Made by a program: the position numbers and the translations under genes. A model generated the notes under the pieces. The model saw only the letters and a program-made list of their open reading frames with translations. It had not been told where the DNA came from and searched no databases. From Cupriavidus necator (GTDB taxonomy: Bacteria; Pseudomonadota; Gammaproteobacteria; Burkholderiales; Burkholderiaceae), in NCBI GenBank assembly GCA_022041995.1, contig CP074381.1:3596001-3660000 (forward strand): 64,000 nucleotides of DNA, given 5' to 3'. This document shows, one piece after another, positions 1 through 64,000 of the stretch (its first letter is position 1; every line of letters starts with the position of its first letter).

Positions 1-570
1 CGCCCGATCAAGTTTGTCGGCGTCGGCGAGAAGCTGGACGGCCTGGAGCCCTTCTACCCCGACCGCATGGCCCAGCGCATCCTGGGCATGGGCGACATCC
101 TCGCGCTGGTCGAGGAAGCCCAGCGCGGCGTGGACATGGAAGCGGCCGAGAAGCTGGCCAAGAAGATCAAGAAGACCGGTGACTTCGACCTGGAAGACTT
201 CAAGGCGCAGATCGGCCAGATGAAGAAGATGGGCGGCCTGGGCAGCCTGGTCGACAAACTGCCGGCGCAGTTCGCCCAGCAGGCGCAGGGCGCCAACATG
301 GACCAGGCCGAGAAGCAGGTGGCCCGCATGGAAGGCATCATCAACAGCATGACGCCCACCGAGCGCGCCAAGCCCGAGCTGATCAAGGCCAGCCGCAAGC
401 GCCGCATTGCCGCGGGCGCCGGCGTGCCGGTGCAGGAAGTGAACCGCCTGCTCAACCAGTTCGACCAGATGCAGTCCATGATGAAGAAGCTCAAGGGCGG
501 CGGCATGATGAAGATGATGCGCCAGATGGGCGCGATGAAGGGCGGCATGAAGGGCCTCTTCAACCGCTAG
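1..570 (+). CDS. ffh: Signal recognition particle protein Ffh, C-terminal part
   Basis: The window opens inside this gene; the reading frame is open from base 1 and gives the last 189 residues of a protein usually near 450-470 residues. Visible are the end of the NG GTPase domain (PIKFVGVGEKLDGLEPF, the conserved guanine-loop region) and the whole methionine-rich M domain, ending MMKMMRQMGAMKGGMKGLF. Ffh binds 4.5S RNA through the M domain, recognises signal sequences on nascent chains and docks with FtsY at the inner membrane. The GTPase P-loop lies upstream of the window and cannot be checked. Confidence 0.97.
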   Translation, partial: RPIKFVGVGEKLDGLEPFYPDRMAQRILGMGDILALVEEAQRGVDMEAAEKLAKKIKKTGDFDLEDFKAQIGQMKKMGGLGSLVDKLPAQFAQQAQGANMDQAEKQVARMEGIINSMTPTERAKPELIKASRKRRIAAGAGVPVQEVNRLLNQFDQMQSMMKKLKGGGMMKMMRQMGAMKGGMKGLFNR

Positions 571-624
571 AATCCGTCGCCGCAACCCGACTTGCCTCCC
601 CCGCAAAAGAACAGGACAAACATC

Positions 625-1167
625 ATGATGAGCGCCGTACAGGCCCGCGAGCTGTGGGCCAACTCCGAAGAAATCGTCTCCGCCGCGGAAGTCCAGGCAT
701 CGCTGGACCGCATGGCCACGGACATCACCGCCAAGATGGGCGATGCCTTCCCGCTGGTGCTGTCGGTGATGGGCGGCGCGGTGGTCTTCACCGGCATGCT
801 GCTGCCCAAGCTGGCCTTCCCGCTGGAGTTCGACTACATCCACCTCTCGCGCTACAACAACAAGACCGTGGGCGGCGAAATGCAGTGGCGCGTGGCCCCG
901 CGTGAATCGGTCAAGGATCGCGTGGTGCTGGTGCTGGACGATATCCTGGATGAAGGCGAGACCATGGCCGCCATCCGCGAGCGCATCATGGATATGGGCG
1001 CCAAGGAATTCCACGCCGCCGTGCTGTGCGAGAAGACCCTCAGCAAGGCCAAGCCCATGCACCCGGACTTCTGCGGCTTTGCCGTGCCCGACCGCTATGT
1101 CTTTGGCTGCGGCATGGATGCCAAGGGGTACTGGCGCAACCTGGACGCGATCCGCGCGTTGGTGTGA
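625..1167 (+). CDS. hpt: Hypoxanthine-guanine phosphoribosyltransferase
   Basis: A 180-residue purine salvage enzyme joining hypoxanthine or guanine to PRPP to make IMP or GMP in the cytoplasm. The PRPP-binding loop VVLVLDDILDEGET is at residues 100-113. The ATG at 625 has an AGGA ribosome site about 10 bases upstream; an in-frame TTG at 592 lacks one. It lies 54 bases after ffh and is followed by a strong hairpin, so it may be read with ffh. The family is certain; hypoxanthine versus guanine preference cannot be read from the sequence. Confidence 0.9.
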   Translation: MMSAVQARELWANSEEIVSAAEVQASLDRMATDITAKMGDAFPLVLSVMGGAVVFTGMLLPKLAFPLEFDYIHLSRYNNKTVGGEMQWRVAPRESVKDRVVLVLDDILDEGETMAAIRERIMDMGAKEFHAAVLCEKTLSKAKPMHPDFCGFAVPDRYVFGCGMDAKGYWRNLDAIRALV

Positions 1168-1190
1168 ATAATCTGAAGGACTGATGGTTT

Positions 1191-1222
1191 GCTCCCCTCT
1201 CCCGCAGGCGGGAGAGGGGAGC
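1191..1222. terminator. Perfect 15-bp hairpin between hpt and lysE-like gene
   Basis: GCTCCCCTCTCCCGC (1191-1205) and its exact complement (1208-1222) flank a 2-base loop. It lies between two convergent genes, where it could stop both transcripts, but there is no T-run. The core sequence resembles intergenic palindromes I recall as common in Burkholderiaceae, so it may be a dispersed repeat rather than a classical terminator. Confidence 0.55.
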
Positions 1223-1229
1223 AAGCACG

Positions 1230-1853
1230 TCACGCCTGGTGCGACCCCAGGATCGGCCAGAGCGAGGCCAGCAGCAGCACCGCCATGCCGATATTGAAAG
1301 CGCGCAGCACCTTTGGCCGCGCCAGCCAGCGCCGCAGCGCCGAGCCGCACAACGCCCACATTGCTACGCTGGGCAGGTTGACCACCCCGAAGATCCCCGC
1401 CAGCAGCAGCACGTTGAGCCACAGGTTGCCGTGCAGCACGTAGGTGCTGCACGCGCCCACCGCCATCACCCACGCCTTGGGATTGACCCACTGGAACGCC
1501 GCCGCGGCCCAGAAGCCCATCGGCCGCTTGACCTGCTGGTCCTGCACGCCGCCGGCCGTGGCCAGCTTCCACGCCAGCCATATCAGGTAGACCGTCGCCA
1601 CCACGCGCAGCACCTGCCAGGTCCACGGGAAGGCTTGGAACAGCGATCCCAGCCCCAGCCCGACCAGTCCCACCATCAGCGCAAAGCCAATGCTGACGCC
1701 GAGCAGGTGCGGCACCGTGCGCATGAAGCCGAAGTTCACGCCCGAGGCGAGCAGCATCGTGTTATTGGGACCGGGGGTGATCGACGACACCAGCGCAAAG
1801 CCGGCAAACGCGGCAAAGACACCGGTTCCGGCGGCGAGTTGGGACACTTCCAT
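1230..1853 (-). CDS. LysE/RhtB family amino-acid exporter
   Basis: A 207-residue inner-membrane protein with the hydrophobic pattern of LysE/RhtB exporters (about six membrane segments). The N-terminal family signature is seen as SSITPGPNNTMLLASG near residues 23-38. Such proteins expel amino acids or small metabolites by proton antiport; the substrate is unknown. The ATG at 1853 is followed in the promoter region by a GGTAC palindrome. Many LysE genes of this type sit opposite a MocR/LysR regulator, but no regulator gene is present here. It converges on hpt. Confidence 0.9.
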   Translation of the reverse strand: MEVSQLAAGTGVFAAFAGFALVSSITPGPNNTMLLASGVNFGFMRTVPHLLGVSIGFALMVGLVGLGLGSLFQAFPWTWQVLRVVATVYLIWLAWKLATAGGVQDQQVKRPMGFWAAAAFQWVNPKAWVMAVGACSTYVLHGNLWLNVLLLAGIFGVVNLPSVAMWALCGSALRRWLARPKVLRAFNIGMAVLLLASLWPILGSHQA

Positions 1854-1900
1854 GACTGACTCCAGGGCGCATTCAGGGAGTCAGTCTACGGTCAGTGAGC

Positions 1901-1917
1901 GGTACAGTACCGGTACA
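1901..1917. promoter_or_regulatory. Palindrome GGTAC-A-GTACC plus GGTACA upstream of the lysE-like gene
   Basis: A perfect 11-base palindrome (1901-1911) followed immediately by a third half-site GGTACA (1912-1917), about 50 bases upstream of the exporter start. Repeated GTAC half-sites of this kind are typical operators of MocR-type regulators; the assignment here is inference. The rest of the 157-base gap shows no gene. Confidence 0.4.
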
Positions 1918-2010
1918 ATTTTGGGAATTAATACCGATACGGGACAGATATGCCGACTGGTTCAGTGCAGGGCGCGCCCGGCCCGTTCTATGGGTTCACC
2001 ACGGGCAGGC

Positions 2011-2904
2011 TTACGCCTCGCTGCGGTACGGCCGTTCGCGCAGCCATTTGGTGGCGATCCATTTCTCGCCGGATGCCACCGGCAGGCCGGCGTGCAGCGT
2101 ACGTTCATCCAGCGTGCCGTCGGGCAGCCGGTAGCTGAAGTAGACCGCGTTGCCCTTGACCGGCGCCACCTCCAGCCCCACGCGCGGGAACGCGGTGGCG
2201 CCGCCCGCCTCAGGCGTGTTCAGGTAGATCACCAGGGTGGCGATGCGCTGCCCGCCAACGGAAAGCTGCCGCGCCTCGCCCGGGCGCTGCGGGTTGAAGT
2301 AGTCGAAGTGCGGCTGGTACTCGCCGCCGGGCTTGTAGTTGAGGATCTGCAGCCCTTCGCCGTGCTCGGCGGGCACGCCGGTGACGGCGGCGATGCGCGC
2401 CTCGATGCGCGCGATCAGGGCGTGCTCGGCCACCTGGAACATCGCGCCCATGCTGGTGCGGGCATCGATCAGGTTCTCGTCGCCGGTATCGGGGTTGACC
2501 ACCGGCGAGCGCGCCAGGCGGCCGCGCGACAGCGCCACCAGGGCGTCGCACTCGTCGTCGGTCAGCAGTTGCTGGAACAGCTGGACCTGCGGCGACGCCA
2601 GCCGGAACAGGATCGGAACCTGGCGGTCGCCGCCATCGGCCGCATAGACCGCGGGCGTGCCGGCGGCGGCGGCGGAGCGGGCCGGGGCGGGCCTGGCCGG
2701 CGCGGCACCATCGGCGTCTTGTGCAAAGGCCGCGGCCACGGCCCGGCGCGCAAAGGCGTCGTCATAGCCCGAGCGCAGCATCGACAGCACCAGCGCATCG
2801 GCGGCAAAGCCCTGGGCGATATGCCGGGCCAGCCATTGTTCAAGTTCGGGCGAGGATTCGGTGTAGCCGGTCTTGCCGCCGGCAACGGATGCTTCGCGGA
2901 TCAT
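2011..2904 (-). CDS. 2-oxoglutarate/Fe(II)-dependent oxygenase, prolyl 4-hydroxylase type
   Basis: A 297-residue protein whose C-terminal half is a P4Hc double-stranded beta-helix. The iron ligands are H199 and D201 (QPHFDYF) and H271 (TLHAG); K281 (GEKWIATKW) is the expected 2-oxoglutarate anchor. Residues 65-90 form an Ala/Pro-rich linker to a small N-terminal domain. Such enzymes hydroxylate proline or other residues using O2 and 2-oxoglutarate; the target is unknown. The start overlaps the stop of the upstream transglycosylase gene by 3 bases, so the two are translated as a pair, with proS further upstream. Confidence 0.9.
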   Translation of the reverse strand: MIREASVAGGKTGYTESSPELEQWLARHIAQGFAADALVLSMLRSGYDDAFARRAVAAAFAQDADGAAPARPAPARSAAAAGTPAVYAADGGDRQVPILFRLASPQVQLFQQLLTDDECDALVALSRGRLARSPVVNPDTGDENLIDARTSMGAMFQVAEHALIARIEARIAAVTGVPAEHGEGLQILNYKPGGEYQPHFDYFNPQRPGEARQLSVGGQRIATLVIYLNTPEAGGATAFPRVGLEVAPVKGNAVYFSYRLPDGTLDERTLHAGLPVASGEKWIATKWLRERPYRSEA

Positions 2905-3643
2905 GACGGATTGGCGGCGACGCGTTGCGACGAGAACGGATTGCGGGCAGGCGGCTCAGACACCGGCGCGCGCGGGCGCGACGGCGCGATCTCGGGATCG
3001 CCGGCCACGGTGACCGTGGCTTCGGAATACTGCCAGCGCTTCCACGCCGCCAGCACCGCATTGGGGTACTCGGGCGGCCGCGGCTGCCGTTGTAGCGGCC
3101 CAGCGCCAGGTACAGGTCGCCCTGCTCGCGGTCCAGGTAGTAGCGCAGGATGGTGCAGCCGTAACGCAGGTTGCTCTGCAGGTGAAACAGCTTGCGCGAG
3201 TCGCTGTCGCCGATGGCGCGCACCCAGAACGGCATCACCTGCATCAGCCCGCGCGCACCGGCCGAGCTGATCGCGTACTTGCGGAAGTTGCTCTCGACCT
3301 GGACCAGGCCCAGCACCAGCGCGGGCTCCAGCCCGGCGCGCTTGGCCTCGTAGTAGGCCACTTCGATCAGTTCCACGCGCACCTGCGGCTCGGGGATGCG
3401 CGAGGCCAGGCGGGCGGACATCTCGCCCAGCCATTTCAGGTAGGCCAGGCGCTCGCCACCGGACGCAAACACCGGCCGCGTGGGCCGGTCATCCGCGATG
3501 GCGGCGGCCAGCGCGCCACGCACGGAATCGGCCAGGTCTTCTTCCTTTTGCGCGCCGGCGTGGGCTGCCATGGCCGCCAGGGCCAGCAGCAGCCCGCCCG
3601 CGCAACGGCGGGCGGCGTCGGTCATGCCGCGGGCGGCGCGCAT
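2901..3643 (-). pseudogene. Soluble lytic murein transglycosylase with an apparent 1-base frameshift
   Basis: From 3643 the frame encodes a signal peptide (AGGLLLALAAMAAHAGA) and an SLT catalytic domain with the usual motifs: ESNFRKYAISSAGARGLMQV carries the catalytic Glu, and ALGRYNGSRG closes the fold. At about 3070-3076 the reading must move to another frame to continue RPEYPNAVLAAWKRWQY and reach the stop at 2901, which overlaps the next gene as expected. One missing G in CGCCCG(G)AGTAC explains it. Without correction the frame runs to 2840 with unrelated sequence. The catalytic domain lies mostly before the break. It cleaves peptidoglycan in the periplasm. Either a real lesion or a sequencing error. 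Confidence 0.8.
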
Positions 3644-3648
3644 GGGGC

Positions 3649-5370
3649 TCAGTTCGCCAGCTGGCTGCGCACGTGGCCGACCACATCGGCCACGCTGACG
3701 GCGGTGGCCTGCGCGTCGCGCCGGCCCTGGTATTCGACCTTGCCTTCCTTCAGGCCGCGGTCGCCCACCACCACGCGGTGCGGCACGCCGATCAGCTCCC
3801 AGTCGGCAAACATCACGCCCGGGCGCTCGCCGCGGTCGTCCAGGATGACGTCCACGCCGGCGGCCAGCAGCTCGGCATGGATGCGGTCGGCCTCGGCCCT
3901 GACGGCTTCGGAGCGGTCGTAGCCCACCGGGCAGATCACCACCGCGAACGGCGCGATCGCGGCCGGCCAGATGATGCCGCGCTCATCGAAGTTCTGCTCG
4001 ATCGCCGCGCCCAGGATACGGGTGACGCCGATGCCATAACAGCCCATCTGCATCGGCTGGGTCTTGCCGTTCTCGTCCAGGAAGGTGGCGTTCATGGACT
4101 CGGAATAGCGCGTGCCGAGCATGAACACGTGGCCCACCTCGATGCCGCGGCAGATTTCCAGCGTGCCCTGGCCGTCCGGCGAGGCGTCGCCGGCGACCAC
4201 GTTGCGCAGGTCGGCCACGACCGGCTCGGGCAGGTCGCGGCCCCAGTTGACGCCGGTGTAGTGGTAGTCGCGGTAGTTGGCGCCGCAGACGAAGTCGCTC
4301 ATGTTGGCGACGGTGCGGTCGGCCACCACCTTGACCGGCTTCTTCATGCCGATCGGGCCCAGGTAGCCCGGCGGCGAGCCGAAGGCGTCGACGATCTCGT
4401 TCTCGGTGGCAAAGCGGAAGTCGGCCAGGCCCGGCACCTTGGAGGCCTTGACCTCGTTCAGCTCATGGTCGGCACGGATCAGCAGCAGCCAGATCTCGGC
4501 GCCGGCTTCGGTATCCTTGGCCAGCACGATCGACTTTACATTGCGCTCCAGCGGAACGTTCAGGAATTCGGCCACCTGCTCGCATTTGACCTTTTCCGGG
4601 GTGAAGGTCTTGACCAGATCCTCCTTGGGCGCGGCGCGCTCGGCCAGCAGCGGCAGCGCCTCGGCGGCCTCCATGTTGGCGGCGTAGTCCGAGGTCGGGC
4701 AGTAGACGATGGCGTCTTCGCCGGTCTCGGCGATCACATGGAACTCATGCGAGCCCGAGCCGCCGATGGCGCCGTTGTCGGCCGCCACGGCGCGGAATTC
4801 CAGGCCAAAGCGGCGAAAGATACGCACGTAGGTGTCGTACATGTTCTCGTACGACTTGCGCAGGCCGTCCGCGTCGCGGTCGAAGGAATAGGCATCCTTC
4901 ATGGTGAACTCGCGGCCGCGCATGATGCCGAAGCGCGGCCGGCGCTCGTCGCGGAACTTGATCTGGATCTGGTAGAAATTGACCGGCAGCTGCTTGTAGC
5001 TGCGGATTTCCGAGCGGGCGATGTCGGTCACCACCTCTTCCGAGGTCGGCTGGACCGCGAAGTCGCGCTCATGGCGGTCCTTCAGGCGCAGCAGTTCGGG
5101 GCCCATCTTGTCCCAGCGGCCGGTTTCCTGCCACAGTTCGGCCGGCTGGATCACCGGCATGGACAGCTCCACCGCGCCAGCGCGGTTCATTTCCTCGCGG
5201 ACGATGTTCTCCACCTTGCGGATCACGCGCAGCCCGATCGGCATGTAGTTGTAGATGCCGGCGCCCAGCTTCTTGATCATGCCGGCGCGCATCATCAGCT
5301 TGTGCGAAACGATTTCCGCGTCGGCGGGCGCTTCCTTGAGGGTGGAAATGAAGAATTGCGAGGCTTTCAT
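3649..5370 (-). CDS. proS: Prolyl-tRNA synthetase
   Basis: A 573-residue class II synthetase of the bacterial type with the editing (YbaK-like) insertion between motifs 2 and 3, consistent with its length. The start [13 protein letters not shown] is the conserved one; the open frame extends 23 codons further upstream without family similarity. Motif 2 region [21 protein letters not shown] and the C-terminal anticodon-binding domain are present. It charges tRNA-Pro, and a tRNA-Pro gene lies 6 kb away (no functional linkage implied). It reads divergently from rppH and is followed within 6 bases by the transglycosylase gene. Confidence 0.97.
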
Positions 5371-5524
5371 CCGTAATTTCTCTCTGGGCCGCCGGGTTCG
5401 GGAAAATCCGTCCCGGCAAAATCCGGGGGCCGGCGGCACTGAATTGTGTGCACGCGCCTGAAACTGCCCTTCCGCTCGGGGAAAACCAGCATCCCCCGGT
5501 CCGGGCCCGGCTGCGCGCTTCCTT

Positions 5525-5530
5525 TATAAT
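5525..5530 (+). promoter_or_regulatory. Sigma-70 -10 box TATAAT for rppH
   Basis: TATAAT lies 33 bases before the rppH start in the 192-base gap between divergent proS and rppH. A matching -35 box is weak. A GAGG ribosome site precedes the ATG. Confidence 0.5.
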
Positions 5531-5562
5531 CAGCGTAATTCTAAAGGATTCGAGGTGCAGTC

Positions 5563-6246
5563 ATGCTCGATCGTGAAGGCTTTCGCCCGAACGTCGGCAT
5601 CATCCTCCTCAACGCACGAAACGAGGTTTTCTGGGGCAAGCGAATCGGCGAACACTCCTGGCAGTTCCCGCAAGGTGGCATCAAGTACGGCGAAACGCCG
5701 GAACAGGCCATGTACCGCGAACTGCATGAGGAAATCGGCCTGCTTCCGGAGCACGTCAGGATCGTCGGTCGCACGCGCGACTGGCTGCGTTACGAGGTGC
5801 CGGACAAGTTCATCCGCCGCGAGATCCGCGGCCACTACAAGGGCCAGAAACAAATCTGGTTCCTGCTACGCATGGCCGGCAGGGACTGTGATATCCATCT
5901 GCGTGCCACCGAGCACCCTGAGTTCGACGCCTGGCGCTGGAGTCATTACTGGGTGCCGCTGGAGGCGGTGATCGAGTTCAAGCGCGATGTCTACCAGTTG
6001 GCGCTGACGGAGCTGTCCCGCTTCCTGAACCGGCACGCGCGTGTGCCGCTGAGTCCCTATGGCACACACGGGACGCATGGCCCCCACGGCATGCATGGCC
6101 GCCACGGCGGACCGCGCAGCCAGGCGCTCAGCCGCGCCCAGCAGGCGCAGCAGGCCGACGCCGACTGCAATGCCGAGGCCGAGCACGCGACCGAGCACGA
6201 TTCACCGGCAACGCCGGTTTCCACCTCACGGAGCACTGATGACTAG
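5563..6246 (+). CDS. rppH: RNA pyrophosphohydrolase RppH with a His-Gly-rich tail
   Basis: A 227-residue Nudix hydrolase that removes pyrophosphate from the 5' end of mRNAs and so starts RNase E decay. The Nudix box spans residues 38-60 with the core RELHEE. The start [15 protein letters not shown] is canonical. The catalytic domain ends near residue 158, as in the usual 160-residue enzyme. The rest is an extension: residues 167-183 read [17 protein letters not shown], followed by a Gln/Ala-rich, then acidic, end. The tail could bind metal or be a low-complexity linker; this is inference. It overlaps the next gene by 8 bases. Confidence 0.95.
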
Positions 6247-6820
6247 TTTCACCGGCCTGGGCCGCCGCCGCGGCCTGACCGCTGCCGGAATGCTGATTGC
6301 CGCGGCCAGCCTTGCGCTGGCCGGCTGCAAGACCACCGGCAAGGAGATGGCGGAGGAAGAAAGCACCTGGCTCAACCCGTTCGCGCCCAAGACCTTTGAA
6401 GAGGCCAAGGCCATGCTGCCGGCACCGCCGCAGGACGCCAACCTGATCCCGTTCTCGGTGGCGGGCACCGGCTCGCTGTCGTTCGCGGTCGACGGCAAGT
6501 CGGTCTCGGTCGGCAAGGACAATGTGGTGCGCTACACGGTCGTCACCACCAGCCAGAGCGGCGCGCGCAACGTGACCTTCGAAGGCCTGCGCTGCGATGC
6601 GTTCGAGCGCAAGCTCTACGCCACGCTGCCCAAGGGCGCGACGGAATGGGTGGCCAACAGCAGCGACTACGGCGAGACCTGGCACCGCATGGAGACTGGC
6701 GTGCGCAATGCCTACGCCGCCACGCTGGCGATCGATTTCTTCTGCGAGGGCCGTACCGTGGCCGGCACTGCCGACGCCATGGTGCGCGACCTGCAGTCGC
6801 GCGCGCCGCACAAGCGCTGA
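6239..6820 (+). CDS. CNP1-like family lipoprotein
   Basis: A 193-residue protein with a lipoprotein signal: a hydrophobic stretch, then the lipobox LAGC at about residues 27-30. The remainder matches my memory of the CNP1-like family (surface-associated neisserial antigen relatives), including [20 protein letters not shown] and the C-terminal cysteine in FFCEGRTV. Its function is unknown. The start overlaps the end of rppH by 8 bases (translational coupling), an arrangement I recall from other Burkholderiaceae, and a strong terminator follows. Confidence 0.75.
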
Positions 6821-6840
6821 AGCGCGCAGGGTCCACATAA

Positions 6841-6875
6841 AAAACGGCGGGACTGCCTGGCAGCCCCGCCGTTTT
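6841..6875. terminator. Bidirectional intrinsic terminator
   Basis: AAAACGGCGGG (6841-6851) pairs exactly with 6865-6875, which runs on into a T-run. It serves the rppH operon rightward and, through the A-run, proB leftward. Confidence 0.85.
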
Positions 6876-6909
6876 TATTTGCGCCTGGCCTTTGCGCCGG
6901 GATGCCGGG

Positions 6910-8028
6910 TCAGACCAGCACCAGGTTGTCGCGATGGATCAGTTCGGGCTCATTCAGGTGCCCCAGCACGGACTCGATCTCGGACGAGGGCTTGCGCGCA
7001 ATCAGCCGCGCCTCGGCGCTGGAATAGTTGGTGATGCCGCGCGCCACCTCATGCCCCTGCGCATTGACGCAGGCGATCACCTCACCGCGCGCAAACTCGC
7101 CCTGCACTTCCACCACGCCGATCGGCAGCAGCGACTTGCCGCCACTGGTGAGCTTCTCGACCGCGCCGTTGTCGATCACGACCCGGCCGCGCAGTTGCAG
7201 GTGGTCGGCCATCCATTGCTTGCGCGCCGTGAGCCGCCCGGTCGGCGCCAGCAGCTGGGTGCCGATGGCCTCGCCCGCGGCCAGTCGCTCCAGCACGTTG
7301 GCCTCGCGCCCGGAGGCGATGGTGGTGTGGGCACCGGACTTGGCCGCGCGCTTGGCCGCCAGAATCTTGGTCAGCATGCCGCCGCGGCCAATCGACGTGC
7401 CGGCGCCGCCGGCCATGGCTTCCAGCTCGGGGGTGCCGGCCAGGGCCTCGTCCACGAACTGCGCGGCCGGGTCCTTGCGCGGATCGGCGGTGTACAGGCC
7501 GCGCTGGTCGGTCAGGATCACCAGCGCGTCGCCTTCGATCAGGTTGGTCACCAGCGCGCCCAGCGTGTCGTTGTCGCCGAACTTGATTTCGTCGGTGACC
7601 ACGGTGTCGTTCTCGTTGATGATCGGCACCACGCCCAGGGACAGCAGCGTGAGCAGGGTCGAGCGGGCGTTGAGGTAGCGTTCGCGGTCGGCCAGGTCGG
7701 CGTGGGTCAGCAGCACCTGCGCGGTGCGGATGCCGTAGCGGCCGAACTGGCTTTCATAGACCTGCGCCAGGCCCATCTGGCCGACGGCGGCGGCAGCCTG
7801 GAGCTCATGGATTTCCTTCGGGCGGCGCACCCAGCCCAGGCGCTGCATGCCTTCGGCGATGGCGCCGGAGCTGACCAGCACCACTTCCTTGCCGGCTACG
7901 CGCAGCTTGGCGATCTGGGCCGCCCAGCGGGCGATGGCGTCGTGATCCAGCCCCTTGCCGTCGTTGGTGACCAGGCTGGAGCCGACTTTGACGACGATGC
8001 GCTTTGCCTGCGCGATGACCGATTGCAT
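6910..8028 (-). CDS. proB: Glutamate 5-kinase
   Basis: A 372-residue enzyme for the first step of proline synthesis, phosphorylating L-glutamate. The amino-acid kinase fold starts with [11 protein letters not shown] (residues 8-18) and includes the glycine-rich loop [12 protein letters not shown]. The C-terminal third is a PUA domain ([13 protein letters not shown]... [14 protein letters not shown]). The length is normal for the two-domain form. It follows obgE on the same strand after a 100-base gap, the usual obgE-proB order in this group. Confidence 0.97.
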
Positions 8029-8128
8029 GGCGGGAATCCTGTCTCCCGGGCAGCCGGCGGCGGGCGCCGCGCCCGAATTGTCCGTGGGTATTCTTCTGTG
8101 GTGGGGCGCGCCGGCGGCGGCCCCTTGC

Positions 8129-9256
<1,128 letters not shown>

Positions 9257-9313
9257 TCAGCGGCTGGAAGCCACCAACCGGGCTGGCGAACTGACATTGT
9301 CGCCAGAAAAGAA

Positions 9314-9340
9314 AAGGCCCCGCAAGCGTTGCGGGGCCTT
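9314..9340 (-). terminator. Intrinsic terminator after rpmA
   Basis: A 12-bp perfect stem (AAGGCCCCGCAA, 9314-9325, and 9329-9340) with a 3-base loop. Read leftward it ends in TTTTCTTTT, so it terminates rplU-rpmA before obgE. Confidence 0.8.
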
Positions 9341-9359
9341 CATCCTGCAAAGGCTGTTA

Positions 9360-9620
9360 TCAGGCCGCCGGAACGACGCTGACTTGCTGCTTCTTGGCAG
9401 GGCCCTTGACGGCGAACTGCACGTGGCCGTCCACCAGGGCAAACAGCGTGTGGTCCTTGCCCACGCCGACGTTGTCGCCGGCATGCACGCGGGTACCGCG
9501 TTGGCGGATGATGATGCCGCCGGCGTTGATGGCCTGGCCACCAAACACCTTCACGCCCAGACGCTTCGATTCGGAATCACGGCCGTTCCGCGTGGAACCG
9601 CCGCCTTTTTTCTGTGCCAT
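9360..9620 (-). CDS. rpmA: 50S ribosomal protein L27
   Basis: An 86-residue L27 beginning [16 protein letters not shown], with the conserved GGTRVHAG-type core seen as [16 protein letters not shown]. Its flexible N-terminus reaches the peptidyl-transferase centre. It lies 39 bases after rplU on the same strand. Confidence 0.98.
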
Positions 9621-9659
9621 GTCTTACTCCTGTCGCTTTACCTGGTTACGCTCGATCGA

Positions 9660-9971
9660 TCAGGCAACGATCGCTTCGATGCGCAGTTCGGTGTAATTCT
9701 GACGATGGCCTTGACGCTTCTGGTAGTGCTTGCGACGGCGCATCTTGAAGATCTTCACTTTGTCGTGACGACCTTGGGAGATAACGGTAGCCTTGACGGA
9801 AGCCCCGCTAACCAGCGGCGTACCAAACTTGATTTGGTCGCCGGCGCCCACTGCGAGCACCTGGTCGAGCGTGATTTCTGCGCCAATGTCTGCCGGTATC
9901 TGTTCTACTTTCAGTTTTTCGCCAGCAGCAACCTTGTATTGCTTGCCGCCGGTTTTTACGACCGCGTACAT
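9660..9971 (-). CDS. rplU: 50S ribosomal protein L21
   Basis: A 103-residue L21 starting [14 protein letters not shown], the universal N-terminus, which fixes the start at 9971 although the frame is open further upstream. It ends [13 protein letters not shown]. It binds 23S rRNA and pairs with rpmA in one operon. Confidence 0.98.
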
Positions 9972-10443
9972 TGTCGAACCTCTCGGATGTGAATAAAACG
10001 CCGTATGCCGGCACTGGCGCACCCTGCGCGGCCGGTCAACTGCACGGCCTGGCGCCTGGATGGGCTCAATGCGGCCCGGTTATCTCCCGCCGGCCAGAAC
10101 CCGCAAAGCGAGCGCAGCTACCGGAGGAAACCTGGAATTGTAAACGAGATCGGGGAAAAGCGCAAAGAAAACAGGCACATAGCCTGTGTGCGGCGGCATC
10201 GCCACAATGAGACCACGCCCTGGCTCAGGTCAGGTCGGCGAGCAGGAACCCTGCCAGTGCCGCAAACGCCACCCAAAGGGCGGTGCGGCGCAGGTGGCGG
10301 CGAGGCGCGAACTTGTTCATGGCTGCATTATAGATGCGCGCCTTGCGAACCCCCTGAGCCCATACCTGAGCGCGAATCTTTAGAAGCGCGCCATACGTAG
10401 AACGCCACGCGCATCGCATATAATCGTCCGGTTTTGCGTAACG
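9972..10443. other. Intergenic promoter region between rplU and ispB
   Basis: A 472-base gap between divergent operons. TATAAT at 10419-10424 is a good -10 box for ispB. On the opposite strand TATAAT is read at 10331-10326. A 31-codon frame on the minus strand (10225-10320, MNKFAPRRHLRRTALWVAF..., one hydrophobic segment) starts within a few bases of that box; it may be a leaderless membrane peptide but I cannot support it. Nothing else is evident. Confidence 0.5.
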
Positions 10444-11430
10444 GTGATCATCTTGCCCCAGCCTTCCGCCACTGCCTTGCTTGCCCCGGTCGCTGCAGAC
10501 ATGCGCGCGGTCGATGCTGTTATCCGCCAGCGGCTGTCTTCTGAAGTCCCCCTGATCGAGCAGATCGGCGAATACATCATCGGTGCCGGCGGCAAGCGCC
10601 TGCGCCCGGTGATCCTGCTGCTGACAGCGCGCGCGATGGGCTACGACGGCAATCGCCACCATGAGCTGGCCGCCGTCGTGGAGTTCATCCACACCGCCAC
10701 CCTGCTGCACGACGACGTGGTCGACGAGTCCGAGCTGCGGCGCGGGCGCGATACCGCCAATGCCGTGTTCGGCAACGCCGCCAGCGTGCTGGTGGGCGAC
10801 TTTCTCTATTCGCGCGCGTTCCAGATGATGGTCGATGCCGGCAGCATGCGCATCATGGAGATCCTGTCCAACGCGACCAACGTGATCGCCGAGGGCGAGG
10901 TCCTGCAGCTGCTGAACATGCACGACCCCGACGTCACCGTCGAGCGCTACCTGCAGGTGATCCGCTACAAGACCGCCAAGCTGTTCGAGGCCGCGGCCCA
11001 GCTCGGCGCCGTGCTGGCCGGCGCCGACGCCCGGATGGAAGAAGCCGCGGCCGAATACGGCCGCCGCATCGGCACCGCCTTCCAGCTGATCGACGACATG
11101 CTCGACTACACCGCCAGCGCGGAGCAGATGGGCAAGAATGCCGGCGACGATCTGCGTGAAGGCAAACCCACGCTGCCGCTGCTGCACCTGCTCGAGCACG
11201 GCACCGCCGAGCAACGCCAGCTGGCGCGCGATGCCATCGTCCAGGGCGGGACCGAGCACTTCGACGCCGTGTTCGCGGCCATCCACGCCAGCGGCGCGCT
11301 GGACGTCACCTTCGAAGCCGCACGGCGCGAGGCTGAAGCCGCCGAACAAGCGGCACGGCAGTTCCCGCCGTCGGAACTGAAGGAAACCCTGATCCAGCTC
11401 TGCGCGTTCTCATTGCAACGGCAGTCCTGA
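10444..11430 (+). CDS. ispB: Polyprenyl (octaprenyl) diphosphate synthase
   Basis: A 328-residue trans-prenyltransferase that extends farnesyl diphosphate with isopentenyl diphosphate to make the ubiquinone side chain. Both aspartate-rich motifs are intact: DDVVD at residues 90-94 and DDMLD at 217-221, plus GAGGKRLRP at 48-55. The chain length is inferred as C40 from the taxon. The start used is GTG at 10444; a TTG at 10453 is equally possible. The -10 box at 10419 places the transcript start very near the first codon. The tRNA-Pro gene follows on the same strand. Confidence 0.93.
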   Translation: MIILPQPSATALLAPVAADMRAVDAVIRQRLSSEVPLIEQIGEYIIGAGGKRLRPVILLLTARAMGYDGNRHHELAAVVEFIHTATLLHDDVVDESELRRGRDTANAVFGNAASVLVGDFLYSRAFQMMVDAGSMRIMEILSNATNVIAEGEVLQLLNMHDPDVTVERYLQVIRYKTAKLFEAAAQLGAVLAGADARMEEAAAEYGRRIGTAFQLIDDMLDYTASAEQMGKNAGDDLREGKPTLPLLHLLEHGTAEQRQLARDAIVQGGTEHFDAVFAAIHASGALDVTFEAARREAEAAEQAARQFPPSELKETLIQLCAFSLQRQS

Positions 11431-11560
11431 CGCAACTGCGGGGAAGGCAGCGGAAGCGGGCTGAACGGCGATTTTCCTCGCCCTCTTCCATTCCCCAAAA
11501 AACACTGCTAAACTTACTTTCTTTGCTGCAGACGGTCAAACGGCTGCCAGCAAACCAAAT

Positions 11561-11637
11561 CGGGGTGTAGCTTAGCCTGGTAGAGCGCTACGTTCGGGAC
11601 GTAGAGGCCGGAGGTTCGAATCCTCTCACCCCGACCA
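11561..11637 (+). tRNA. tRNA-Pro (anticodon CGG), intact, integration target
   Basis: A 77-base cloverleaf. The acceptor stem CGGGGTG pairs with CACCCCG; the anticodon loop TTCGGGA gives CGG at positions 34-36; the T-loop is GGTTCGAATCC; CCA is encoded. The gene is complete at the left edge of the mobile element. Only its last 47 bases are repeated at the right edge, so the element integrated without breaking the tRNA. Confidence 0.95.
11591..11637. repeat. attL: 47-bp direct repeat, inside tRNA-Pro
   Basis: Identical to 41581-41627. It covers the anticodon stem-loop through the CCA end. The flanking bases differ on both sides (a versus g on the left, a versus g on the right), which fixes the length. 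Confidence 0.95.
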
Positions 11638-11650
11638 AACAAAAAATGGA

Positions 11651-11681
11651 AAAGCCTAGGTGAATCAAGCACTTAGGCTTT
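11651..11681 (+). terminator. Terminator-like hairpin after tRNA-Pro
   Basis: AAAGCCTA (11651-11658) pairs with TAGGCTTT (11674-11681) and a T-run follows. It is the first structure inside the element and would end the tRNA-Pro transcript. Confidence 0.65.
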
Positions 11682-11731
11682 TTTACTTTGGATCGTCATT
11701 CATGTCGGTTCAAAGCAAATTCTCCTCCTCG

Positions 11732-11751
11732 TTGTCCCAAGGTTGTCCCAA
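11732..11751. promoter_or_regulatory. Candidate integrase arm-type sites, left end
   Basis: Two copies of TTGTCCCAA start 11 bases apart (11732-11740 and 11743-11751), about 100 bases inside attL. The same pair with the same spacing and orientation occurs just inside attR. Their role as arm sites is inference. Confidence 0.55.
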
Positions 11752-11819
11752 GCGCTCGATGTCGTTATGACTCGGTGGCCCGGCTTACGCCTTGACCAGC
11801 GCTGTGCATTTATCCATAC

Positions 11820-11879
11820 TGTTGTTCATGGGTGAGAACAACACAGCGGCCCTGCCGGACACCCATGTTGCCGCTGTGT
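11820..11879. other. Two overlapping inverted repeats in the 500-base gene-free left end
   Basis: The stretch 11682-12136 has no convincing gene. TGTTGTTC/GAACAACA (11820-11827, 11836-11843) and ACACAGCGGC/GCCGCTGTGT (11841-11850, 11870-11879) share bases 11841-11843, so the two hairpins compete. Together with the hairpin at 12103 this could be a structured leader or antisense control region for repA; nothing beyond the pairing is shown. Confidence 0.4.
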
Positions 11880-12102
11880 GAGCCGTTGGCTCGGGGCAGG
11901 TGAGGTTCGGGGAACGAGAGATAGCCGAACCAAGAGAGCCATCTACGCTCGGCGTGTACCCGCCAGGGTGGAGATGTTCGGGTTGCATGCGCAATGGCCC
12001 CTACATCCAGCCTCAGTGAACAAAGGCACCGTGAGGTGCGGCAGCGAACGGTCGTGTGAGCCTGGCAACCCCATAAGCACGATCTGCCGTATCAACAGCA
12101 CC

Positions 12103-12134
12103 GGCTCTCACAAGCGCGTTCGCTTGTGAGAGCC
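12103..12134 (+). promoter_or_regulatory. Perfect 14-bp hairpin ending 2 bases before the alpA-like start
   Basis: GGCTCTCACAAGCG (12103-12116), loop CGTT, exact complement (12121-12134), then the ATG at 12137. The stem takes the place of the ribosome site, so it is either an operator or a translational switch. No T-run follows, so it is unlikely to be a terminator. Confidence 0.55.
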
Positions 12135-12136
12135 GT

Positions 12137-12466
12137 ATGCCTACGACATCGCCTGTGGTCGCCACTGCCAGCGACCTGCCCAAAATTCTGTTCATCGAGC
12201 AGTTGTCTGCCCTGATCGGGAAGACAGCAACCACGATCCGCACTTGCGCGACCAATGCCAAGTACGCGCACCTGATCCCTCGCCCCTTCAAGCTGCCGAA
12301 CAGCCGTCGCCTCTGCTGGTACGAGCACGACGTGCTGGCTTGGATCAACTCCACGCGTCCCGCCGAGCCGCCGCCGAAGAAGCGGCCACGCGGCAGGCCC
12401 ACCAAGGTCGAACAACTCGCACGGCAGCGCTGGGCGGAAACAGCAGCATCCCAATCGACTGCTTGA
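12137..12466 (+). CDS. AlpA-like helix-turn-helix regulator with AT-hook-like tail
   Basis: A 109-residue protein. Residues 17-75 (ILFIEQLSALIGKTATTIRT... WYEHDVLAWINS) have the pattern of the AlpA/excisionase wing-helix family, which recruits DNA bending near att sites or controls integrase and replication genes. Residues 81-90 (KKRPRGRPTK) form an AT-hook-like motif (GRP core). It lies 9 bases before repA. The ATG is directly against a strong hairpin; GTG at 12155 is an alternative start that would leave room for a ribosome site. Excisionase or rep regulator is inference. Confidence 0.65.
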   Translation: MPTTSPVVATASDLPKILFIEQLSALIGKTATTIRTCATNAKYAHLIPRPFKLPNSRRLCWYEHDVLAWINSTRPAEPPPKKRPRGRPTKVEQLARQRWAETAASQSTA

Positions 12467-12475
12467 GGGTGAGGC

Positions 12476-13639
12476 ATGGACTCACCGTTCAAGGGGGTTG
12501 CAGCGACCGCAGGCGAGCTGCTGAGGCCGCCGACCGGGCACGCCGCGTCGGCTCGACAGACAGCTCACATCACCGACAGCCGCGAATGGAGAGAGGGCTA
12601 CCGCCGCCACCTAATCGCCAGGTCGGTGCCGCCGCATCAGGCCGCCGACATGGCCGCGAAGGTGGCATTCCGGCCTGATCTGTACCCGCTTGGACACGGC
12701 GTACCGCTTCAACCGCCAGTTCAATCGGCGTCGATCATCAGGGTCAGACACCCAGTCGACACGACCGTCGCGTATCCCAAGCGCTCGGGCAAGTTGCTTG
12801 ACGCTGGGCACGAGATCGCCACCACGCCGCCGACTGGCAACGACATGGCATTCACCCACGCCGTACTCTGCCAAGTCGGCCTTCCACGAAGCAAGGTCGA
12901 AGGCCGCGAGTTCCATCGACAGTCGGGCGATATGTGGATCAACGTGCAAGCTGGGTGGCTTGATGAAGGGCGGGGACCGGTGGCCCAGCCCGTTCCCTAT
13001 GGCGCGATGCCACGCCTTGCGCTCGCCATGATTTCCACGCTCGCCAAACGGCACAAGACGCGCGAGATTCCGATAGGCGAGAGCGCAGCCCAGTTCCTCA
13101 AGCTCATGGGCATGGACGACCAGAAGAACCGCTACGTGAAGCTGCGTGAGCAGATGCACGCACTGGCAGCGTGTCGTCTTCAGATTGGCTACCGAGGCCG
13201 CACCTTCAGCGGTCAGCCCGTTGACCAGTTCGATGCGTGGATAGGGAACGCGGATACGGGGCAGAAGGCGCTATGGCCGGGCGTTCTGGTGCTTTCCCAG
13301 CACTATTACAACGAACTGGTTGAGCACGGCGTTCCTCTCGACAAGCGCGCGCTCGTTGCCCTCAAAGGTTCCGCGTTCGCGCTCGATGTCTATACATGGC
13401 TTGCGCATCGCCTGCATCGCATCGAAGGTCGGCCCGTCACGCTTCACTGGAAGCCGTTGAGGCAGCAATTCGCGCAGGAGTCACAAAGCAAGGACGCGGA
13501 TCGCGACTTCAAGAAGGCCTTTCTTCCGGCGCTGCGACAAGCGCTCGCGGTGTACCCAGAAGCGAAGGTGAAGCCGGTCAAGGGCGGCCTGCTGCTGATG
13601 GCCTCCCCGCCGCCGATTCCGTACAAAGGTGCAGCATGA
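12476..13639 (+). CDS. repA: Plasmid replication initiator RepA
   Basis: A 387-residue protein matching the plasmid-encoded RepA family in my memory. The recognisable core runs from about residue 120 (DMAFTHAVLCQVGLP) to 380 and includes KRHKTREIPIGESAAQFLKL and FALDVYTWLAHRLHRI. Such proteins bind iterons and open the origin. Matching G-rich iterons lie at 40222-40387; in the excised circle they sit about 3.7 kb upstream of repA across the attachment junction. A GAGGGTGAGG ribosome site precedes the ATG. Its presence in a chromosomal element implies a replicative stage. Confidence 0.85.
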   Translation: MDSPFKGVAATAGELLRPPTGHAASARQTAHITDSREWREGYRRHLIARSVPPHQAADMAAKVAFRPDLYPLGHGVPLQPPVQSASIIRVRHPVDTTVAYPKRSGKLLDAGHEIATTPPTGNDMAFTHAVLCQVGLPRSKVEGREFHRQSGDMWINVQAGWLDEGRGPVAQPVPYGAMPRLALAMISTLAKRHKTREIPIGESAAQFLKLMGMDDQKNRYVKLREQMHALAACRLQIGYRGRTFSGQPVDQFDAWIGNADTGQKALWPGVLVLSQHYYNELVEHGVPLDKRALVALKGSAFALDVYTWLAHRLHRIEGRPVTLHWKPLRQQFAQESQSKDADRDFKKAFLPALRQALAVYPEAKVKPVKGGLLLMASPPPIPYKGAA

Positions 13640-13751
13640 AGCCGCCCACCGGGGCGGCGTGCGAGAGGGATTGAAGCCGAATGGCCAGGACGCGAACGCG
13701 GCTCGGGGCGAAGCCCGAAAAGCCCGGCCCGCAGGGACTCGCGCAAGGCGT

Positions 13752-14114
13752 TCAGCAGCTGACGCTCTTGAGCTTGGCGCGGATCGCGGCCAGATGTCTC
13801 AGCGCTTCCTCGCGCGTTGAACGATCCATGCCTTCCGGGACGATCAACCCGAGCACCTTGGCGACATTCGAGACGAATGGCCGTCTGGCCCCGGCCAATT
13901 GCTCCACGGCCACAGCGATGGCTTCATCGCTCACCTGACTGCGCAACCAAGCCAACGTGCGACGGTCGCGGTCATTAAGCAAAAGGATGCAGTCCTCCGG
14001 GCTGCTGCCCTCCGAACTGCCCTTGCCGGCCTGCTGACCGGCTGCGGACGGCGACTCGCCTGCTGGCTCGCTCGCCGACGTGTCGAAGCTGTTGCACGCA
14101 ATGCCCACGTCCAT
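13752..14114 (-). CDS. Conserved plasmid-type hypothetical protein
   Basis: A protein of 120 residues from the ATG at 14114 (MDVGIACNSFD); the frame is open further upstream but crosses the operator between this gene and its divergent neighbour. Residues 47-100 (ILLLNDRDRRTLAWLRSQVSDEAIAVAVEQLAG... PFVSNVAKVLGL) are a helical region I recall only from plasmid and island proteins of unknown function. It is convergent with repA and divergent from the gene at 14187, sharing an inverted-repeat control region. It could be a small DNA-binding regulator; this is inference. Confidence 0.6.
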   Translation of the reverse strand: MDVGIACNSFDTSASEPAGESPSAAGQQAGKGSSEGSSPEDCILLLNDRDRRTLAWLRSQVSDEAIAVAVEQLAGARRPFVSNVAKVLGLIVPEGMDRSTREEALRHLAAIRAKLKSVSC

Positions 14115-14137
14115 GGTCGAAAGCGTAGCACGGAGGC

Positions 14138-14174
14138 GTGATCTTGCGTATAGTTTTACACATACGCAGATCAC
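14138..14174. promoter_or_regulatory. Inverted repeat between divergent genes
   Basis: GTGATCTTGCGTAT (14138-14151) and ATACGCAGATCAC (14162-14174) are complementary over 13 bp with one bulged T. The dyad lies between the starts at 14114 (-) and 14187 (+), where one protein could repress both. Confidence 0.6.
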
Positions 14175-14186
14175 TAGAAAACGACG

Positions 14187-14741
14187 ATGCAATTCAAGAC
14201 GGTTCGCCATCGCGACCAAGACGGCAACTACCACAACGGAAGTACCGTGCAGTGCCTCCGCCGCGTGCGGGAGGTGACGCCGGATTATCCGGAAGGCAAG
14301 AACGTCCAACGTGTAGTGGCGAAGTTTGACCGTTCAGTTCGCGAGTTGCCTGCGGATGTGGCGGCCGTCCTCACCCCAGCCGAACGTGAGGAGTGGAATG
14401 ACTGGCGCGCCAAGCAGGACGAAGAGCACTTGAAGTCTGTGTCCCAGTACGAACTTGACACGCTGGCAGACCGCTTGAAGCTCATTCGTGCCGGTATCGC
14501 CAAGGGGTACGCCTGCACGACAAGCGAGAACGCTGTGGCGATCCGCACGGGAGCAAGGGCCGTGCTTCGTGAGCTGGCCGACCTGATGCCCGAGCCGGTG
14601 CGTGGACGCCCAGTGATCGAAGACGAGGCCGAGATTCCGCTGCTACCCAACTTCGCCACTCCGGGGACCGCAGAGTTCGACGCCTACCAGCGCCTGCTCG
14701 AAGAGCACGAGCGCCGAAAAGCTAAAGACCAAGGAGGCTGA
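14187..14741 (+). CDS. Hypothetical protein
   Basis: A 184-residue soluble, charged protein (MQFKTVRHRDQDGNYHNGSTV...). It has helical segments around residues 63-125 and an acidic Glu/Arg-rich end. No catalytic motif or membrane segment is visible and I do not recognise a family. It is the first gene of a short operon with the next two frames, behind the shared inverted repeat. Confidence 0.6.
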   Translation: MQFKTVRHRDQDGNYHNGSTVQCLRRVREVTPDYPEGKNVQRVVAKFDRSVRELPADVAAVLTPAEREEWNDWRAKQDEEHLKSVSQYELDTLADRLKLIRAGIAKGYACTTSENAVAIRTGARAVLRELADLMPEPVRGRPVIEDEAEIPLLPNFATPGTAEFDAYQRLLEEHERRKAKDQGG

Positions 14742-14742
14742 C

Positions 14743-14946
14743 ATGCGCTTTTGGACGTTTGATCCCAACACGTGCCGCTTCGAGCGATCGAACCGGCAAG
14801 CAGCACTGCATACCGCCGATGTGGCCGTGGTCAACGACAACGCAGACGTGCACGTCATCCACGCAGGCCAACTGCCTTCGCCCTGGCCCAGCGGCGAGCC
14901 GCTTGTCGTGGCCGGCGTGGAGTTTGAGCGTGAGCTGTTCGAGTAG
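14743..14946 (+). CDS. Small hypothetical protein
   Basis: A 67-residue protein (MRFWTFDPNTCRFERSNRQA...) with an excellent ribosome site, AAGGAGG at 14731-14737. It starts 1 base after the previous stop, so it is clearly coupled. No family is recognised. Confidence 0.6.
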   Translation: MRFWTFDPNTCRFERSNRQAALHTADVAVVNDNADVHVIHAGQLPSPWPSGEPLVVAGVEFERELFE

Positions 14947-14950
14947 GCAT

Positions 14951-15520
14951 ATGCGAACCTCACGCGCGATCGTCTTTGATGCCTTCGGGACACTGATCCG
15001 GTACACGGCCCGCCCTGCCCCTTATGAACGCCTCTTACGTTTAGATGGGCAGCCGGTGGATCGGAACTCGTGCCTCACGCGCAACGTGCCAATGGCGACG
15101 TTAGCTATCGAGTTGGGCGCTTCGGACGCCTTGGACGCGTTGGAGGTCGATCTGGCCGATGAGCTGAGTGGCCTGCGCCTTTTTCCCGAGGTCCCCGACG
15201 TGCTCGCAAGGGCACGCGCCGCCGGGCTACGCATGGCGGTCTGCTCGAACCTCGCGCAGGAATATGGGCCAACCGTGCGCGGCCTCCTCCCGGGCTTCGA
15301 TGCCTACATCTTTTCGTACGAAGTCGGCGTTGCCAAGCCGCACCCGACGATGTATCGGATCGCGCGCGCTGAACTGGGCTGCGCGCCGGCCGAAATGGTG
15401 TTTGTGGGCGACAGCAAACGGTGCGACTTAGACGGGCCATTAGCGTTCGGAATGCAAGCCCGCTGGCTGGACCGCAGAGCTGGACGGACACTGCTCGATG
15501 CACTCGCGGGCTTTCTGTGA
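14951..15520 (+). CDS. HAD-superfamily hydrolase
   Basis: A 189-residue HAD phosphatase-like protein. Motif I is VFDAFGTLI (first Asp nucleophile; the usual second Asp is Ala-Phe-Gly-shifted, as in dehalogenase-type HADs). Motif II is CSNLA (Ser), motif III the Lys in GVAKPHPTMY, motif IV VGDSKRCD. The start at 14951 is chosen because the motif-bearing sequence begins there. Its stop overlaps the GTG of the exonuclease gene by 4 bases. A phosphatase or dehalogenase reaction is likely; the substrate is unknown. Confidence 0.85.
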   Translation: MRTSRAIVFDAFGTLIRYTARPAPYERLLRLDGQPVDRNSCLTRNVPMATLAIELGASDALDALEVDLADELSGLRLFPEVPDVLARARAAGLRMAVCSNLAQEYGPTVRGLLPGFDAYIFSYEVGVAKPHPTMYRIARAELGCAPAEMVFVGDSKRCDLDGPLAFGMQARWLDRRAGRTLLDALAGFL

Positions 15521-16047
15521 AGCCGATCTTGGTCATCGACTTAGAGGCGACTTGCGCAGACGATGGAAGCATCACTCCGGAGCAAATGGAGGTCATCGAA
15601 CTCGGCGCAGTCTGGGCCACCCCTGCCGGTGAAGTCATCGACACCTTGCAGCGCTTCGTCAGGCCGACCGAGCGCCCGACCCTTACGCCCTTCTGCCGTT
15701 CGCTGACCCACATCGAGCAGGCCAGCCTCGACACTGCGCCGAGCTGGCCCACGGTTGCCGCCGAGCTGGCCGGGTTCGCCTGCCTGCATGCCGGGCAATG
15801 CTGGGCGAGCTGGGGAGCCTACGACCGACGCCAGATCGAGCGCGAGAGCGCCCGGCATGGCCTCGCTGACCCTCTGCCAGGGCTTTCCCACCTGAACCTC
15901 AAGGCGACCTTCGCCAAGGCCCGCAAGATCAAGCAGACGGGGATGGCTACGGCCCTGCGGATCGCCGGACTCGCATTGGAAGGTGAACATCACCGCGCCC
16001 TCAGCGATGCCCGCAACATTGCTCGCTTGCTGCCCTTCGCTTTGTGA
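15517..16047 (+). CDS. DEDDh 3'-5' exonuclease
   Basis: A 176-residue DnaQ-fold exonuclease. ExoI is VIDLEATCADD (DxE), ExoII is centred on the Asp of SWGAYDRRQIE, and ExoIII is HHRALSDARN with His and Asp of the DEDDh type. The layout is closest to ERI-1/KapD-like single-domain enzymes that trim RNA or DNA ends. It starts at a GTG overlapping the HAD gene stop. It lies directly before the regulator of the defence block but is separated from it by a promoter, so a defence role is only conjecture. Confidence 0.85.
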   Translation: MKPILVIDLEATCADDGSITPEQMEVIELGAVWATPAGEVIDTLQRFVRPTERPTLTPFCRSLTHIEQASLDTAPSWPTVAAELAGFACLHAGQCWASWGAYDRRQIERESARHGLADPLPGLSHLNLKATFAKARKIKQTGMATALRIAGLALEGEHHRALSDARNIARLLPFAL

Positions 16048-16084
16048 GCGTTTCAGCGTGCGGGTCAGGGCAAGGCCTCCAAAG

Positions 16085-16122
16085 TTCACCACATTGCACC
16101 ACTCTGGTGTAAAATGGTGCAA
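16085..16122 (+). promoter_or_regulatory. Four-half-site operator over the promoter of the defence operon
   Basis: Half-sites TTCACCA (16085-16091), TTGCACCA (16094-16101), TGGTGTAA (16105-16112) and TGGTGCAA (16115-16122). The two on each side repeat directly at 9-10 bases and face each other about a centre near 16103. A -10 box TAAAAT lies at 16110-16115 inside the operator. Such arrays are typical for ribbon-helix-helix repressors, and one is encoded 16 bases downstream. Autoregulation is inferred. Confidence 0.7.
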
Positions 16123-16138
16123 TTGAACTGAGGCAGGC

Positions 16139-16339
16139 ATGGCACCCATGGCACTCTCCACGAAACAGCATCCTTCGGCGAAAGAAGGAACCCGTGCGTC
16201 AGTCACGTTCCCTGCCGATCTCTATGCCGAGCTTGAGCGGATCGCGGAAGAAAAGAAGGTTTCTGTCGCCTGGGTCGTTCGCGATGCAGTCGAAAAATAT
16301 GTTGAGGCGCAGTACCCCCTCTTTCGCAGCGCGCAGTGA
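16139..16339 (+). CDS. Ribbon-helix-helix (CopG/Arc-type) regulator
   Basis: A 66-residue protein. RASVTFPADLYAELERIAEE (beta strand and helix A) followed by KKVSVAWVVRDAVEKYVE (helix B) is a classical RHH fold. RHH proteins bind as dimers to short repeats such as those just upstream. It is the first gene of the methyltransferase-McrB operon, the place of a controller protein, and probably represses until the methyltransferase has protected the host. There is no toxin partner beside it. The start could also be the second ATG (16148). Confidence 0.8.
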   Translation: MAPMALSTKQHPSAKEGTRASVTFPADLYAELERIAEEKKVSVAWVVRDAVEKYVEAQYPLFRSAQ

Positions 16340-16345
16340 AAGCCC

Positions 16346-17884
16346 ATGCCAAGCAAAACAAGAGGAAGCGGTGACATCGTGAAAACCAATACCCGTGCTA
16401 TCAAGCAAAAGATTGCTCGCCTGAAGGCTGGCGGAAATCCGCGTGTGCTTGACCTTTTTGCCGGCTGCGGCGGCATTTCGCTCGGCTTCTCTGCTGCCGG
16501 ATTTACCATCGCGGGCGCTGTTGAATTCGACCCGGATGCGGCGGCCTCACATGGGCGGAACTTCCACGGCGGACACGCAGCGCATTCGCAGGCACGCGAC
16601 ATCACACAGACGAGCCCGGATCAGCTTGCGAAGGACCTTGAGGTAGGTTCGACCGCTGAGGCGTTCGACGTGCTCGTCGGTGGCCCGCCCTGCCAGGCGT
16701 TCGCCCGCGTTGGGCGGCCCAAGCTGCGCGAGGTGGACAACCACGCGGAGGCCTTCAAGCATGACCCGCGCGCCCAGCTCTATATCGACTACCTGCGCTA
16801 CGTGGAAGCCTTTGCGCCCCTCGCCGTCGTGGTCGAAAACGTCCCCGACGTGCTAAACCATGGCGGGCAGAACATCGCTGAAGAAATCGCTGAAGTTCTG
16901 GAGAGCAAGGGGTATGTCTGCCGCTACACGCTGCTGAACGCCGCTTTCTATGGGGTGCCGCAGATGCGCGAGCGGATGATCCTCATTGCCTACCGGCGCG
17001 AGATCGCCGCCGCCGTGACATTTCCTGAGCCGACGCACTTCATCGACCTGCCGCCGGGATATGAAGGCACCCGCTCGGTCGCACTCAAGTTCCTCGACAA
17101 CGAGATAGCCGACGACGCGCACCACTACATCCACGCGCCGAAGGCGGCACGCTCTCTGCCACCCGCCATCACTGCGGAAGATGCGCTCGGCGATCTGCCG
17201 ACCATCGACGCGCGCGAGCTGCTGAAGAGCGGTGAACTGCGTCGCGGCGCCCGCCGCTTTGACGTGCCCATGCCGTATGGCCAGCAGCCTCATACGTCCT
17301 ACGCTCGGCTCATGCGGACATGGCCGGGCTTCGAGGCGCCGGAGGCGCTGACCGATCACGTCATCCGCTATCTGCCGCGCGACTACCCTCTGTTCGCCCG
17401 CATGAACCCAGGCGATCAATATCCCCAGGCGTACGAACACGCCATGGCGATGTTCGAGCAGCACCTCGCCGACTTGGCGAAGCAAGGCGTCAAGGTCAAA
17501 CCCGGCTCGCAGAAGTACGAGGACATCAAGGCTTCGATTGTGCCGCCCTACGACGTGGGCAAGTTCCCGAACAAATGGCGCAAGATGTGGCGCGATCAGC
17601 CAGCGCGCACGCTGATGGCGCACCTTGGGAAGGACAGCTACAGCCACATTCACTACGACAGCAAGCAGGCCCGCACGATCTCCGTGCGCGAGGCCGCCCG
17701 TCTTCATTCGTTCCCCGATGGCTTCGCCTTCTGCGGCACGATGAACCCAGCCTTCCGGCAGATCGGCAATGCCGTCCCGCCGCTGCTGGCGAAGGCCGTC
17801 GCGACCCAGATCATGAAGACACTCAAACAATCGGACAGGGAGACGTCGGATGAACCTCGTCGAGCGGCAGCAGCGGTTTCTTGA
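16346..17884 (+). CDS. DNA (cytosine-5)-methyltransferase
   Basis: A 512-residue C5 methyltransferase. Motif I is LDLFAGCGG (residues 35-43, SAM binding), motif IV is GGPPCQAFA with catalytic Cys116, motif VI is VVENVPD (163-169), motif VIII QMRERMILIAYR, and motif X IGNAVPPLLAKAVA near the C-terminus. The long region between VIII and X holds the target-recognition domain; the target is unknown. A GTG at 16379 with GAGGAAG upstream is an alternative start, since the ATG at 16346 lacks a ribosome site. The end overlaps the McrB-like gene by 35 bases. It protects host DNA from the nuclease encoded downstream. Confidence 0.95.
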   Translation: MPSKTRGSGDIVKTNTRAIKQKIARLKAGGNPRVLDLFAGCGGISLGFSAAGFTIAGAVEFDPDAAASHGRNFHGGHAAHSQARDITQTSPDQLAKDLEVGSTAEAFDVLVGGPPCQAFARVGRPKLREVDNHAEAFKHDPRAQLYIDYLRYVEAFAPLAVVVENVPDVLNHGGQNIAEEIAEVLESKGYVCRYTLLNAAFYGVPQMRERMILIAYRREIAAAVTFPEPTHFIDLPPGYEGTRSVALKFLDNEIADDAHHYIHAPKAARSLPPAITAEDALGDLPTIDARELLKSGELRRGARRFDVPMPYGQQPHTSYARLMRTWPGFEAPEALTDHVIRYLPRDYPLFARMNPGDQYPQAYEHAMAMFEQHLADLAKQGVKVKPGSQKYEDIKASIVPPYDVGKFPNKWRKMWRDQPARTLMAHLGKDSYSHIHYDSKQARTISVREAARLHSFPDGFAFCGTMNPAFRQIGNAVPPLLAKAVATQIMKTLKQSDRETSDEPRRAAAAVS

Positions 17885-19526
17885 CGCTGCGCAGAAGCAT
17901 TTCAAGACCTCGAAGGCAGTCCGCCCGCGCGAGCTGTTCGGCGTTTCCAACAGCGCCAAGATCGTCGAAGGCGGCATCCAGCTTGGCGTCGTCAATCTGG
18001 ACAACGTCAAGGACGACACCGAAGCGCTGATCTTCGGCTGCGTCATGCGCTTCCCGCCTGAGGATGAGGTTTACTTCGCGGTCCTGGTGCGTAAGGACAA
18101 GGCCAGCTTCCTGGCACGCCTCGCCGAGATGAAGAAGCTCGGTGCGGCCGCGAAGGCAGCCGGCGCCGAACCTGCCGACCTGCTGTCCGAAGGTACCGAC
18201 GAAGAAGCCCCCGAGGCCCCTGGCGCAACCATCAAGTACAGCGCTCGCAACAACCTCGTTCCGATCTACCTCGCCCGCGACGGGCGGCTCTGGCTGCGCA
18301 ACGCCAAGTTCTGGGACAGCCTTGCCTTCGACATGACGCCCTTTGGCCCGGCGACAGAGCCGGACGAGATCGTCGTCGCGCTCTACCCGCCTACCGCCTC
18401 GGCGCGGCGCAGCTTGCTGGCGCGCGAATTCATCGGCTGGCTTGGCAGTCTGGTCGGCTCGCAGAAGATTCACGAGCTGCCGGTCTGGACCGACACCGCC
18501 ACGCTGAGCCCGGAAATGCGTCGCATGCCGGCAAGCATTCCGGTCGGCGACATCGAAGCTGCCGTCAAGGCGCTCGGCGGGCATTACCCCAACGGCGAGG
18601 TGAAGCGTTTCCACGCGGCGCTAAATTTCCTGCCGCACAAACACTTCGTGATCCTGTCCGGCCTGTCCGGAACGGGCAAGACGCAGCTCGCGCTGAAATA
18701 CGCCAGGGCTGTGCATGGGCTCACCTCGAACACCGACGACGATCCGCTGATCTTCGAATGCCCGGTGCGGCCGGAGTGGACGGACCCGACCGGACTGACC
18801 GGCTATTTCGACGTGCTGACGAACCGCTACGTCGTGCCGACATTCCTGGAGGCCGTGCTGGTGGCGACGGCGCACCGCGAGTCGCCGGTCTTCGTCATCC
18901 TCGACGAGATGAACCTAGCGCGAGTCGAGTACTACCTGTCCGACGTGCTGTCCTGCATGGAGACCCAGGGCCGCCTGCAGCTGCACTCGAACAGCGTGCC
19001 GCTCGAAGGCACGACGGGGGCCAGCATCCGCGCCGAGCTGCCGCTGCCTGCCAACCTGTTCATCATCGGCACCATCAACGTCGATGAAACGACGAATCCG
19101 GTCAGCGACAAAGTCCTCGACCGCGCATCGGTGATCGACATGTCGGCGGTCGATGTGCCGGGCTTCCTAGCTTCGCTCGAAGGCCGCTATCCCGAGCTGA
19201 AGGACGCGCGCGCCGCGTCCGAAGCAAGGCTGACCGAAATCCATGGCCTGATGCAGCAGTACGGGCTCGGCTTCGGCTACCGGCTGATCGAAGAGTTCGT
19301 GCGCTATCACGCCTTCGATGCGGCCAGCCTCAAGAGCCCGGCCGCCGATGTCACCGACCAGCTGCTCGTGCAAAAGGTACTGGTGAAGCTGCGCGGCGCC
19401 GAACGGCAGCGCCCGCTGCTGACCAGCCTCGACAAGGCCTGCGAGGGCCTGCCGCGTGCGAAGGCCTTCGTGCAGAAGCTGCTGGCCGATCTCGATGATT
19501 TCGGCTCCTTCCAGGCGATGCGGTGA
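17850..19526 (+). CDS. McrB-like AAA+ NTPase (restriction motor)
   Basis: A 558-residue protein. Residues 1-230 form an unfamiliar N-terminal domain, probably for DNA or modification recognition. The AAA+ module has Walker A GLSGTGKT (271-278), Walker B VFVILDEMN (347-355) and LFIIGTINVDETT (403-415), which occupies the place of the McrB nucleotide-specificity motif. McrB proteins form hexamers that translocate DNA and drive a partner nuclease, here the next gene. The start lies inside the methyltransferase gene with AGGGAG upstream. Whether it uses GTP like McrB or ATP cannot be seen. McrB-like subunits in methyltransferase-linked systems such as LlaJI or BsuMI are the closest comparison. 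Confidence 0.88.
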   Translation: MNLVERQQRFLDAAQKHFKTSKAVRPRELFGVSNSAKIVEGGIQLGVVNLDNVKDDTEALIFGCVMRFPPEDEVYFAVLVRKDKASFLARLAEMKKLGAAAKAAGAEPADLLSEGTDEEAPEAPGATIKYSARNNLVPIYLARDGRLWLRNAKFWDSLAFDMTPFGPATEPDEIVVALYPPTASARRSLLAREFIGWLGSLVGSQKIHELPVWTDTATLSPEMRRMPASIPVGDIEAAVKALGGHYPNGEVKRFHAALNFLPHKHFVILSGLSGTGKTQLALKYARAVHGLTSNTDDDPLIFECPVRPEWTDPTGLTGYFDVLTNRYVVPTFLEAVLVATAHRESPVFVILDEMNLARVEYYLSDVLSCMETQGRLQLHSNSVPLEGTTGASIRAELPLPANLFIIGTINVDETTNPVSDKVLDRASVIDMSAVDVPGFLASLEGRYPELKDARAASEARLTEIHGLMQQYGLGFGYRLIEEFVRYHAFDAASLKSPAADVTDQLLVQKVLVKLRGAERQRPLLTSLDKACEGLPRAKAFVQKLLADLDDFGSFQAMR

Positions 19527-19529
19527 ACC

Positions 19530-21185
19530 GTGACGGCGCTCTACATCCAGGCCGAGAGCGGCGGACCGGCATGGCAGGTCTGGCCCATGCCGGATGTAGT
19601 ACCGCCCGGCGCGGTGCGGGAAGGGGCGTCCTACCTCTTTGAACTGCGCGACAGTGACGACGCGCTTTCGGCCGACCTGTTGATCGACGATGTGCTGGTC
19701 GAGGCGCTGCGGTCGCGCGAGCCGCGCAAGGCCCGCTGGCGCTGGCAGCCTGGTTTTCATGCCGGCATGGTGGAGGCTGTGCTGCGCGTGCCGGGCATAG
19801 GAACCCGGCGCTTCGAGGTTACGACGGACCCCGACCTGCGCAAGCTGACGCGCGACGACTTCGACGCGATGGTGCGCGAAGTTCTTGAAGACACGTTCGC
19901 CCTGTTCTCGTTGAGCGCATTCCGCAAGGGCATCGCGCGCCAGCCTGGCAACCGCCCACCACCGCTCGCCCGCCTTGAATTCCTGCGGTCGCGGGCCGGT
20001 GCAATCGTGGCGGCAGTCGAAGCCATCGCCCGTGCGCCGCGGCACTTTCTGCGTGCCGAAGACATCACGGTGCCGGCGCACCGTGCCACACGCGCGACCG
20101 GGCCCGAGATCATCAAGTCCTTCAGGTCGGGCGCGGTCCGCACCGAGACCGTCACCCCGTCACGGCTGCCGACGGCGCTCAAAGGGCGTCTGCCCGCGCA
20201 GATCACGGTGCGGCAGCGCCGGAACAGCGTAGACATCCCGGAACATCGGCAGATCAAAGCCTGCCTGCGCTCCTGGTCTGCGTGGCTCGGCGGCGTCGCC
20301 GAGGTGCTGGCCAAAGCAGGTGGCACAAACGATGCAGAGGTCGTCAGCACAGCTGGCAGTTGGGCCGTGCGCGCGCGGCGTATCGCGCGACTCCTGAACG
20401 ATGCCGCGTCGGCCGGCTTCATGACCGAAGTCGGTGAGGGGCCAGCACTCCTGCGCATGTCCTCGCTATTCCGCAACGACCCGGTCTATCAGCGCTTCTA
20501 CCGGCTCTGGCAAGACATGAATCTCGGGCTCGCCGCGCTGTTCGGCGACTTCCTGCAGATGCCACTGGCCCGGACCTATGAGCTGTACGAGCTGTGGTGC
20601 TTTCTGCGCCTGCTGCGCGCGGCCGTTGAGGAATATGGCGCCTCAGATGTTGACCTGAGTAACCTGTTCCTTAGCGAAACGGGTGGCGGCGTGACGATCG
20701 CGGCCGGCGCCATCACGGTGCCGATCGGCGGCGACCGCGTGCTGTGCTTTCAGCGGCAGTACCGCGAATACTGGGTGGAGGACAGCCGCGAAGGCAGCTT
20801 CAGCCGGACGATGGTGCCCGATGTCGTGCTGGCGGGCAGCGACCTGGGCGGCCCGGAGCGGCGCGTCATCGTGCTCGATGCCAAGTACCGGATCAATGAC
20901 GGCCTCAATGACGCCCTGAATTCGATCCACACCTACCGCGACGCACTCGTGCAGGAGGTGACAAGCGGTCGGACCGAAGGGATCGTCACTGCCGCCTATC
21001 TGCTGACCCCACATGTGCCGGCGGGCCTGCAGGCGGATTTCAAAGCCACACCCGTGCCAGGCCGGCTCTTCCATCCGGAGTACCGCGAGAAATTCCACTT
21101 CGGCGCTGTGACGCTTCGTCCCGGCATGTCGGGCGAAGAGCTGCGCAGCTGTCTGCGCACCATCGTTGCAGACGCTGGGGCGTGA
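19530..21185 (+). CDS. DUF2357-type protein with PD-(D/E)XK nuclease site (McrC-like role)
   Basis: A 551-residue protein starting at GTG, 3 bases after the McrB-like gene. Residues 1-260 match my memory of the DUF2357 N-terminal domain. Residues 345-470 hold the nuclease fold: RTYELYELWCFLRL (helix with a conserved Glu), MVPDVV with Asp431, and VIVLDAKYRI with Asp450 and Lys452, which together make the D-(x)n-DxK catalytic triad. It is the presumed cutting partner of the McrB-like motor, corresponding to McrC. The GTG start and tight spacing indicate coupled translation. Confidence 0.85.
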   Translation: MTALYIQAESGGPAWQVWPMPDVVPPGAVREGASYLFELRDSDDALSADLLIDDVLVEALRSREPRKARWRWQPGFHAGMVEAVLRVPGIGTRRFEVTTDPDLRKLTRDDFDAMVREVLEDTFALFSLSAFRKGIARQPGNRPPPLARLEFLRSRAGAIVAAVEAIARAPRHFLRAEDITVPAHRATRATGPEIIKSFRSGAVRTETVTPSRLPTALKGRLPAQITVRQRRNSVDIPEHRQIKACLRSWSAWLGGVAEVLAKAGGTNDAEVVSTAGSWAVRARRIARLLNDAASAGFMTEVGEGPALLRMSSLFRNDPVYQRFYRLWQDMNLGLAALFGDFLQMPLARTYELYELWCFLRLLRAAVEEYGASDVDLSNLFLSETGGGVTIAAGAITVPIGGDRVLCFQRQYREYWVEDSREGSFSRTMVPDVVLAGSDLGGPERRVIVLDAKYRINDGLNDALNSIHTYRDALVQEVTSGRTEGIVTAAYLLTPHVPAGLQADFKATPVPGRLFHPEYREKFHFGAVTLRPGMSGEELRSCLRTIVADAGA

Positions 21186-21677
21186 ATGGCCGACGTGCTG
21201 ACACCCGAGCAGCGCAAGCTGAACATGAGCCGCATCCGGGGCAAGGACACAAAGCCCGAGATGCTGATCCGTCGCGGCCTGCACGCACGGGGGCTGCGCT
21301 ATCGGTTGCATGACCGGTCGCTGCCCGGCCGGCCCGATCTGGTGTTTCCAAAGTACCGCACTGCTGTTTTCATTCATGGCTGCTTCTGGCACGCGCACGG
21401 CTGCGCGCTGTCAAAGCTGCCGGCAACACGACAAGACTTCTGGCAGGCCAAGTTAGGGGCCAACGCCGCACGCGACCAAAAGGCGGTCGATGCGCTGCGG
21501 GCCGGCGGTTGGCGCGTGCTGGTGATCTGGGAATGCGCGCTGCGCGGGGCAGCGCGACAGAATGAATCGGTTGTGCTTGAACGGGCCGCCGGCTTCATTG
21601 AAGGTACCGACATGGGCCTTCTCGAAATCGCAGCCGTGGGCGCCGTCAACGCTGGATCGGAGGCGCACGATGCATGA
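21186..21677 (+). CDS. vsr: Very short patch repair endonuclease Vsr
   Basis: A 163-residue Vsr family endonuclease. Asp51 in GRPDLVF is the catalytic residue. HGCFWHAHGC (64-73) supplies His64, Cys66, His69, His71 and Cys73, matching the active-site and zinc positions of the E. coli enzyme as I remember it. The N-terminal MSRIRGKDTKPE is also canonical. It nicks at T:G mismatches arising from deamination of 5-methylcytosine and so pairs with the C5 methyltransferase of this operon. It follows the nuclease gene with no gap and overlaps the next gene by 8 bases. Confidence 0.95.
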   Translation: MADVLTPEQRKLNMSRIRGKDTKPEMLIRRGLHARGLRYRLHDRSLPGRPDLVFPKYRTAVFIHGCFWHAHGCALSKLPATRQDFWQAKLGANAARDQKAVDALRAGGWRVLVIWECALRGAARQNESVVLERAAGFIEGTDMGLLEIAAVGAVNAGSEAHDA

Positions 21678-22182
21678 ACTTTCAGGCTTGCTCGGCACCG
21701 CCGCAGCGGGGGTGGCACCTGAATATTTCCTGCTGCCGATTCATGGTGCGGACCCGGTCTACCGCGAGCGCGTCTATTGCTACGAGCTTTATCACCAGAT
21801 GCGGCGGCTGTGGCCGGCGGACAGCCACTATCGACTCAATGGTGAGATCGACAAACGGTCGCACCCGTACTTTGCCGACGGCGCGGCCCCGAAGCCGGAC
21901 TTTCTGGTGCATGAGCCCGGCACGGGGAACAATCATGCGATCTTCGAGGTGAAATCCGCTTTGGGGTCCGAGGACGGAACGATCAAGGATTTCAAGACGC
22001 TTCTGCACTTCAGGCATCAGCTCGGATACGTGCGTGCGATCTACCTGATCTACGGCGCCTCGCCCGCCGAAGCGCTCGCAAAGTTGCAACGCCTCGGTCT
22101 GATGGACCAGCTGGCTGCCGTTGAACTGTGGGTGCACCCGGAAGCGGGCATGCCGGCGGAACGCGTCGCACCGGCCGGTTGA
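21670..22182 (+). CDS. Small PD-(D/E)XK-like protein of unknown function
   Basis: A 170-residue protein starting at the ATG overlapping the end of vsr. KPDFLVHEPGTGNNHAIFEVK (first 20 shown as far as EV; Asp77, Glu93, Lys95) fits a PD-(D/E)XK core, preceded by a helix RVYCYELYHQMRRLW with a conserved-looking Glu39. This is the size of a bare nuclease domain. I do not recognise the family. It may be a second nuclease, a specificity factor for the McrB-like complex, or a partner of the following ATPase, to which it is joined by a 31-base gap. Confidence 0.6.
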   Translation: MHELSGLLGTAAAGVAPEYFLLPIHGADPVYRERVYCYELYHQMRRLWPADSHYRLNGEIDKRSHPYFADGAAPKPDFLVHEPGTGNNHAIFEVKSALGSEDGTIKDFKTLLHFRHQLGYVRAIYLIYGASPAEALAKLQRLGLMDQLAAVELWVHPEAGMPAERVAPAG

Positions 22183-22213
22183 AGAGCGACAGCAAGACAG
22201 GGAAGGGACAAAA

Positions 22214-24838
22214 ATGCAAAAGCCCACCATGCCGCAAAAGACGGTCTTGGAAACGATTCTGGAATGGTCACAGGGTCGCCCGCTCTGGCAGCGTGACGCC
22301 TTACGGCGCATCATCGGGCAGGGCCGCGTGACCCAAGAGGATGTGGCCGAGCTGGTCGAGCTGTGCAAGGTGGGCCACGGTGCCCCTGCAGGCCAGCTCG
22401 TCGCCGTGCCGCTGGCAAAGGAGCATCTTCCCGCTACACCGGGCGAAGGTGCCGCGCTTACGTTGGTATCGGTGGCCGGTGTGCGCGGCGCAAACAACCT
22501 CGCGCCCGGTCAGACGCTGAATTTCGAGCCGAAGGGCATCACGATCGTCTATGGCGATAACGGCGCGGGCAAGTCGGGCTATGCGCGCATCCTGAAGCGT
22601 GCCTGCCGTGCGCGCCACGCCGGGAAGATCGAGGCCAACGTCTACGACAACCAGGCCCCGACGGTCGCAAGCGCTGACATGACCTACGGCGTCGGTGGTG
22701 TTGTGCAGCCGGTCGAGCGCTGGCAGGACAGCCCCCAGCCGCATGCCGTTCTTTCGGCGGCCAGTGTCTTCGACAGCGACTGTGCGGCCGTGCACATCCG
22801 CGAGAAGAACGAAGTCGCCTTCCGTCCGTTTGGCCTCGATGTACCGGACGAACTGGCTGCCGCCTGTCAGGCTGTCAAGGACGCTCTGGCGGCCGAGCAA
22901 AAGCAGCTTGAGAAAGCACGCAGTCCGATCTTCGCGACGCCGACCTGGAAGGCAACCACGGCTGTGGGCAAGACCCTCGCCGCGCTGAACGCCACTACCG
23001 ACGCAAAGAAGGTTGAAGCCTTGGCAACCCTTACGGCTGAAGAGGCAGCCCGGCTTGAGCGCCTGCGGGAAGACTTGTCGAAGAATCCGACGAAGGCGGC
23101 AGCTGAGCAAACCGTCAAGGCCGACAACGTCAAGCGGCTCATGGAAGCGGCGAACGGTGTCGCAGCCAAGACCACCGACCAAGCACTGCTTTCAGTCTTC
23201 ACAGCGGCTAAAGAAGCTCTGCTGAAGCGCGAGGCCGCGCGTCTGGCTGCCGACAAGGCGTTTGCCGGTGAGCCGCTGGCCGGCGTTGGTGGCGAAGTGT
23301 GGCGAGCGCTGTGGGACAGCGCCCGCCGTTACTCGACCGAAGTCGCATATCCCGGACAGCCGTTTCCACCGTCAGCCGGCGATGCGCATTGCATGCTCTG
23401 CCAGCAGCCGCTGGGAGATGAGGCACGGACGCGCATGACCCGCTTCGATGACTTCATCAGGAAGGATACGGAACGGCTGGCAGGCGAGGCCGAACGGGCC
23501 GCGCTGACTGCACGTCAGGCCGTGGCAGCCGGGACCATCGGCACGCGGGCCGTCAAGGCCAGTCTGGACGAACTTGGAATTCAGAACCCAGCGTTGCAAA
23601 AGCAGACACGCCGCTTCATCGCAGCAGCAAGACTGCGGCGTCACGCTCTTCTGAAGGGGCTAGGCGGCGACGAGCTGACGCTTCCACCCGTCCCGCCGTC
23701 ACCAGCCGCCGACCTCGGCCAGCTCGAAACCACGCTTCGCGACTACGCCGCCGAGCTGCGCAAGTCGGCGGGTGCGGACGAACGAAAAAAGCTCGAGGCG
23801 GACTTTGCCGAGCTGAGCGACCGCGCTCTGCTTGCCGGCATGCTTCCGGTCGTCACAGATGAACTCCAGCGGTTGAAGACCATTCGCTTCCTGACCGAGT
23901 GCGCGGGCGATACGGCGACAAACACCATCACGAAGATGGGCAACGATATCGCCGACACCGCGATCACGCCGAAGCTGCGAGACAGGTTTCAGGAGGAGAT
24001 CACCAAGCTGGCCGCTGAAAAGGTCAGGGTCGAAATCGTGCGCTCGGGCGGTAAGTACGGGTCACCGCAATATCAGGTGCGCCTCTTCGCCAACCCGGAC
24101 GCAAAGGTCCATGAGGTTTTAAGCGAGGGCGAGAAGACCTGCGTTGCACTCGCAGCGTTCTTGACCGAACTCGCTACCGCCGCGCACCGCTCGGCTCTGG
24201 TCTTCGATGACCCCGTGTCATCGCTGGATCACCGCTGGCGCGGGCAAGTGGCCAAGCGACTTGTTGAAGAAGCTGGGAACCGCCAAGTCATCGTCTTCAC
24301 GCACGACTTGGTGTTCGTCAACGATCTGAACGATCTCGCGACGAAGGCGGGCAGGCCGCTCCGTCTCTCAACGCTGAGCCGTGGTGCCGCAGGCGCCGGC
24401 ATGGTCTCTGATGGCTTGCCATGGAAGGCCCAGGGAGTCGAGGACCGCATCGACAAGCTTGAGAAGGCGGCTCGGGCAGCCAAGGTGCTCCACGACAACA
24501 ATCAGGACGACGAATACGCCATCGAAGTGGCGAAGCTCTACAACGCACTTCGTGCGTCCTGGGAGCGCGGCCTGGAGGACATCGCCTTCTTCCGGGTTGT
24601 GCAGAGACATCGTGACTACATCAATGCCAAAGACCTCAAGAAGGTGAGCGTTCTCACAGAGGCCGACTGTGACGCATTCGCAGTTGGATACAAGAAGTGT
24701 TGCGACATTGTCGATGCGCACGACCCTTCGGCTGGCCGGAATGCTTCCCCACCCCCACCTGCGGATGTACTGCTCGACCTTCAGGCCCTCAAGGACTGGG
24801 CTGCTTCGTTACGAGCGCGGCAGAAACAGGTAGCCTAA
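22214..24838 (+). CDS. Zinc-hook AAA_13 ATPase, RloC/PrrC-like candidate anticodon nuclease
   Basis: An 874-residue SMC-like ABC ATPase from the ATG at 22214 (ribosome site GGGAAGGG). Walker A is GDNGAGKS (114-121), the signature is LSEGEKT (636-642), Walker B ALVFDDPVSSLD (661-672) and the switch His697 (VIVFTHD). Coiled coils at about 215-600 are broken by CMLC at 393-396, a zinc-hook-like CxxC. The C-terminal part has Arg780 and Glu784 (LRASWE) and His836 (DAHDP), a possible R-x3-E...H set like that of PrrC/RloC nucleases, though the spacing to His is longer than I recall for PrrC. RloC and PrrC cut tRNA anticodon loops when host restriction is inhibited. The nuclease function is inferred. 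Confidence 0.7.
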   Translation: MQKPTMPQKTVLETILEWSQGRPLWQRDALRRIIGQGRVTQEDVAELVELCKVGHGAPAGQLVAVPLAKEHLPATPGEGAALTLVSVAGVRGANNLAPGQTLNFEPKGITIVYGDNGAGKSGYARILKRACRARHAGKIEANVYDNQAPTVASADMTYGVGGVVQPVERWQDSPQPHAVLSAASVFDSDCAAVHIREKNEVAFRPFGLDVPDELAAACQAVKDALAAEQKQLEKARSPIFATPTWKATTAVGKTLAALNATTDAKKVEALATLTAEEAARLERLREDLSKNPTKAAAEQTVKADNVKRLMEAANGVAAKTTDQALLSVFTAAKEALLKREAARLAADKAFAGEPLAGVGGEVWRALWDSARRYSTEVAYPGQPFPPSAGDAHCMLCQQPLGDEARTRMTRFDDFIRKDTERLAGEAERAALTARQAVAAGTIGTRAVKASLDELGIQNPALQKQTRRFIAAARLRRHALLKGLGGDELTLPPVPPSPAADLGQLETTLRDYAAELRKSAGADERKKLEADFAELSDRALLAGMLPVVTDELQRLKTIRFLTECAGDTATNTITKMGNDIADTAITPKLRDRFQEEITKLAAEKVRVEIVRSGGKYGSPQYQVRLFANPDAKVHEVLSEGEKTCVALAAFLTELATAAHRSALVFDDPVSSLDHRWRGQVAKRLVEEAGNRQVIVFTHDLVFVNDLNDLATKAGRPLRLSTLSRGAAGAGMVSDGLPWKAQGVEDRIDKLEKAARAAKVLHDNNQDDEYAIEVAKLYNALRASWERGLEDIAFFRVVQRHRDYINAKDLKKVSVLTEADCDAFAVGYKKCCDIVDAHDPSAGRNASPPPPADVLLDLQALKDWAASLRARQKQVA

Positions 24839-24842
24839 GGGC

Positions 24843-25307
24843 CTATGCCTGCCCGCCTCGCTCATTCGCTGCGATCAATTGAACGCGAGTCGCGGCAAGC
24901 ACAGTGGCTCGGACCTCCTCGGCGTAGACGATGACCTGCGCGCCGTCATTTGCTTCGACCCGGACCATGTCGCGGTTGGACGCCAAAAACTCTGTCCGCA
25001 GCGACCGTCCGATGTCGGCTAACGCAACGGAGTCGATCTCGCCTTGCAGATCATCCTGCTTACCCACCCGGCGGTACTCAGGCGGGATATAGACCAGTTC
25101 AAGGCCCGAATCGGACAGGAGGCCCTGTAGACATACCACTCCGTGCGCTCGGGTCAAGATCGACTGCAAGGCAGCAAAGGTGCTTGCAATTCGTGCAAGG
25201 CTGGAATTCGGGTGACAACGAGCAGCGATCCAGCGCGCACCGACGGCAAGCTCAATGGCCGAAAACCCAACTGGCAGTTGAGGTGTGAGTGTTTCAGCGC
25301 GCGCCAT
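24843..25307 (-). CDS. Hypothetical protein, third gene of the mobilization operon
   Basis: A 154-residue protein. Its ATG overlaps the relaxase stop codon by 1 base (TGATG), so it is translationally coupled to the relaxase. It has no signal peptide, membrane segment or motif I can name; residues 65-130 appear to be a mixed alpha/beta domain. It converges with the zinc-hook ATPase gene with a 4-base gap and marks the right end of the defence block. A role in mobilization is inferred only from coupling. Confidence 0.6.
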   Translation of the reverse strand: MARAETLTPQLPVGFSAIELAVGARWIAARCHPNSSLARIASTFAALQSILTRAHGVVCLQGLLSDSGLELVYIPPEYRRVGKQDDLQGEIDSVALADIGRSLRTEFLASNRDMVRVEANDGAQVIVYAEEVRATVLAATRVQLIAANERGGQA

Positions 25308-28000
25308 CAAACACTGATCTCCGGCCCTTCGTTGACCGAGTCTTGCCCCTCAAGTCGGAGGAAATGGTCGCGGTAGCGCTCAATCTTGGCCAGCGCCCGC
25401 GAGCCGTCCGGGCCAAAGGCGTAGCGCGCTGTCCGCTGGGCATAGTCATGCCAGTTCCGGCCCTCGTCTGCGGTGCGAATCGACGGCGCGCAGGCCTCAA
25501 GGACGGTGGCTATCTCATCCTGTCCGTGCCCGGTGGCCCGCAGCCGCACGGCGATCATGGAGTCCACGCGCGACAGGTCGATCCCGTCGCCCTTGTGGCG
25601 CGCAGCGATGTCGCGGTAGTGAGCCTCGTAGGCATGAGCGGGGGCCGCAGTGCGCGCCGCAGCAGGGGTAGCAGACCTCCGCACTTGTGCCACCCGGACT
25701 TCCTCGTCGAGCTGGCGAGCGACGACACAGCTCAGTGCGTATGCCTTGTCGCAGTTGCAGGCCACGGCGTGCCGCAGCTCAACCACCGGAAAGGTGCCAT
25801 CAGGTCGCTGGTACTTCGGCGCAGGCGCACCCGGCTCCCACTTCCGGTTCTCGAAGCCCGGCGCGCGGTGTGGATGGATGCAGGCTTGCAGCTTCGGGTC
25901 GCCATATTGCTTGTTGAGGGCGACGATGAGGCGATTGCCTACGTCCTGATCGTCCGCACGACCGAGCTTGGGGACGTTCAGGACGGCTTGCAACTTGCCC
26001 GGACTGGACTCCATCACCACGGCAGGCCGGTAGCCATCGGCGAGCATCCGGCGCAGGCTGGTATCGCTCAGGTCATCGACTAGTACATGGTGCATCCGCT
26101 CGCTGCGCGGGGTGTAGTACAGGTTCTCGCCGCGTGCATGGAGGCGCAGCAGCTCTCGCATCCGTCGCTCCACCACCGTTGCCTCCACGCCGTCCTTGCC
26201 GCCCAAGACAAAGGCCTTGCGATGGTCGGCTGACATCTTGATCGCCGTCAGCGTGTACCTCTCCGCGCCGATTGCTTCGTGGTACTGGGCGAAGAGCCTC
26301 ATTTGCGGTGCGCGCATTGCTTCCTCCCGTGCTGCCCGGCGTGCTTCCTTGGCCGCCTCGACTTGTTCTTGCAATTCAGGGTTGGCGATGCGGATGCCAT
26401 GCTCCACAGCAAGCCGAACGCATGTGGCCTTGTAGGCGTCCGAGCCGTACACGCTGACCTTGCCCCACTTGGCGGCCCCAAGCTGTAGGGCGGCCAAGGT
26501 CGCAGCTTCGTCGTGCGCCTCCTGAACGTCGATGCGACGGCCGTGGTCGGTGAATGACACTTCCTCAGACACACCCCCCGCCGCCCCTTGGCGGCGGTAT
26601 TCCACCGCTCCGCAGACGATCTCGCCAGTGAAGGCACGAAGGTCGCGCGGGAGGGCTTCGTTGTCACCATCGCCTTCGAGGCGCAGCGGCTCGTGCCGGT
26701 GGTAGCGGTAGTCGCCAGCGTCCTCGGGGCTAAACCACTTGGCCAGCCAGTCGTGGTACTCCGGCCATGCGTCTCGGGCATCACGCAGCGCCTTGGCTTC
26801 CCGGCGATGCCGCTCCCTGATTTCCAGTTCGACCTTCTTGGCCTCGGCAGCGGTGACGCTGCGCATGGCGTTCAACAGCTCGCCCTTCCCCTTCCACTGC
26901 TGGGCAGCGATGGCCGCGCTGCGCTCCGCCTTCTGAACACGAAGCTGGGCCATCTCGCGCTCGTAGCGCTCTTTCTCTTCGCGCTGCTTTCGCGCGAGGT
27001 GCGCCCGATGATCCGTCGCGGCGGCGATGTAGTCATCCCAGCCGGGGAGGTCTGCTCGCAGCGGCTCTGGCTTGCGCTCGACCGCCACGACAGCGGAGGC
27101 GGCAGGTTCGAACGCTCCAAGCCGCTTGGTGAGCTTGCCAAGACTGCACCAGTGGCCCGCCGTGCTGGCCTTGATGGGTTGATCGCCGACGTAGATGTGC
27201 GCCCCTCCACCGGCCTTCACGTAGCGCATACCGCGCTCGGCAAGGCCGTGGTGCAGCTCTGCCCAGCTCGCTGCCGCCCCGATCAGTTCGCCTGCCTCTT
27301 CAATCCCGATCCGCGCTGCGCTCTTCTGACCCGTGCGGCTTTCCATGTCGCCCGCACGAGTCGGCACGCTGGGCGCGCTGTCCAGCTTCCCGACGCGCGC
27401 TACGGTGCCATCTTCCAAAACGACATAGCGCCCGTTTGGCTCACGCTGCCACCCTTGCCGATGCTCAACGATTGCTACCGTTCGATGTGCCGCCTCGATG
27501 TCCCAGCCGTTCGCAGGTTTGACCACCTTGCAGGTGTCCGGGTGAACCTTGTTAATCGCTACATGCAGGTGGATGTTGTCGGTGTCCTGATGCAACGCAG
27601 CGATGACTTGGTGCTTCTCAAGCCCAAGCTGCTCAAGGAACACATCGAGCAGTTCTTCCACCTGCTCAGGGGTCGGCTGCTCGCCCTCATGCCAGCTCGA
27701 AACCCAGTGCTGAATCGGGTGCTTCGATTTTTTGCACTCCATCGCCAGCGCGACCATCTCGGCCTGCTGGCCCTTGAACGTGCTGGTGTTGAAGCCGCGC
27801 GTCGTCAGGTACAGCAGCTTTTCCGGCTGCTCACCTTTGCCGCCAAGGATGACGCCATCGTCGTCGATGTGATACCCGAGCCGGGTCAGGCGAGCCGCGT
27901 CATCCGGCACCGCGACGTAATCCGTCAGGTCACTGATGTTGGTGGCTTTGGACTTGCGCCCGGCCTTGTCCTGATCGACCGGGATTTTCTTGAGGATCAT
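25307..28000 (-). CDS. MOB-P type relaxase fused to LPD7 and primase-like domains
   Basis: An 897-residue protein. The relaxase domain is N-terminal: Tyr28 in LTDYVA is the likely nicking residue, and motif III is HQDTDNIHLH (137-146, metal-binding histidines). Around residues 430-550 is a region like the LPD7 domain of large conjugative proteins. Residues about 575-780 resemble the RepB-type primase fold (HHVLVDDLS, and a histidine-rich patch near IHPHRAPGFENRKW). It would cut at oriT, stay bound to the 5' end, and prime complementary synthesis in the recipient. Its start overlaps the MobC-like stop by 4 bases. Confidence 0.85.
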   Translation of the reverse strand: MILKKIPVDQDKAGRKSKATNISDLTDYVAVPDDAARLTRLGYHIDDDGVILGGKGEQPEKLLYLTTRGFNTSTFKGQQAEMVALAMECKKSKHPIQHWVSSWHEGEQPTPEQVEELLDVFLEQLGLEKHQVIAALHQDTDNIHLHVAINKVHPDTCKVVKPANGWDIEAAHRTVAIVEHRQGWQREPNGRYVVLEDGTVARVGKLDSAPSVPTRAGDMESRTGQKSAARIGIEEAGELIGAAASWAELHHGLAERGMRYVKAGGGAHIYVGDQPIKASTAGHWCSLGKLTKRLGAFEPAASAVVAVERKPEPLRADLPGWDDYIAAATDHRAHLARKQREEKERYEREMAQLRVQKAERSAAIAAQQWKGKGELLNAMRSVTAAEAKKVELEIRERHRREAKALRDARDAWPEYHDWLAKWFSPEDAGDYRYHRHEPLRLEGDGDNEALPRDLRAFTGEIVCGAVEYRRQGAAGGVSEEVSFTDHGRRIDVQEAHDEAATLAALQLGAAKWGKVSVYGSDAYKATCVRLAVEHGIRIANPELQEQVEAAKEARRAAREEAMRAPQMRLFAQYHEAIGAERYTLTAIKMSADHRKAFVLGGKDGVEATVVERRMRELLRLHARGENLYYTPRSERMHHVLVDDLSDTSLRRMLADGYRPAVVMESSPGKLQAVLNVPKLGRADDQDVGNRLIVALNKQYGDPKLQACIHPHRAPGFENRKWEPGAPAPKYQRPDGTFPVVELRHAVACNCDKAYALSCVVARQLDEEVRVAQVRRSATPAAARTAAPAHAYEAHYRDIAARHKGDGIDLSRVDSMIAVRLRATGHGQDEIATVLEACAPSIRTADEGRNWHDYAQRTARYAFGPDGSRALAKIERYRDHFLRLEGQDSVNEGPEISV

Positions 28001-28317
28001 CGGTCGGCCCCTTGGTTGGCCAACTGGTCGATGTACGCATAGACCTGCCGAAGTGCCCGTGCCGTTTCAGCGGCGTAGATGCCGCCCGACTGGTTGTGAA
28101 TGTGCTTGAGCAGGCCGCCGATGCGATTGAGGTGGCGAATCATCTTCTCGTCGCTGCGGGCAACGATCTTGCGGCCGAAGTAGCGCCTGCGCACCAGCTC
28201 GCTCACGCTCAGACCCGCGTCGTCGGCATCTTCCTTGAGCTGCACCTTTTCGCCAGCGGTGACGCGCACACCGATCCGCTCGGTGAGCGCTTCTTCCCCT
28301 TTGATCTCAAACGGCAT
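27997..28317 (-). CDS. MobC/TraJ-like relaxosome protein
   Basis: A 106-residue protein from MPFEIKGEE at 28317. TERIGVRVTAGEKVQLKEDADDAGLSVSELVRRRYFGR is a ribbon-helix-helix-like segment (quoted motif core: LSVSELVRRRYFGR), and HLNRIGGLLKHIHNQ is the MobC-type C-terminal helix. It binds oriT next to nic and loads the relaxase, as TraJ does in RP4. It starts 78 bases from the candidate nic site and overlaps the relaxase gene. Confidence 0.82.
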   Translation of the reverse strand: MPFEIKGEEALTERIGVRVTAGEKVQLKEDADDAGLSVSELVRRRYFGRKIVARSDEKMIRHLNRIGGLLKHIHNQSGGIYAAETARALRQVYAYIDQLANQGADR

Positions 28318-28744
28318 GGCACTGGCTCCTTCAACTGGCCCCGTGGCGGCGGGGTGTGTCCTGTTGTCTACATCGCTGTCACCAGCCCCCGGCAGGGCAG
28401 GATGAAGTGAGCCACGGATCGAGACGCGGAGCGTCGAGGACACGGCGCCCCTTGGCGGGCACATGGCGCGGAGCGCTATGTGTTCGACAAGGGCCATCCT
28501 GTTACGCCCGCTGGACACGGTTCCGAATCTCGATGGAAACAGCCCCGTCTTCAGACGGAAGCAAAAGGGCTACGGCTGGCGATGCAGTGAGTATGCTTGA
28601 AAACACATGCACGATCAACCGCTCTCAGCACACAAAGACATGACACATCGAGCCATACAGCAGGCATTCCGACGATTTCCAGCTTGCGCAACGTCAGAAA
28701 AGTCGCAATACTAAAAGCGATTTAATTTGAAGACGGGAGCACAC
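28318..28744. other. oriT region with RP4-like nic site
   Basis: A gene-free stretch between the divergent relaxase and TraK-like operons. On the minus strand CTTCATCCTGCCC is read through 28404-28395; RP4 has CTTCACCTATCCTGCCC, so the shared core is ATCCTG/CCC with the nick expected between 28398 and 28397. Two small hairpins lie nearby with the same GGA loop: GACGC/GCGTC (28423-28435) and CATGGCGC/GCGCTATG with one mismatch (28462-28480). Downstream AT-richer sequence to 28744 holds the TraK-like gene promoter. Confidence 0.68.
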
Positions 28745-29185
28745 ATGGCAATAACCGTTGAACAGGTGGAGGCCATCGCGGCGAAGCTGCGGGCACTACC
28801 TCCGGCTGACAACAAGAGCCGAGTGGTCAGCAAGCAGGAGAGCATCAAGATGCTGACCAGCGAGATCGCCGACCTGCGTGAACGGGGCTACACGCTGGAG
28901 CAGATAGCTGAACTACTCACCAGCGAAAAACTGGACATCGGCGCGCCCACGCTGAAGAGCTATTTGCAACGCAGCAAGCCGACGGGCAAGAAGGCTTTCG
29001 GAAAGCGCAAAGGTGTTCCGTCTGGCGTGCCGCCAAGCAGCGCACCCCCCGCGCCAATAGCCAGCGCGAAGCCGACCCCTGAACAGACCCTTGGGGAGCG
29101 AGCAGCAGCAGCGCTTCCCCAAAGCACCGGCAGCGCGACGAACGCAGTTGCTGCCATCACCCGACCTGACCGACAACGAATTTGA
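28745..29185 (+). CDS. TraK/StbA-position oriT-binding protein candidate
   Basis: A 146-residue protein with ribosome site GGGAG before the ATG. Residues 35-75 (IKMLTSEIADLRERGYTLEQIAELL... APTLKSYLQR) are a helix-turn-helix found in small plasmid proteins beside oriT. The C-terminal half is Pro/Ala-rich. It is the first of three co-directional genes facing away from the relaxase, the position of traK in RP4, whose product binds and bends oriT DNA. The homology is by position and HTH pattern, not by measured identity. Confidence 0.68.
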   Translation: MAITVEQVEAIAAKLRALPPADNKSRVVSKQESIKMLTSEIADLRERGYTLEQIAELLTSEKLDIGAPTLKSYLQRSKPTGKKAFGKRKGVPSGVPPSSAPPAPIASAKPTPEQTLGERAAAALPQSTGSATNAVAAITRPDRQRI

Positions 29186-29199
29186 GAGGAAGCACCGAT

Positions 29200-29895
29200 A
29201 TGAACAGCACCAACACGATTTACCTGTGCGCCGGAAACAAAGGAGGGACCGGCAAAAGCATGGTTGCGACAGCGCTCATCGACGCCTTCCTGCAACGCGG
29301 TGTTGAACCGTTTGTGATCGAAACAGACGACGCCAACCCTGATGTTTTCAAGGCGCATTCGGAGCGGGTTCAGTGCGCAGCGATGAGCCTTGACGAAGCC
29401 GATGGGTGGATCGAACTGATCAACACGACCGACAAGGCGCGCGGCGTCCCCGTGATCGTGAACACAGCAGCCCGAAATAGTGCTGGCGTGGAACGCTATG
29501 GGCAGACTCTGCGAAGCACTCTCGGAGAGCTGGGCCGGAAGCTCGTCACTCTCTGGGTCATCAACCGGCAGCGCGACAGCCTGGAGCTGCTGGCCGACTA
29601 CCTTGATGCGATGCCCGTGGGTACAGACCATGAAGTCCATGTCGTGCGCAACTTGTACTACGGCAGCACCGACAAGTTCCAACTCTATAGCGGCAGTGAG
29701 CTGAAGAAGCGGATCGAGGGAAGCGGCGGGAAGACGTTGGACTTTCCCGATCTGGCAGATCGTGTGGCGGACGAGTTGGCAACAAAGCGTCTGACGATTC
29801 AGGGAGCAGTCAAGGAGATGCCGCTGGGGAACCGCGCCGAGTTGCTGCGGTGGCGACGAGAAGCAGTCAAGACACTAGAACAGGTCATGTCGTGA
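29200..29895 (+). CDS. ParA-like ATPase, TraL/StbB/MobD-like
   Basis: A 231-residue deviant Walker ATPase. LCAGNKGGTGKSMVATALI carries the P-loop KGGTGKS near residues 13-19, followed by VIETDDANPD. The size and the sequence around INRQRDSLELL fit the single-domain ATPases found next to mobilization genes (RP4 TraL, R388 StbB, pTF-FC2 MobD). These influence plasmid positioning and transfer. GAGGA lies 10 bases upstream of the ATG. The next gene begins inside its stop. Confidence 0.82.
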   Translation: MNSTNTIYLCAGNKGGTGKSMVATALIDAFLQRGVEPFVIETDDANPDVFKAHSERVQCAAMSLDEADGWIELINTTDKARGVPVIVNTAARNSAGVERYGQTLRSTLGELGRKLVTLWVINRQRDSLELLADYLDAMPVGTDHEVHVVRNLYYGSTDKFQLYSGSELKKRIEGSGGKTLDFPDLADRVADELATKRLTIQGAVKEMPLGNRAELLRWRREAVKTLEQVMS

Positions 29896-30536
29896 GTACG
29901 GCAGGCCGTCCCGGAATCGTTGCAGCGTTCGAGGCGGTTTGGCAGCGCAAGGCGACACCCGAAGAAGCAGATCGTTTGCTCCACGTCCAGGCAGTCTTGG
30001 GCGTGCAGGATAACGACGCCATCATGGTCCTGATGATCGCCCTGGAGCACTACCAAGGGCTATATAGCGCGATGCCTGAACGCATCGAGGAAGCATCACG
30101 TACAGCGGTCAGGGAAGCAAGGGAGACAGCCCAGCAACTTGCAAACACTGCGGCCCAGCTCGCGCACGCTGATTTAGTGGATCGGCTTGGCAACGCAGTC
30201 AACCAAGTAGCGAACGAGGCAGCACGGAAGCAGCAGTGGAGAGCGCTGGCGATGGGAATAGGGACAGCAGCGATCACGCTAGTGATTACCGGATGCCTTG
30301 CCTTCCGCCAAGGCAAGGAAGCAGGACTCGGGGAGGGCTACGAGGTGGCTCGGCACGAAGCTGCGGCGGCAAGCTGGGCGAATACGCCGGAGGGCCAACT
30401 GGCATACCGGCTCGCACTGGTCGGGAGCTTGCAGCAGGTCGCCAAGTGCAGTGAACCGGGATGGAAGATCAGCAAGGGCGCATGTCTGCCGTACAGCGCA
30501 CCGGACGGAAACCTGCACGGCTGGGTGATTCCGTGA
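29892..30536 (+). CDS. TraM-like membrane protein of the mobilization cluster
   Basis: A 214-residue protein from GTG, overlapping the stop of the ATPase gene (GTGA). Residues 80-125 form a helical region rich in Ala/Glu, and one membrane segment is seen at about 119-136 (GIGTAAITLVITGCLAF), with a C-terminal domain holding two cysteines. The order HTH-ParA-membrane protein matches traK-traL-traM. A membrane anchor linking the relaxosome to the pore is inferred. Confidence 0.6.
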   Translation: MSTAGRPGIVAAFEAVWQRKATPEEADRLLHVQAVLGVQDNDAIMVLMIALEHYQGLYSAMPERIEEASRTAVREARETAQQLANTAAQLAHADLVDRLGNAVNQVANEAARKQQWRALAMGIGTAAITLVITGCLAFRQGKEAGLGEGYEVARHEAAAASWANTPEGQLAYRLALVGSLQQVAKCSEPGWKISKGACLPYSAPDGNLHGWVIP

Positions 30537-30573
30537 GAGCACTGCGGGAGCAGCACTCTCAGTAGAAGACAAG

Positions 30574-30837
30574 CTACTTGCCGACGCCTCCCCAGTCGCA
30601 GACCGTGACCGGGACTTGCACGTAGCCATGCTGTTGCAGCCACAGGACAGCGAAAAGGACTGCCACCTGCGCGGGAAAGAACCACGGCTTGGCTATGACC
30701 GCGTTCATGCGCGAGCCAACCGCCTTCATAGACCGAAGCAGGGTAGCGCCAACAGCCCTCGGTCGGGATCGCGCACCTGCAGTCACGACTCCAAGAGATG
30801 ACAGGGAAGCCGCTAGAAAACCCGCCCGTATTTGCAT
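30574..30837 (-). CDS. Small membrane protein
   Basis: An 87-residue protein starting MQIRAGFLAASLSSLGVV with a strong ribosome site AAGGAG just upstream, which decides the start over ATG at 30852. One clear membrane segment near residues 52-70 (FFPAQVAVLFAVLWLQQHG) follows a hydrophobic N-terminus that may be a signal anchor. It opposes the flanking genes. No family is recognised; by position it could be an entry-exclusion or lysis-type peptide, but nothing proves this. Confidence 0.5.
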   Translation of the reverse strand: MQIRAGFLAASLSSLGVVTAGARSRPRAVGATLLRSMKAVGSRMNAVIAKPWFFPAQVAVLFAVLWLQQHGYVQVPVTVCDWGGVGK

Positions 30838-30973
30838 TTTTCTCTCCTTCATAAAAGTTGCTTTTCCACTCAAGGACCTCGAAAGCCGCACTGTGCAAAG
30901 CAAGGTGACATGCATTGTGTGAAGCAGTGTGTGCAGTTCTAGCACGCGACGTTTGATTTGCCTTTGCGGATGC

Positions 30974-31002
30974 TTGCACGCATATGCAGTATGCACTAAT
31001 AT
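30974..31002 (+). promoter_or_regulatory. Promoter of the DotA/TraY operon
   Basis: TTGCAC (30974-30979) and TAATAT (30997-31002) are 17 bases apart, ideal for sigma-70. The spacer starts with the palindrome GCATATGC, a possible operator. The first gene starts 37 bases downstream. Confidence 0.5.
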
Positions 31003-31038
31003 TGGATCAACAGCCAAAGAACTGAATTGGAGTCGTGC

Positions 31039-33876
31039 ATGGCCCAGATGCCCTTTACACCGCCGCCAGACGACGCCAGCGTCGGGATGCTCAAGGCGAT
31101 GTTTGGCCCGGTAGTTGACGTGCTCCTGAACGGTGCCGACCCCAACACCGTGAGCGCGGCAAGCGGCTTGATCGCGACGCTTTTCGGGTACTTCAACAGC
31201 GGCATCCTTGTCGTGGCAGCGGTGATCGCCGGGTACGTCGCATCGATGGGCGCGATCAACACCGCGACGGACGGGGAGGCCTTCGGCAAGGCCTGGAGCG
31301 CTGTCTGGACGCCCGTGCGCTTCGTCGCAGGTGGTGCGGTACTGCTTCCATCGGCCAGCGGCTACAGCTTCATCCAGATGCTGGTGTTGTTGATCTCGCT
31401 TTGGAGCGCAGGCTTCGCCAGCAACCTCTACAAGCTCGGCATGAGCATGGGCGTGCTCAGCCCGGCAGGCATCGTCAGCAGCAGTGGCAACGTCGGCGGC
31501 GAGCTGTATGGCCTTCGCGAGTTCGCGACGCAGTACGTGGCCGTCGCCTACTGCGCGCGATCAGCCAACATGACGTTCACTGACCCCGGTGCAGGGACCG
31601 CCCCGGCAGTCTCGGCTGACGCGACTATGAGCGGCAGTCCGACCAAGTGGGACAAGCAGTCCTCCAGCGACCTCTCCACGGAGTACACGTTCTTTGTCCG
31701 CGACCGGAACGCGGTGACGAACCTCGGTGGTGGCGCACCGTTCTGTGGAACGGTATCGCTCAAGGTCTACGCAGCTGATCCCGAAGCAGCGAAGGACAGC
31801 ACAGGCACCCAAGCAGCAATCGACAGCATCCGCGCCGCCGTGAGTGCGGCCAAGGTGCAAGCCGCCATCGACCTGATGAACGATATCGATGGATGGGTCG
31901 CGACCTGGCCCGCCAACATTTCGCAGCCGGGATGGGATCAGGTCGACAGCGCCACGCTCAACAGCTTCGTTGAAGCCCGCAATGCGCAGATCGTGTCCTC
32001 ACTCCAGTCCTCGATGACGAGTGGGGAGTCGAACGTCAACAGCTCGGTGCAAGCCTATGCCAATGCGCTGGTGCAAGGCGGATGGGCAATGGCAGGCGGC
32101 TGGTACCAGCGCGTGGGTGCGATTCGTCGTCAGCTCAACGAGATCGCCGGAGGAAACCCCGGCACGGTGACTGCGCCGAACTTCTACGCCCTGCCCAAGA
32201 GTGCATTGGCTGACTTGGTGAGTGCCAGTGTGAACACCATCAGCGAGACCATCCAGTCGAAGTCGTCATCGGCCTCTGGCTTCGAGGCCAAGTCGTTCGG
32301 GGAGATCGGCGGTGTGGTGCCGAAGGACAGCGCCTCATCCCTGAACGTCGGTTCGATCAACGCCGAGATGAATGCCCGGTTCGACACGATCACGACCCGC
32401 ATCCAGAAGTGGCTCGTGAGTGTGCTGCTCGGCTCCGGCAGCGGCGTGGATGCCGTGTCCCGGATGAAGATGAGCGGGGACGTGCTGACGTTGATTGACG
32501 CAGACATCAACGCGGGCCTCATCGCCATGAAGACCGCAGGCACCACGCTGCGCGTCGTCGCAGCGGGTGTTGACTCGCTGTCGCCCGTCAACATCAAGAG
32601 CTACGAAGCGGCCGCCAGCCTGGACGACTGGCTCGACAAGGTGCCTGGCCGCCTGCTCTCGCGCATGCTGACGTTCATCGAGCCGCTGGCGTTCTACTTC
32701 GGCTCGTTCTTGCCCGCCCTCCCGTACTCGATCTTCATGATCGTCGTGGTGGGCTGGGTTCTGGCCGTGTTCCAGACGATGCTCGCCGCCCCGCTCTGGG
32801 TCATCATGCACATGCGCCCAAGCCAGACGTTTGTCGGCTCGGAGGCCCAGGGCTATCTGCTCCTGCTGGCCCTGTTCGTGCGCCCTGCGCTAGCCGTGAT
32901 CGGCCTATTCGCTGCCATGCTCGTCGCTGACCCAGTAGTGGACTACATCGTCAAGGCGTTTTTCACCACCAGCGGAGCAATCAGCAGCGGCACGACATTG
33001 AGCTGGTTCGCTGGCATCTTCCAGTTTTTCTGGACGCTGAGCATCTTCGGTCTGCTCCTGCTGCCGGTGCTGTATGCAATCTACTCGCTGCCGCAGACAC
33101 TGCCGGATCACGTCCTCCGGTGGATCAACGCCGGTGTCCACGATCTGGGAGCGACGGCCGCAGCCAATGAGATGCGCGGCGGCGTAACGCAAGGCGCGCC
33201 GACGCCCCCGATCCTGGGTGGCGGAGGCGGCGGCGGCCGGGCAGGCCGTATTCCCGGCGCGGGCCGCTCTGGCGGTGGTGATGCCATTCGTGGTGATGCA
33301 CCTCGGCTGGGCGGCGGCGGACAAGGCCATGTGCCGGTAAACGCTGGCGGGCAAGGCGTGGCCCCTCCTAGCGAAACGGCGGCGTTTGGCGGTGCGGCCC
33401 CCGCCAGTACAAGCCAGGTGCGATCCAGCGCGCCGGATGCCGCCCGTCCTGCACGGACGCAAGCTGCCGCAAGCGGCGACCAACCACTCTCAGGCGGCAC
33501 CACCCCTCCCTCGCGCAGTCAGGAGGCCGCAGCGCGTGGCTTCGCCGACCGGGTGTCTGACACCGTAGGCGTTGGTCTTGGCAATGCGGCGCTTAGCGTC
33601 GGCCGCACTGCGGCCGGCATCGTTCGGGGCGCAGCCAACTCGGCTCGTTCATCCGAGTCCACACACGGTGCTGTGCTGGGTCTGGTGACCGGCGCAGTTG
33701 GCGGAGGCTTCGCAGCAGCCGCCAGCGCAGGGCTCACCACCGCAACGGAGGCGGTTGGGGCGTTCCGCGAGGGTGCAGACGCCCGAATCAAAGCTATGCG
33801 CGAGCCTGGCGATGCCGCCGTCAACGGCGGAGACCGAACCGCCAACGACAAACCGGAACCGGAGGACAAGGCATGA
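31039..33876 (+). CDS. DotA/TraY family membrane protein
   Basis: A 945-residue inner-membrane protein. Start ATG at 31039 with GGAG upstream. The N-terminal segments FGYFNSGILVVAAVIAGYV and FIQMLVLLISLWSAGFASNL, a large periplasmic part at about 110-540, and a block of membrane helices at about 545-690 (SIFMIVVVGWVLAVFQ, LALFVRPALAVIGLFAAMLV, WTLSIFGLLLLPVLYAIY) reproduce the DotA/TraY layout of type IVB secretion. The last 240 residues are a Gly/Ala/Pro-rich tail. No other IVB component is present, which is unusual. Confidence 0.8.
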   Translation: MAQMPFTPPPDDASVGMLKAMFGPVVDVLLNGADPNTVSAASGLIATLFGYFNSGILVVAAVIAGYVASMGAINTATDGEAFGKAWSAVWTPVRFVAGGAVLLPSASGYSFIQMLVLLISLWSAGFASNLYKLGMSMGVLSPAGIVSSSGNVGGELYGLREFATQYVAVAYCARSANMTFTDPGAGTAPAVSADATMSGSPTKWDKQSSSDLSTEYTFFVRDRNAVTNLGGGAPFCGTVSLKVYAADPEAAKDSTGTQAAIDSIRAAVSAAKVQAAIDLMNDIDGWVATWPANISQPGWDQVDSATLNSFVEARNAQIVSSLQSSMTSGESNVNSSVQAYANALVQGGWAMAGGWYQRVGAIRRQLNEIAGGNPGTVTAPNFYALPKSALADLVSASVNTISETIQSKSSSASGFEAKSFGEIGGVVPKDSASSLNVGSINAEMNARFDTITTRIQKWLVSVLLGSGSGVDAVSRMKMSGDVLTLIDADINAGLIAMKTAGTTLRVVAAGVDSLSPVNIKSYEAAASLDDWLDKVPGRLLSRMLTFIEPLAFYFGSFLPALPYSIFMIVVVGWVLAVFQTMLAAPLWVIMHMRPSQTFVGSEAQGYLLLLALFVRPALAVIGLFAAMLVADPVVDYIVKAFFTTSGAISSGTTLSWFAGIFQFFWTLSIFGLLLLPVLYAIYSLPQTLPDHVLRWINAGVHDLGATAAANEMRGGVTQGAPTPPILGGGGGGGRAGRIPGAGRSGGGDAIRGDAPRLGGGGQGHVPVNAGGQGVAPPSETAAFGGAAPASTSQVRSSAPDAARPARTQAAASGDQPLSGGTTPPSRSQEAAARGFADRVSDTVGVGLGNAALSVGRTAAGIVRGAANSARSSESTHGAVLGLVTGAVGGGFAAAASAGLTTATEAVGAFREGADARIKAMREPGDAAVNGGDRTANDKPEPEDKA

Positions 33877-34346
33877 GCAACGACTTCTACGCCAGCCCGC
33901 AGGGCGCGATGGCCATGCACGGCGCTGGACGTAATCTTGGCCGGTCTGAGGGCTGGCGCGACGGATACGACGAGGGCATCGCCGAAGGCGTCGCACTCGG
34001 CCGCCGTCAGGCCCAGGAGGCGACACAGCCGCAAATCGAACAACTGCTCAGCCAGGTTCGCGCGCTCGAAGACCGCACCTGGACCGACCGGGAAAAGTAT
34101 TTCGCCTTCGCGGTTGTCGGCCTGGCGGCGATTGAGTCGCTGGGTTCTGCCTCGCAGGAACAGCAGCTCGCGTTTCTGACGGCTTACAACCGCCTCCTCA
34201 GTGAGGCCAAGGCCAAGCAGCTTTTGAACATTGCTCCGCATGCGAGCGATGCGTTTGAACGCGGCAATCCTGTCGCCGCCAAGTTCCTGCGCTCGATGCT
34301 CGCCATCGCGATGCAGCCGCAGGCCGATCACTCTCCCAACCTTTGA
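33873..34346 (+). CDS. Hypothetical protein coupled to the DotA/TraY gene
   Basis: A 157-residue soluble protein whose ATG overlaps the stop of the membrane gene by 4 bases. The N-terminus is Gly-rich with SEGWRDGYDEGIAEGVALGRRQA, a repeat-like G-x3-G pattern followed by a coiled-coil segment. I do not recognise a family. Coupling suggests it works with, or regulates, the DotA-like protein. Confidence 0.6.
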   Translation: MSNDFYASPQGAMAMHGAGRNLGRSEGWRDGYDEGIAEGVALGRRQAQEATQPQIEQLLSQVRALEDRTWTDREKYFAFAVVGLAAIESLGSASQEQQLAFLTAYNRLLSEAKAKQLLNIAPHASDAFERGNPVAAKFLRSMLAIAMQPQADHSPNL

Positions 34347-34350
34347 GGAC

Positions 34351-34605
34351 ATGCATATGCCGAGTCAACCCTTGACGTTCATGCGCGCAGAGAACTTGCG
34401 TCGCGTCACCCCCAACACCATCCGGTCGGCTCGCATCGTCCGCGCTGCCGATGGGTTCCAGCTCTTGGCCGTCCTGCCCGGAAGTGCCTCGGAGTGGACT
34501 TTGACATCACCGGGCGGCATCGCCGACACGTTTCCTTCGCTGCCTGGCCTCGAAGCGTTCGCCCGCGTCGTCCTGGCCGACAAGCCGCTTTCCATCGCAA
34601 CTTGA
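34351..34605 (+). CDS. Small hypothetical protein
   Basis: An 84-residue protein (MHMPSQPLTFMRAENLRR...), 4 bases after the previous gene. It reads as a compact mixed fold without a signal peptide. No family is recognised; it is retained because spacing and direction match the operon. Confidence 0.5.
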   Translation: MHMPSQPLTFMRAENLRRVTPNTIRSARIVRAADGFQLLAVLPGSASEWTLTSPGGIADTFPSLPGLEAFARVVLADKPLSIAT

Positions 34606-34615
34606 GCCCTCGCCC

Positions 34616-35101
34616 ATGCGCACCAAGACACTGCTCACTCTGGCCTTGTCCTTCGCCGCAGGTGCCGCCTGGGCGCAAGGCATGCCGCTCACCCTCCGCG
34701 ACGCCAGCGCCTCCACTGCCGACGATTGGGCCAAAGCCGCTCCGCTTCTGAAAGCAGCCATCGAGTGCAGGACCGCGCTGACAGCCACCCCGGCAGTCCG
34801 GGCCGTATTCAAAGCGACCAATGACGCGCTTGATGGCGACCACACCCTGCCCGAACCGCTGACCGTTTTCGGCTCGCTCAAGACGATGGGCGTCTCCATC
34901 TTCCTTGGCGGCGAGGATGAAGGCAGCAGCTATACCGTCAAGCCCGAGGGCGTGACGCTGCCCCAGGTAGTGAAGGCCGCCAACCTGAAGAAGGATGGCC
35001 CGCGCTACATCCGCAAGGTCCGCGACGGGATCATCGAGGCCAGCGAGCCGCGTCCGGGCGAAGTGCAGATCGCCTGCATCCGTGGAGGTGGCGCGCAATG
35101 A
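34616..35101 (+). CDS. Periplasmic hypothetical protein
   Basis: A 161-residue protein with a clear signal peptide (LLTLALSFAAGAAWAQ, cleavage after AWA). Two cysteines (ECRTAL and IACIRG) may form a disulfide. It overlaps the next gene by 4 bases (ATGA). It is probably a secreted part of the transfer apparatus encoded here; the family is unknown. Confidence 0.6.
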   Translation: MRTKTLLTLALSFAAGAAWAQGMPLTLRDASASTADDWAKAAPLLKAAIECRTALTATPAVRAVFKATNDALDGDHTLPEPLTVFGSLKTMGVSIFLGGEDEGSSYTVKPEGVTLPQVVKAANLKKDGPRYIRKVRDGIIEASEPRPGEVQIACIRGGGAQ

Positions 35102-35892
35102 CCACGGCCCGCCTGACCAAGCCTGCGCTCGGCGTCCTCATGGGTGCCAGCATCGCCCTGGCCGCCAGCGCTGTTGCTGGTCAGGCGGGTTCGTCCTGGT
35201 TCTCCGGGTCGTTTGCCACTGGTGGCAGTGGCAGTGCTGGTGCCGACCAGGCACTGCTCGCACAGACCGACGCCGCCATGTCGGCCCAGCTCAAGGCCGA
35301 CGCGGAGAACTGCGATCAGCTCGGCATCGGCGCGTCGATCCGCACGGCCATCGGTGCGCACTCGCAAATGGCCGCCGCGACACCGAACGTCGAGAGCCTG
35401 TTCGACCCGGCCGACGACTGCTTCTCGTCCATCAATCAGATCATCGACCTGTCCTTCTCGATCCCCAGCCTGGGCTCGATCCTCTCAGCCGCGCAGGATG
35501 CTGTCGTCAAGTACGCCCAGAAAAAGGTCTGCTCGGCCGTGGGCAAGGTGAGCGGCATGGTCACGTCGCCGATCAACCAGACCATCGCGAGCTGGAACCA
35601 GCTCGGCACGCAGTTCACCGACATCTCGGGCATGGGCAACACCGCCAACGGTGGCGCGATGTCCACCATCGACCCCCAGCTCGGCGCGGCCTACAAGCCT
35701 GCCACCAGCGGCGGGACGTACACGGTCAACGCCAACCCGTTCGCATCGAGCCAGACGACTTTCACGGGCGGCAAGACGGCCACCCCGCAGTCGTCGGCCG
35801 CCCCCGCCACGGCGCAGCCGCAAGCCGCAGCGCAGCCCGCAACCGCCGCATCCCAGAGCTTCACGAGCTGGGCCGCGAGCCTGTTCAACTGA
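35098..35892 (+). CDS. Secreted hypothetical protein
   Basis: A 264-residue protein with an N-terminal signal (ALGVLMGASIALAASAVAG). Three cysteines occur at about 65, 107 and 140. The C-terminal quarter is Ala/Pro/Gln/Thr-rich low complexity, ending SFTSWAASLFN. It resembles a structural or adhesive surface protein and is coupled to the gene before and the M23 peptidase after. No family is recognised. Confidence 0.58.
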   Translation: MTTARLTKPALGVLMGASIALAASAVAGQAGSSWFSGSFATGGSGSAGADQALLAQTDAAMSAQLKADAENCDQLGIGASIRTAIGAHSQMAAATPNVESLFDPADDCFSSINQIIDLSFSIPSLGSILSAAQDAVVKYAQKKVCSAVGKVSGMVTSPINQTIASWNQLGTQFTDISGMGNTANGGAMSTIDPQLGAAYKPATSGGTYTVNANPFASSQTTFTGGKTATPQSSAAPATAQPQAAAQPATAASQSFTSWAASLFN

Positions 35893-35905
35893 CGGAGGGC
35901 CACGC

Positions 35906-37024
35906 ATGCGCACGTTCATCGCCCTGACGCTCGCGCTGGCCTCGGCCAGCACCTGGGCCGGCACCTGCATGGTGTCGCCAACCCAGAAAGACCTCGTGAC
36001 AGGCCGCTTCGGGAAGTTCCGCGAAGGTGGTGCAGCCAACTTCGGCAGCGGCAACGCGAAGCCGCACATGCACGACGGCCTCGACTTCTCGACCGGCGCG
36101 CAGCCGGGCCAGGTCGTGGCCACCGCTGACGGCGTGGTGACGTGGGCCAAGGCACGCGGCACGGCTGGCAACACCGTGATGATCCGCCGCCCTAGCGGCG
36201 AGACGGCCGTGTTCTATCACCTGTCGCATATCGCTGTGAACGAAGGCGATCAGGTCAAGGCAGGCCAGGTCATCGGCACCTCCGGCGCGACCGGCATGGG
36301 CCCGACAGGCGTGGTGCATTTGCACTTCATCTACGGCGTGCCCAGCGCCGACGATGCACGGGCCAAGACCTTTTCGGCGGACGCTGCCAAGAACCCGGCG
36401 TTCAACCCGGGCCAGCTTCCGACCTCGCTCACGAACAAGAACGCGGCGTTCAATTTCCCTACCGACCCGAGCCCCTATTTCTGCTCCACGTATCCCATCA
36501 AGCCGGACGGCCTGGAGCCTGTCTTGGGCGGAGACACGAAGGCCCAGTACGCCAAGCTCTTCGGCTCCACGCCCGCGATGGGCGTGCCGCCGTCCACCCA
36601 GTTCGACGCAACGGCCATCGCTGCGGCCAACGGCGACGCACTGCAAGCGGCCTCGAAGGGCGCGAGCGCGCTGGCTGGCGTGCTGAACGACGCGGACGGC
36701 TTTGGCGCTCTGCCCTCCGCTCCGCTCGGGGACTACGAGTCGATGTCTCCCGCCGAGATGCTAGCCACCGAGGCGAAGCGCCGTTTCATGGATTCCCAGT
36801 GGAATCAAAACGTCACGAAGGTCAGCAGCCGCGCGCTGTGGGTGGACTACCTCAAGGCGCTGGGCACCTCGGCCTACATCAACGAGGCTATCCGGCAAAA
36901 GAAGGAGCGCGTCGAAGCACTGATGGCCGTCTACACCTCGCAGAAGCTCGCCGCGAAGCGCAGCCAGGTTGAAGCCAAACAAATGCGCGCGCTTCGTGAC
37001 GACGCGACTCGCGCGATCAAGTAG
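35906..37024 (+). CDS. M23 family peptidoglycan endopeptidase, secreted
   Basis: A 372-residue protein with a signal peptide (FIALTLALASASTWAG) starting at 35906; a longer open frame upstream has no family support. The LytM domain has HDGLD (His56, Asp60) and the HLH motif at 138-140, the zinc ligands of active M23 peptidases. Residues about 145-370 are an added C-terminal region. Such enzymes open peptidoglycan for a transfer channel in other conjugation systems, or lyse neighbours. It is active by motif; its role in conjugation is inferred from neighbours. Confidence 0.85.
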   Translation: MRTFIALTLALASASTWAGTCMVSPTQKDLVTGRFGKFREGGAANFGSGNAKPHMHDGLDFSTGAQPGQVVATADGVVTWAKARGTAGNTVMIRRPSGETAVFYHLSHIAVNEGDQVKAGQVIGTSGATGMGPTGVVHLHFIYGVPSADDARAKTFSADAAKNPAFNPGQLPTSLTNKNAAFNFPTDPSPYFCSTYPIKPDGLEPVLGGDTKAQYAKLFGSTPAMGVPPSTQFDATAIAAANGDALQAASKGASALAGVLNDADGFGALPSAPLGDYESMSPAEMLATEAKRRFMDSQWNQNVTKVSSRALWVDYLKALGTSAYINEAIRQKKERVEALMAVYTSQKLAAKRSQVEAKQMRALRDDATRAIK

Positions 37025-37035
37025 AGGACTTCGTG

Positions 37036-37524
37036 ATGCTCCTGTTCTTCGAGTTCGACCGGCTTCTCTGGAGTCACCACATCGGCGAGCACGGGCCGGC
37101 GGCCCGGCTGGCTCGCGTGCTGGATGAGTTCCCCACAGTGGAACTGGTGATGATTCGATGGGCGATTGGCCCAATTCGGGGCATGGAAGACGTGCAGGGC
37201 GAACTGCCCGAGCTTGGCAACCGCGTCAGGCATCTGTCGCATCGTCCCATGCACTCTGACGTGCTCCATGAGCGCGAGATCACCTCGACGTTGCGTCGGC
37301 TGAAACAGATCTATTGGGTCGCCGTCGTACATGAGCGCTTGGCGGGCGGCTACCTCCGCACAGCCCAGAGCAGCGGCGCTCCCCTGGTGCTCTGTCGCAA
37401 TGGCTTCGATGAAGAAGCCGCTGACCGATTGCGCGTCGCGTTGGAGCGCGTTGTGGGTGCGGAGGCGTTCGTCAGTGCGGACCACGGATTTTCCAAACCG
37501 AAGGAGTTCTCATGCGCTTTGTGA
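37036..37524 (+). CDS. HAD-like protein with altered active site
   Basis: A 162-residue protein. LFFEFDRLLW followed by LDEFPTVELVM follows the pattern of the short HAD domain whose motif I normally reads LDFDGVL and whose next motif is a strand ending in ST/SS. Here the first Asp is Glu and the motif II Ser is lost (VMIRWAI), so phosphatase activity is doubtful. It could be a structural relic used as a binding domain. It starts at ATG 37036 (GTG 37033 possible) and overlaps the next gene by 13 bases. The family call is tentative. Confidence 0.45.
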   Translation: MLLFFEFDRLLWSHHIGEHGPAARLARVLDEFPTVELVMIRWAIGPIRGMEDVQGELPELGNRVRHLSHRPMHSDVLHEREITSTLRRLKQIYWVAVVHERLAGGYLRTAQSSGAPLVLCRNGFDEEAADRLRVALERVVGAEAFVSADHGFSKPKEFSCAL

Positions 37525-38129
37525 GTCGTGCGGCTCAGGCCGCCAAGTACGTCACCGTGACGATGCCGCTGTCGATGTTCGGTTGGCAGCTGAACAAAGG
37601 ACTCTTCGCGTGGAACCGCTCAATGTGGACGCGGACGATCAATCCCACTTGCCCGGACTGCGATGCCGGCGTGCTCTTGGCTCAACGCGACAGCCCTGCG
37701 ATCCTGGATCAGGCTGAGGGTGGTGGCGCACGGCCGCTGCAAACCTGGGCCTGCAATCGCTGCGGTTTCGCAATGCTCGCTCCAGAGGGACGCAACGGTA
37801 TCCTAGAGGTCGCCAATCGCCACCGCCTGGCGCGCGCCCGGATGGCCTTTGGCGAGCTGTCACTGGCCGAGCGCGAAGCCTTCGGTCGCCAGCACCGGAT
37901 CGCCTCACGCATCTTCTTCGCCGCTGCCGCCTTGATCGGCGCTCATGGCATCTACCTGCTTGCGTCGGCCGCGCCGCTCATCATCGCCCTCAACTGGATG
38001 TCGTTCGCCGTCATGTTCTGGGTGTTCGGCATGAAGAAGTCGTATCGGTCGTGGCAGGTCACGACAGGTCACATCTTCCAGGAGGGCGCGGCGCGCCATT
38101 GGTTCGGCCACGAAAAGTGGCTTGTTTGA
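37512..38129 (+). CDS. Membrane protein with zinc-ribbon
   Basis: A 205-residue protein. Two CxxC pairs, CPDC near residue 47 and CNRC near 81, form a likely zinc ribbon. Two membrane segments follow at about 137-172 (IFFAAAALIGAHGIYLL and ALNWMSFAVMFWVF). The ribbon would be cytoplasmic or periplasmic depending on topology. No family is recognised. It belongs to the DotA-M23 operon. Confidence 0.6.
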   Translation: MRFVSRAAQAAKYVTVTMPLSMFGWQLNKGLFAWNRSMWTRTINPTCPDCDAGVLLAQRDSPAILDQAEGGGARPLQTWACNRCGFAMLAPEGRNGILEVANRHRLARARMAFGELSLAEREAFGRQHRIASRIFFAAAALIGAHGIYLLASAAPLIIALNWMSFAVMFWVFGMKKSYRSWQVTTGHIFQEGAARHWFGHEKWLV

Positions 38130-38140
38130 GGGGGGAACCC

Positions 38141-38740
38141 ATGCTGCTGTTCATCGAGCACGACGCCGTGATGGCGACCGCTGAGGCCCGCAAAGCGCTG
38201 GCCGACTTCGTGGGCCACCGGCCCGGCATCAACTTGGCCGTGTTCCACGCGGCCGACGAGTCCGAAGACGACGTGCGCGCCGTCTACCCCGCTGCGCTCC
38301 GCGAGCGCCTGCTGCTGACGCCCAAGACGCCGCGAGCGCGCGATCTATGCTTCTGGCTGGCCTACGAGGCAGGCTGCGTCTGGGCCGCCTTGCGCAGCAC
38401 CGGCAAGATGACGCAGTGCGAAGCCTGGGTGACGCTGGTGCCGCCCGCCTGGGAGGAAACGGCTCGTGAGCAGTTCGGCGACAAGCGGGTGGTGGTCATT
38501 CCTGCCGCATTCTCGGCCGCTGATGCACGCCGCCTGGCGCGCACCCTCTCCACCTACCGGCGCGTACCCGTCAATCCCGGGTCGTCGGCACGCAACCGTG
38601 CCAGCAGTGCCTCGGCCGTGCCGATGGCCTCCAGCTCGGCTGCGGTGAACACCGGCTCGCGCGGTAAATCTGCCGGCCACTCAACCCGAGCGGCCTCACC
38701 GGCAAAGCGGTCGGCCAGCTCGGCAAGCATCTTGGGGTAG
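38141..38740 (+). CDS. Hypothetical protein overlapping a convergent gene
   Basis: A 199-residue frame starting MLLFIEHDAVMATAEARKAL with GAGGGGGG upstream. Residues 1-145 look like a normal folded domain. From about residue 146 the sequence turns Ser/Ala/Arg-rich because it runs antisense to the gene at 38554-38859. The overlap is 187 bases, so either the C-terminus is accidental or a stop codon was lost. No family is recognised. Confidence 0.5.
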   Translation: MLLFIEHDAVMATAEARKALADFVGHRPGINLAVFHAADESEDDVRAVYPAALRERLLLTPKTPRARDLCFWLAYEAGCVWAALRSTGKMTQCEAWVTLVPPAWEETAREQFGDKRVVVIPAAFSAADARRLARTLSTYRRVPVNPGSSARNRASSASAVPMASSSAAVNTGSRGKSAGHSTRAASPAKRSASSASILG

Positions 38741-38859
38741 TGCTGCAGCAGCTCCGCCCCCGGCCCGGCGATGTGGCAGGCATCGAGCACCTGTTGCAAG
38801 CTCGCGGCCGTCAGCCGCAGATCGGCGACCAACGCCTCGATGCGGCTCGGTCCGGTCAC
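38554..38859 (-). CDS. Small protein downstream of kfrA
   Basis: A 101-residue, mostly helical acidic protein (MTGPSRIEALVADLRLTAAS...). Its start overlaps the stop of kfrA by 4 bases (ATGA), so it is the second gene of the kfrA operon. No family is recognised. It converges with the transfer-region operon and overlaps its last gene. Confidence 0.58.
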   Translation of the reverse strand: MTGPSRIEALVADLRLTAASLQQVLDACHIAGPGAELLQHYPKMLAELADRFAGEAARVEWPADLPREPVFTAAELEAIGTAEALLARLRADDPGLTGTRR

Positions 38860-39518
38860 TTCTTTCCGCCCTTGGCGACGGACGCATCTGCACCCGTCGT
38901 GGCGGTCAGGCCCTGAACGGTGCGTTGCAGGGCATCCAACTGCCCCTGCAAGCCCTCGACGGCCTTCGCTGAGGCCCTGAGCCCAGCCAGTTCCTGATCG
39001 CGTGCAGCAAGGGCGCGGTGGGCCTCCGCAAGCTGAGCTTCAAGTCGCTCCGCAACCAATGCTTTCTCCTGAATGGTCGCCTGCTGGGCCGCCGTGCTCA
39101 TCTCAAGCTCGCGCACGCGCTGAATGAGCGTGTCGATACGGCTCGCCTGCTCCTGTTCAATGCCTTCGAGCCGTGCGACTTCAGACTCAGCACCTGCAAG
39201 CCGACCTTCGGCCTTGTCGCGGGCAGCTTCGGCCAGCGCGAGCGGTTCGGCGACAGCCGCCTTAGCGTCGTGCAACGCATGGGCGTAAAGGGCCTGCACA
39301 AACTCGCGGCCTCTTGCTTCGACATCGGCAGGCAGGTCAACTGCGGCGATCACGCCCTTGCGCTTGGCCTCCCAAGCTTCGAGGTGCCGCTTCACCGTGG
39401 TGTACGACCCGCCTGTGCGGCCCTGTACCGCCGTAAGAGTCGGCTCGATGCCTTCCAACATGAGCGCTTCAGCCACTGAGTAAACCGCTTCTTGCGTCGC
39501 CACTTGCCTCGCCATCAT
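38856..39518 (-). CDS. kfrA: KfrA-like DNA-binding coiled-coil protein
   Basis: A 220-residue protein. The N-terminal KfrA_N-type domain (VYSVAEALMLEGIEPTLTAV... GSYTTVKRHLEAWE) binds DNA; residues about 95-200 are a long coiled coil rich in Glu, Ala and Leu. KfrA proteins of plasmids repress their own promoter and help segregational stability. ATG at 39518 has GAGGG at the right distance; a TTG one codon earlier is possible. The repeats at 39531-39580 directly upstream are the natural operator. Confidence 0.82.
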   Translation of the reverse strand: MMARQVATQEAVYSVAEALMLEGIEPTLTAVQGRTGGSYTTVKRHLEAWEAKRKGVIAAVDLPADVEARGREFVQALYAHALHDAKAAVAEPLALAEAARDKAEGRLAGAESEVARLEGIEQEQASRIDTLIQRVRELEMSTAAQQATIQEKALVAERLEAQLAEAHRALAARDQELAGLRASAKAVEGLQGQLDALQRTVQGLTATTGADASVAKGGKK

Positions 39519-39530
39519 CAATCCCTCAAC

Positions 39531-39580
39531 TTACGATAATTACCGTAACCGTATTATCGTAATTACGGTAATTACAGTCA
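39531..39580. promoter_or_regulatory. Five 9-bp near-palindromic repeats upstream of kfrA
   Basis: TTACGATAA (39531), TTACCGTAA (39540), a 5-base gap, TTATCGTAA (39554), TTACGGTAA (39563) and TTACAGTCA (39572). Units abut end to end in pairs; each is close to its own complement. The array starts 13 bases before the kfrA start, so bound KfrA would block the promoter. Confidence 0.75.
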
Positions 39581-39889
39581 AGCGCCATTGATGTGGATAT
39601 GCCCTGCCTCAAGGGCGCTGGGCAAGGCGCTTCGCCCCCCAACGCCCGTCCACGGAGGAGTGGCCCGCCTGCTGCCGCCGCCGAACCCAGCCTGTGCATG
39701 CCCTACGATGGAGGGGCAGAAGGACGCGGCCTCATGCGCTTTCCCAGGCGATTTCGCGTGGGCTGGTCTGCAAGACCACGCTCAATGCAAAACTGCGCTT
39801 GGCGTCCAATTGGAAGGCCGGCCCTTTTCTAAAGACCAAATGGGCCTTTGCGGACCACCAGCGACTCCACCGGGGCATAACGTGCGCAG

Positions 39890-39914
39890 CCCGACAGTCC
39901 GGGGGACTGTCGGG
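39890..39914. repeat. Perfect 11-bp inverted repeat
   Basis: CCCGACAGTCC (39890-39900), loop GGG, exact complement (39904-39914). No T-run. It lies in the origin-like region. Confidence 0.6.
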
Positions 39915-39943
39915 TGAGGCGGTAGGAGCCGGGCCGGTAGGCC

Positions 39944-39967
39944 AAAAACCGGCTCAAGCCGGTTTTT
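39944..39967. terminator. Bidirectional terminator-like hairpin
   Basis: AAAAACCGGCT, loop CA, AGCCGGTTTTT: an 11-bp stem with A-run and T-run, able to stop transcription from both sides of the origin-like region. Confidence 0.7.
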
Positions 39968-40221
39968 CTCCGTAGCCCGCCGAACACATGCCCCGGCGCA
40001 CAGGCCGTCGAGCACCAGCGGGCGGCTTGTCCGCCCTTCAAGCAATGCTGCCCCGCAGGGGCCTCGATTTGGGGGAGGGGAGCCGACTAGATCGGGGGAA
40101 CCCCCGCAGGGGGTGCCCCGGCCGCAGGCCGCCTTGTGCCGCCTTCTCCACAGTTTTCGCCGCTCTCGCTACTAGTGAAGTTAAAGGCAAAGAGCTACAG
40201 GCAACCTTACAGGTTTAGGGA

Positions 40222-40387
40222 GGGGGCAATTTAACGGAGGGAGGGGGCAACTTTATCGGAGCGATGCCCCGACAGGGGGGTGCCTTTATCGGAGGTCAGG
40301 GGGGTAGATTTATCGTGGACAACTTACTCCGTCCACAGGCTTGCCCCCACCTGCGTGGCTGCCCAAGGGGGGGGCGATTTATCGGAG
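40222..40387. repeat. Five G-rich iterons, candidate oriV
   Basis: Consensus GGGGG-N3/4-TTTATCGGAG, 18-19 bases. Copies at 40222-40239 (TTTAACGGAG variant), 40243-40261, 40276-40294, 40300-40318 (ends GTGG) and 40370-40387. All are in the same orientation with irregular spacing. Direct repeats of this kind are binding sites for RepA-type initiators, and the element encodes one. The last copy abuts the integrase stop codon. Confidence 0.72.
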
Positions 40388-41505
40388 CTACCCCAGCTTC
40401 TTTGCAAGGTCTTCGGCACGCGGGTGGTAGTAGCGCTTGAGCATCCTCAAGTCGCGATGCCCGGTCACGGCGGAAAGCTCCAAGACGTTGGAAAGCTTCT
40501 CGGCAAGGCGCGAGGCGGCCTCGTGACGTGTGTCGTGGAAATGGACATCGGCAAGGAACCCGGCAAGTGGCTTGCGCTTCGCCGCCTTGCAGTCTGCCTT
40601 GTACTGCTCCTGCGCGCGCTCAATGGCCCGCGTGAAACCCTTGCGCAGCGCCAAGGCAGTGGTCGCAAAGACCTTGCCTGTGCGGCGCTCTTTTGCGTCA
40701 TCCTCGACCTCAGCATCCTCGTCGGCGTCAGGGTCTGGGAGCGCGGCCAGGATTGCGACAGCCTTGGTCGAAAGCGGGACCGTCCGGGCATCCCCGTTCT
40801 TCGTGTCAGGCAAGTGCGCGGTCTGCCGCTTCAAGTCCACGTTCTCCCACTCCAGCGCAAGCAGCTCGCCGCGCCGCATTGCCGTCTCAATCGCGAGCTG
40901 GACGAGTGGCAGCAGCCACGGGTTGCGAGCCCCCTTGCTGAACGTCCCGTCAGGCAGCCGCTCACCACCCGTCAGGGCCGCTAGCAAATAGGCCTCTTCT
41001 TCGGCCGAAAACCGGCGATCTCGCGCCCTTGCCTTCTCAGGTCGCTTCACGTAGGGAATTGGGTTCTCGACATGAATGCCCCACTCGCGGCGAGCATGGT
41101 TGAGCACGGCGGAGATCACGTCAATCTCCCGATTGACCGTCGCCCCACTGACCTCCTTCAAGCGGCGGTCCCGCCAGCTAGCCACGGCGGCGCTGGTGAT
41201 CGCCGACATCTTGAGCTTGGGAAGCGAAGCGTCTTTCAAGATGACATCGATCTTGATCGACTCGATGTCGGCCGACTTTTTGGCGGGCGTGACCTCCTTC
41301 TGATACCGTTTGAGCACCTCAGCCAGCGTGTTCTTGTCTGCCTCCCGGCGATCCACAAAACCAGACGTCTCCAACTCCCGCTCGACGGCCCGCACCCACT
41401 TCTCGGCGTCCTCCTTGTACGAGAAGGTGCGGGACTGCGTGGGGAACCCCCGCGCCTTACCTTCGCCTGCCACTGCAACTCGCCCCGCTTCGTGATGGTT
41501 CCCAT
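40388..41505 (-). CDS. int: Tyrosine recombinase (integrase) of the element, apparent N-terminal frameshift
   Basis: The C-terminal catalytic domain is intact: Arg in AMRRGELLALEW, His-x-x-Arg in HDTRHEAASRL, His in TGHRDLRMLKRYY and Tyr in the same block. The family N-terminus MGTITKRGELQWQAKVRR is read from 41505, but continuing to PTQSRTFSYKEDAEKW needs one extra base in the G5 run at 41447-41451 (C5 on the given strand). Otherwise the frame can only be extended upstream through non-family sequence to 41572. It catalyses integration at the tRNA-Pro end. Either miscount of a homopolymer or an inactivating lesion that fixes the element. Confidence 0.85.
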
Positions 41506-41511
41506 GTCCCG

Positions 41512-41530
41512 TGTCCCAAATTTGTCCCAA
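41512..41530. promoter_or_regulatory. Candidate integrase arm-type sites, right end
   Basis: TGTCCCAA at 41512-41519 and TTGTCCCAA at 41522-41530, again 11 bases apart, lying just upstream of the integrase start and 50 bases inside attR. They match the pair at 11732-11751. Confidence 0.55.
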
Positions 41531-41580
41531 CAAATCAGGGATCACCTTAAACCACCAGTAAAATAGCCGCAAGGGCTAAG

Positions 41581-41627
41581 CGTTCGGGACGTAGAGGCCG
41601 GAGGTTCGAATCCTCTCACCCCGACCA
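41581..41627. repeat. attR: 47-bp direct repeat of the tRNA-Pro 3' end
   Basis: Exact copy of 11591-11637, running from the anticodon loop region to CCA. No 5' half of a tRNA precedes it, so it is an attachment site and not a second tRNA gene. Confidence 0.95.
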
Positions 41628-41700
41628 GATTTAAAAGGCCGAATCAACGTCAGTTGGTTCGGCCTTTTGTCTTTCTGCCCCCCCCCCGCTCGCCGGCAAC

Positions 41701-42021
41701 TCATCCCTTGATCGCCTTGCGCTGAAGCTTGAATGCCTTCAGGTCGGCCGCGGAAAACAGCTGGCTACGCCCCACTTCCGCATGGGGTGCCAGCTTGCCG
41801 TCGCGCACCAGCCGCCGGAGGGTGGCAATTGAAACTTCGAGGTATTCGGCCGCCTCCGCGGCGGTGAAGTCTGCTTCAGCGAGATGGCCAAAGACCTCCT
41901 CGTGCGAGAAGTTCTCGTCCTTGAAAGCCTGTTCGCCCACCAGCATGAAGAACTTGACGCGCTCCTGCGCGGGCATCTTGCTGACGGCCTTCATCAGGTC
42001 TTCTGCGGTCATGATGGTCAT
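41701..42021 (-). CDS. Helix-turn-helix antitoxin
   Basis: A 106-residue protein. The C-terminal half (FTAAEAAEYLEVSIATLRRLVRDGKL... FSAADLKAF) is an excisionase/MerR-type helix-turn-helix. It overlaps the stop of the toxin-like gene upstream by 4 bases, the usual toxin-first order for HigBA-like pairs. It lies outside attR, in the chromosome side, close to the element. Confidence 0.75.
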   Translation of the reverse strand: MTIMTAEDLMKAVSKMPAQERVKFFMLVGEQAFKDENFSHEEVFGHLAEADFTAAEAAEYLEVSIATLRRLVRDGKLAPHAEVGRSQLFSAADLKAFKLQRKAIKG

Positions 42022-42344
42022 CCCTTTCTCTCTGCCCTCAGGTACTGCTTGAGCTCTTCGTAGAAGTTCTCATGCGAGCCCACCTTGTAAAATTCGATCC
42101 ACAGCATTTCGAGATCTACGCCTGCCGCCTGCTCCCCGGGTCGCGGTGGCCGGTAGGCGATCAGGCATTCCTGCCGGTTGAACTTGAATTTGTGGACCCG
42201 GATCCCGGCCAGATCGCCAACCTTGGCCTCCCCAACGCCAGGATCTGCGCAAACCACCTCCACTTCATCCTCGATCGCCAGCTGCAACGGCTTGTGTGCC
42301 TTCTTGACGAACTGCACGAAGGGCTTCTTGTAAATTGGCTTCAT
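42018..42344 (-). CDS. RelE/ParE-family toxin
   Basis: A 108-residue protein with the compact RelE/ParE pattern: FVKKAHKPLQLAIEDEVEVV at the N-terminus, IRVHKFKFNRQECLIAYR strands in the middle, and the C-terminal VGSHENFYEELKQYL that I recall from this toxin group. It probably cleaves ribosome-bound mRNA or blocks a similar step. Its promoter must lie in the AT-rich stretch 42345-42400. Confidence 0.75.
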   Translation of the reverse strand: MKPIYKKPFVQFVKKAHKPLQLAIEDEVEVVCADPGVGEAKVGDLAGIRVHKFKFNRQECLIAYRPPRPGEQAAGVDLEMLWIEFYKVGSHENFYEELKQYLRAERKG

Positions 42345-42675
42345 GCAACGTTATGCACGCATTTTTGATTCTATATCAGATCAAAATGGCGTGGCGTCTT
42401 CCGTTGTGAAAAGGCCAATGGAAACATGGGCGGGGACAGGGATTCCTCTCAAAAGGACACCACCCCGGGGCGCAAGGAAGCTGCCTGAACGCCCCTTCTT
42501 CCCCGCGCAAGTAGGGTTGCGCCCGTGTCGCGCAAACGCCAACACCGCGCCCGCGTCGGCTTTACAAAAAGTGACCCCAGCGGCAAACTGCCCCGATCCG
42601 GGGACGTGGGTCCGTCCGCCCTCGCCTGCGTGGCATCCGCCACCACCACTAACCGCACCGCACAGCGCACCTGCC
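42345..42675. other. Intergenic region between the toxin gene and pilB
   Basis: A 331-base gap. The first 60 bases are AT-rich and should hold the toxin-antitoxin promoter; the rest is GC-rich leader of pilB. The pilB frame is open across it but has no PilB similarity there. Confidence 0.5.
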
Positions 42676-44400
42676 ATGACACTCGGTCTTGCCCTGGCCC
42701 AGAGCCGGCGTATCGCGCCCGCCCTGCTTGCTCAGCTGGAGCAGGCCGCGCGTGAAAAGCAGTCGCAGCTGATCGACGAGATCGTCGGCAGCGGCACCAT
42801 GAGCGCGCACGACCTGGCGCTGTTTGCCGCGGACAAGTACCAGCTGCCGCTGCTGGACCTGGCCCAGTACAACCTGACCAAGGTGCCGCCGGCGCTGGCT
42901 GGCAACCGTGAATTCCACGCGCACCGGCTGCTGCCGCTGGGCCGGCGCGAGAACCGGCTGGTGCTGGCGATGTCCGACCCGTCCAACCAGGCCGGGCTGG
43001 ATGCGATCAAGGAAAAGTACAAGCTGCCGGTCGAAGCGGTGGTGGTCGAGCACGACAAGCTGATGAAGCACGTGCGCTCCGCCGGCGAGGCCCTGGGCAC
43101 GCTGAAGAACATCTCGCCGGTGCAGGCCGAGCGCAAGATGATCGACTACGATCCGGTGGCCGCGGCCGGCAACCAGCGCAACCGCACCACCGCCGACAAT
43201 ATCGACGACGCTCCGGTGGTGCGCTTCCTGCAGAAGCTGCTGACCGAGGCCTTCCACCGGGGCGCGTCCGACCTGCACTTCGAGCCGTTCGAGACCTTCT
43301 ACCGCATCCGCTTCCGCGTGGATGGTGTGCTGCAGGAGGTTGCGCGCCCGCCGCTGGATATTCGCGACAAAATCGCCACCCGCATCAAGGTGCTGTCGCG
43401 CCTGGATATTTCTGAAAAGCGCGTGCCGCAGGACGGCCGCATGAAGCTGCTGATTGCGCTGCCCAAGCACAAGGATTCCAAGGAAACCGTCGAGAAGGCG
43501 GTGGACTTCCGCGTGTCGACGCTGCCGACGCTGTTCGGCGAGAAGATCGTGATGCGGATTCTGGAATCTTCGTCCGACAAGCTGGACATCGACCAGCTCG
43601 GCTATGAGCCCGGGCAGAAGGCGCTGCTGCTGGACGTGATCAAGCGCCCCTATGGCATGGTGCTGGTGACCGGCCCCACCGGCAGTGGCAAGACGGTGTC
43701 GCTGTACACCTTCCTGAACCTGCTGAACCAGGGCGACATCAATATCTCCACCGCGGAAGACCCGGCCGAAATTCAGCTCCCCGGCGTCAACCAGGTCAAT
43801 GTCAACGACAAGGCGGGCCTGACCTTTGCCGCGGCGCTGCGTTCGTTCCTGCGCCAGGATCCGGACATCATCATGGTCGGCGAAATCCGCGACCTGGAAA
43901 CCGCCGACATCTCGATCAAGGCCGCGCAGACCGGCCACCTGGTGTTGTCGACGCTGCACACCAACGATGCGCCGACCACGCTGACGCGGTTGATGAACAT
44001 GGGCGTGGCGGCCTTCAATATTGCCTCGAGCGTGCTGATGATCACCGCGCAGCGGCTGGCGCGGCGGCTGTGCACCTGCAAGCGCGAGGGCGAGATCCCG
44101 CGCGAGGCCTTGCTGGAAGCGGGCTTCCGCGAACAAGACCTGGACGGCAGTTGGCAGCCCTACCACCCGGTCGGCTGCGAGCGCTGCAACGGCACCGGCT
44201 ACAAGGGCCGCTGCGGTATCTACCAGGTCATGCCGATCACCGAGGCCATGCAGGAGATCATCCTGGCGCATGGCTCGGCACTGCAGATCGCCGAGCAGGC
44301 GCGCAAGGACGGCGTGCTATCGTTGCGCGAAGCGGGGCTGCTGAAGGTAAAGCAGGGCGTCACGTCACTCGAAGAAGTGCTGGCGACAACGAATACTTAG
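42676..44400 (+). CDS. pilB: Type IV pilus assembly ATPase PilB
   Basis: A 574-residue secretion ATPase that powers pilin polymerisation. Start MTLGLALAQSRRIAPALL matches the usual length. The N-terminal MshEN-type domain is at about 1-170. Walker A is GPTGSGKT, Walker B is DIIMVGEIRD, and the His box is AAQTGHLVLSTLHTN. The four-cysteine zinc site is CTC and CERC near the C-terminus. pilC and pilD follow on the same strand. Confidence 0.96.
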   Translation: MTLGLALAQSRRIAPALLAQLEQAAREKQSQLIDEIVGSGTMSAHDLALFAADKYQLPLLDLAQYNLTKVPPALAGNREFHAHRLLPLGRRENRLVLAMSDPSNQAGLDAIKEKYKLPVEAVVVEHDKLMKHVRSAGEALGTLKNISPVQAERKMIDYDPVAAAGNQRNRTTADNIDDAPVVRFLQKLLTEAFHRGASDLHFEPFETFYRIRFRVDGVLQEVARPPLDIRDKIATRIKVLSRLDISEKRVPQDGRMKLLIALPKHKDSKETVEKAVDFRVSTLPTLFGEKIVMRILESSSDKLDIDQLGYEPGQKALLLDVIKRPYGMVLVTGPTGSGKTVSLYTFLNLLNQGDINISTAEDPAEIQLPGVNQVNVNDKAGLTFAAALRSFLRQDPDIIMVGEIRDLETADISIKAAQTGHLVLSTLHTNDAPTTLTRLMNMGVAAFNIASSVLMITAQRLARRLCTCKREGEIPREALLEAGFREQDLDGSWQPYHPVGCERCNGTGYKGRCGIYQVMPITEAMQEIILAHGSALQIAEQARKDGVLSLREAGLLKVKQGVTSLEEVLATTNT

Positions 44401-44479
44401 GGAAGCAGGACCGGCGGGGCAAGACATAACGTAAGTACAAGACGCAGAACAAGCGTCATTTGCATCGGGGGTCAATATC

Positions 44480-45751
44480 ATGGCGACACGCGCACCAGCG
44501 TCGGGCGCCCGGACGGCGGCACCGTCACGGGGGAAATCAGGGAAGGGGCGCAAGGCACCCACCCAGTACATCTTTGAGTGGGAAGGCAAGGACCGCAAGG
44601 GCAAGACCTTCACCGGCGAGCTGCGCGCCGAGAACCAGGCCGAGGTCACCGCCACGCTGCGCAAGCAGGGCCTGACCATCGTCAAGCTGAAGAAGCGCAA
44701 GGCCGCGCGCGGGCGCAAGATCACCGAGAAGGACATCGCCTACTTCACCCGGCAGCTGTCGACCATGCTCAAGGCTGGCATCCCGCTGCTGCAGTCGATC
44801 GACATCATCGCGCGCGGGCACGCGAACCCCAACTTCACCCAGCTACTGTCGGACATCCGCTTCGATATCGAGGCCGGCAGCAGCATGGCCGCGGCATTCC
44901 GGCGCCATCCGAAGTACTTCGATACGCTGTACTGCAACCTGATCGATGCCGGCGAACAGGGCGGTATCCTGGACTCACTGCTGGAGCGCCTGTCGCTCTA
45001 CATGGAAAAGACCATCGCCCTGAAGGGCCAGATCAAGTCGGCGATGATCTACCCGATCGCGGTGCTGACCGTGGCCTTTGCCGTCACGGTGATCCTGATG
45101 CTGTTCGTGATTCCGGCGTTCAAGGGCGTGTTCTCCAGCTTCGGCGCCAACCTGCCGGCGCCGACGCTGCTGGTGATCGCCATCTCGGACTTCTTTGTCC
45201 AGTACTGGTACCTGGTGATCGGGGCGCCGGTGGCCGGCATCTCCTTCTACCTGCGCGCGCTGAAGAAATCTGAGAAGGTGCAGCGCGCGACCGACCGCAC
45301 GCTGCTGAAGCTGCCGATCTTTGGCAGCCTGTTCCGCAAGGCCGTGATCGCGCGCTGGACCCGCACGCTGGCCACCATGTTCGCCGCCGGCACGCCGCTG
45401 GTGGAGTCGATGGAGTCCGTGGCCGGCGCAGCCGGCAACTGGGTCTACTACGACGCCACGCGCGAGATCGAGCAATCGGTGCGCATCGGCACCAGCCTGA
45501 CCAACGCGATGCAGGCCACCCATGTGTTCGACAACATGGTGCTGCAGATGACGCAGATCGGTGAGGAGTCCGGCGCGCTGGACAACATGCTGCTGAAGGT
45601 GGCCGAGTTCTACGAGCGCGAGGTCGACGATGCCGTCGCCGCGATCTCAAGCCTGATCGAGCCGCTGATCATCGTGGTGCTGGGTGTGCTGATCGGCGGC
45701 ATGGTGGTGGCGATGTACCTGCCGATCTTCAAGCTTGGACAGGTGGTGTAA
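44480..45751 (+). CDS. pilC: Type IV pilus inner-membrane platform protein PilC
   Basis: A 423-residue GspF-family protein with two repeated cytoplasmic T2SSF domains, seen by YFTRQLSTMLKAGIPLLQSI and the later ARWTRTLATMFAAGTPLVES. Three membrane segments occur, at about 195-217, 245-265 and 390-412. The basic N-terminus (first 30 residues) is variable. It anchors PilB and the pilin base. It lies 79 bases after pilB and 3 before pilD. Confidence 0.96.
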   Translation: MATRAPASGARTAAPSRGKSGKGRKAPTQYIFEWEGKDRKGKTFTGELRAENQAEVTATLRKQGLTIVKLKKRKAARGRKITEKDIAYFTRQLSTMLKAGIPLLQSIDIIARGHANPNFTQLLSDIRFDIEAGSSMAAAFRRHPKYFDTLYCNLIDAGEQGGILDSLLERLSLYMEKTIALKGQIKSAMIYPIAVLTVAFAVTVILMLFVIPAFKGVFSSFGANLPAPTLLVIAISDFFVQYWYLVIGAPVAGISFYLRALKKSEKVQRATDRTLLKLPIFGSLFRKAVIARWTRTLATMFAAGTPLVESMESVAGAAGNWVYYDATREIEQSVRIGTSLTNAMQATHVFDNMVLQMTQIGEESGALDNMLLKVAEFYEREVDDAVAAISSLIEPLIIVVLGVLIGGMVVAMYLPIFKLGQVV

Positions 45752-45754
45752 GCG

Positions 45755-46657
45755 ATGTTGTCTGCGTGGTCTGCTTCTCCGTATCCAACCGGCAGCGCGC
45801 CGCTGGCGGAGGCACTGGCGGCGCTGCCGCCCGCCTTTCTGGTGGTGGCCGCGGCGCTGCTCGGGCTGGTGGTCGGCAGCTTCCTCAACGTGGTCATCCA
45901 CCGGATGCCGCGCATGATGGAGCGCGACGAGGCCAACTATATCGCCGAGCTGCGCGGCGACCCGCGGCCCCACCCCGGCCGCTACAACCTGATGGTGCCG
46001 CGCTCGGCCTGCCCGCATTGCGGCCACGCGATTGCACCGTGGGAGAACGTGCCGGTGCTGAGCTACCTGTTCCTGCGCGGACGCTGTTCGGCGTGCAAGG
46101 CGCCGATCAGTGTGCGCTATCCGCTGGTCGAGCTGGCCTGTGGCGTGCTGAGCGCGCTGGTGGCGTGGCGCTTCGGTCCTGGCGGACAGGCCCTGGCGGG
46201 GCTGGTGCTGGTGTGGGCGCTGCTGGCGCTGACCATGATCGATGCCGATACGCAACTGCTGCCGGACCAGATCACCCTGCCGCTGCTGTGGCTGGGCCTG
46301 CTGCTGAACCTGGGCGGCGTGTTCGTGACACTGCCCGACGCCGTGATCGGCGCGGCTGCCGGCTACCTGGTACTGTGGACGGCCTACTGGCTGTTCCGGC
46401 TCGTGCGCGGCAAGGAGGGCATGGGTTTTGGCGACTTCAAGCTGATGGCGGCGCTGGGCGCCTGGTTCGGCTGGCAGGCGCTGCCGGCGCTGGTGCTGCT
46501 GTCGTCGGTGGTCGGCGTGCTGTTCGGGCTGGCCAATATTGCGCTGCGCCGCCAGGAACGCGACACGCCCTTCCCGTTCGGGCCCTTCATCGCGCTGGCC
46601 GGCGTGGTGGTGCTGCTGTTCGGCCCCGGCGTGCTGCCGCTGTTTGCATGGCCATGA
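45755..46657 (+). CDS. pilD: Prepilin peptidase/N-methyltransferase PilD
   Basis: A 300-residue aspartic membrane peptidase. The zinc motif pairs CPHC and CSAC lie in the first cytoplasmic loop; the catalytic aspartates are in TMIDADTQLLPD and GFGDFKLM (GxGD). Eight membrane segments are expected. It cleaves and N-methylates type IV prepilins and related pseudopilins. It is followed by coaE, the common pilBCD-coaE order. Confidence 0.96.
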   Translation: MLSAWSASPYPTGSAPLAEALAALPPAFLVVAAALLGLVVGSFLNVVIHRMPRMMERDEANYIAELRGDPRPHPGRYNLMVPRSACPHCGHAIAPWENVPVLSYLFLRGRCSACKAPISVRYPLVELACGVLSALVAWRFGPGGQALAGLVLVWALLALTMIDADTQLLPDQITLPLLWLGLLLNLGGVFVTLPDAVIGAAAGYLVLWTAYWLFRLVRGKEGMGFGDFKLMAALGAWFGWQALPALVLLSSVVGVLFGLANIALRRQERDTPFPFGPFIALAGVVVLLFGPGVLPLFAWP

Positions 46658-46720
46658 CGGTGTCCGACGATATCCGCTGAAGCTGGTATCGTTGCTGCAA
46701 CATCGTCAACTGAGCCTCAC

Positions 46721-47347
46721 ATGCTGGAAATCGGACTGACCGGCGGCATCGGCAGCGGCAAGACCCGCGTGGCCGACATGTTTGCCGCGCGCGGTGCCGC
46801 GATCATCGACACCGACCTGCTCGCGCATGAGATCACCGCCCCGGGCGGGCGCGCCATCCCGGCACTGGTCGAGGCCTTCGGCCCGGCCTGCCTGCGCCCC
46901 GACGGCGCCATGGACCGCGACGCGATGCGCGCACTGGTGTTCGCCGACCCTGCAGCCAAGGCGCGGCTTGAAGCCATCACCCACCCGCTGATCCGTGCGC
47001 TGACCACCGAGCGCGCCCAGTCGATCCGCGATGCCGGCGAGCATCCCTATCTGATCTACGTGGTGCCGCTGCTGGTGGAATCGGGCTCATGGCGCGAGCG
47101 CGTTGGCCGCGTGCTGGTGGTCGACTGCACCGAGGCCACCCAGGTGGCGCGCGTGATGGCGCGCAACGGCTTCAGCCGCGAGCAGGTGCGGGCCATTATG
47201 GCCAAACAGGCCACGCGCGCCGCGCGCCTGGCATGTGCCGACGACGTCATCGACAACGACGGCCCGGTGGAGGCGCTGGTGGACCAGGTCGACCGGCTCG
47301 ACCGCTGCTATCGTGAACTGTCGGCGGCGGCCAGGGTCCATCCATAA
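46721..47347 (+). CDS. coaE: Dephospho-CoA kinase
   Basis: A 208-residue P-loop kinase for the last step of coenzyme A synthesis. The P-loop GGIGSGKT is at residues 8-15 and the substrate motif DTDLLAHEI near 31-39. The length is normal. It begins 63 bases after pilD. Confidence 0.97.
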   Translation: MLEIGLTGGIGSGKTRVADMFAARGAAIIDTDLLAHEITAPGGRAIPALVEAFGPACLRPDGAMDRDAMRALVFADPAAKARLEAITHPLIRALTTERAQSIRDAGEHPYLIYVVPLLVESGSWRERVGRVLVVDCTEATQVARVMARNGFSREQVRAIMAKQATRAARLACADDVIDNDGPVEALVDQVDRLDRCYRELSAAARVHP

Positions 47348-47558
47348 CGCGCAACCCGGCGCGCCGGCGCATTGCATCACGCACGCGACATTGTCCTCGG
47401 CCCTTGTCTCGCATAGAATGCGCTGGAATATGCGGGGAAATCACCGCATACTGCCGGTATCCGCCTGCCATATATCGCCCCTTCCGGCATTTCCCGGGCC
47501 TCATTCTGCACCGGGCCGCTCCTGAAAGAGCGCCCGACGCCCTGCACGGACATTGCAC

Positions 47559-48317
47559 TTGATTCTGTACGAATACCCTTTCAACGAACGCATCAGGACA
47601 CTCCTGCGCCTGGAGGACCTGTTCGATCGGCTGGAATACTTTCTCGGCCAGGATCATGCCCACCAGCACCATGTCGCGCTGACCACGCTGTTCGAGATCA
47701 TCGACGTGGCCGGCCGCGCCGACCTCAAGACCGACCTGATCAAGGAACTGGAACGCCAGCGCCAGGCACTGGCGCCGCTGCGCGCCAGCCCGCAGATCGA
47801 CCAGGAGGCGCTGGACGCCATCATCGGCGAGATCGAGCAAGGCATCGCCATGCTCAACCAGACTGTGGGCAAGGCCGGCCAGCTGCTGGCCGACAATGAG
47901 TGGCTGACCAGCATCCGCAGCCGCGCGATCATTCCCGGCGGCACCTGCGAGTTCGACCTGCCGGCCTACTATGCCTGGCAGCACCGCCCCGCCGAAGACC
48001 GCCGCGCCGATATCCTGAAATGGGTACGTCCGCTGCTGTCGCTGCGCATGGGCACCACCATCGTGCTGCGCCTGCTGCGCGAAGCCGGCCAGAGCGGCAA
48101 GGTGATCGCCACCGGCGGCAGCTACCAGCAGATGCTGTCCGGACGCAGCTACCAGCTGATGCAGGTCTACCTGGACGATTCGCTGCTGGCCTTCATCCCC
48201 GAGATGAGCGCCAACAAGTACATGCTGTGGGTGCGCTTTACGCAGCAGGACGGCGACCTGCGTCCGCGCCCGGTCGATGCGGATATCCCGTTCCTGCTGA
48301 AACTCTGCAATTTCTGA
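47559..48317 (+). CDS. zapD: Cell division protein ZapD
   Basis: A 252-residue protein that crosslinks FtsZ filaments. The family start (M)[18 protein letters not shown] is read from TTG at 47559; another TTG two codons earlier is possible, and no ATG fits. The C-terminal [16 protein letters not shown] is also conserved. It lies 211 bases after coaE, with yacG next, the usual order. Confidence 0.93.
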
Positions 48318-48334
48318 AGCCTGCGCTGAACGCT

Positions 48335-48523
48335 ATGCCTGCTGTCGTCAAATGCCCCACCTGCGGCACCGATGTGGCCTGGGTGCCCGACAACAAGTTC
48401 CGCCCCTTCTGTTCCGAGCGCTGCAAGCAGATCGATCTCGGCGCCTGGGCGTCCGAGAAATACGTGATCGGCGGCAAGCCGGGCGAAACCTCCGCCGACC
48501 AGCCTGAAGACGAGGACGACTGA
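48335..48523 (+). CDS. yacG: DNA gyrase inhibitor YacG
   Basis: A 62-residue zinc protein: [12 protein letters not shown] (CxxC) and [15 protein letters not shown] (CxxxC) bind one zinc, and an acidic tail DQPEDEDD follows. YacG binds GyrB and blocks DNA binding by gyrase in E. coli. The start is 17 bases after zapD. Confidence 0.95.
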
Positions 48524-48551
48524 AGCGCCCTCGCCTTCAGCCCTCCCTGGT

Positions 48552-48905
48552 TCAGTGCGCCGCCGCCAGCACGCGGCGGTAGAAGCCCACGCACACCAGT
48601 GCGAACACCGCCAGGCCCAACCACTGCGCGGTCGCTTCAAACCCCGCCCCGACCAGCGCCAGCGGTGCATCCTTGCCCGACAGGCCGATCAGCGCGGCCA
48701 GCATCACCCCAACCAAGCTTTCCCCTACGATCAGGCCCGAGGCCAGCAGCGTGCCGCGCCGCTCGGCATGTTGCAGCGCCAGCTTGACGTCGTCCCCGCG
48801 CGCCAGCGCCTGGTTGGGGTCCATGCGCGCAGGCAGCGCGCCGGCGAAGCCATAGGCGCTGTAGAGCAGTTCCAGTACGGGCGGGATCACCGCAATGGCG
48901 CGGGA
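48552..48905 (-). pseudogene. Remnant of an OPT-family oligopeptide transporter
   Basis: The frame AIAVIPPVLELLYSAYGF and then, after a jump, RRGTLLASGLIVGESLVGVM match what I recall as separate parts of the C-terminal region of OPT transporters, which are normally over 600 residues. Upstream of AIAVIPP the frame meets a stop (TGA, about 48911). So the 5' part is gone and an internal stretch near GDDVKLALQ appears deleted. It lies between yacG and mutT, two genes usually adjacent. Probably non-functional. Confidence 0.6.
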
Positions 48906-48937
48906 ACGTCAGGCAGGCGCGGCCCAGGGTCTGTGCC

Positions 48938-49381
48938 CTAGGCTTCCTCGGCCAGCCATTCGACCACCGGGATGGTGGCGGGCAGCAGCGGCGCGACCGT
49001 CACGGGCACCGTCTGCCAGGAAAAGGCCTGGCCTTCGCGGCCGACCGGGTCACCGCGCCAGGCAGTGACCTTGCAGAAATAAAGACGCACATAGGCGTGC
49101 GGGTAGTCATGCTCGAGCACATGCCAGCGCTCGCAGTGCGTGATGTCCAGCCCCAGCTCCTCATGCAGCTCGCGGGCCAGCGCGGCCTCCACCGTCTCAC
49201 CCGGCTCCAGCTTGCCGCCCGGGAATTCCCAGTAGCCCTCATACGGCTTGCCATCCGGGCGCTGCGCCAGCAGGAAACGCCCGTCGGGCTGCACCAGCAC
49301 GCCGACGGCAACCTCGGTGACCTTGCGCTGGGCCGTATGGAGCTGGGCCTGCGCCGGGACCTTGTCCTGCCCTTGTGTCAT
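48938..49381 (-). CDS. mutT: 8-oxo-dGTP diphosphatase MutT-like Nudix protein
   Basis: A 147-residue Nudix hydrolase. The Nudix box (GGKLEPGETVEAALARELHE, continuing ELGL) is complete with the RELHEE core. It sanitises oxidised guanine nucleotides. It overlaps the DUF815 gene by 4 bases, the normal gene order, and the OPT remnant lies downstream. Start ATG at 49381. Confidence 0.92.
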   Translation of the reverse strand: MTQGQDKVPAQAQLHTAQRKVTEVAVGVLVQPDGRFLLAQRPDGKPYEGYWEFPGGKLEPGETVEAALARELHEELGLDITHCERWHVLEHDYPHAYVRLYFCKVTAWRGDPVGREGQAFSWQTVPVTVAPLLPATIPVVEWLAEEA

Positions 49382-50273
49382 GCGCCCTCCACGTCGGCAA
49401 TGAACGGCTTGCCATGCTTGCCGCCCCAGTCGCGCGCAAACTGCCAGGCCACGCGGCCCGAGCGCGAGCCGCGCTCCAGCGCCCACACCAGCGCATCGCC
49501 GCGCGCCGCGGCGATGTCCTCGTCGGTGCAGCCGAAGTGCCTGAGCCAGTGGCCGACGATGGCCAGGTATTCGTCCTGCTTGGGCGGGTAGAACGACAGC
49601 CACAGCCCGAAACGTTCGGACAGCGAGATCTTCTCTTCCACCACTTCGCCGGGATGGATCTCGCCATCGTCGGTGTGACGGTAGGTCTCGTTGTCCTTCA
49701 TGTACTCAGGCAGCAGGTGCCGGCGGTTGGAGGTGGCGTAGATCAGCACGTTGTCCGACTGCGCCGCCACCGAGCCGTCCAGCGCCGACTTGAGCGACTT
49801 GTAGCCCGACTCGCCCTCTTCGAACGACAAGTCGTCGCAGAAGATCACGAAGCGCTCGGGCGCTGCGCAACCAGCTCGACGATATCGCCGAGATCGCCCA
49901 GGTCATCCTTGTCCACCTCAACCAGCCGCAGCCCGTCCCTGACGAAGGCATTGAGGCAGGCCTTGATCAGCGACGACTTGCCGGTGCCGCGCGCGCCGGT
50001 CAGCAGCACGTTGTTGGCCGGCAGCTTGTTCACGAACTGGCGCGTATTGCCGACGATGGCGTCCTTCTGGCGCTCGATGTTCTTCAGGTCGTCCAGATGG
50101 ATCGGCGGCAGCTGGCGCACCGGCTGCAGGTAGCCGATATTGCCGAACAGGCTCTGCCGCTTGCGCCAGCGGAACGCCACGGCCTCTTGCCAGTCGGCGT
50201 CGCTCAGTTGCGGCGGCAGCCATTGTTCGAGTCGGGCGAGGAAGTTATCGAGGCGGGCGGCAAGGTCAGACAT
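49378..50273 (-). pseudogene. DUF815-family ATPase with an apparent 1-base frameshift
   Basis: From 50273 the frame encodes MSDLAARLDNFLARLEQWL and the P-loop GARGTGKS, reaching DLGDIVELVAQRP; it then runs into a stop at about 49845. A second frame carries on exactly where the family should: ERFVIFCDDLSFEEGE to the end at 49378. One missing G in CGCCCG(G)AGCGC near 49858-49864 joins them into a protein of about 298 residues, the normal length. AAA-type ATPase of unknown function, upstream of mutT. Lesion or sequencing error. Confidence 0.8.
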
Positions 50274-50316
50274 GGCAGCGGGCGTGTGGCAGTAGAGGTC
50301 AGCGTGTTGCTGGCAG

Positions 50317-51543
50317 TTATGAGCGGTAATCCGCGTTGATCGACACGTAGTCGTGCGACAGGTCGCAGGTCCATACGGTCGCTTCCGCCTTGCCGCGGCC
50401 GAGCGCGATGCGCACGGTGATCTCGGCCTGCTTCATCACGCGCTGGCCGTCTTCCTCGCGATAGTCGGGGTTGCGGCCGCCATCGCGGGCGACCCAGACA
50501 TCGTCCAGCCACAGGTTGACGCGGCCGACATCGAGGTCGTTCACGCCGGCGTAGCCGACCGCCGCCAGGATGCGGCCCAGGTTGGGGTCCGACGCATAGA
50601 ACGCGGTCTTGACCAGCGGCGAGTGCGCCACCGCATAGGCGATCTGGCGGCACTCGGCCACATCCTTGCCGCCTTCGACGCGGATGGTCATCAGCTTGGT
50701 GGCACCCTCGCCGTCGCGCACGATCATCTGCGCCAGCTCCTGCGCCAGCGCGGTCACCGCGTCGCGCAGCGCCTCGAAGGCCGGGCCTTCGGCGCGCTCG
50801 ACCACGGCGCCGGACTTGGCCGTCGCGATCAGCACGAACGAGTCGTTGGTCGAGGTATCGCCGTCGATGGTGATGCTGTTGAACGAGTGGTCGGCGGCGT
50901 GGGAGACCAGCGCCTGCAGCACCGGCTGGGCCACGGCGGCGTCCATGGCGATAAAGCCGAGCATGGTCGCCATGTTCGGGCGGATCATGCCCGCGCCCTT
51001 GCTGATGCCCGACAGCGTCACGGTCTTGCCGTCGATCTGCACCGTGCGCGACGCGGCCTTGGGCTGCGTGTCGGTGGTCATGATGGCCTCGGCGGCGGCC
51101 AGCCAGTTGTCCGGCTTCGCGTTGGCGATGGCGGCGGGCAGGCCAGCCACCACGCGGTCCACCGGCAGCGGTTCCAGGATCACGCCGGTCGAGAACGGCA
51201 GCACCTGTTCGGGGGCGATGCCCAGTTGCGCGGCCAGCGCGTCGCAGGTGGCGCGGGCATTGGCCAGGCCCGGCTCTCCGGTGCCGGCGTTGGCATTGCC
51301 GGTATTGACCACCAGCGCGCGGATGCCCTTGCCAGCGGTCAGGTGCTCACGGCAGACCTGCACCGGCGCGGCGCAGAAGCGGTTGCTGGTAAAGACGCCG
51401 GCCACGGTGCTGCCTTCTGCCACGCGCACCACCAGTACGTCCTTGCGGTTGGCCTTGCGGATGCCCGCCTCGGCCCAGCCCAGCTCCACGCCGGCGACGG
51501 ATTTCAGGTTCTCTGCCTGGGGCAGCGGAAGATTGACGGGCAT
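50317..51543 (-). CDS. argJ: Bifunctional ornithine acetyltransferase/N-acetylglutamate synthase
   Basis: A 408-residue enzyme recycling the acetyl group in arginine synthesis. The self-cleavage site is seen in [16 protein letters not shown], where the Thr after MA becomes the new N-terminus of the beta chain. The start [21 protein letters not shown] is typical. It reads in the same direction as secA, 149 bases away. Confidence 0.97.
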
Positions 51544-51612
51544 GTGGACTCCTCGTTCCTGCTTGCGTTAACTGCTTGCGCTTTCTGCTAGCGAATTGCT
51601 TGTCTCAGACGA

Positions 51613-51637
51613 ACATGCCCGCGGAGGGCGGGCATGT
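51613..51637 (-). terminator. Hairpin after secA
   Basis: ACATGCCCGC (51613-51622) and its complement (51628-51637) form a 10-bp stem between secA and argJ. The T content after it is low, so termination may be weak. Confidence 0.45.
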
Positions 51638-51692
51638 CGTTTCCATTCGCGTCACGCCTTGCAACGGGCGCGACGTCATGCCGGTGCGCGAC

Positions 51693-54470
<2,778 letters not shown>

Positions 54471-54753
54471 CGATTGCTTTCACCTGCGCGGAACCGGATG
54501 GCATCCCAGGGATGCGGGCTGCTCCGGCGGCCGGGCGAGGAATGGATAGATTGGCGCAAAACGCCGAGTTTATCATGTGCCGGGGTCACGGCCGGAACGC
54601 ACCTGGCCCCGTCCCGCAAGGGCAGGCGAGCCTGCCGGATGTCGGTCGCGCTTGTCGCCCGCGCGCCCCATCAGCCAGAGTTTGTGGCGGCCGCCGCAGC
54701 TTCAATCCACAGTGGGGCAAGGCGGCCCCCGCGCCCCTTGCTAGAATGCGTGC

Positions 54754-55257
54754 ATGCGCCGCTTCACCCACCACGCCCTGCAAACCCCCGCCGCCAAGCC
54801 GCTCAATGACTGGCTGGCCAAGGCCGGCCCGGTTTCCGCGCTGATGCAGACCGCGCGCCAGCTGTCGGTACTTGAGGCCGAGGTGCTGGCGCTGCTGCCC
54901 GCCGGCATGCACAACGGTTTGGGTGTCGCCGGTGTCAAACGTGACGCCAGCGACCCGAACGGCCAAGTGCTGCTGTTGCTGGCGGCCCACGGTGCGGCCG
55001 CGGCGCGGGTGCGCCAGATCGTGCCGACGCTGCTGGGACGGCTACAGCAGCGCGGCTCGCCGATCACCGCGATCCGGGTGCGGGTGCAGCCAGACGTGCA
55101 GCGCCACTCGGACTGGGAAGTGGAGCCGGTGGCCCGCCAGCGCACCAGCGGCCGCATGACACCGGCCGGGCTGGCCAACCTCGACCAGCTGGCGCGCAGC
55201 CTGCCGGATTCGCCACTGCGCGATGCGCTCAATACCCTGCTGGCCCACCACCGCTGA
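54754..55257 (+). CDS. DciA-like DUF721 protein
   Basis: A 167-residue basic protein. The N-terminal 100 residues (PLNDWLAKAGPVSALMQTARQL... VLALLPAGMHNGLGVAGV) have the DUF721 pattern; DciA proteins of this family load the replicative helicase in bacteria that lack DnaC. It is encoded beside secA and lpxC, the place I recall in betaproteobacteria. It reads opposite to both and has its own terminator. Helicase loading is inferred from the family. Confidence 0.78.
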   Translation: MRRFTHHALQTPAAKPLNDWLAKAGPVSALMQTARQLSVLEAEVLALLPAGMHNGLGVAGVKRDASDPNGQVLLLLAAHGAAAARVRQIVPTLLGRLQQRGSPITAIRVRVQPDVQRHSDWEVEPVARQRTSGRMTPAGLANLDQLARSLPDSPLRDALNTLLAHHR

Positions 55258-55280
55258 AGGCCAGCGCGGCCCAAAACCAA

Positions 55281-55304
55281 AAAGCCGACCCTTGGGTCGG
55301 CTTT
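55281..55304. terminator. Bidirectional terminator between dciA-like gene and lpxC
   Basis: AAAGCCGACCC (55281-55291) pairs with GGGTCGGCTTT (55294-55304), with A-rich and T-rich flanks. It serves both convergent transcripts. Confidence 0.85.
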
Positions 55305-55323
55305 CTTGCATCGGCACCGCGGC

Positions 55324-56241
55324 TCAGGCGAATGCCGGCTGCGCCTGCGGCAGGAACGCGGCCGGGGCTTCCTCGATTCGGTCGAAGGTGACCAGCTCGT
55401 AGGCTTCCTGGTCGGCCAGCAATGCGCGCAGCAACTGATTGTTCAGGCCGTGGCCCGACTTGTTCGCCACATAGGCGCCGATCAGCGGATGGCCCACCAC
55501 ATACAGGTCGCCGATCGCATCCAGGATCTTGTGGCGCACGAACTCGTCGCCGTAGCGCAGTTCTTCGTTGTTGAGCATGCGGTGCTCATCCAGCACGATC
55601 GCGTTGTCCAGGCTGCCGCCGCGCGCCAGGCCCATCTCGCGCAGGGCTTCCACCTCGTGCGCAAAACCGAAGGTACGGGCGCGGGCAATCTCGCGCACGT
55701 AGCTGGTGTCGGCAAAGTCGATCGAGAAGGTCTGGCCGGTCTTGTCGACCGCCGGGTGGCGGAAGTCGATGGTGAACGACAGCTTGAAGCCGAAGAACGG
55801 TTCCAGCCGCGCCAGCTTGTCGCCCTCGCGCACTTCCACTGGCTTCTTGACGCGGATGAAGGTCTTCAGCGCGTTCTGCTCCTCGATCCCCGCCGATTGC
55901 AGCAGGAATACGAAGGACGCGGCGCTGCCGTCCATGATCGGGATTTCCTCGGCGTCGACGTCGACATAGAGGTTGTCGATGCCCAGGCCGGCGCAGGCCG
56001 ACATCAGGTGCTCGACGGTTGAAACGCGCGCACCATCCTTCTGCAGCACCGATGCCAGGCGCGTGTCGCCAATGGCCGACGCGGCCACGGGAATCTCGAC
56101 GGCCTCGGGCAGGTCGACGCGGGTAAAGACGATACCGGTGTCGACCGGCGCGGGACGCAGGGTCAACGTGACCTTGCGGCCCGAGTGCAAGCCGATGCCG
56201 ACGGTCTTCACCAGGGATTTGATCGTGCGCTGTTTGAGCAT
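55324..56241 (-). CDS. lpxC: UDP-3-O-acyl-N-acetylglucosamine deacetylase LpxC
   Basis: A 305-residue zinc deacetylase for the committed step of lipid A synthesis. The start [21 protein letters not shown] is canonical. Zinc ligands are seen in STVEHLMSA (His), and in the [10 protein letters not shown] segment (His and Asp); the catalytic His is in GHGLNNQLL. It closes the division cluster that starts with murG. Confidence 0.97.
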
Positions 56242-56394
56242 GACAGCCTCAACTATTATTAAAATCTATCGTATGATTTTTCTGATTAAGGGATTTTACC
56301 ACCACCTCAGGGGCGCTGCAGCCGGGTTTTGTTTCCGGCTGTTAACACTGCCTTAACAAGTTGCGTATTATCCACGTTTACCCGGATGACTGTG

Positions 56395-56901
56395 TCAGCC
56401 ACGCAACGCCGCCAGCACCGCCTCGGCGCTGCTGACGCGGAATTCGCCCGGGGCTTCGACGTCCAGCCGGGTCACGACCCCGTCATCGATCACCATCGCG
56501 TAGCGCTTGGAGCGCACGCCCAAACCGCGCGCGCTCAGGTCCTGATCCAGGCCCAGCGCACGGGTCCACTCGGCGCTGCCGTCGGCCATCATGCGCACCG
56601 TGCCGGCCGCCTGCTGCTCGCGGCCCCAGGCGCCCATCACGAAGGCGTCATTGACTGACACGCACCAGACCTCGTCGACGCCGGCCTCGCGCAGCGCCGC
56701 GGCGTGCTGCACAAAGCCCGGCACATGCCTGGCCGAGCAAGTCGGCGTGAAAGCGCCGGGCAGGCCGAACACCACAATCTTGCGGCCGCGGACCAGGTCC
56801 GCCACCTTGAAGGCATTCGGGCCGAGGGCACAGCCGTTGCCTTCGGTTTCGAAGAATTCCTGCAGCGTGGCGTCAGGGACGCGGGAACCGACAGTGATCA
56901 T
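56395..56901 (-). CDS. Prx5-type peroxiredoxin
   Basis: A 168-residue thiol peroxidase. The peroxidatic Cys is in PGAFTPTCSARHVPGF; a second Cys occurs in VWCVSV. The layout is that of the Prx5/hybrid group that reduces hydroperoxides with glutathione or glutaredoxin. It lies between ftsZ and lpxC on the same strand. Its start is well placed (MITVGSRVPDATL). Confidence 0.93.
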   Translation of the reverse strand: MITVGSRVPDATLQEFFETEGNGCALGPNAFKVADLVRGRKIVVFGLPGAFTPTCSARHVPGFVQHAAALREAGVDEVWCVSVNDAFVMGAWGREQQAAGTVRMMADGSAEWTRALGLDQDLSARGLGVRSKRYAMVIDDGVVTRLDVEAPGEFRVSSAEAVLAALRG

Positions 56902-57350
56902 GGGTCGTGGTCCTCCTGGGATTTCTGAAGAATAGTCCGGATGCCGGGGCGCAGACGCCCGTACTCAGCAGATGGGCAATCTCAAGATCATAGGCGCCCT
57001 GCCCGCATTGCCAAAGCCGGGTCACATCCGGTGACATCCGGCGCGGATCCGATACACCTTGCTACAAAGACGTCCGCGCGGCGCACCTCTTGGGTGCGCC
57101 GCGCGGACGCTGATACATCCCGACCGGGAAGGCGGGAAACCAGTCCGGGGAGGCGGCCAGCGGCACGCCCGTCCCGGCGACGGGATGCGGGTGAAGCTCA
57201 GTCCGGCGCAGGCGCGGCGCCGCCAGCGGCCCGGCGGTTCACATCAGTCCATGCAAGGCACGCGCGGATGGGGAGCGCACGTGCATCGCGACAAGGCGAC
57301 GCGTTCCGTCAGGCGGCCGGTGGAGGCACCGATGCCGCGCCAGGCAGGGC
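56902..57350. other. Intergenic region downstream of ftsZ
   Basis: A 449-base gap containing a very strong hairpin at 57071-57109 and nothing else that I can support as a gene; short frames on the plus strand lack ribosome sites. The peroxiredoxin promoter should lie near 56920-57000. Confidence 0.5.
57071..57109. repeat. Perfect 17-bp GC-rich hairpin
   Basis: The stem CGTCCGCGCGGCGCACC (57071-57087) pairs exactly with 57093-57109 around a 5-base loop TCTTG. There is no T-run. It is placed to end or stabilise the ftsZ mRNA, or is a transcription barrier before the peroxiredoxin gene. Confidence 0.7.
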
Positions 57351-58544
57351 TCAGTCTGCCTGCTTGCGCAGGAAGGCCGGGATGTCGTACGTATCCACAC
57401 CCTTTTCCTGCAGCGCCGCCACGTGAGCCGACGCCGACTCACGCGAGCTGCGCCACACTGCCGGCGTATCCAGGTTGCTGTAGTCCGGCGAGCTGTGCGT
57501 GGCCGCTGCAGCGCTCATGTTGGCCATCATCTGCACCGGCATGTTGTCCGTGCCGGTCTTGAGCAGGGTCATCGGCTGTTGCTTCTTGGCCGAGCGGCCC
57601 AGGCCCGTGGCCACCACCGTCACGCGCAGCGCATCGCTCATCGAGTCGTCGTACACCGTACCGAAGATCACGGTCGCATCTTCCGCGGCGTAGCTGCGGA
57701 TGGTGTTCATGACTTCCTTGGTTTCCGACAGCTTCAGCGAACGGCTGGCGGTGATGTTGACCAGCACGCCGCGCGCGCCGGACAGGTCCACGCCTTCCAG
57801 CAGCGGGCTGGCAACGGCCTGCTCAGCCGCCAGGCGGGCGCGGTCCACGCCCGACACGGTGGCCGTCCCCATCATGGCCTTGCCCTGCTCGCCCATCACC
57901 GTCTTCACGTCTTCGAAGTCGACGTTCACCAGGCCGTCAACGTTGATGATCTCGGCAATGCCGGCCACCGCGTTGTGCAGCACGTCGTCGGCGCACTGGA
58001 AGCACTTGTCCATCTCGGCGTCGTCGCCCATCACTTCGAACAGCTTCTCGTTGAGCACCACGATCAGCGAGTCGACGCTCGATTCCAGCTCGCTGGAACC
58101 ATGCTCGGCCACCTTGGCGCGCCGCGCGCCTTCGAAGTCGAACGGCTTGCTGACCACGCCCACGGTCAGGATGCCCATCTCCTTGGCCACCTGCGCGACG
58201 ATCGGCGCGGCGCCCGTGCCGGTGCCGCCGCCCATGCCGGCAGTGATGAAGACCATGTGCGCGCCACGCAGGGCGTCGGCAATCTGCTCGCGGGCCTGAT
58301 CGGCGCAACCGCGGCCGACTTCCGGCTTGGCGCCGGCGCCCAGGCCCGTATTGCCGAGTTGCAGCACGCGCGAAGCGGTCGAACGCTTGAGCGCCTGGGC
58401 GTCGGTGTTCATGCAGATGAATTCGACGCCTTGCACGCCGCGGCTGATCATGTGCTGCACGGCATTGCCGCCCGCGCCGCCCACGCCAACCACCTTGATG
58501 ATGGTGCCGTCCATCACTTCCGTTTCGATCATGTCAAAGTCCAT
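57351..58544 (-). CDS. ftsZ: Cell division GTPase FtsZ
   Basis: A 397-residue tubulin-like GTPase. The signature GGGTGTGAAP and the T7 synergy loop NVDFEDVK are intact. The conserved C-terminal tail TYDIPAFLRKQAD, which binds FtsA and ZapD, is present. Start ATG at 58544; a GTG precedes it. It follows ftsA after 180 bases. Confidence 0.98.
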   Translation of the reverse strand: MDFDMIETEVMDGTIIKVVGVGGAGGNAVQHMISRGVQGVEFICMNTDAQALKRSTASRVLQLGNTGLGAGAKPEVGRGCADQAREQIADALRGAHMVFITAGMGGGTGTGAAPIVAQVAKEMGILTVGVVSKPFDFEGARRAKVAEHGSSELESSVDSLIVVLNEKLFEVMGDDAEMDKCFQCADDVLHNAVAGIAEIINVDGLVNVDFEDVKTVMGEQGKAMMGTATVSGVDRARLAAEQAVASPLLEGVDLSGARGVLVNITASRSLKLSETKEVMNTIRSYAAEDATVIFGTVYDDSMSDALRVTVVATGLGRSAKKQQPMTLLKTGTDNMPVQMMANMSAAAATHSSPDYSNLDTPAVWRSSRESASAHVAALQEKGVDTYDIPAFLRKQAD

Positions 58545-58724
58545 CACTGCCTCCGAGAAAAATCAGTCCCCAGACGATGCGGCCTCCCCGCCGCAACCCC
58601 TGGTTTCTGAACAAGAAACCAATAAAAAGAAAACCTGAAAACTTCCGCCCGTCACGCAGGCCTGTCCGGTAGACCGCCCTGCCCGCGCGCCGTTGCATCG
58701 TCAGCGCGTCAATTTCCGCATTGA

Positions 58725-59957
58725 TCAGAAATTGCCGACAAACCATTCCTTCATGCGGGTCCACACCTGCTTGACCGACCCGCTCTGCACCGCCACCTTG
58801 CGTCCGCGCATGCGTTGCACGCGGCCTTCCAGCAGCAGGCCCATCACGGTCGCGTAGCGCGGGCTCTTCACCACCTCGTGCAGGTTGCCGCGGTACTCGG
58901 GCACGCCCACGCGCACGGGCTTGAGGAAGATGTCCTCGCCCAGCTCGACCATGCCCGGCATCATCGCGGTGCCACCGGTGATGACCACGCCGGACGACAA
59001 CAGTTCTTCATAGCCGGACTCGCGCACCACCTGGTGCACCAGCGAGTACAGCTCTTCGATGCGCGGCTCGATCACCGCGGCCAGCGCCTGGCGGCTGAGC
59101 GTGCGCGTGCCGCGGTCGCCCACGCCGGGGACTTCGATCATGTCTTCCGGGTCGGCGATCGCCTGCTTGGCGATGCCGTACTGGATCTTGATATCCTCGG
59201 CATCGGGCGTCGGCGTGCGCAGCGCCATCGCAATATCGTTGGTGATCTGGTCGCCGGCAATGGGGATCACGGCCGTATGGCGGATCGCGCCTTCGCTGAA
59301 GATGGCGATGTCGGTGGTGCCGCCGCCGATGTCGACCAGCACCACGCCGAGCTCCTTCTCGTCCTCGGTCAGCACCGCCAGGCTCGACGCCAGCGGCTGC
59401 AGGATCAGGTCGTGCACTTCCAGGCCACAGCGGCGCACGCACTTGACGATGTTCTGCGCGGCGCTGACCGCGCCGGTGACGATATGCACCTTCACTTCCA
59501 GGCGGATGCCGCTCATGCCGATGGGCTCGCGCACGTCTTCCTGGCCGTCGATGATGAATTCCTGCGTGAGGATGTGCAGGATCTGCTGGTCGGTCGGGAT
59601 ATTGACCGCCTTGGCGGTCTCGATCACGCGCGCCACGTCGGTCTGCGTGACCTCCTTGTCCTTGATCGCCACCATGCCGCTGGAGTTGAAGCTGCGGATA
59701 TGGCTGCCGGCAATGCCGGTGAAGACCTCCGAAATCTTGCAGTCGGCCATCAGTTCGGCCTCTTCGAGCGCCTTCTGGATCGACTGCACGGTGGCCTCGA
59801 TATTGACCACGACCCCTTTCTTCAGACCCTTGGACTCTGACTGGCCCATCCCGATCACCTCGTAGCTGCCGTCGGGGCGCAGTTCCGCCACCACGGCCGC
59901 CACCTTCGAGGTGCCGATATCGAGACCGACCAACAGGTCCTTGTATTCCTTGCTCAT
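58725..59957 (-). CDS. ftsA: Cell division protein FtsA
   Basis: A 410-residue actin-like protein that tethers FtsZ to the membrane. It starts MSKEYKDLLVGLDIGTSKVA (phosphate 1 motif) and has the phosphate 2 motif LVDIGGGTTDIAIF. The C-terminal amphipathic helix is WTRMKEWFVGNF. Its start overlaps the end of ftsQ by 4 bases. Confidence 0.98.
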   Translation of the reverse strand: MSKEYKDLLVGLDIGTSKVAAVVAELRPDGSYEVIGMGQSESKGLKKGVVVNIEATVQSIQKALEEAELMADCKISEVFTGIAGSHIRSFNSSGMVAIKDKEVTQTDVARVIETAKAVNIPTDQQILHILTQEFIIDGQEDVREPIGMSGIRLEVKVHIVTGAVSAAQNIVKCVRRCGLEVHDLILQPLASSLAVLTEDEKELGVVLVDIGGGTTDIAIFSEGAIRHTAVIPIAGDQITNDIAMALRTPTPDAEDIKIQYGIAKQAIADPEDMIEVPGVGDRGTRTLSRQALAAVIEPRIEELYSLVHQVVRESGYEELLSSGVVITGGTAMMPGMVELGEDIFLKPVRVGVPEYRGNLHEVVKSPRYATVMGLLLEGRVQRMRGRKVAVQSGSVKQVWTRMKEWFVGNF

Positions 59958-60868
59958 CGGGTTTTCTCCGCGTTCTTACTCTTCAGTCGCGTCGGATTGT
60001 TATTGGAAGTACCTGAAACCGCTGCTGCCGCCGCCGGCGGCTTGGCCGCCTTCGCTGCTTTCGCCGCCTTCTCTGTCCTGACCGCGGCTGCGATCTGCGC
60101 CTCGGTCAGGAAGCGGGCATTGGCGGCGCGGATGGCAAAGCCGTTGGGATAACGCAGGTCGGCATACTCGATCTGGCTGCCCCATTGCTGGGTGACCTGC
60201 GGCCAGGCCGCGACGAAGCGCCGCACGCGCTGGTCCATCGCCACGCGATCCTCATCGTTCTGCTCGCGGCCCAGTTCGACCTCCATGCCGTTGGACAGCT
60301 TCGCGCGCCAGGCATAGCGGCCAGACAGGGCCACCGCCAGCGGCTCGGCCTTGAGCGGCTTGAACCACTGGCGCATGACCTCGAGCTTCTCGATCACGTC
60401 GCCCTCGCTTTCCGGCGGCCCGTCCAGCGCCAGCAGCTGTGCGTCTTCTTCCGCCTCGGCGGTGTTGGCGACAAAGACCTCGCCATAGGTATTGATCAGG
60501 CGGCCACTGTCGGGCGTGCCCCAGGTGCCCAGCGCTTCGTGTTCCTCGACCTCGACCGCCAGGCCGTTGGGCCACTCGCGCCGCACGCTGGCGCGCCGCA
60601 CCCACGGCACCGACTCAAACGCCTGCCGGGCCGCGTTCAGGTCCAGCGTGAAGAAATTGCCGGTCAGCTTGCCCAGCGCGCTGGCGCGCACGCTGGGCGC
60701 GTTCACGTGGCGCAGGGCGCCGCCGTCCAGCGGGCCGATCTCCACATGGGTGATGGCGAACACCGGCCGCTGCGCCAGCCACAGCAGGCCTGCCGCGAGC
60801 GCCATCAGCACCACCAGCGCGTACAGCGCGGAGGCGATCAGGTTGAGCAGGCGTGCGTTATGCCACAT
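59954..60868 (-). CDS. ftsQ: Cell division protein FtsQ
   Basis: A 304-residue bitopic membrane protein: a short cytoplasmic end, one membrane segment at about 10-30 (LIASALYALVVLMALAAGLL), a POTRA domain (FAITHVEIGPLDGGALRHV) and the FtsQ beta domain. The C-terminal 40 residues are Lys/Ala-rich and low complexity, an extension beyond the usual end. It overlaps ftsA. Confidence 0.95.
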   Translation of the reverse strand: MWHNARLLNLIASALYALVVLMALAAGLLWLAQRPVFAITHVEIGPLDGGALRHVNAPSVRASALGKLTGNFFTLDLNAARQAFESVPWVRRASVRREWPNGLAVEVEEHEALGTWGTPDSGRLINTYGEVFVANTAEAEEDAQLLALDGPPESEGDVIEKLEVMRQWFKPLKAEPLAVALSGRYAWRAKLSNGMEVELGREQNDEDRVAMDQRVRRFVAAWPQVTQQWGSQIEYADLRYPNGFAIRAANARFLTEAQIAAAVRTEKAAKAAKAAKPPAAAAAVSGTSNNNPTRLKSKNAEKTR

Positions 60869-60895
60869 GGTCCGGTGCGGTCCTGTTCGGTTGCG

Positions 60896-61879
60896 TTATT
60901 CGGGTTTCCAATGCTCGTTGGGGTGCAGGTCCAGCGTGGCCGCGGCCACCACCTGCATCACGAAGTCCTCGTAGCTGATGCCAACCGCGCGCGCCGCCAT
61001 CGGCACCAGCGAATGGCCGGTCATGCCGGGCGAGGTATTCATCTCGAGCAGGAAAGGCTTGCCGTCGGCGCGCAGCATCAGGTCGGCGCGCGCCCAGCCG
61101 CGGCAGCCCAGTACGCGGTACGACTGCACCGCCAGCGCCTGGACTTCCTTTTCGACCTCGGGGTCCAGACCTGACGGGCACAAGTATTGGGTATCGTCAG
61201 TAAAGTACTTATTTTGATAGTCGTAGTTGGCTTCGGGCGCAACGATGCGGATCACCGGCAGCGCTTCGGCGCTGTCGCCCTCGCCCACGATCGGGCAGGT
61301 CAGCTCGGCGCCGTCGATAAAGGTCTCGGCAATGACGTCGTTGTCCAGCGCCGCGGCCTTCTCGAACGCCGCGCGCATCTGGTCGGCGGCAGTGACCTTG
61401 GTCAGGCCGATCGACGAGCCCTCGCGCGCCGGCTTGACGATCAGCGGCAGGCCCAGGTCGGCCGCCACGGCATCAAAGTCAGTGTCCGCATGCAGCATGG
61501 CAAAGCGCGGCGTGGCCAGGTCATGGGTCATCCACAGCCGCTTGGTGGCCTGCTTGTCCATGGCCATGGCCGAAGCCAGCACGCCGCTGCCGGTGTACGG
61601 CACACCCAGCTGCTCGAGCAGGCCCTGGATGGTGCCGTCCTCGCCGTAGCGGCCGTGCAGCGCGATAAAGACGCGGTCAAAGCCCGCCGCGGCCAGCTCG
61701 GCCACGCCCTGCAGGCCCGGGTCGAAGCCGTGCGCGTCCACGCCGCGCGACTGCAGCGCGGCCAGCACGCCGTTGCCCGACATCAGCGAGATCTCGCGTT
61801 CGGCCGAGCGTCCGCCCAGCAGCACGCCGACCTTGCCCAGCGACTTGGGATCGATATTGGGATGGGCGACGAAGCTCAT
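60896..61879 (-). CDS. ddl: D-alanine--D-alanine ligase
   Basis: A 327-residue ATP-grasp ligase making D-Ala-D-Ala for peptidoglycan. [14 protein letters not shown] is the N-terminal signature, and [16 protein letters not shown] the C-terminal ATP-grasp motif. It overlaps murC by 4 bases and precedes ftsQ by 27 bases, the B-type ddl position. Confidence 0.97.
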
Positions 61880-63300
61880 TGCTGGCCCCCCGCTTGCACC
61901 GATTGGTGCGACACCAGTTGTCCCGGCACGGCCCCGATCGAGCCCGCGCCCATCGTCACGACCACATCACCCGGCCGGACGGCACCCAGGATGGCCTGCG
62001 GCATTTCTTCCATCTGCTCCACAAAAACAGGTTCGACCTTGCCGGCCACGCGCAGCGCGCGGGTCAGCGCACGGCCGTCGGCAGCCACGATCGGGGCTTC
62101 GCCGGCGGCGTAGACCTCGGCCAGCAGCAGGGCATCGACGGTGCCCAGCACTTTGACGAAGTCCTCAAAGCAATCCCGCGTACGGGTAAAGCGGTGCGGC
62201 TGGAACGCCAGCACCAGGCGGCGCCCCGGGAACGCGCCGCGCGCGGCGGCCAGCGTGGCCGCCATCTCCACCGGGTGGTGGCCGTAATCGTCCACCAGGG
62301 TGAAGGTGCCGGCGCCATCGGGCGTGGCCACCTCGCCGTAGCGCTGGAAGCGACGGCCCACGCCGTGGAACTCGCGCAGTGCCTTGACGATGGCGGCATC
62401 GGGCACCTCCAGCTCGGTGGCGATGGCGATCGCCGCCAGCGCGTTCTGCACGTTGTGCAGGCCGGGCAGGTTCAGCACGATCTCCAGCGGCGGCTCGGCA
62501 TGGCCGTTGAGCTGGCGCTGCACGGTGAAGTGCATCTGGCCGTCGACCGCGCGCGCGTCCACGGCGCGGATCTGGGCATCCTCGGCAAAGCCGTAGCGCA
62601 CCACCGGCTTGGACACGAACGGCAGGATCTCGCGTACGTTGGGGTCATCCACGCACAGCACCGCGATGCCGTAGAACGGCAGCCGCTGGGTGAACTCGAT
62701 GAACGCCTGCTTGAGCCGGGCAAAGTCATGCCCGTAGGTGTCCATGTGGTCGGCATCGATATTGGTAATGACCTCGATCACCGGGAACAGGTTCAGGAAC
62801 GATGCGTCCGACTCGTCGGCCTCGGCCACGATGAAGTCGCCCGTGCCCAGGCGCGCGTTGGCGCCGGCCGAATTCAGGCGGCCGCCGATCACGAAGGTCG
62901 GATCCAGCCCGCCTTCGGCCAGCACCGACGCCACCAGGCTGGTGGTGGTGGTCTTGCCGTGCGTGCCGGCAATGGCCACGCCCTGCTTCAGGCGCATCAG
63001 TTCGGCCAGCATCACCGCGCGCGGCACCACCGGGATGCGCTTGCTGCGGGCGGCCAGCACTTCGGGGTTGTCGCCGCTGACGGCGGTCGACACCACCACC
63101 GCATTGGCGCCGGTCACGTTGGCCGCGTCATGCCCGTGCATGACCGTGGCGCCCAGCGAAGCCAGGCGCCGCGTGGCGGCATTGTTGCCCACGTCCGAGC
63201 CCGAGACCTTGTATCCCAGGTTCAGCAGGACCTCGGCGATGCCGCTCATGCCGGCGCCGCCGATGCCCACAAAGTGGATGTTTTTGACGATATGCTTCAT
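61876..63300 (-). CDS. murC: UDP-N-acetylmuramate--L-alanine ligase
   Basis: A 474-residue Mur ligase adding the first residue of the stem peptide. The start [20 protein letters not shown] fixes the beginning at 63300. The ATP loop is [12 protein letters not shown]. The length is normal. It lies between murG and ddl. Confidence 0.97.
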
Positions 63301-63322
63301 TCGATTGCTGCTTGTATAGGCT

Positions 63323-64000
63323 TCAGTCCCTGGCCAGCTCGCTGCATACCTCGGCAACGCGCCGGGTAGCCTCTGGCCTGGCCAGTCCGCGCGCCAGGCG
63401 CGCCATGTCTTTCAGCTGCGGCCGGGTCAGGCTGGCAATGGTCTGCGCCAGGCCCTCGGCCGTCAGGTCCTTCTGCTGCACGAGCAGGGCCGCGCCCTGT
63501 CCCGACAAAAACTTTGCGTTGGTGGTCTGGTGGTCGTCCACCGCGTGCGGGAACGGCACGAACAGCGCCGCCACGCCCGCCGCGGCCACTTCCGAGACCG
63601 TCATCGCGCCGGCGCGGCAGATCACCAGGTCCGCGTCGGCATAGGCCCGCGCCATCTCGTCGATAAACGGCAGCGTCTGCGCCGGCACCTGCGCGGCCGC
63701 ATAGTTGGCACGCAGCGTATCGATCTGCTTGGCGCCCGCCTGGTGCGTCACCACCGGGCGTTCGCCCTCGGGCAACAGCGCGATGGCCTTGGGCACCACC
63801 TCGTTGAGCGCCGCCGCGCCCAGGCTGCCGCCCACCACCAGGATGCGCAGCGGGCCGCTGCGCTGGTCGTAGCGCGCCTCGGGGGCGTCCAGGCGGGCAA
63901 GTTCCTCGCGCACCGGGTTGCCTGTCCATTCGCTGCCGGGCAGCGCATCCGGGAACGCGCACAGCACGCGGTCGGCCACCTTCGCCAGCACCTTGTTGGC
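63323..64000 (-). CDS. murG: MurG glycosyltransferase, C-terminal part
   Basis: The open frame reaches the window edge, giving the last 225 residues of about 355. The UDP-GlcNAc-binding half is visible: [17 protein letters not shown] and [13 protein letters not shown], with [12 protein letters not shown]. It makes lipid II on the inner face of the membrane. The start lies beyond the window. Confidence 0.97.

What the first reader, a model, noticed from the sequence alone, without database searches (positions are those of the whole stretch)
16085..24838. Compact defence block joining a C5 methyltransferase, McrB-like motor, DUF2357 nuclease, Vsr, a small PD-(D/E)XK protein and a zinc-hook RloC/PrrC-like ATPase
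Seven genes in one direction with overlaps or gaps of mostly under 35 bases, behind a single regulated promoter. Parts resemble known methyltransferase-linked McrB-type restriction (LlaJI/BsuMI-like) and known anticodon-nuclease guards of type I systems. The combination suggests one unit: restriction, repair of deaminated methylcytosine, and suicide if restriction is blocked. I know of PrrC/RloC with type I enzymes but not with an McrB-type motor, so the pairing may be new.
Basis: partly seen in the sequence, partly recalled or inferred. Interest (0 to 1): 0.78.

Follow-up and report, generated by a model that had tools for sequence, protein, structure and literature searches.

The report
Mobile restriction operon with RloC tail
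A mobile DNA element in a bacterium carries a known kind of virus-cutting enzyme set, and behind it, read in the same direction, sit two separately acquired genes, one of which looks like a known enzyme that stops the cell by cutting transfer RNA; relatives carry other defence genes in that same place, so the two parts look interchangeable and not one fixed machine.

The parts
16085..16123 (.). Candidate RHH operator: TGGTG/CACCA inverted repeat before the first gene
   Evidence: Inverted repeat ATTGCACCA/TGGTGCAAT, arms 16093-16101 and 16115-16123; pattern only here in the window; core seen in the 9 relatives aligned with it, L041 the weakest
16139..16339 (+). Ribbon-helix-helix (CopG-like) regulator, 66 aa
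   Evidence: PF07878 5.4e-9, PF01402 1.3e-6; homologues at 75-93% identity before the MTase in nine close relatives
16346..17884 (+). C5-cytosine DNA methyltransferase, 512 aa
   Evidence: PF00145 2.7e-58; PPCQ, ENV and GNAV motifs
17850..19526 (+). McrB-like AAA+ motor/specificity subunit, 558 aa, NxD signature (N410-V-D412)
   Evidence: NCBIfam PRK11331 2.5e-4 (below cut-off), PADLOC PDC-M26A 2.7e-41; GTIN[VI]DETTN in 35 of 40 relatives by pattern
19530..21185 (+). McrC-like nuclease: DUF2357 + PD-(D/E)XK_7, 551 aa
   Evidence: PF09823 6.5e-15, PF04411 5.6e-14; DAK motif
21186..21677 (+). Vsr very-short-patch repair endonuclease, 163 aa
   Evidence: PF03852 2.6e-34; TIGR00632 1.3e-46
21670..22182 (+). 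Tail gene 1: small PD-(D/E)XK-like protein, 170 aa
   Evidence: PADLOC PD-Lambda-3_A 8.7e-7; D77-x15-E93-x-K95, invariant in the window and two close homologues
22214..24838 (+). Tail gene 2: RloC-type zinc-hook ABC ATPase/anticodon nuclease, 874 aa
   Evidence: PADLOC PDC-S06 1.7e-199; CxxC hook and R780-x3-E784-x51-H836 residues in 37 of 37 aligned sequences, window included
11591..11637 (+). Left attachment repeat, 3' end of tRNA-Pro(CGG)
   Evidence: 47-bp exact direct repeat of 41581-41627; tRNA 11561-11637
40388..41572 (-). Tyrosine integrase of the carrying element
   Evidence: PF00589 4.1e-23
41581..41627 (+). Right attachment repeat
   Evidence: Direct repeat
12476..13639 (+). Plasmid RepA-like replication protein of the element
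   Evidence: PF04796 3.1e-20
25307..28000 (-). Relaxase-RepB primase fusion of the element
   Evidence: PF03432 4.5e-25, PF16793 5.8e-40

Best explanation
A mobile R-M operon with an interchangeable tail. Core: the methyltransferase marks host cytosines; the McrB-like subunit recognises the unmarked site and drives the DUF2357 nuclease to cut incoming DNA (as LlaJI and PcaRCI do); Vsr repairs T:G mismatches left by 5-methylcytosine deamination; the RHH protein represses from the upstream operator. Tail: the small PD-(D/E)XK-like protein and RloC were joined behind vsr separately and are probably transcribed with the core. RloC would be a second line: when phage-made DNA breaks (or failed restriction) are sensed by its Rad50-like ATPase, it cuts tRNA anticodon loops and stops translation. 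Shown here: gene content, order, RloC motifs, separability, variable slot, element boundaries. Inferred: co-transcription, restriction activity and site, tRNA target, trigger, any functional tie between core and tail.
Against: No transcript, protein or phenotype data. RloC behind this core is a single case. Of the 38 relatives, six have an opposite-strand ORF of 100 aa or more within 150 bp of vsr and 21 (L034 included) have no such neighbour on either strand, so the slot is not always used. Most RloC loci show no R-M match with my references, and L128 (49% identity) lies behind sugar-metabolism genes. The RloC C-terminal model is poor (pLDDT 63.5) and found no nuclease match.
Confidence: 0.6

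Rival explanations
1. Co-located but independent systems: an LlaJI/PcaRCI-type R-M operon, and a stand-alone RloC plus a stray small nuclease, sharing only the mobile element and perhaps a transcript.
For: 0 of 40 core relatives carry the tail genes; the 52% RloC relative L032 has no R-M neighbour in its annotation or by reference search; an R-M methyltransferase match within 6 kb in only 8 of 37 RloC loci; the element is a cargo carrier.
Against: Overlap of 8 bases with vsr and a 31-base gap; defence genes recur in the same slot in relatives; RloC sits inside other R-M operons.
Confidence: 0.3
2. One reading: one seven-gene unit that restricts, repairs deamination and kills the cell if restriction is blocked, selected as a whole.
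For: Tight co-directional spacing behind one operator; analogy with PrrC and EcoprrI; RloC somewhere in the genome in 4 of 36 core carriers against 10 of 279 (p 0.06).
Against: No second instance among 40 core relatives, 37 RloC loci or the other homologues of the small nuclease.
Confidence: 0.05
3. The small PD-(D/E)XK protein is a dedicated partner or silencer of RloC, so the tail is a two-gene system.
For: Adjacent with a 31-base gap; in B. elkanii pBel61 a damaged homologue follows another AAA_13 (PDC-S06) ATPase.
Against: HMMs of the small protein find none in the other RloC loci, including the 82% relative L090; its other homologues follow a UvrD-type helicase gene (L027, L028) or an unknown gene (L026).
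Confidence: 0.05

Closest known systems
PcaRCI R-M system of Pectobacterium carotovorum (PMC8989522; passages read)
   Same: 5mC methyltransferase + AAA+ GTPase subunit + DUF2357 nuclease; mobile region; restricts plasmids and phages
   Different: No Vsr, RHH operator, small nuclease or RloC tail in the passages read; no direct sequence comparison was made here
LlaJI of Lactococcus lactis (PMC1459862; outline and abstract read; passage in PMC12707154)
   Same: McrB-like GTP-binding specificity subunit and separate PD-(D/E)XK cutting subunit with 5mC methylation; plasmid-borne
   Different: Two methyltransferases; B3 DNA-binding domain in its McrB-like subunit (review passage), whereas the window's N-terminal part has no Pfam match; no tail described in the abstract
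RloC anticodon nuclease (PMC2610378; section 5 and passages read)
   Same: ABC ATPase split by a zinc-hook insert, 658-897 aa, C-terminal Arg-X3-Glu-X36-52-His; here 874 aa and X51
   Different: Published linkage is to type I or III R-M loci (8 of 72); here it follows an McrB-type operon
MTase-associated NxD McrB branch (CoCoNuTs paper, PMC11090510; passages read)
   Same: NxD signature and DNA methyltransferase association
   Different: That paper leaves these systems for a later publication; the two-component genes and added McrC domains it reports for many of them were not seen in this block

Membership tests
RloC | Arg-X3-Glu-X36-52-His in the C-terminal region | tested here: met
   R780-x3-E784-x51-H836; the three residues in 37 of 37 aligned sequences; criterion
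RloC | CX2C zinc hook inside the ABC ATPase | tested here: met
   C393-M-L-C396 between Walker A (114-121) and the LSEGE signature (636); both cysteines 37 of 37
RloC | Length 658-897 aa | tested here: met
   874 aa
RloC | tRNA anticodon cleavage and wobble nucleotide excision | not testable with these tools
   Needs an assay
RloC | C-terminal HEPN-type fold | tested here: inconclusive
   All-helical single-sequence model, pLDDT 63.5, no significant PDB match
RloC | Direct sequence match to a characterised RloC | not tested
   No characterised RloC sequence was at hand; none is among the PDB matches
LlaJI/PcaRCI-type R-M | 5mC methyltransferase + McrB-like motor + separate DUF2357/PD-(D/E)XK nuclease | tested here: met
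   together in 40 of 40 relatives, some cut or in broken frame
LlaJI/PcaRCI-type R-M | Cuts unmethylated DNA, protected by its own methyltransferase | not testable with these tools
   Needs an assay
Canonical type IV McrBC | NxxD GTPase signature and no cognate methyltransferase | tested here: not met
   NxD at 410-412 and in 35 of 40 relatives by pattern; a neighbouring methyltransferase in 40 of 40
PD-Lambda-3 system | A-subunit homologue | tested here: inconclusive
   PADLOC 8.7e-7 over residues 36-139 only
PD-Lambda-3 system | Any second subunit and the published phenotype | not tested
   No definition of the full system was obtained; the gene was not filed as a member

The most novel reading that the evidence does not exclude
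This clade of C5-methyltransferase/NxD-McrB/DUF2357/Vsr operons has a dedicated docking slot behind vsr for swappable second-line defence modules (Gabija, MORC-like pairs, small nucleases, ThsB, GmrSD, RloC), co-expressed with and perhaps gated by the restriction enzyme, so that restriction failure triggers whichever back-up is plugged in.
Probability: 0.25. Interest if true: 0.65.

Novelty: new variant of a known kind. Interest (0 to 1): 0.42.

Why it matters
It gives a concrete case for asking whether a restriction operon can take any back-up effector at its 3' end. Whether RloC answers to a linked restriction enzyme, as PrrC does, was raised in 2008 (PMC2610378, passages read); an RloC behind an McrB-type operon on a small mobile element, with relatives that carry other modules in the same place, is a natural comparison set for testing that.

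Tried and rejected
Single evolved unit: rejected on co-occurrence. Small nuclease (P5) as an obligate RloC partner: not supported. P5 and the small nuclease behind vsr in L045 as one family: no alignment. AlphaFold models: P5 pLDDT 45.9, uninformative; RloC C-terminus pLDDT 63.5, Foldseek without significant match. Viral and phage collections: no RloC relative; P5 in one viral contig and in no phage record. Sequence search of solved structures gave only three ATPase-part matches for RloC and nothing usable for P5. My recalled RloC triad numbering was wrong; the paper gives R692/E696/H737.

Full report
What is there. The block 16085-24838 holds seven + strand ORFs with gaps of 6, -35, 3, 0, -8 and 31 bases. 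HMM scans give a ribbon-helix-helix protein, a C5 methyltransferase, an McrB-like AAA+ protein, a DUF2357 + PD-(D/E)XK nuclease, Vsr, a small protein without Pfam match (weak PADLOC PD-Lambda-3_A) and an AAA_13 protein matching PADLOC PDC-S06 nearly end to end. The point 16085 is where a symmetrical operator begins; its core is seen before the RHH gene in the nine relatives aligned, L041 being the weakest. A sigma-70 scan found nothing.

Where it lies. A 47-bp exact direct repeat joins the 3' end of tRNA-Pro(CGG) at 11591-11637 with 41581-41627, next to a tyrosine integrase; between lie RepA, a relaxase-primase, a ParA-like protein and KfrA. The block is therefore cargo of an integrated, probably mobilizable element of about 30 kb. 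The genome is 9.6 Mb in 10 contigs. Its group is not told; the closest core relatives are mostly Burkholderiales (names), so any family name would be an inference.

The core is a conserved unit that ends at vsr. A scan of one genome per species (84,980 by the tool's description) with an McrB alignment gave 36 loci, and 4 plasmid loci were added. In these 40 the methyltransferase, McrB and DUF2357 genes are all seen (L058 cut by the contig ends, L051 and L056 in broken frame, the methyltransferase divergent in L034 and L060), and Vsr in 39; the small nuclease and RloC in none. 38 of the 40 hold at least 2.3 kb behind vsr. DNA alignments with nine close relatives begin at 16083-16203 and end at 21541-21649, that is inside or at the end of vsr. 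McrB carries an NxD signature (GTIN[VI]DETTN in 35 of 40 by pattern; the other five were not examined), which fits the NxD branch of the McrB tree in the CoCoNuTs paper, whose methyltransferase-associated members that paper leaves for later (passages read). The functional analogues are LlaJI and PcaRCI, which cut unmethylated DNA although their enzyme resembles McrBC (passages, and outline with abstract).

The last gene is RloC. The 2008 definition is an ABC ATPase split by a CX2C zinc hook, 658-897 aa, with Arg-X3-Glu-X36-52-His (PMC2610378 section 5). The window protein has 874 aa, C393-x-x-C396, and R780-x3-E784-x51-H836; in an alignment of 37 sequences (window and 36 others, best local identities 27-82%) both cysteines and the three triad residues are invariant. 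Activity was not tested, no characterised RloC sequence was compared, and the C-terminal structure model was too poor to confirm a HEPN fold.

But RloC does plug into R-M operons. From gene order and Pfam: L094 has HsdR, unknown, RloC, HsdM; L129 HsdR, HsdM, RloC; L092 RloC, type III Mod, unknown, Res; L135 Mod, Res, RloC; L093 an Eco57I-like methyltransferase, unknown, RloC; L130 an SNF2/NOV_C helicase overlapping RloC. A methyltransferase reference lies within 6 kb in 8 of 37 RloC loci, or 6 of 37 when a locus's own references are left out, against 0 of 20 chromosome stretches and 0 of 40 core flanks (p 0.002). The other RloC loci showed no such match, and L128 (49% identity) lies behind glycosyl- and carbamoyltransferase genes. 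Published linkage was 8 of 72. Linkage of RloC with R-M is thus known; with an McrB-type operon I found it once here and not in six library searches.

The place behind vsr is variable. Among the 38 relatives with sequence, co-directional genes of at least 100 aa starting within 50 bases are: GajA+GajB (L039, L042), a MORC-like HATPase plus an unknown protein (L040, L055), and a small nuclease of PADLOC mREase_II type (L045, L053, L073); within 150 bases also GajA+GajB (L051), a PDC-S46 ATPase in broken frame (L056), GmrSD (L062) and ThsB (L064) (L042 by 86-91% identity to L039). L034's overlapping ORF was dropped because its record annotates no gene there. Tail modules stack: L055 carries the L040 pair (93% and 78%) followed by a GajA-like gene 66% identical to L039's. 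Against this, six relatives have an opposite-strand ORF of 100 aa or more within 150 bases and 21 have no such neighbour, so co-direction overall is 11 against 6 (binomial p 0.33), while within 50 bases it is 7 against 0 (p 0.016; small numbers, some loci related).

How it most likely works. Core: modification, motor-driven restriction, mismatch repair, RHH control. Tail: a small nuclease of unknown target and RloC, which stops translation by tRNA cleavage when DNA breaks or failed restriction are sensed; double-strand breaks are the reported trigger of A. baylyi RloC (review passage). Only the anatomy and the separability are shown; the rest is inference from RloC, PrrC, LlaJI and PcaRCI.

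Noticed in passing
11591-11637 and 41581-41627: 47-bp exact direct repeats at tRNA-Pro mark an integrative element of about 30 kb with RepA, relaxase-primase, ParA-like and KfrA genes and an integrase.
   Followed up: partly
41701-42344 (-): ParE-like toxin (PF15781) and HTH protein pair lies just outside the right repeat.
   Followed up: no
L055:13804-19186: Tail behind vsr stacks a MORC-like pair and a GajA/OLD-like gene seen separately in L040 and L039.
   Followed up: partly
L045:13800-14324, L053:13805-14377, L073:13812-14312, L070:14065 (-): A recurring small nuclease (PADLOC mREase_II; no Pfam in the three scanned) sits next to vsr in four core loci, once on the opposite strand.
   Followed up: partly
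[not shown]
   Followed up: partly
L029:6941-7266: Damaged copy of the small PD-(D/E)XK gene follows a 698-aa AAA_13 ATPase of another PDC-S06 subfamily on pBel61.
   Followed up: no
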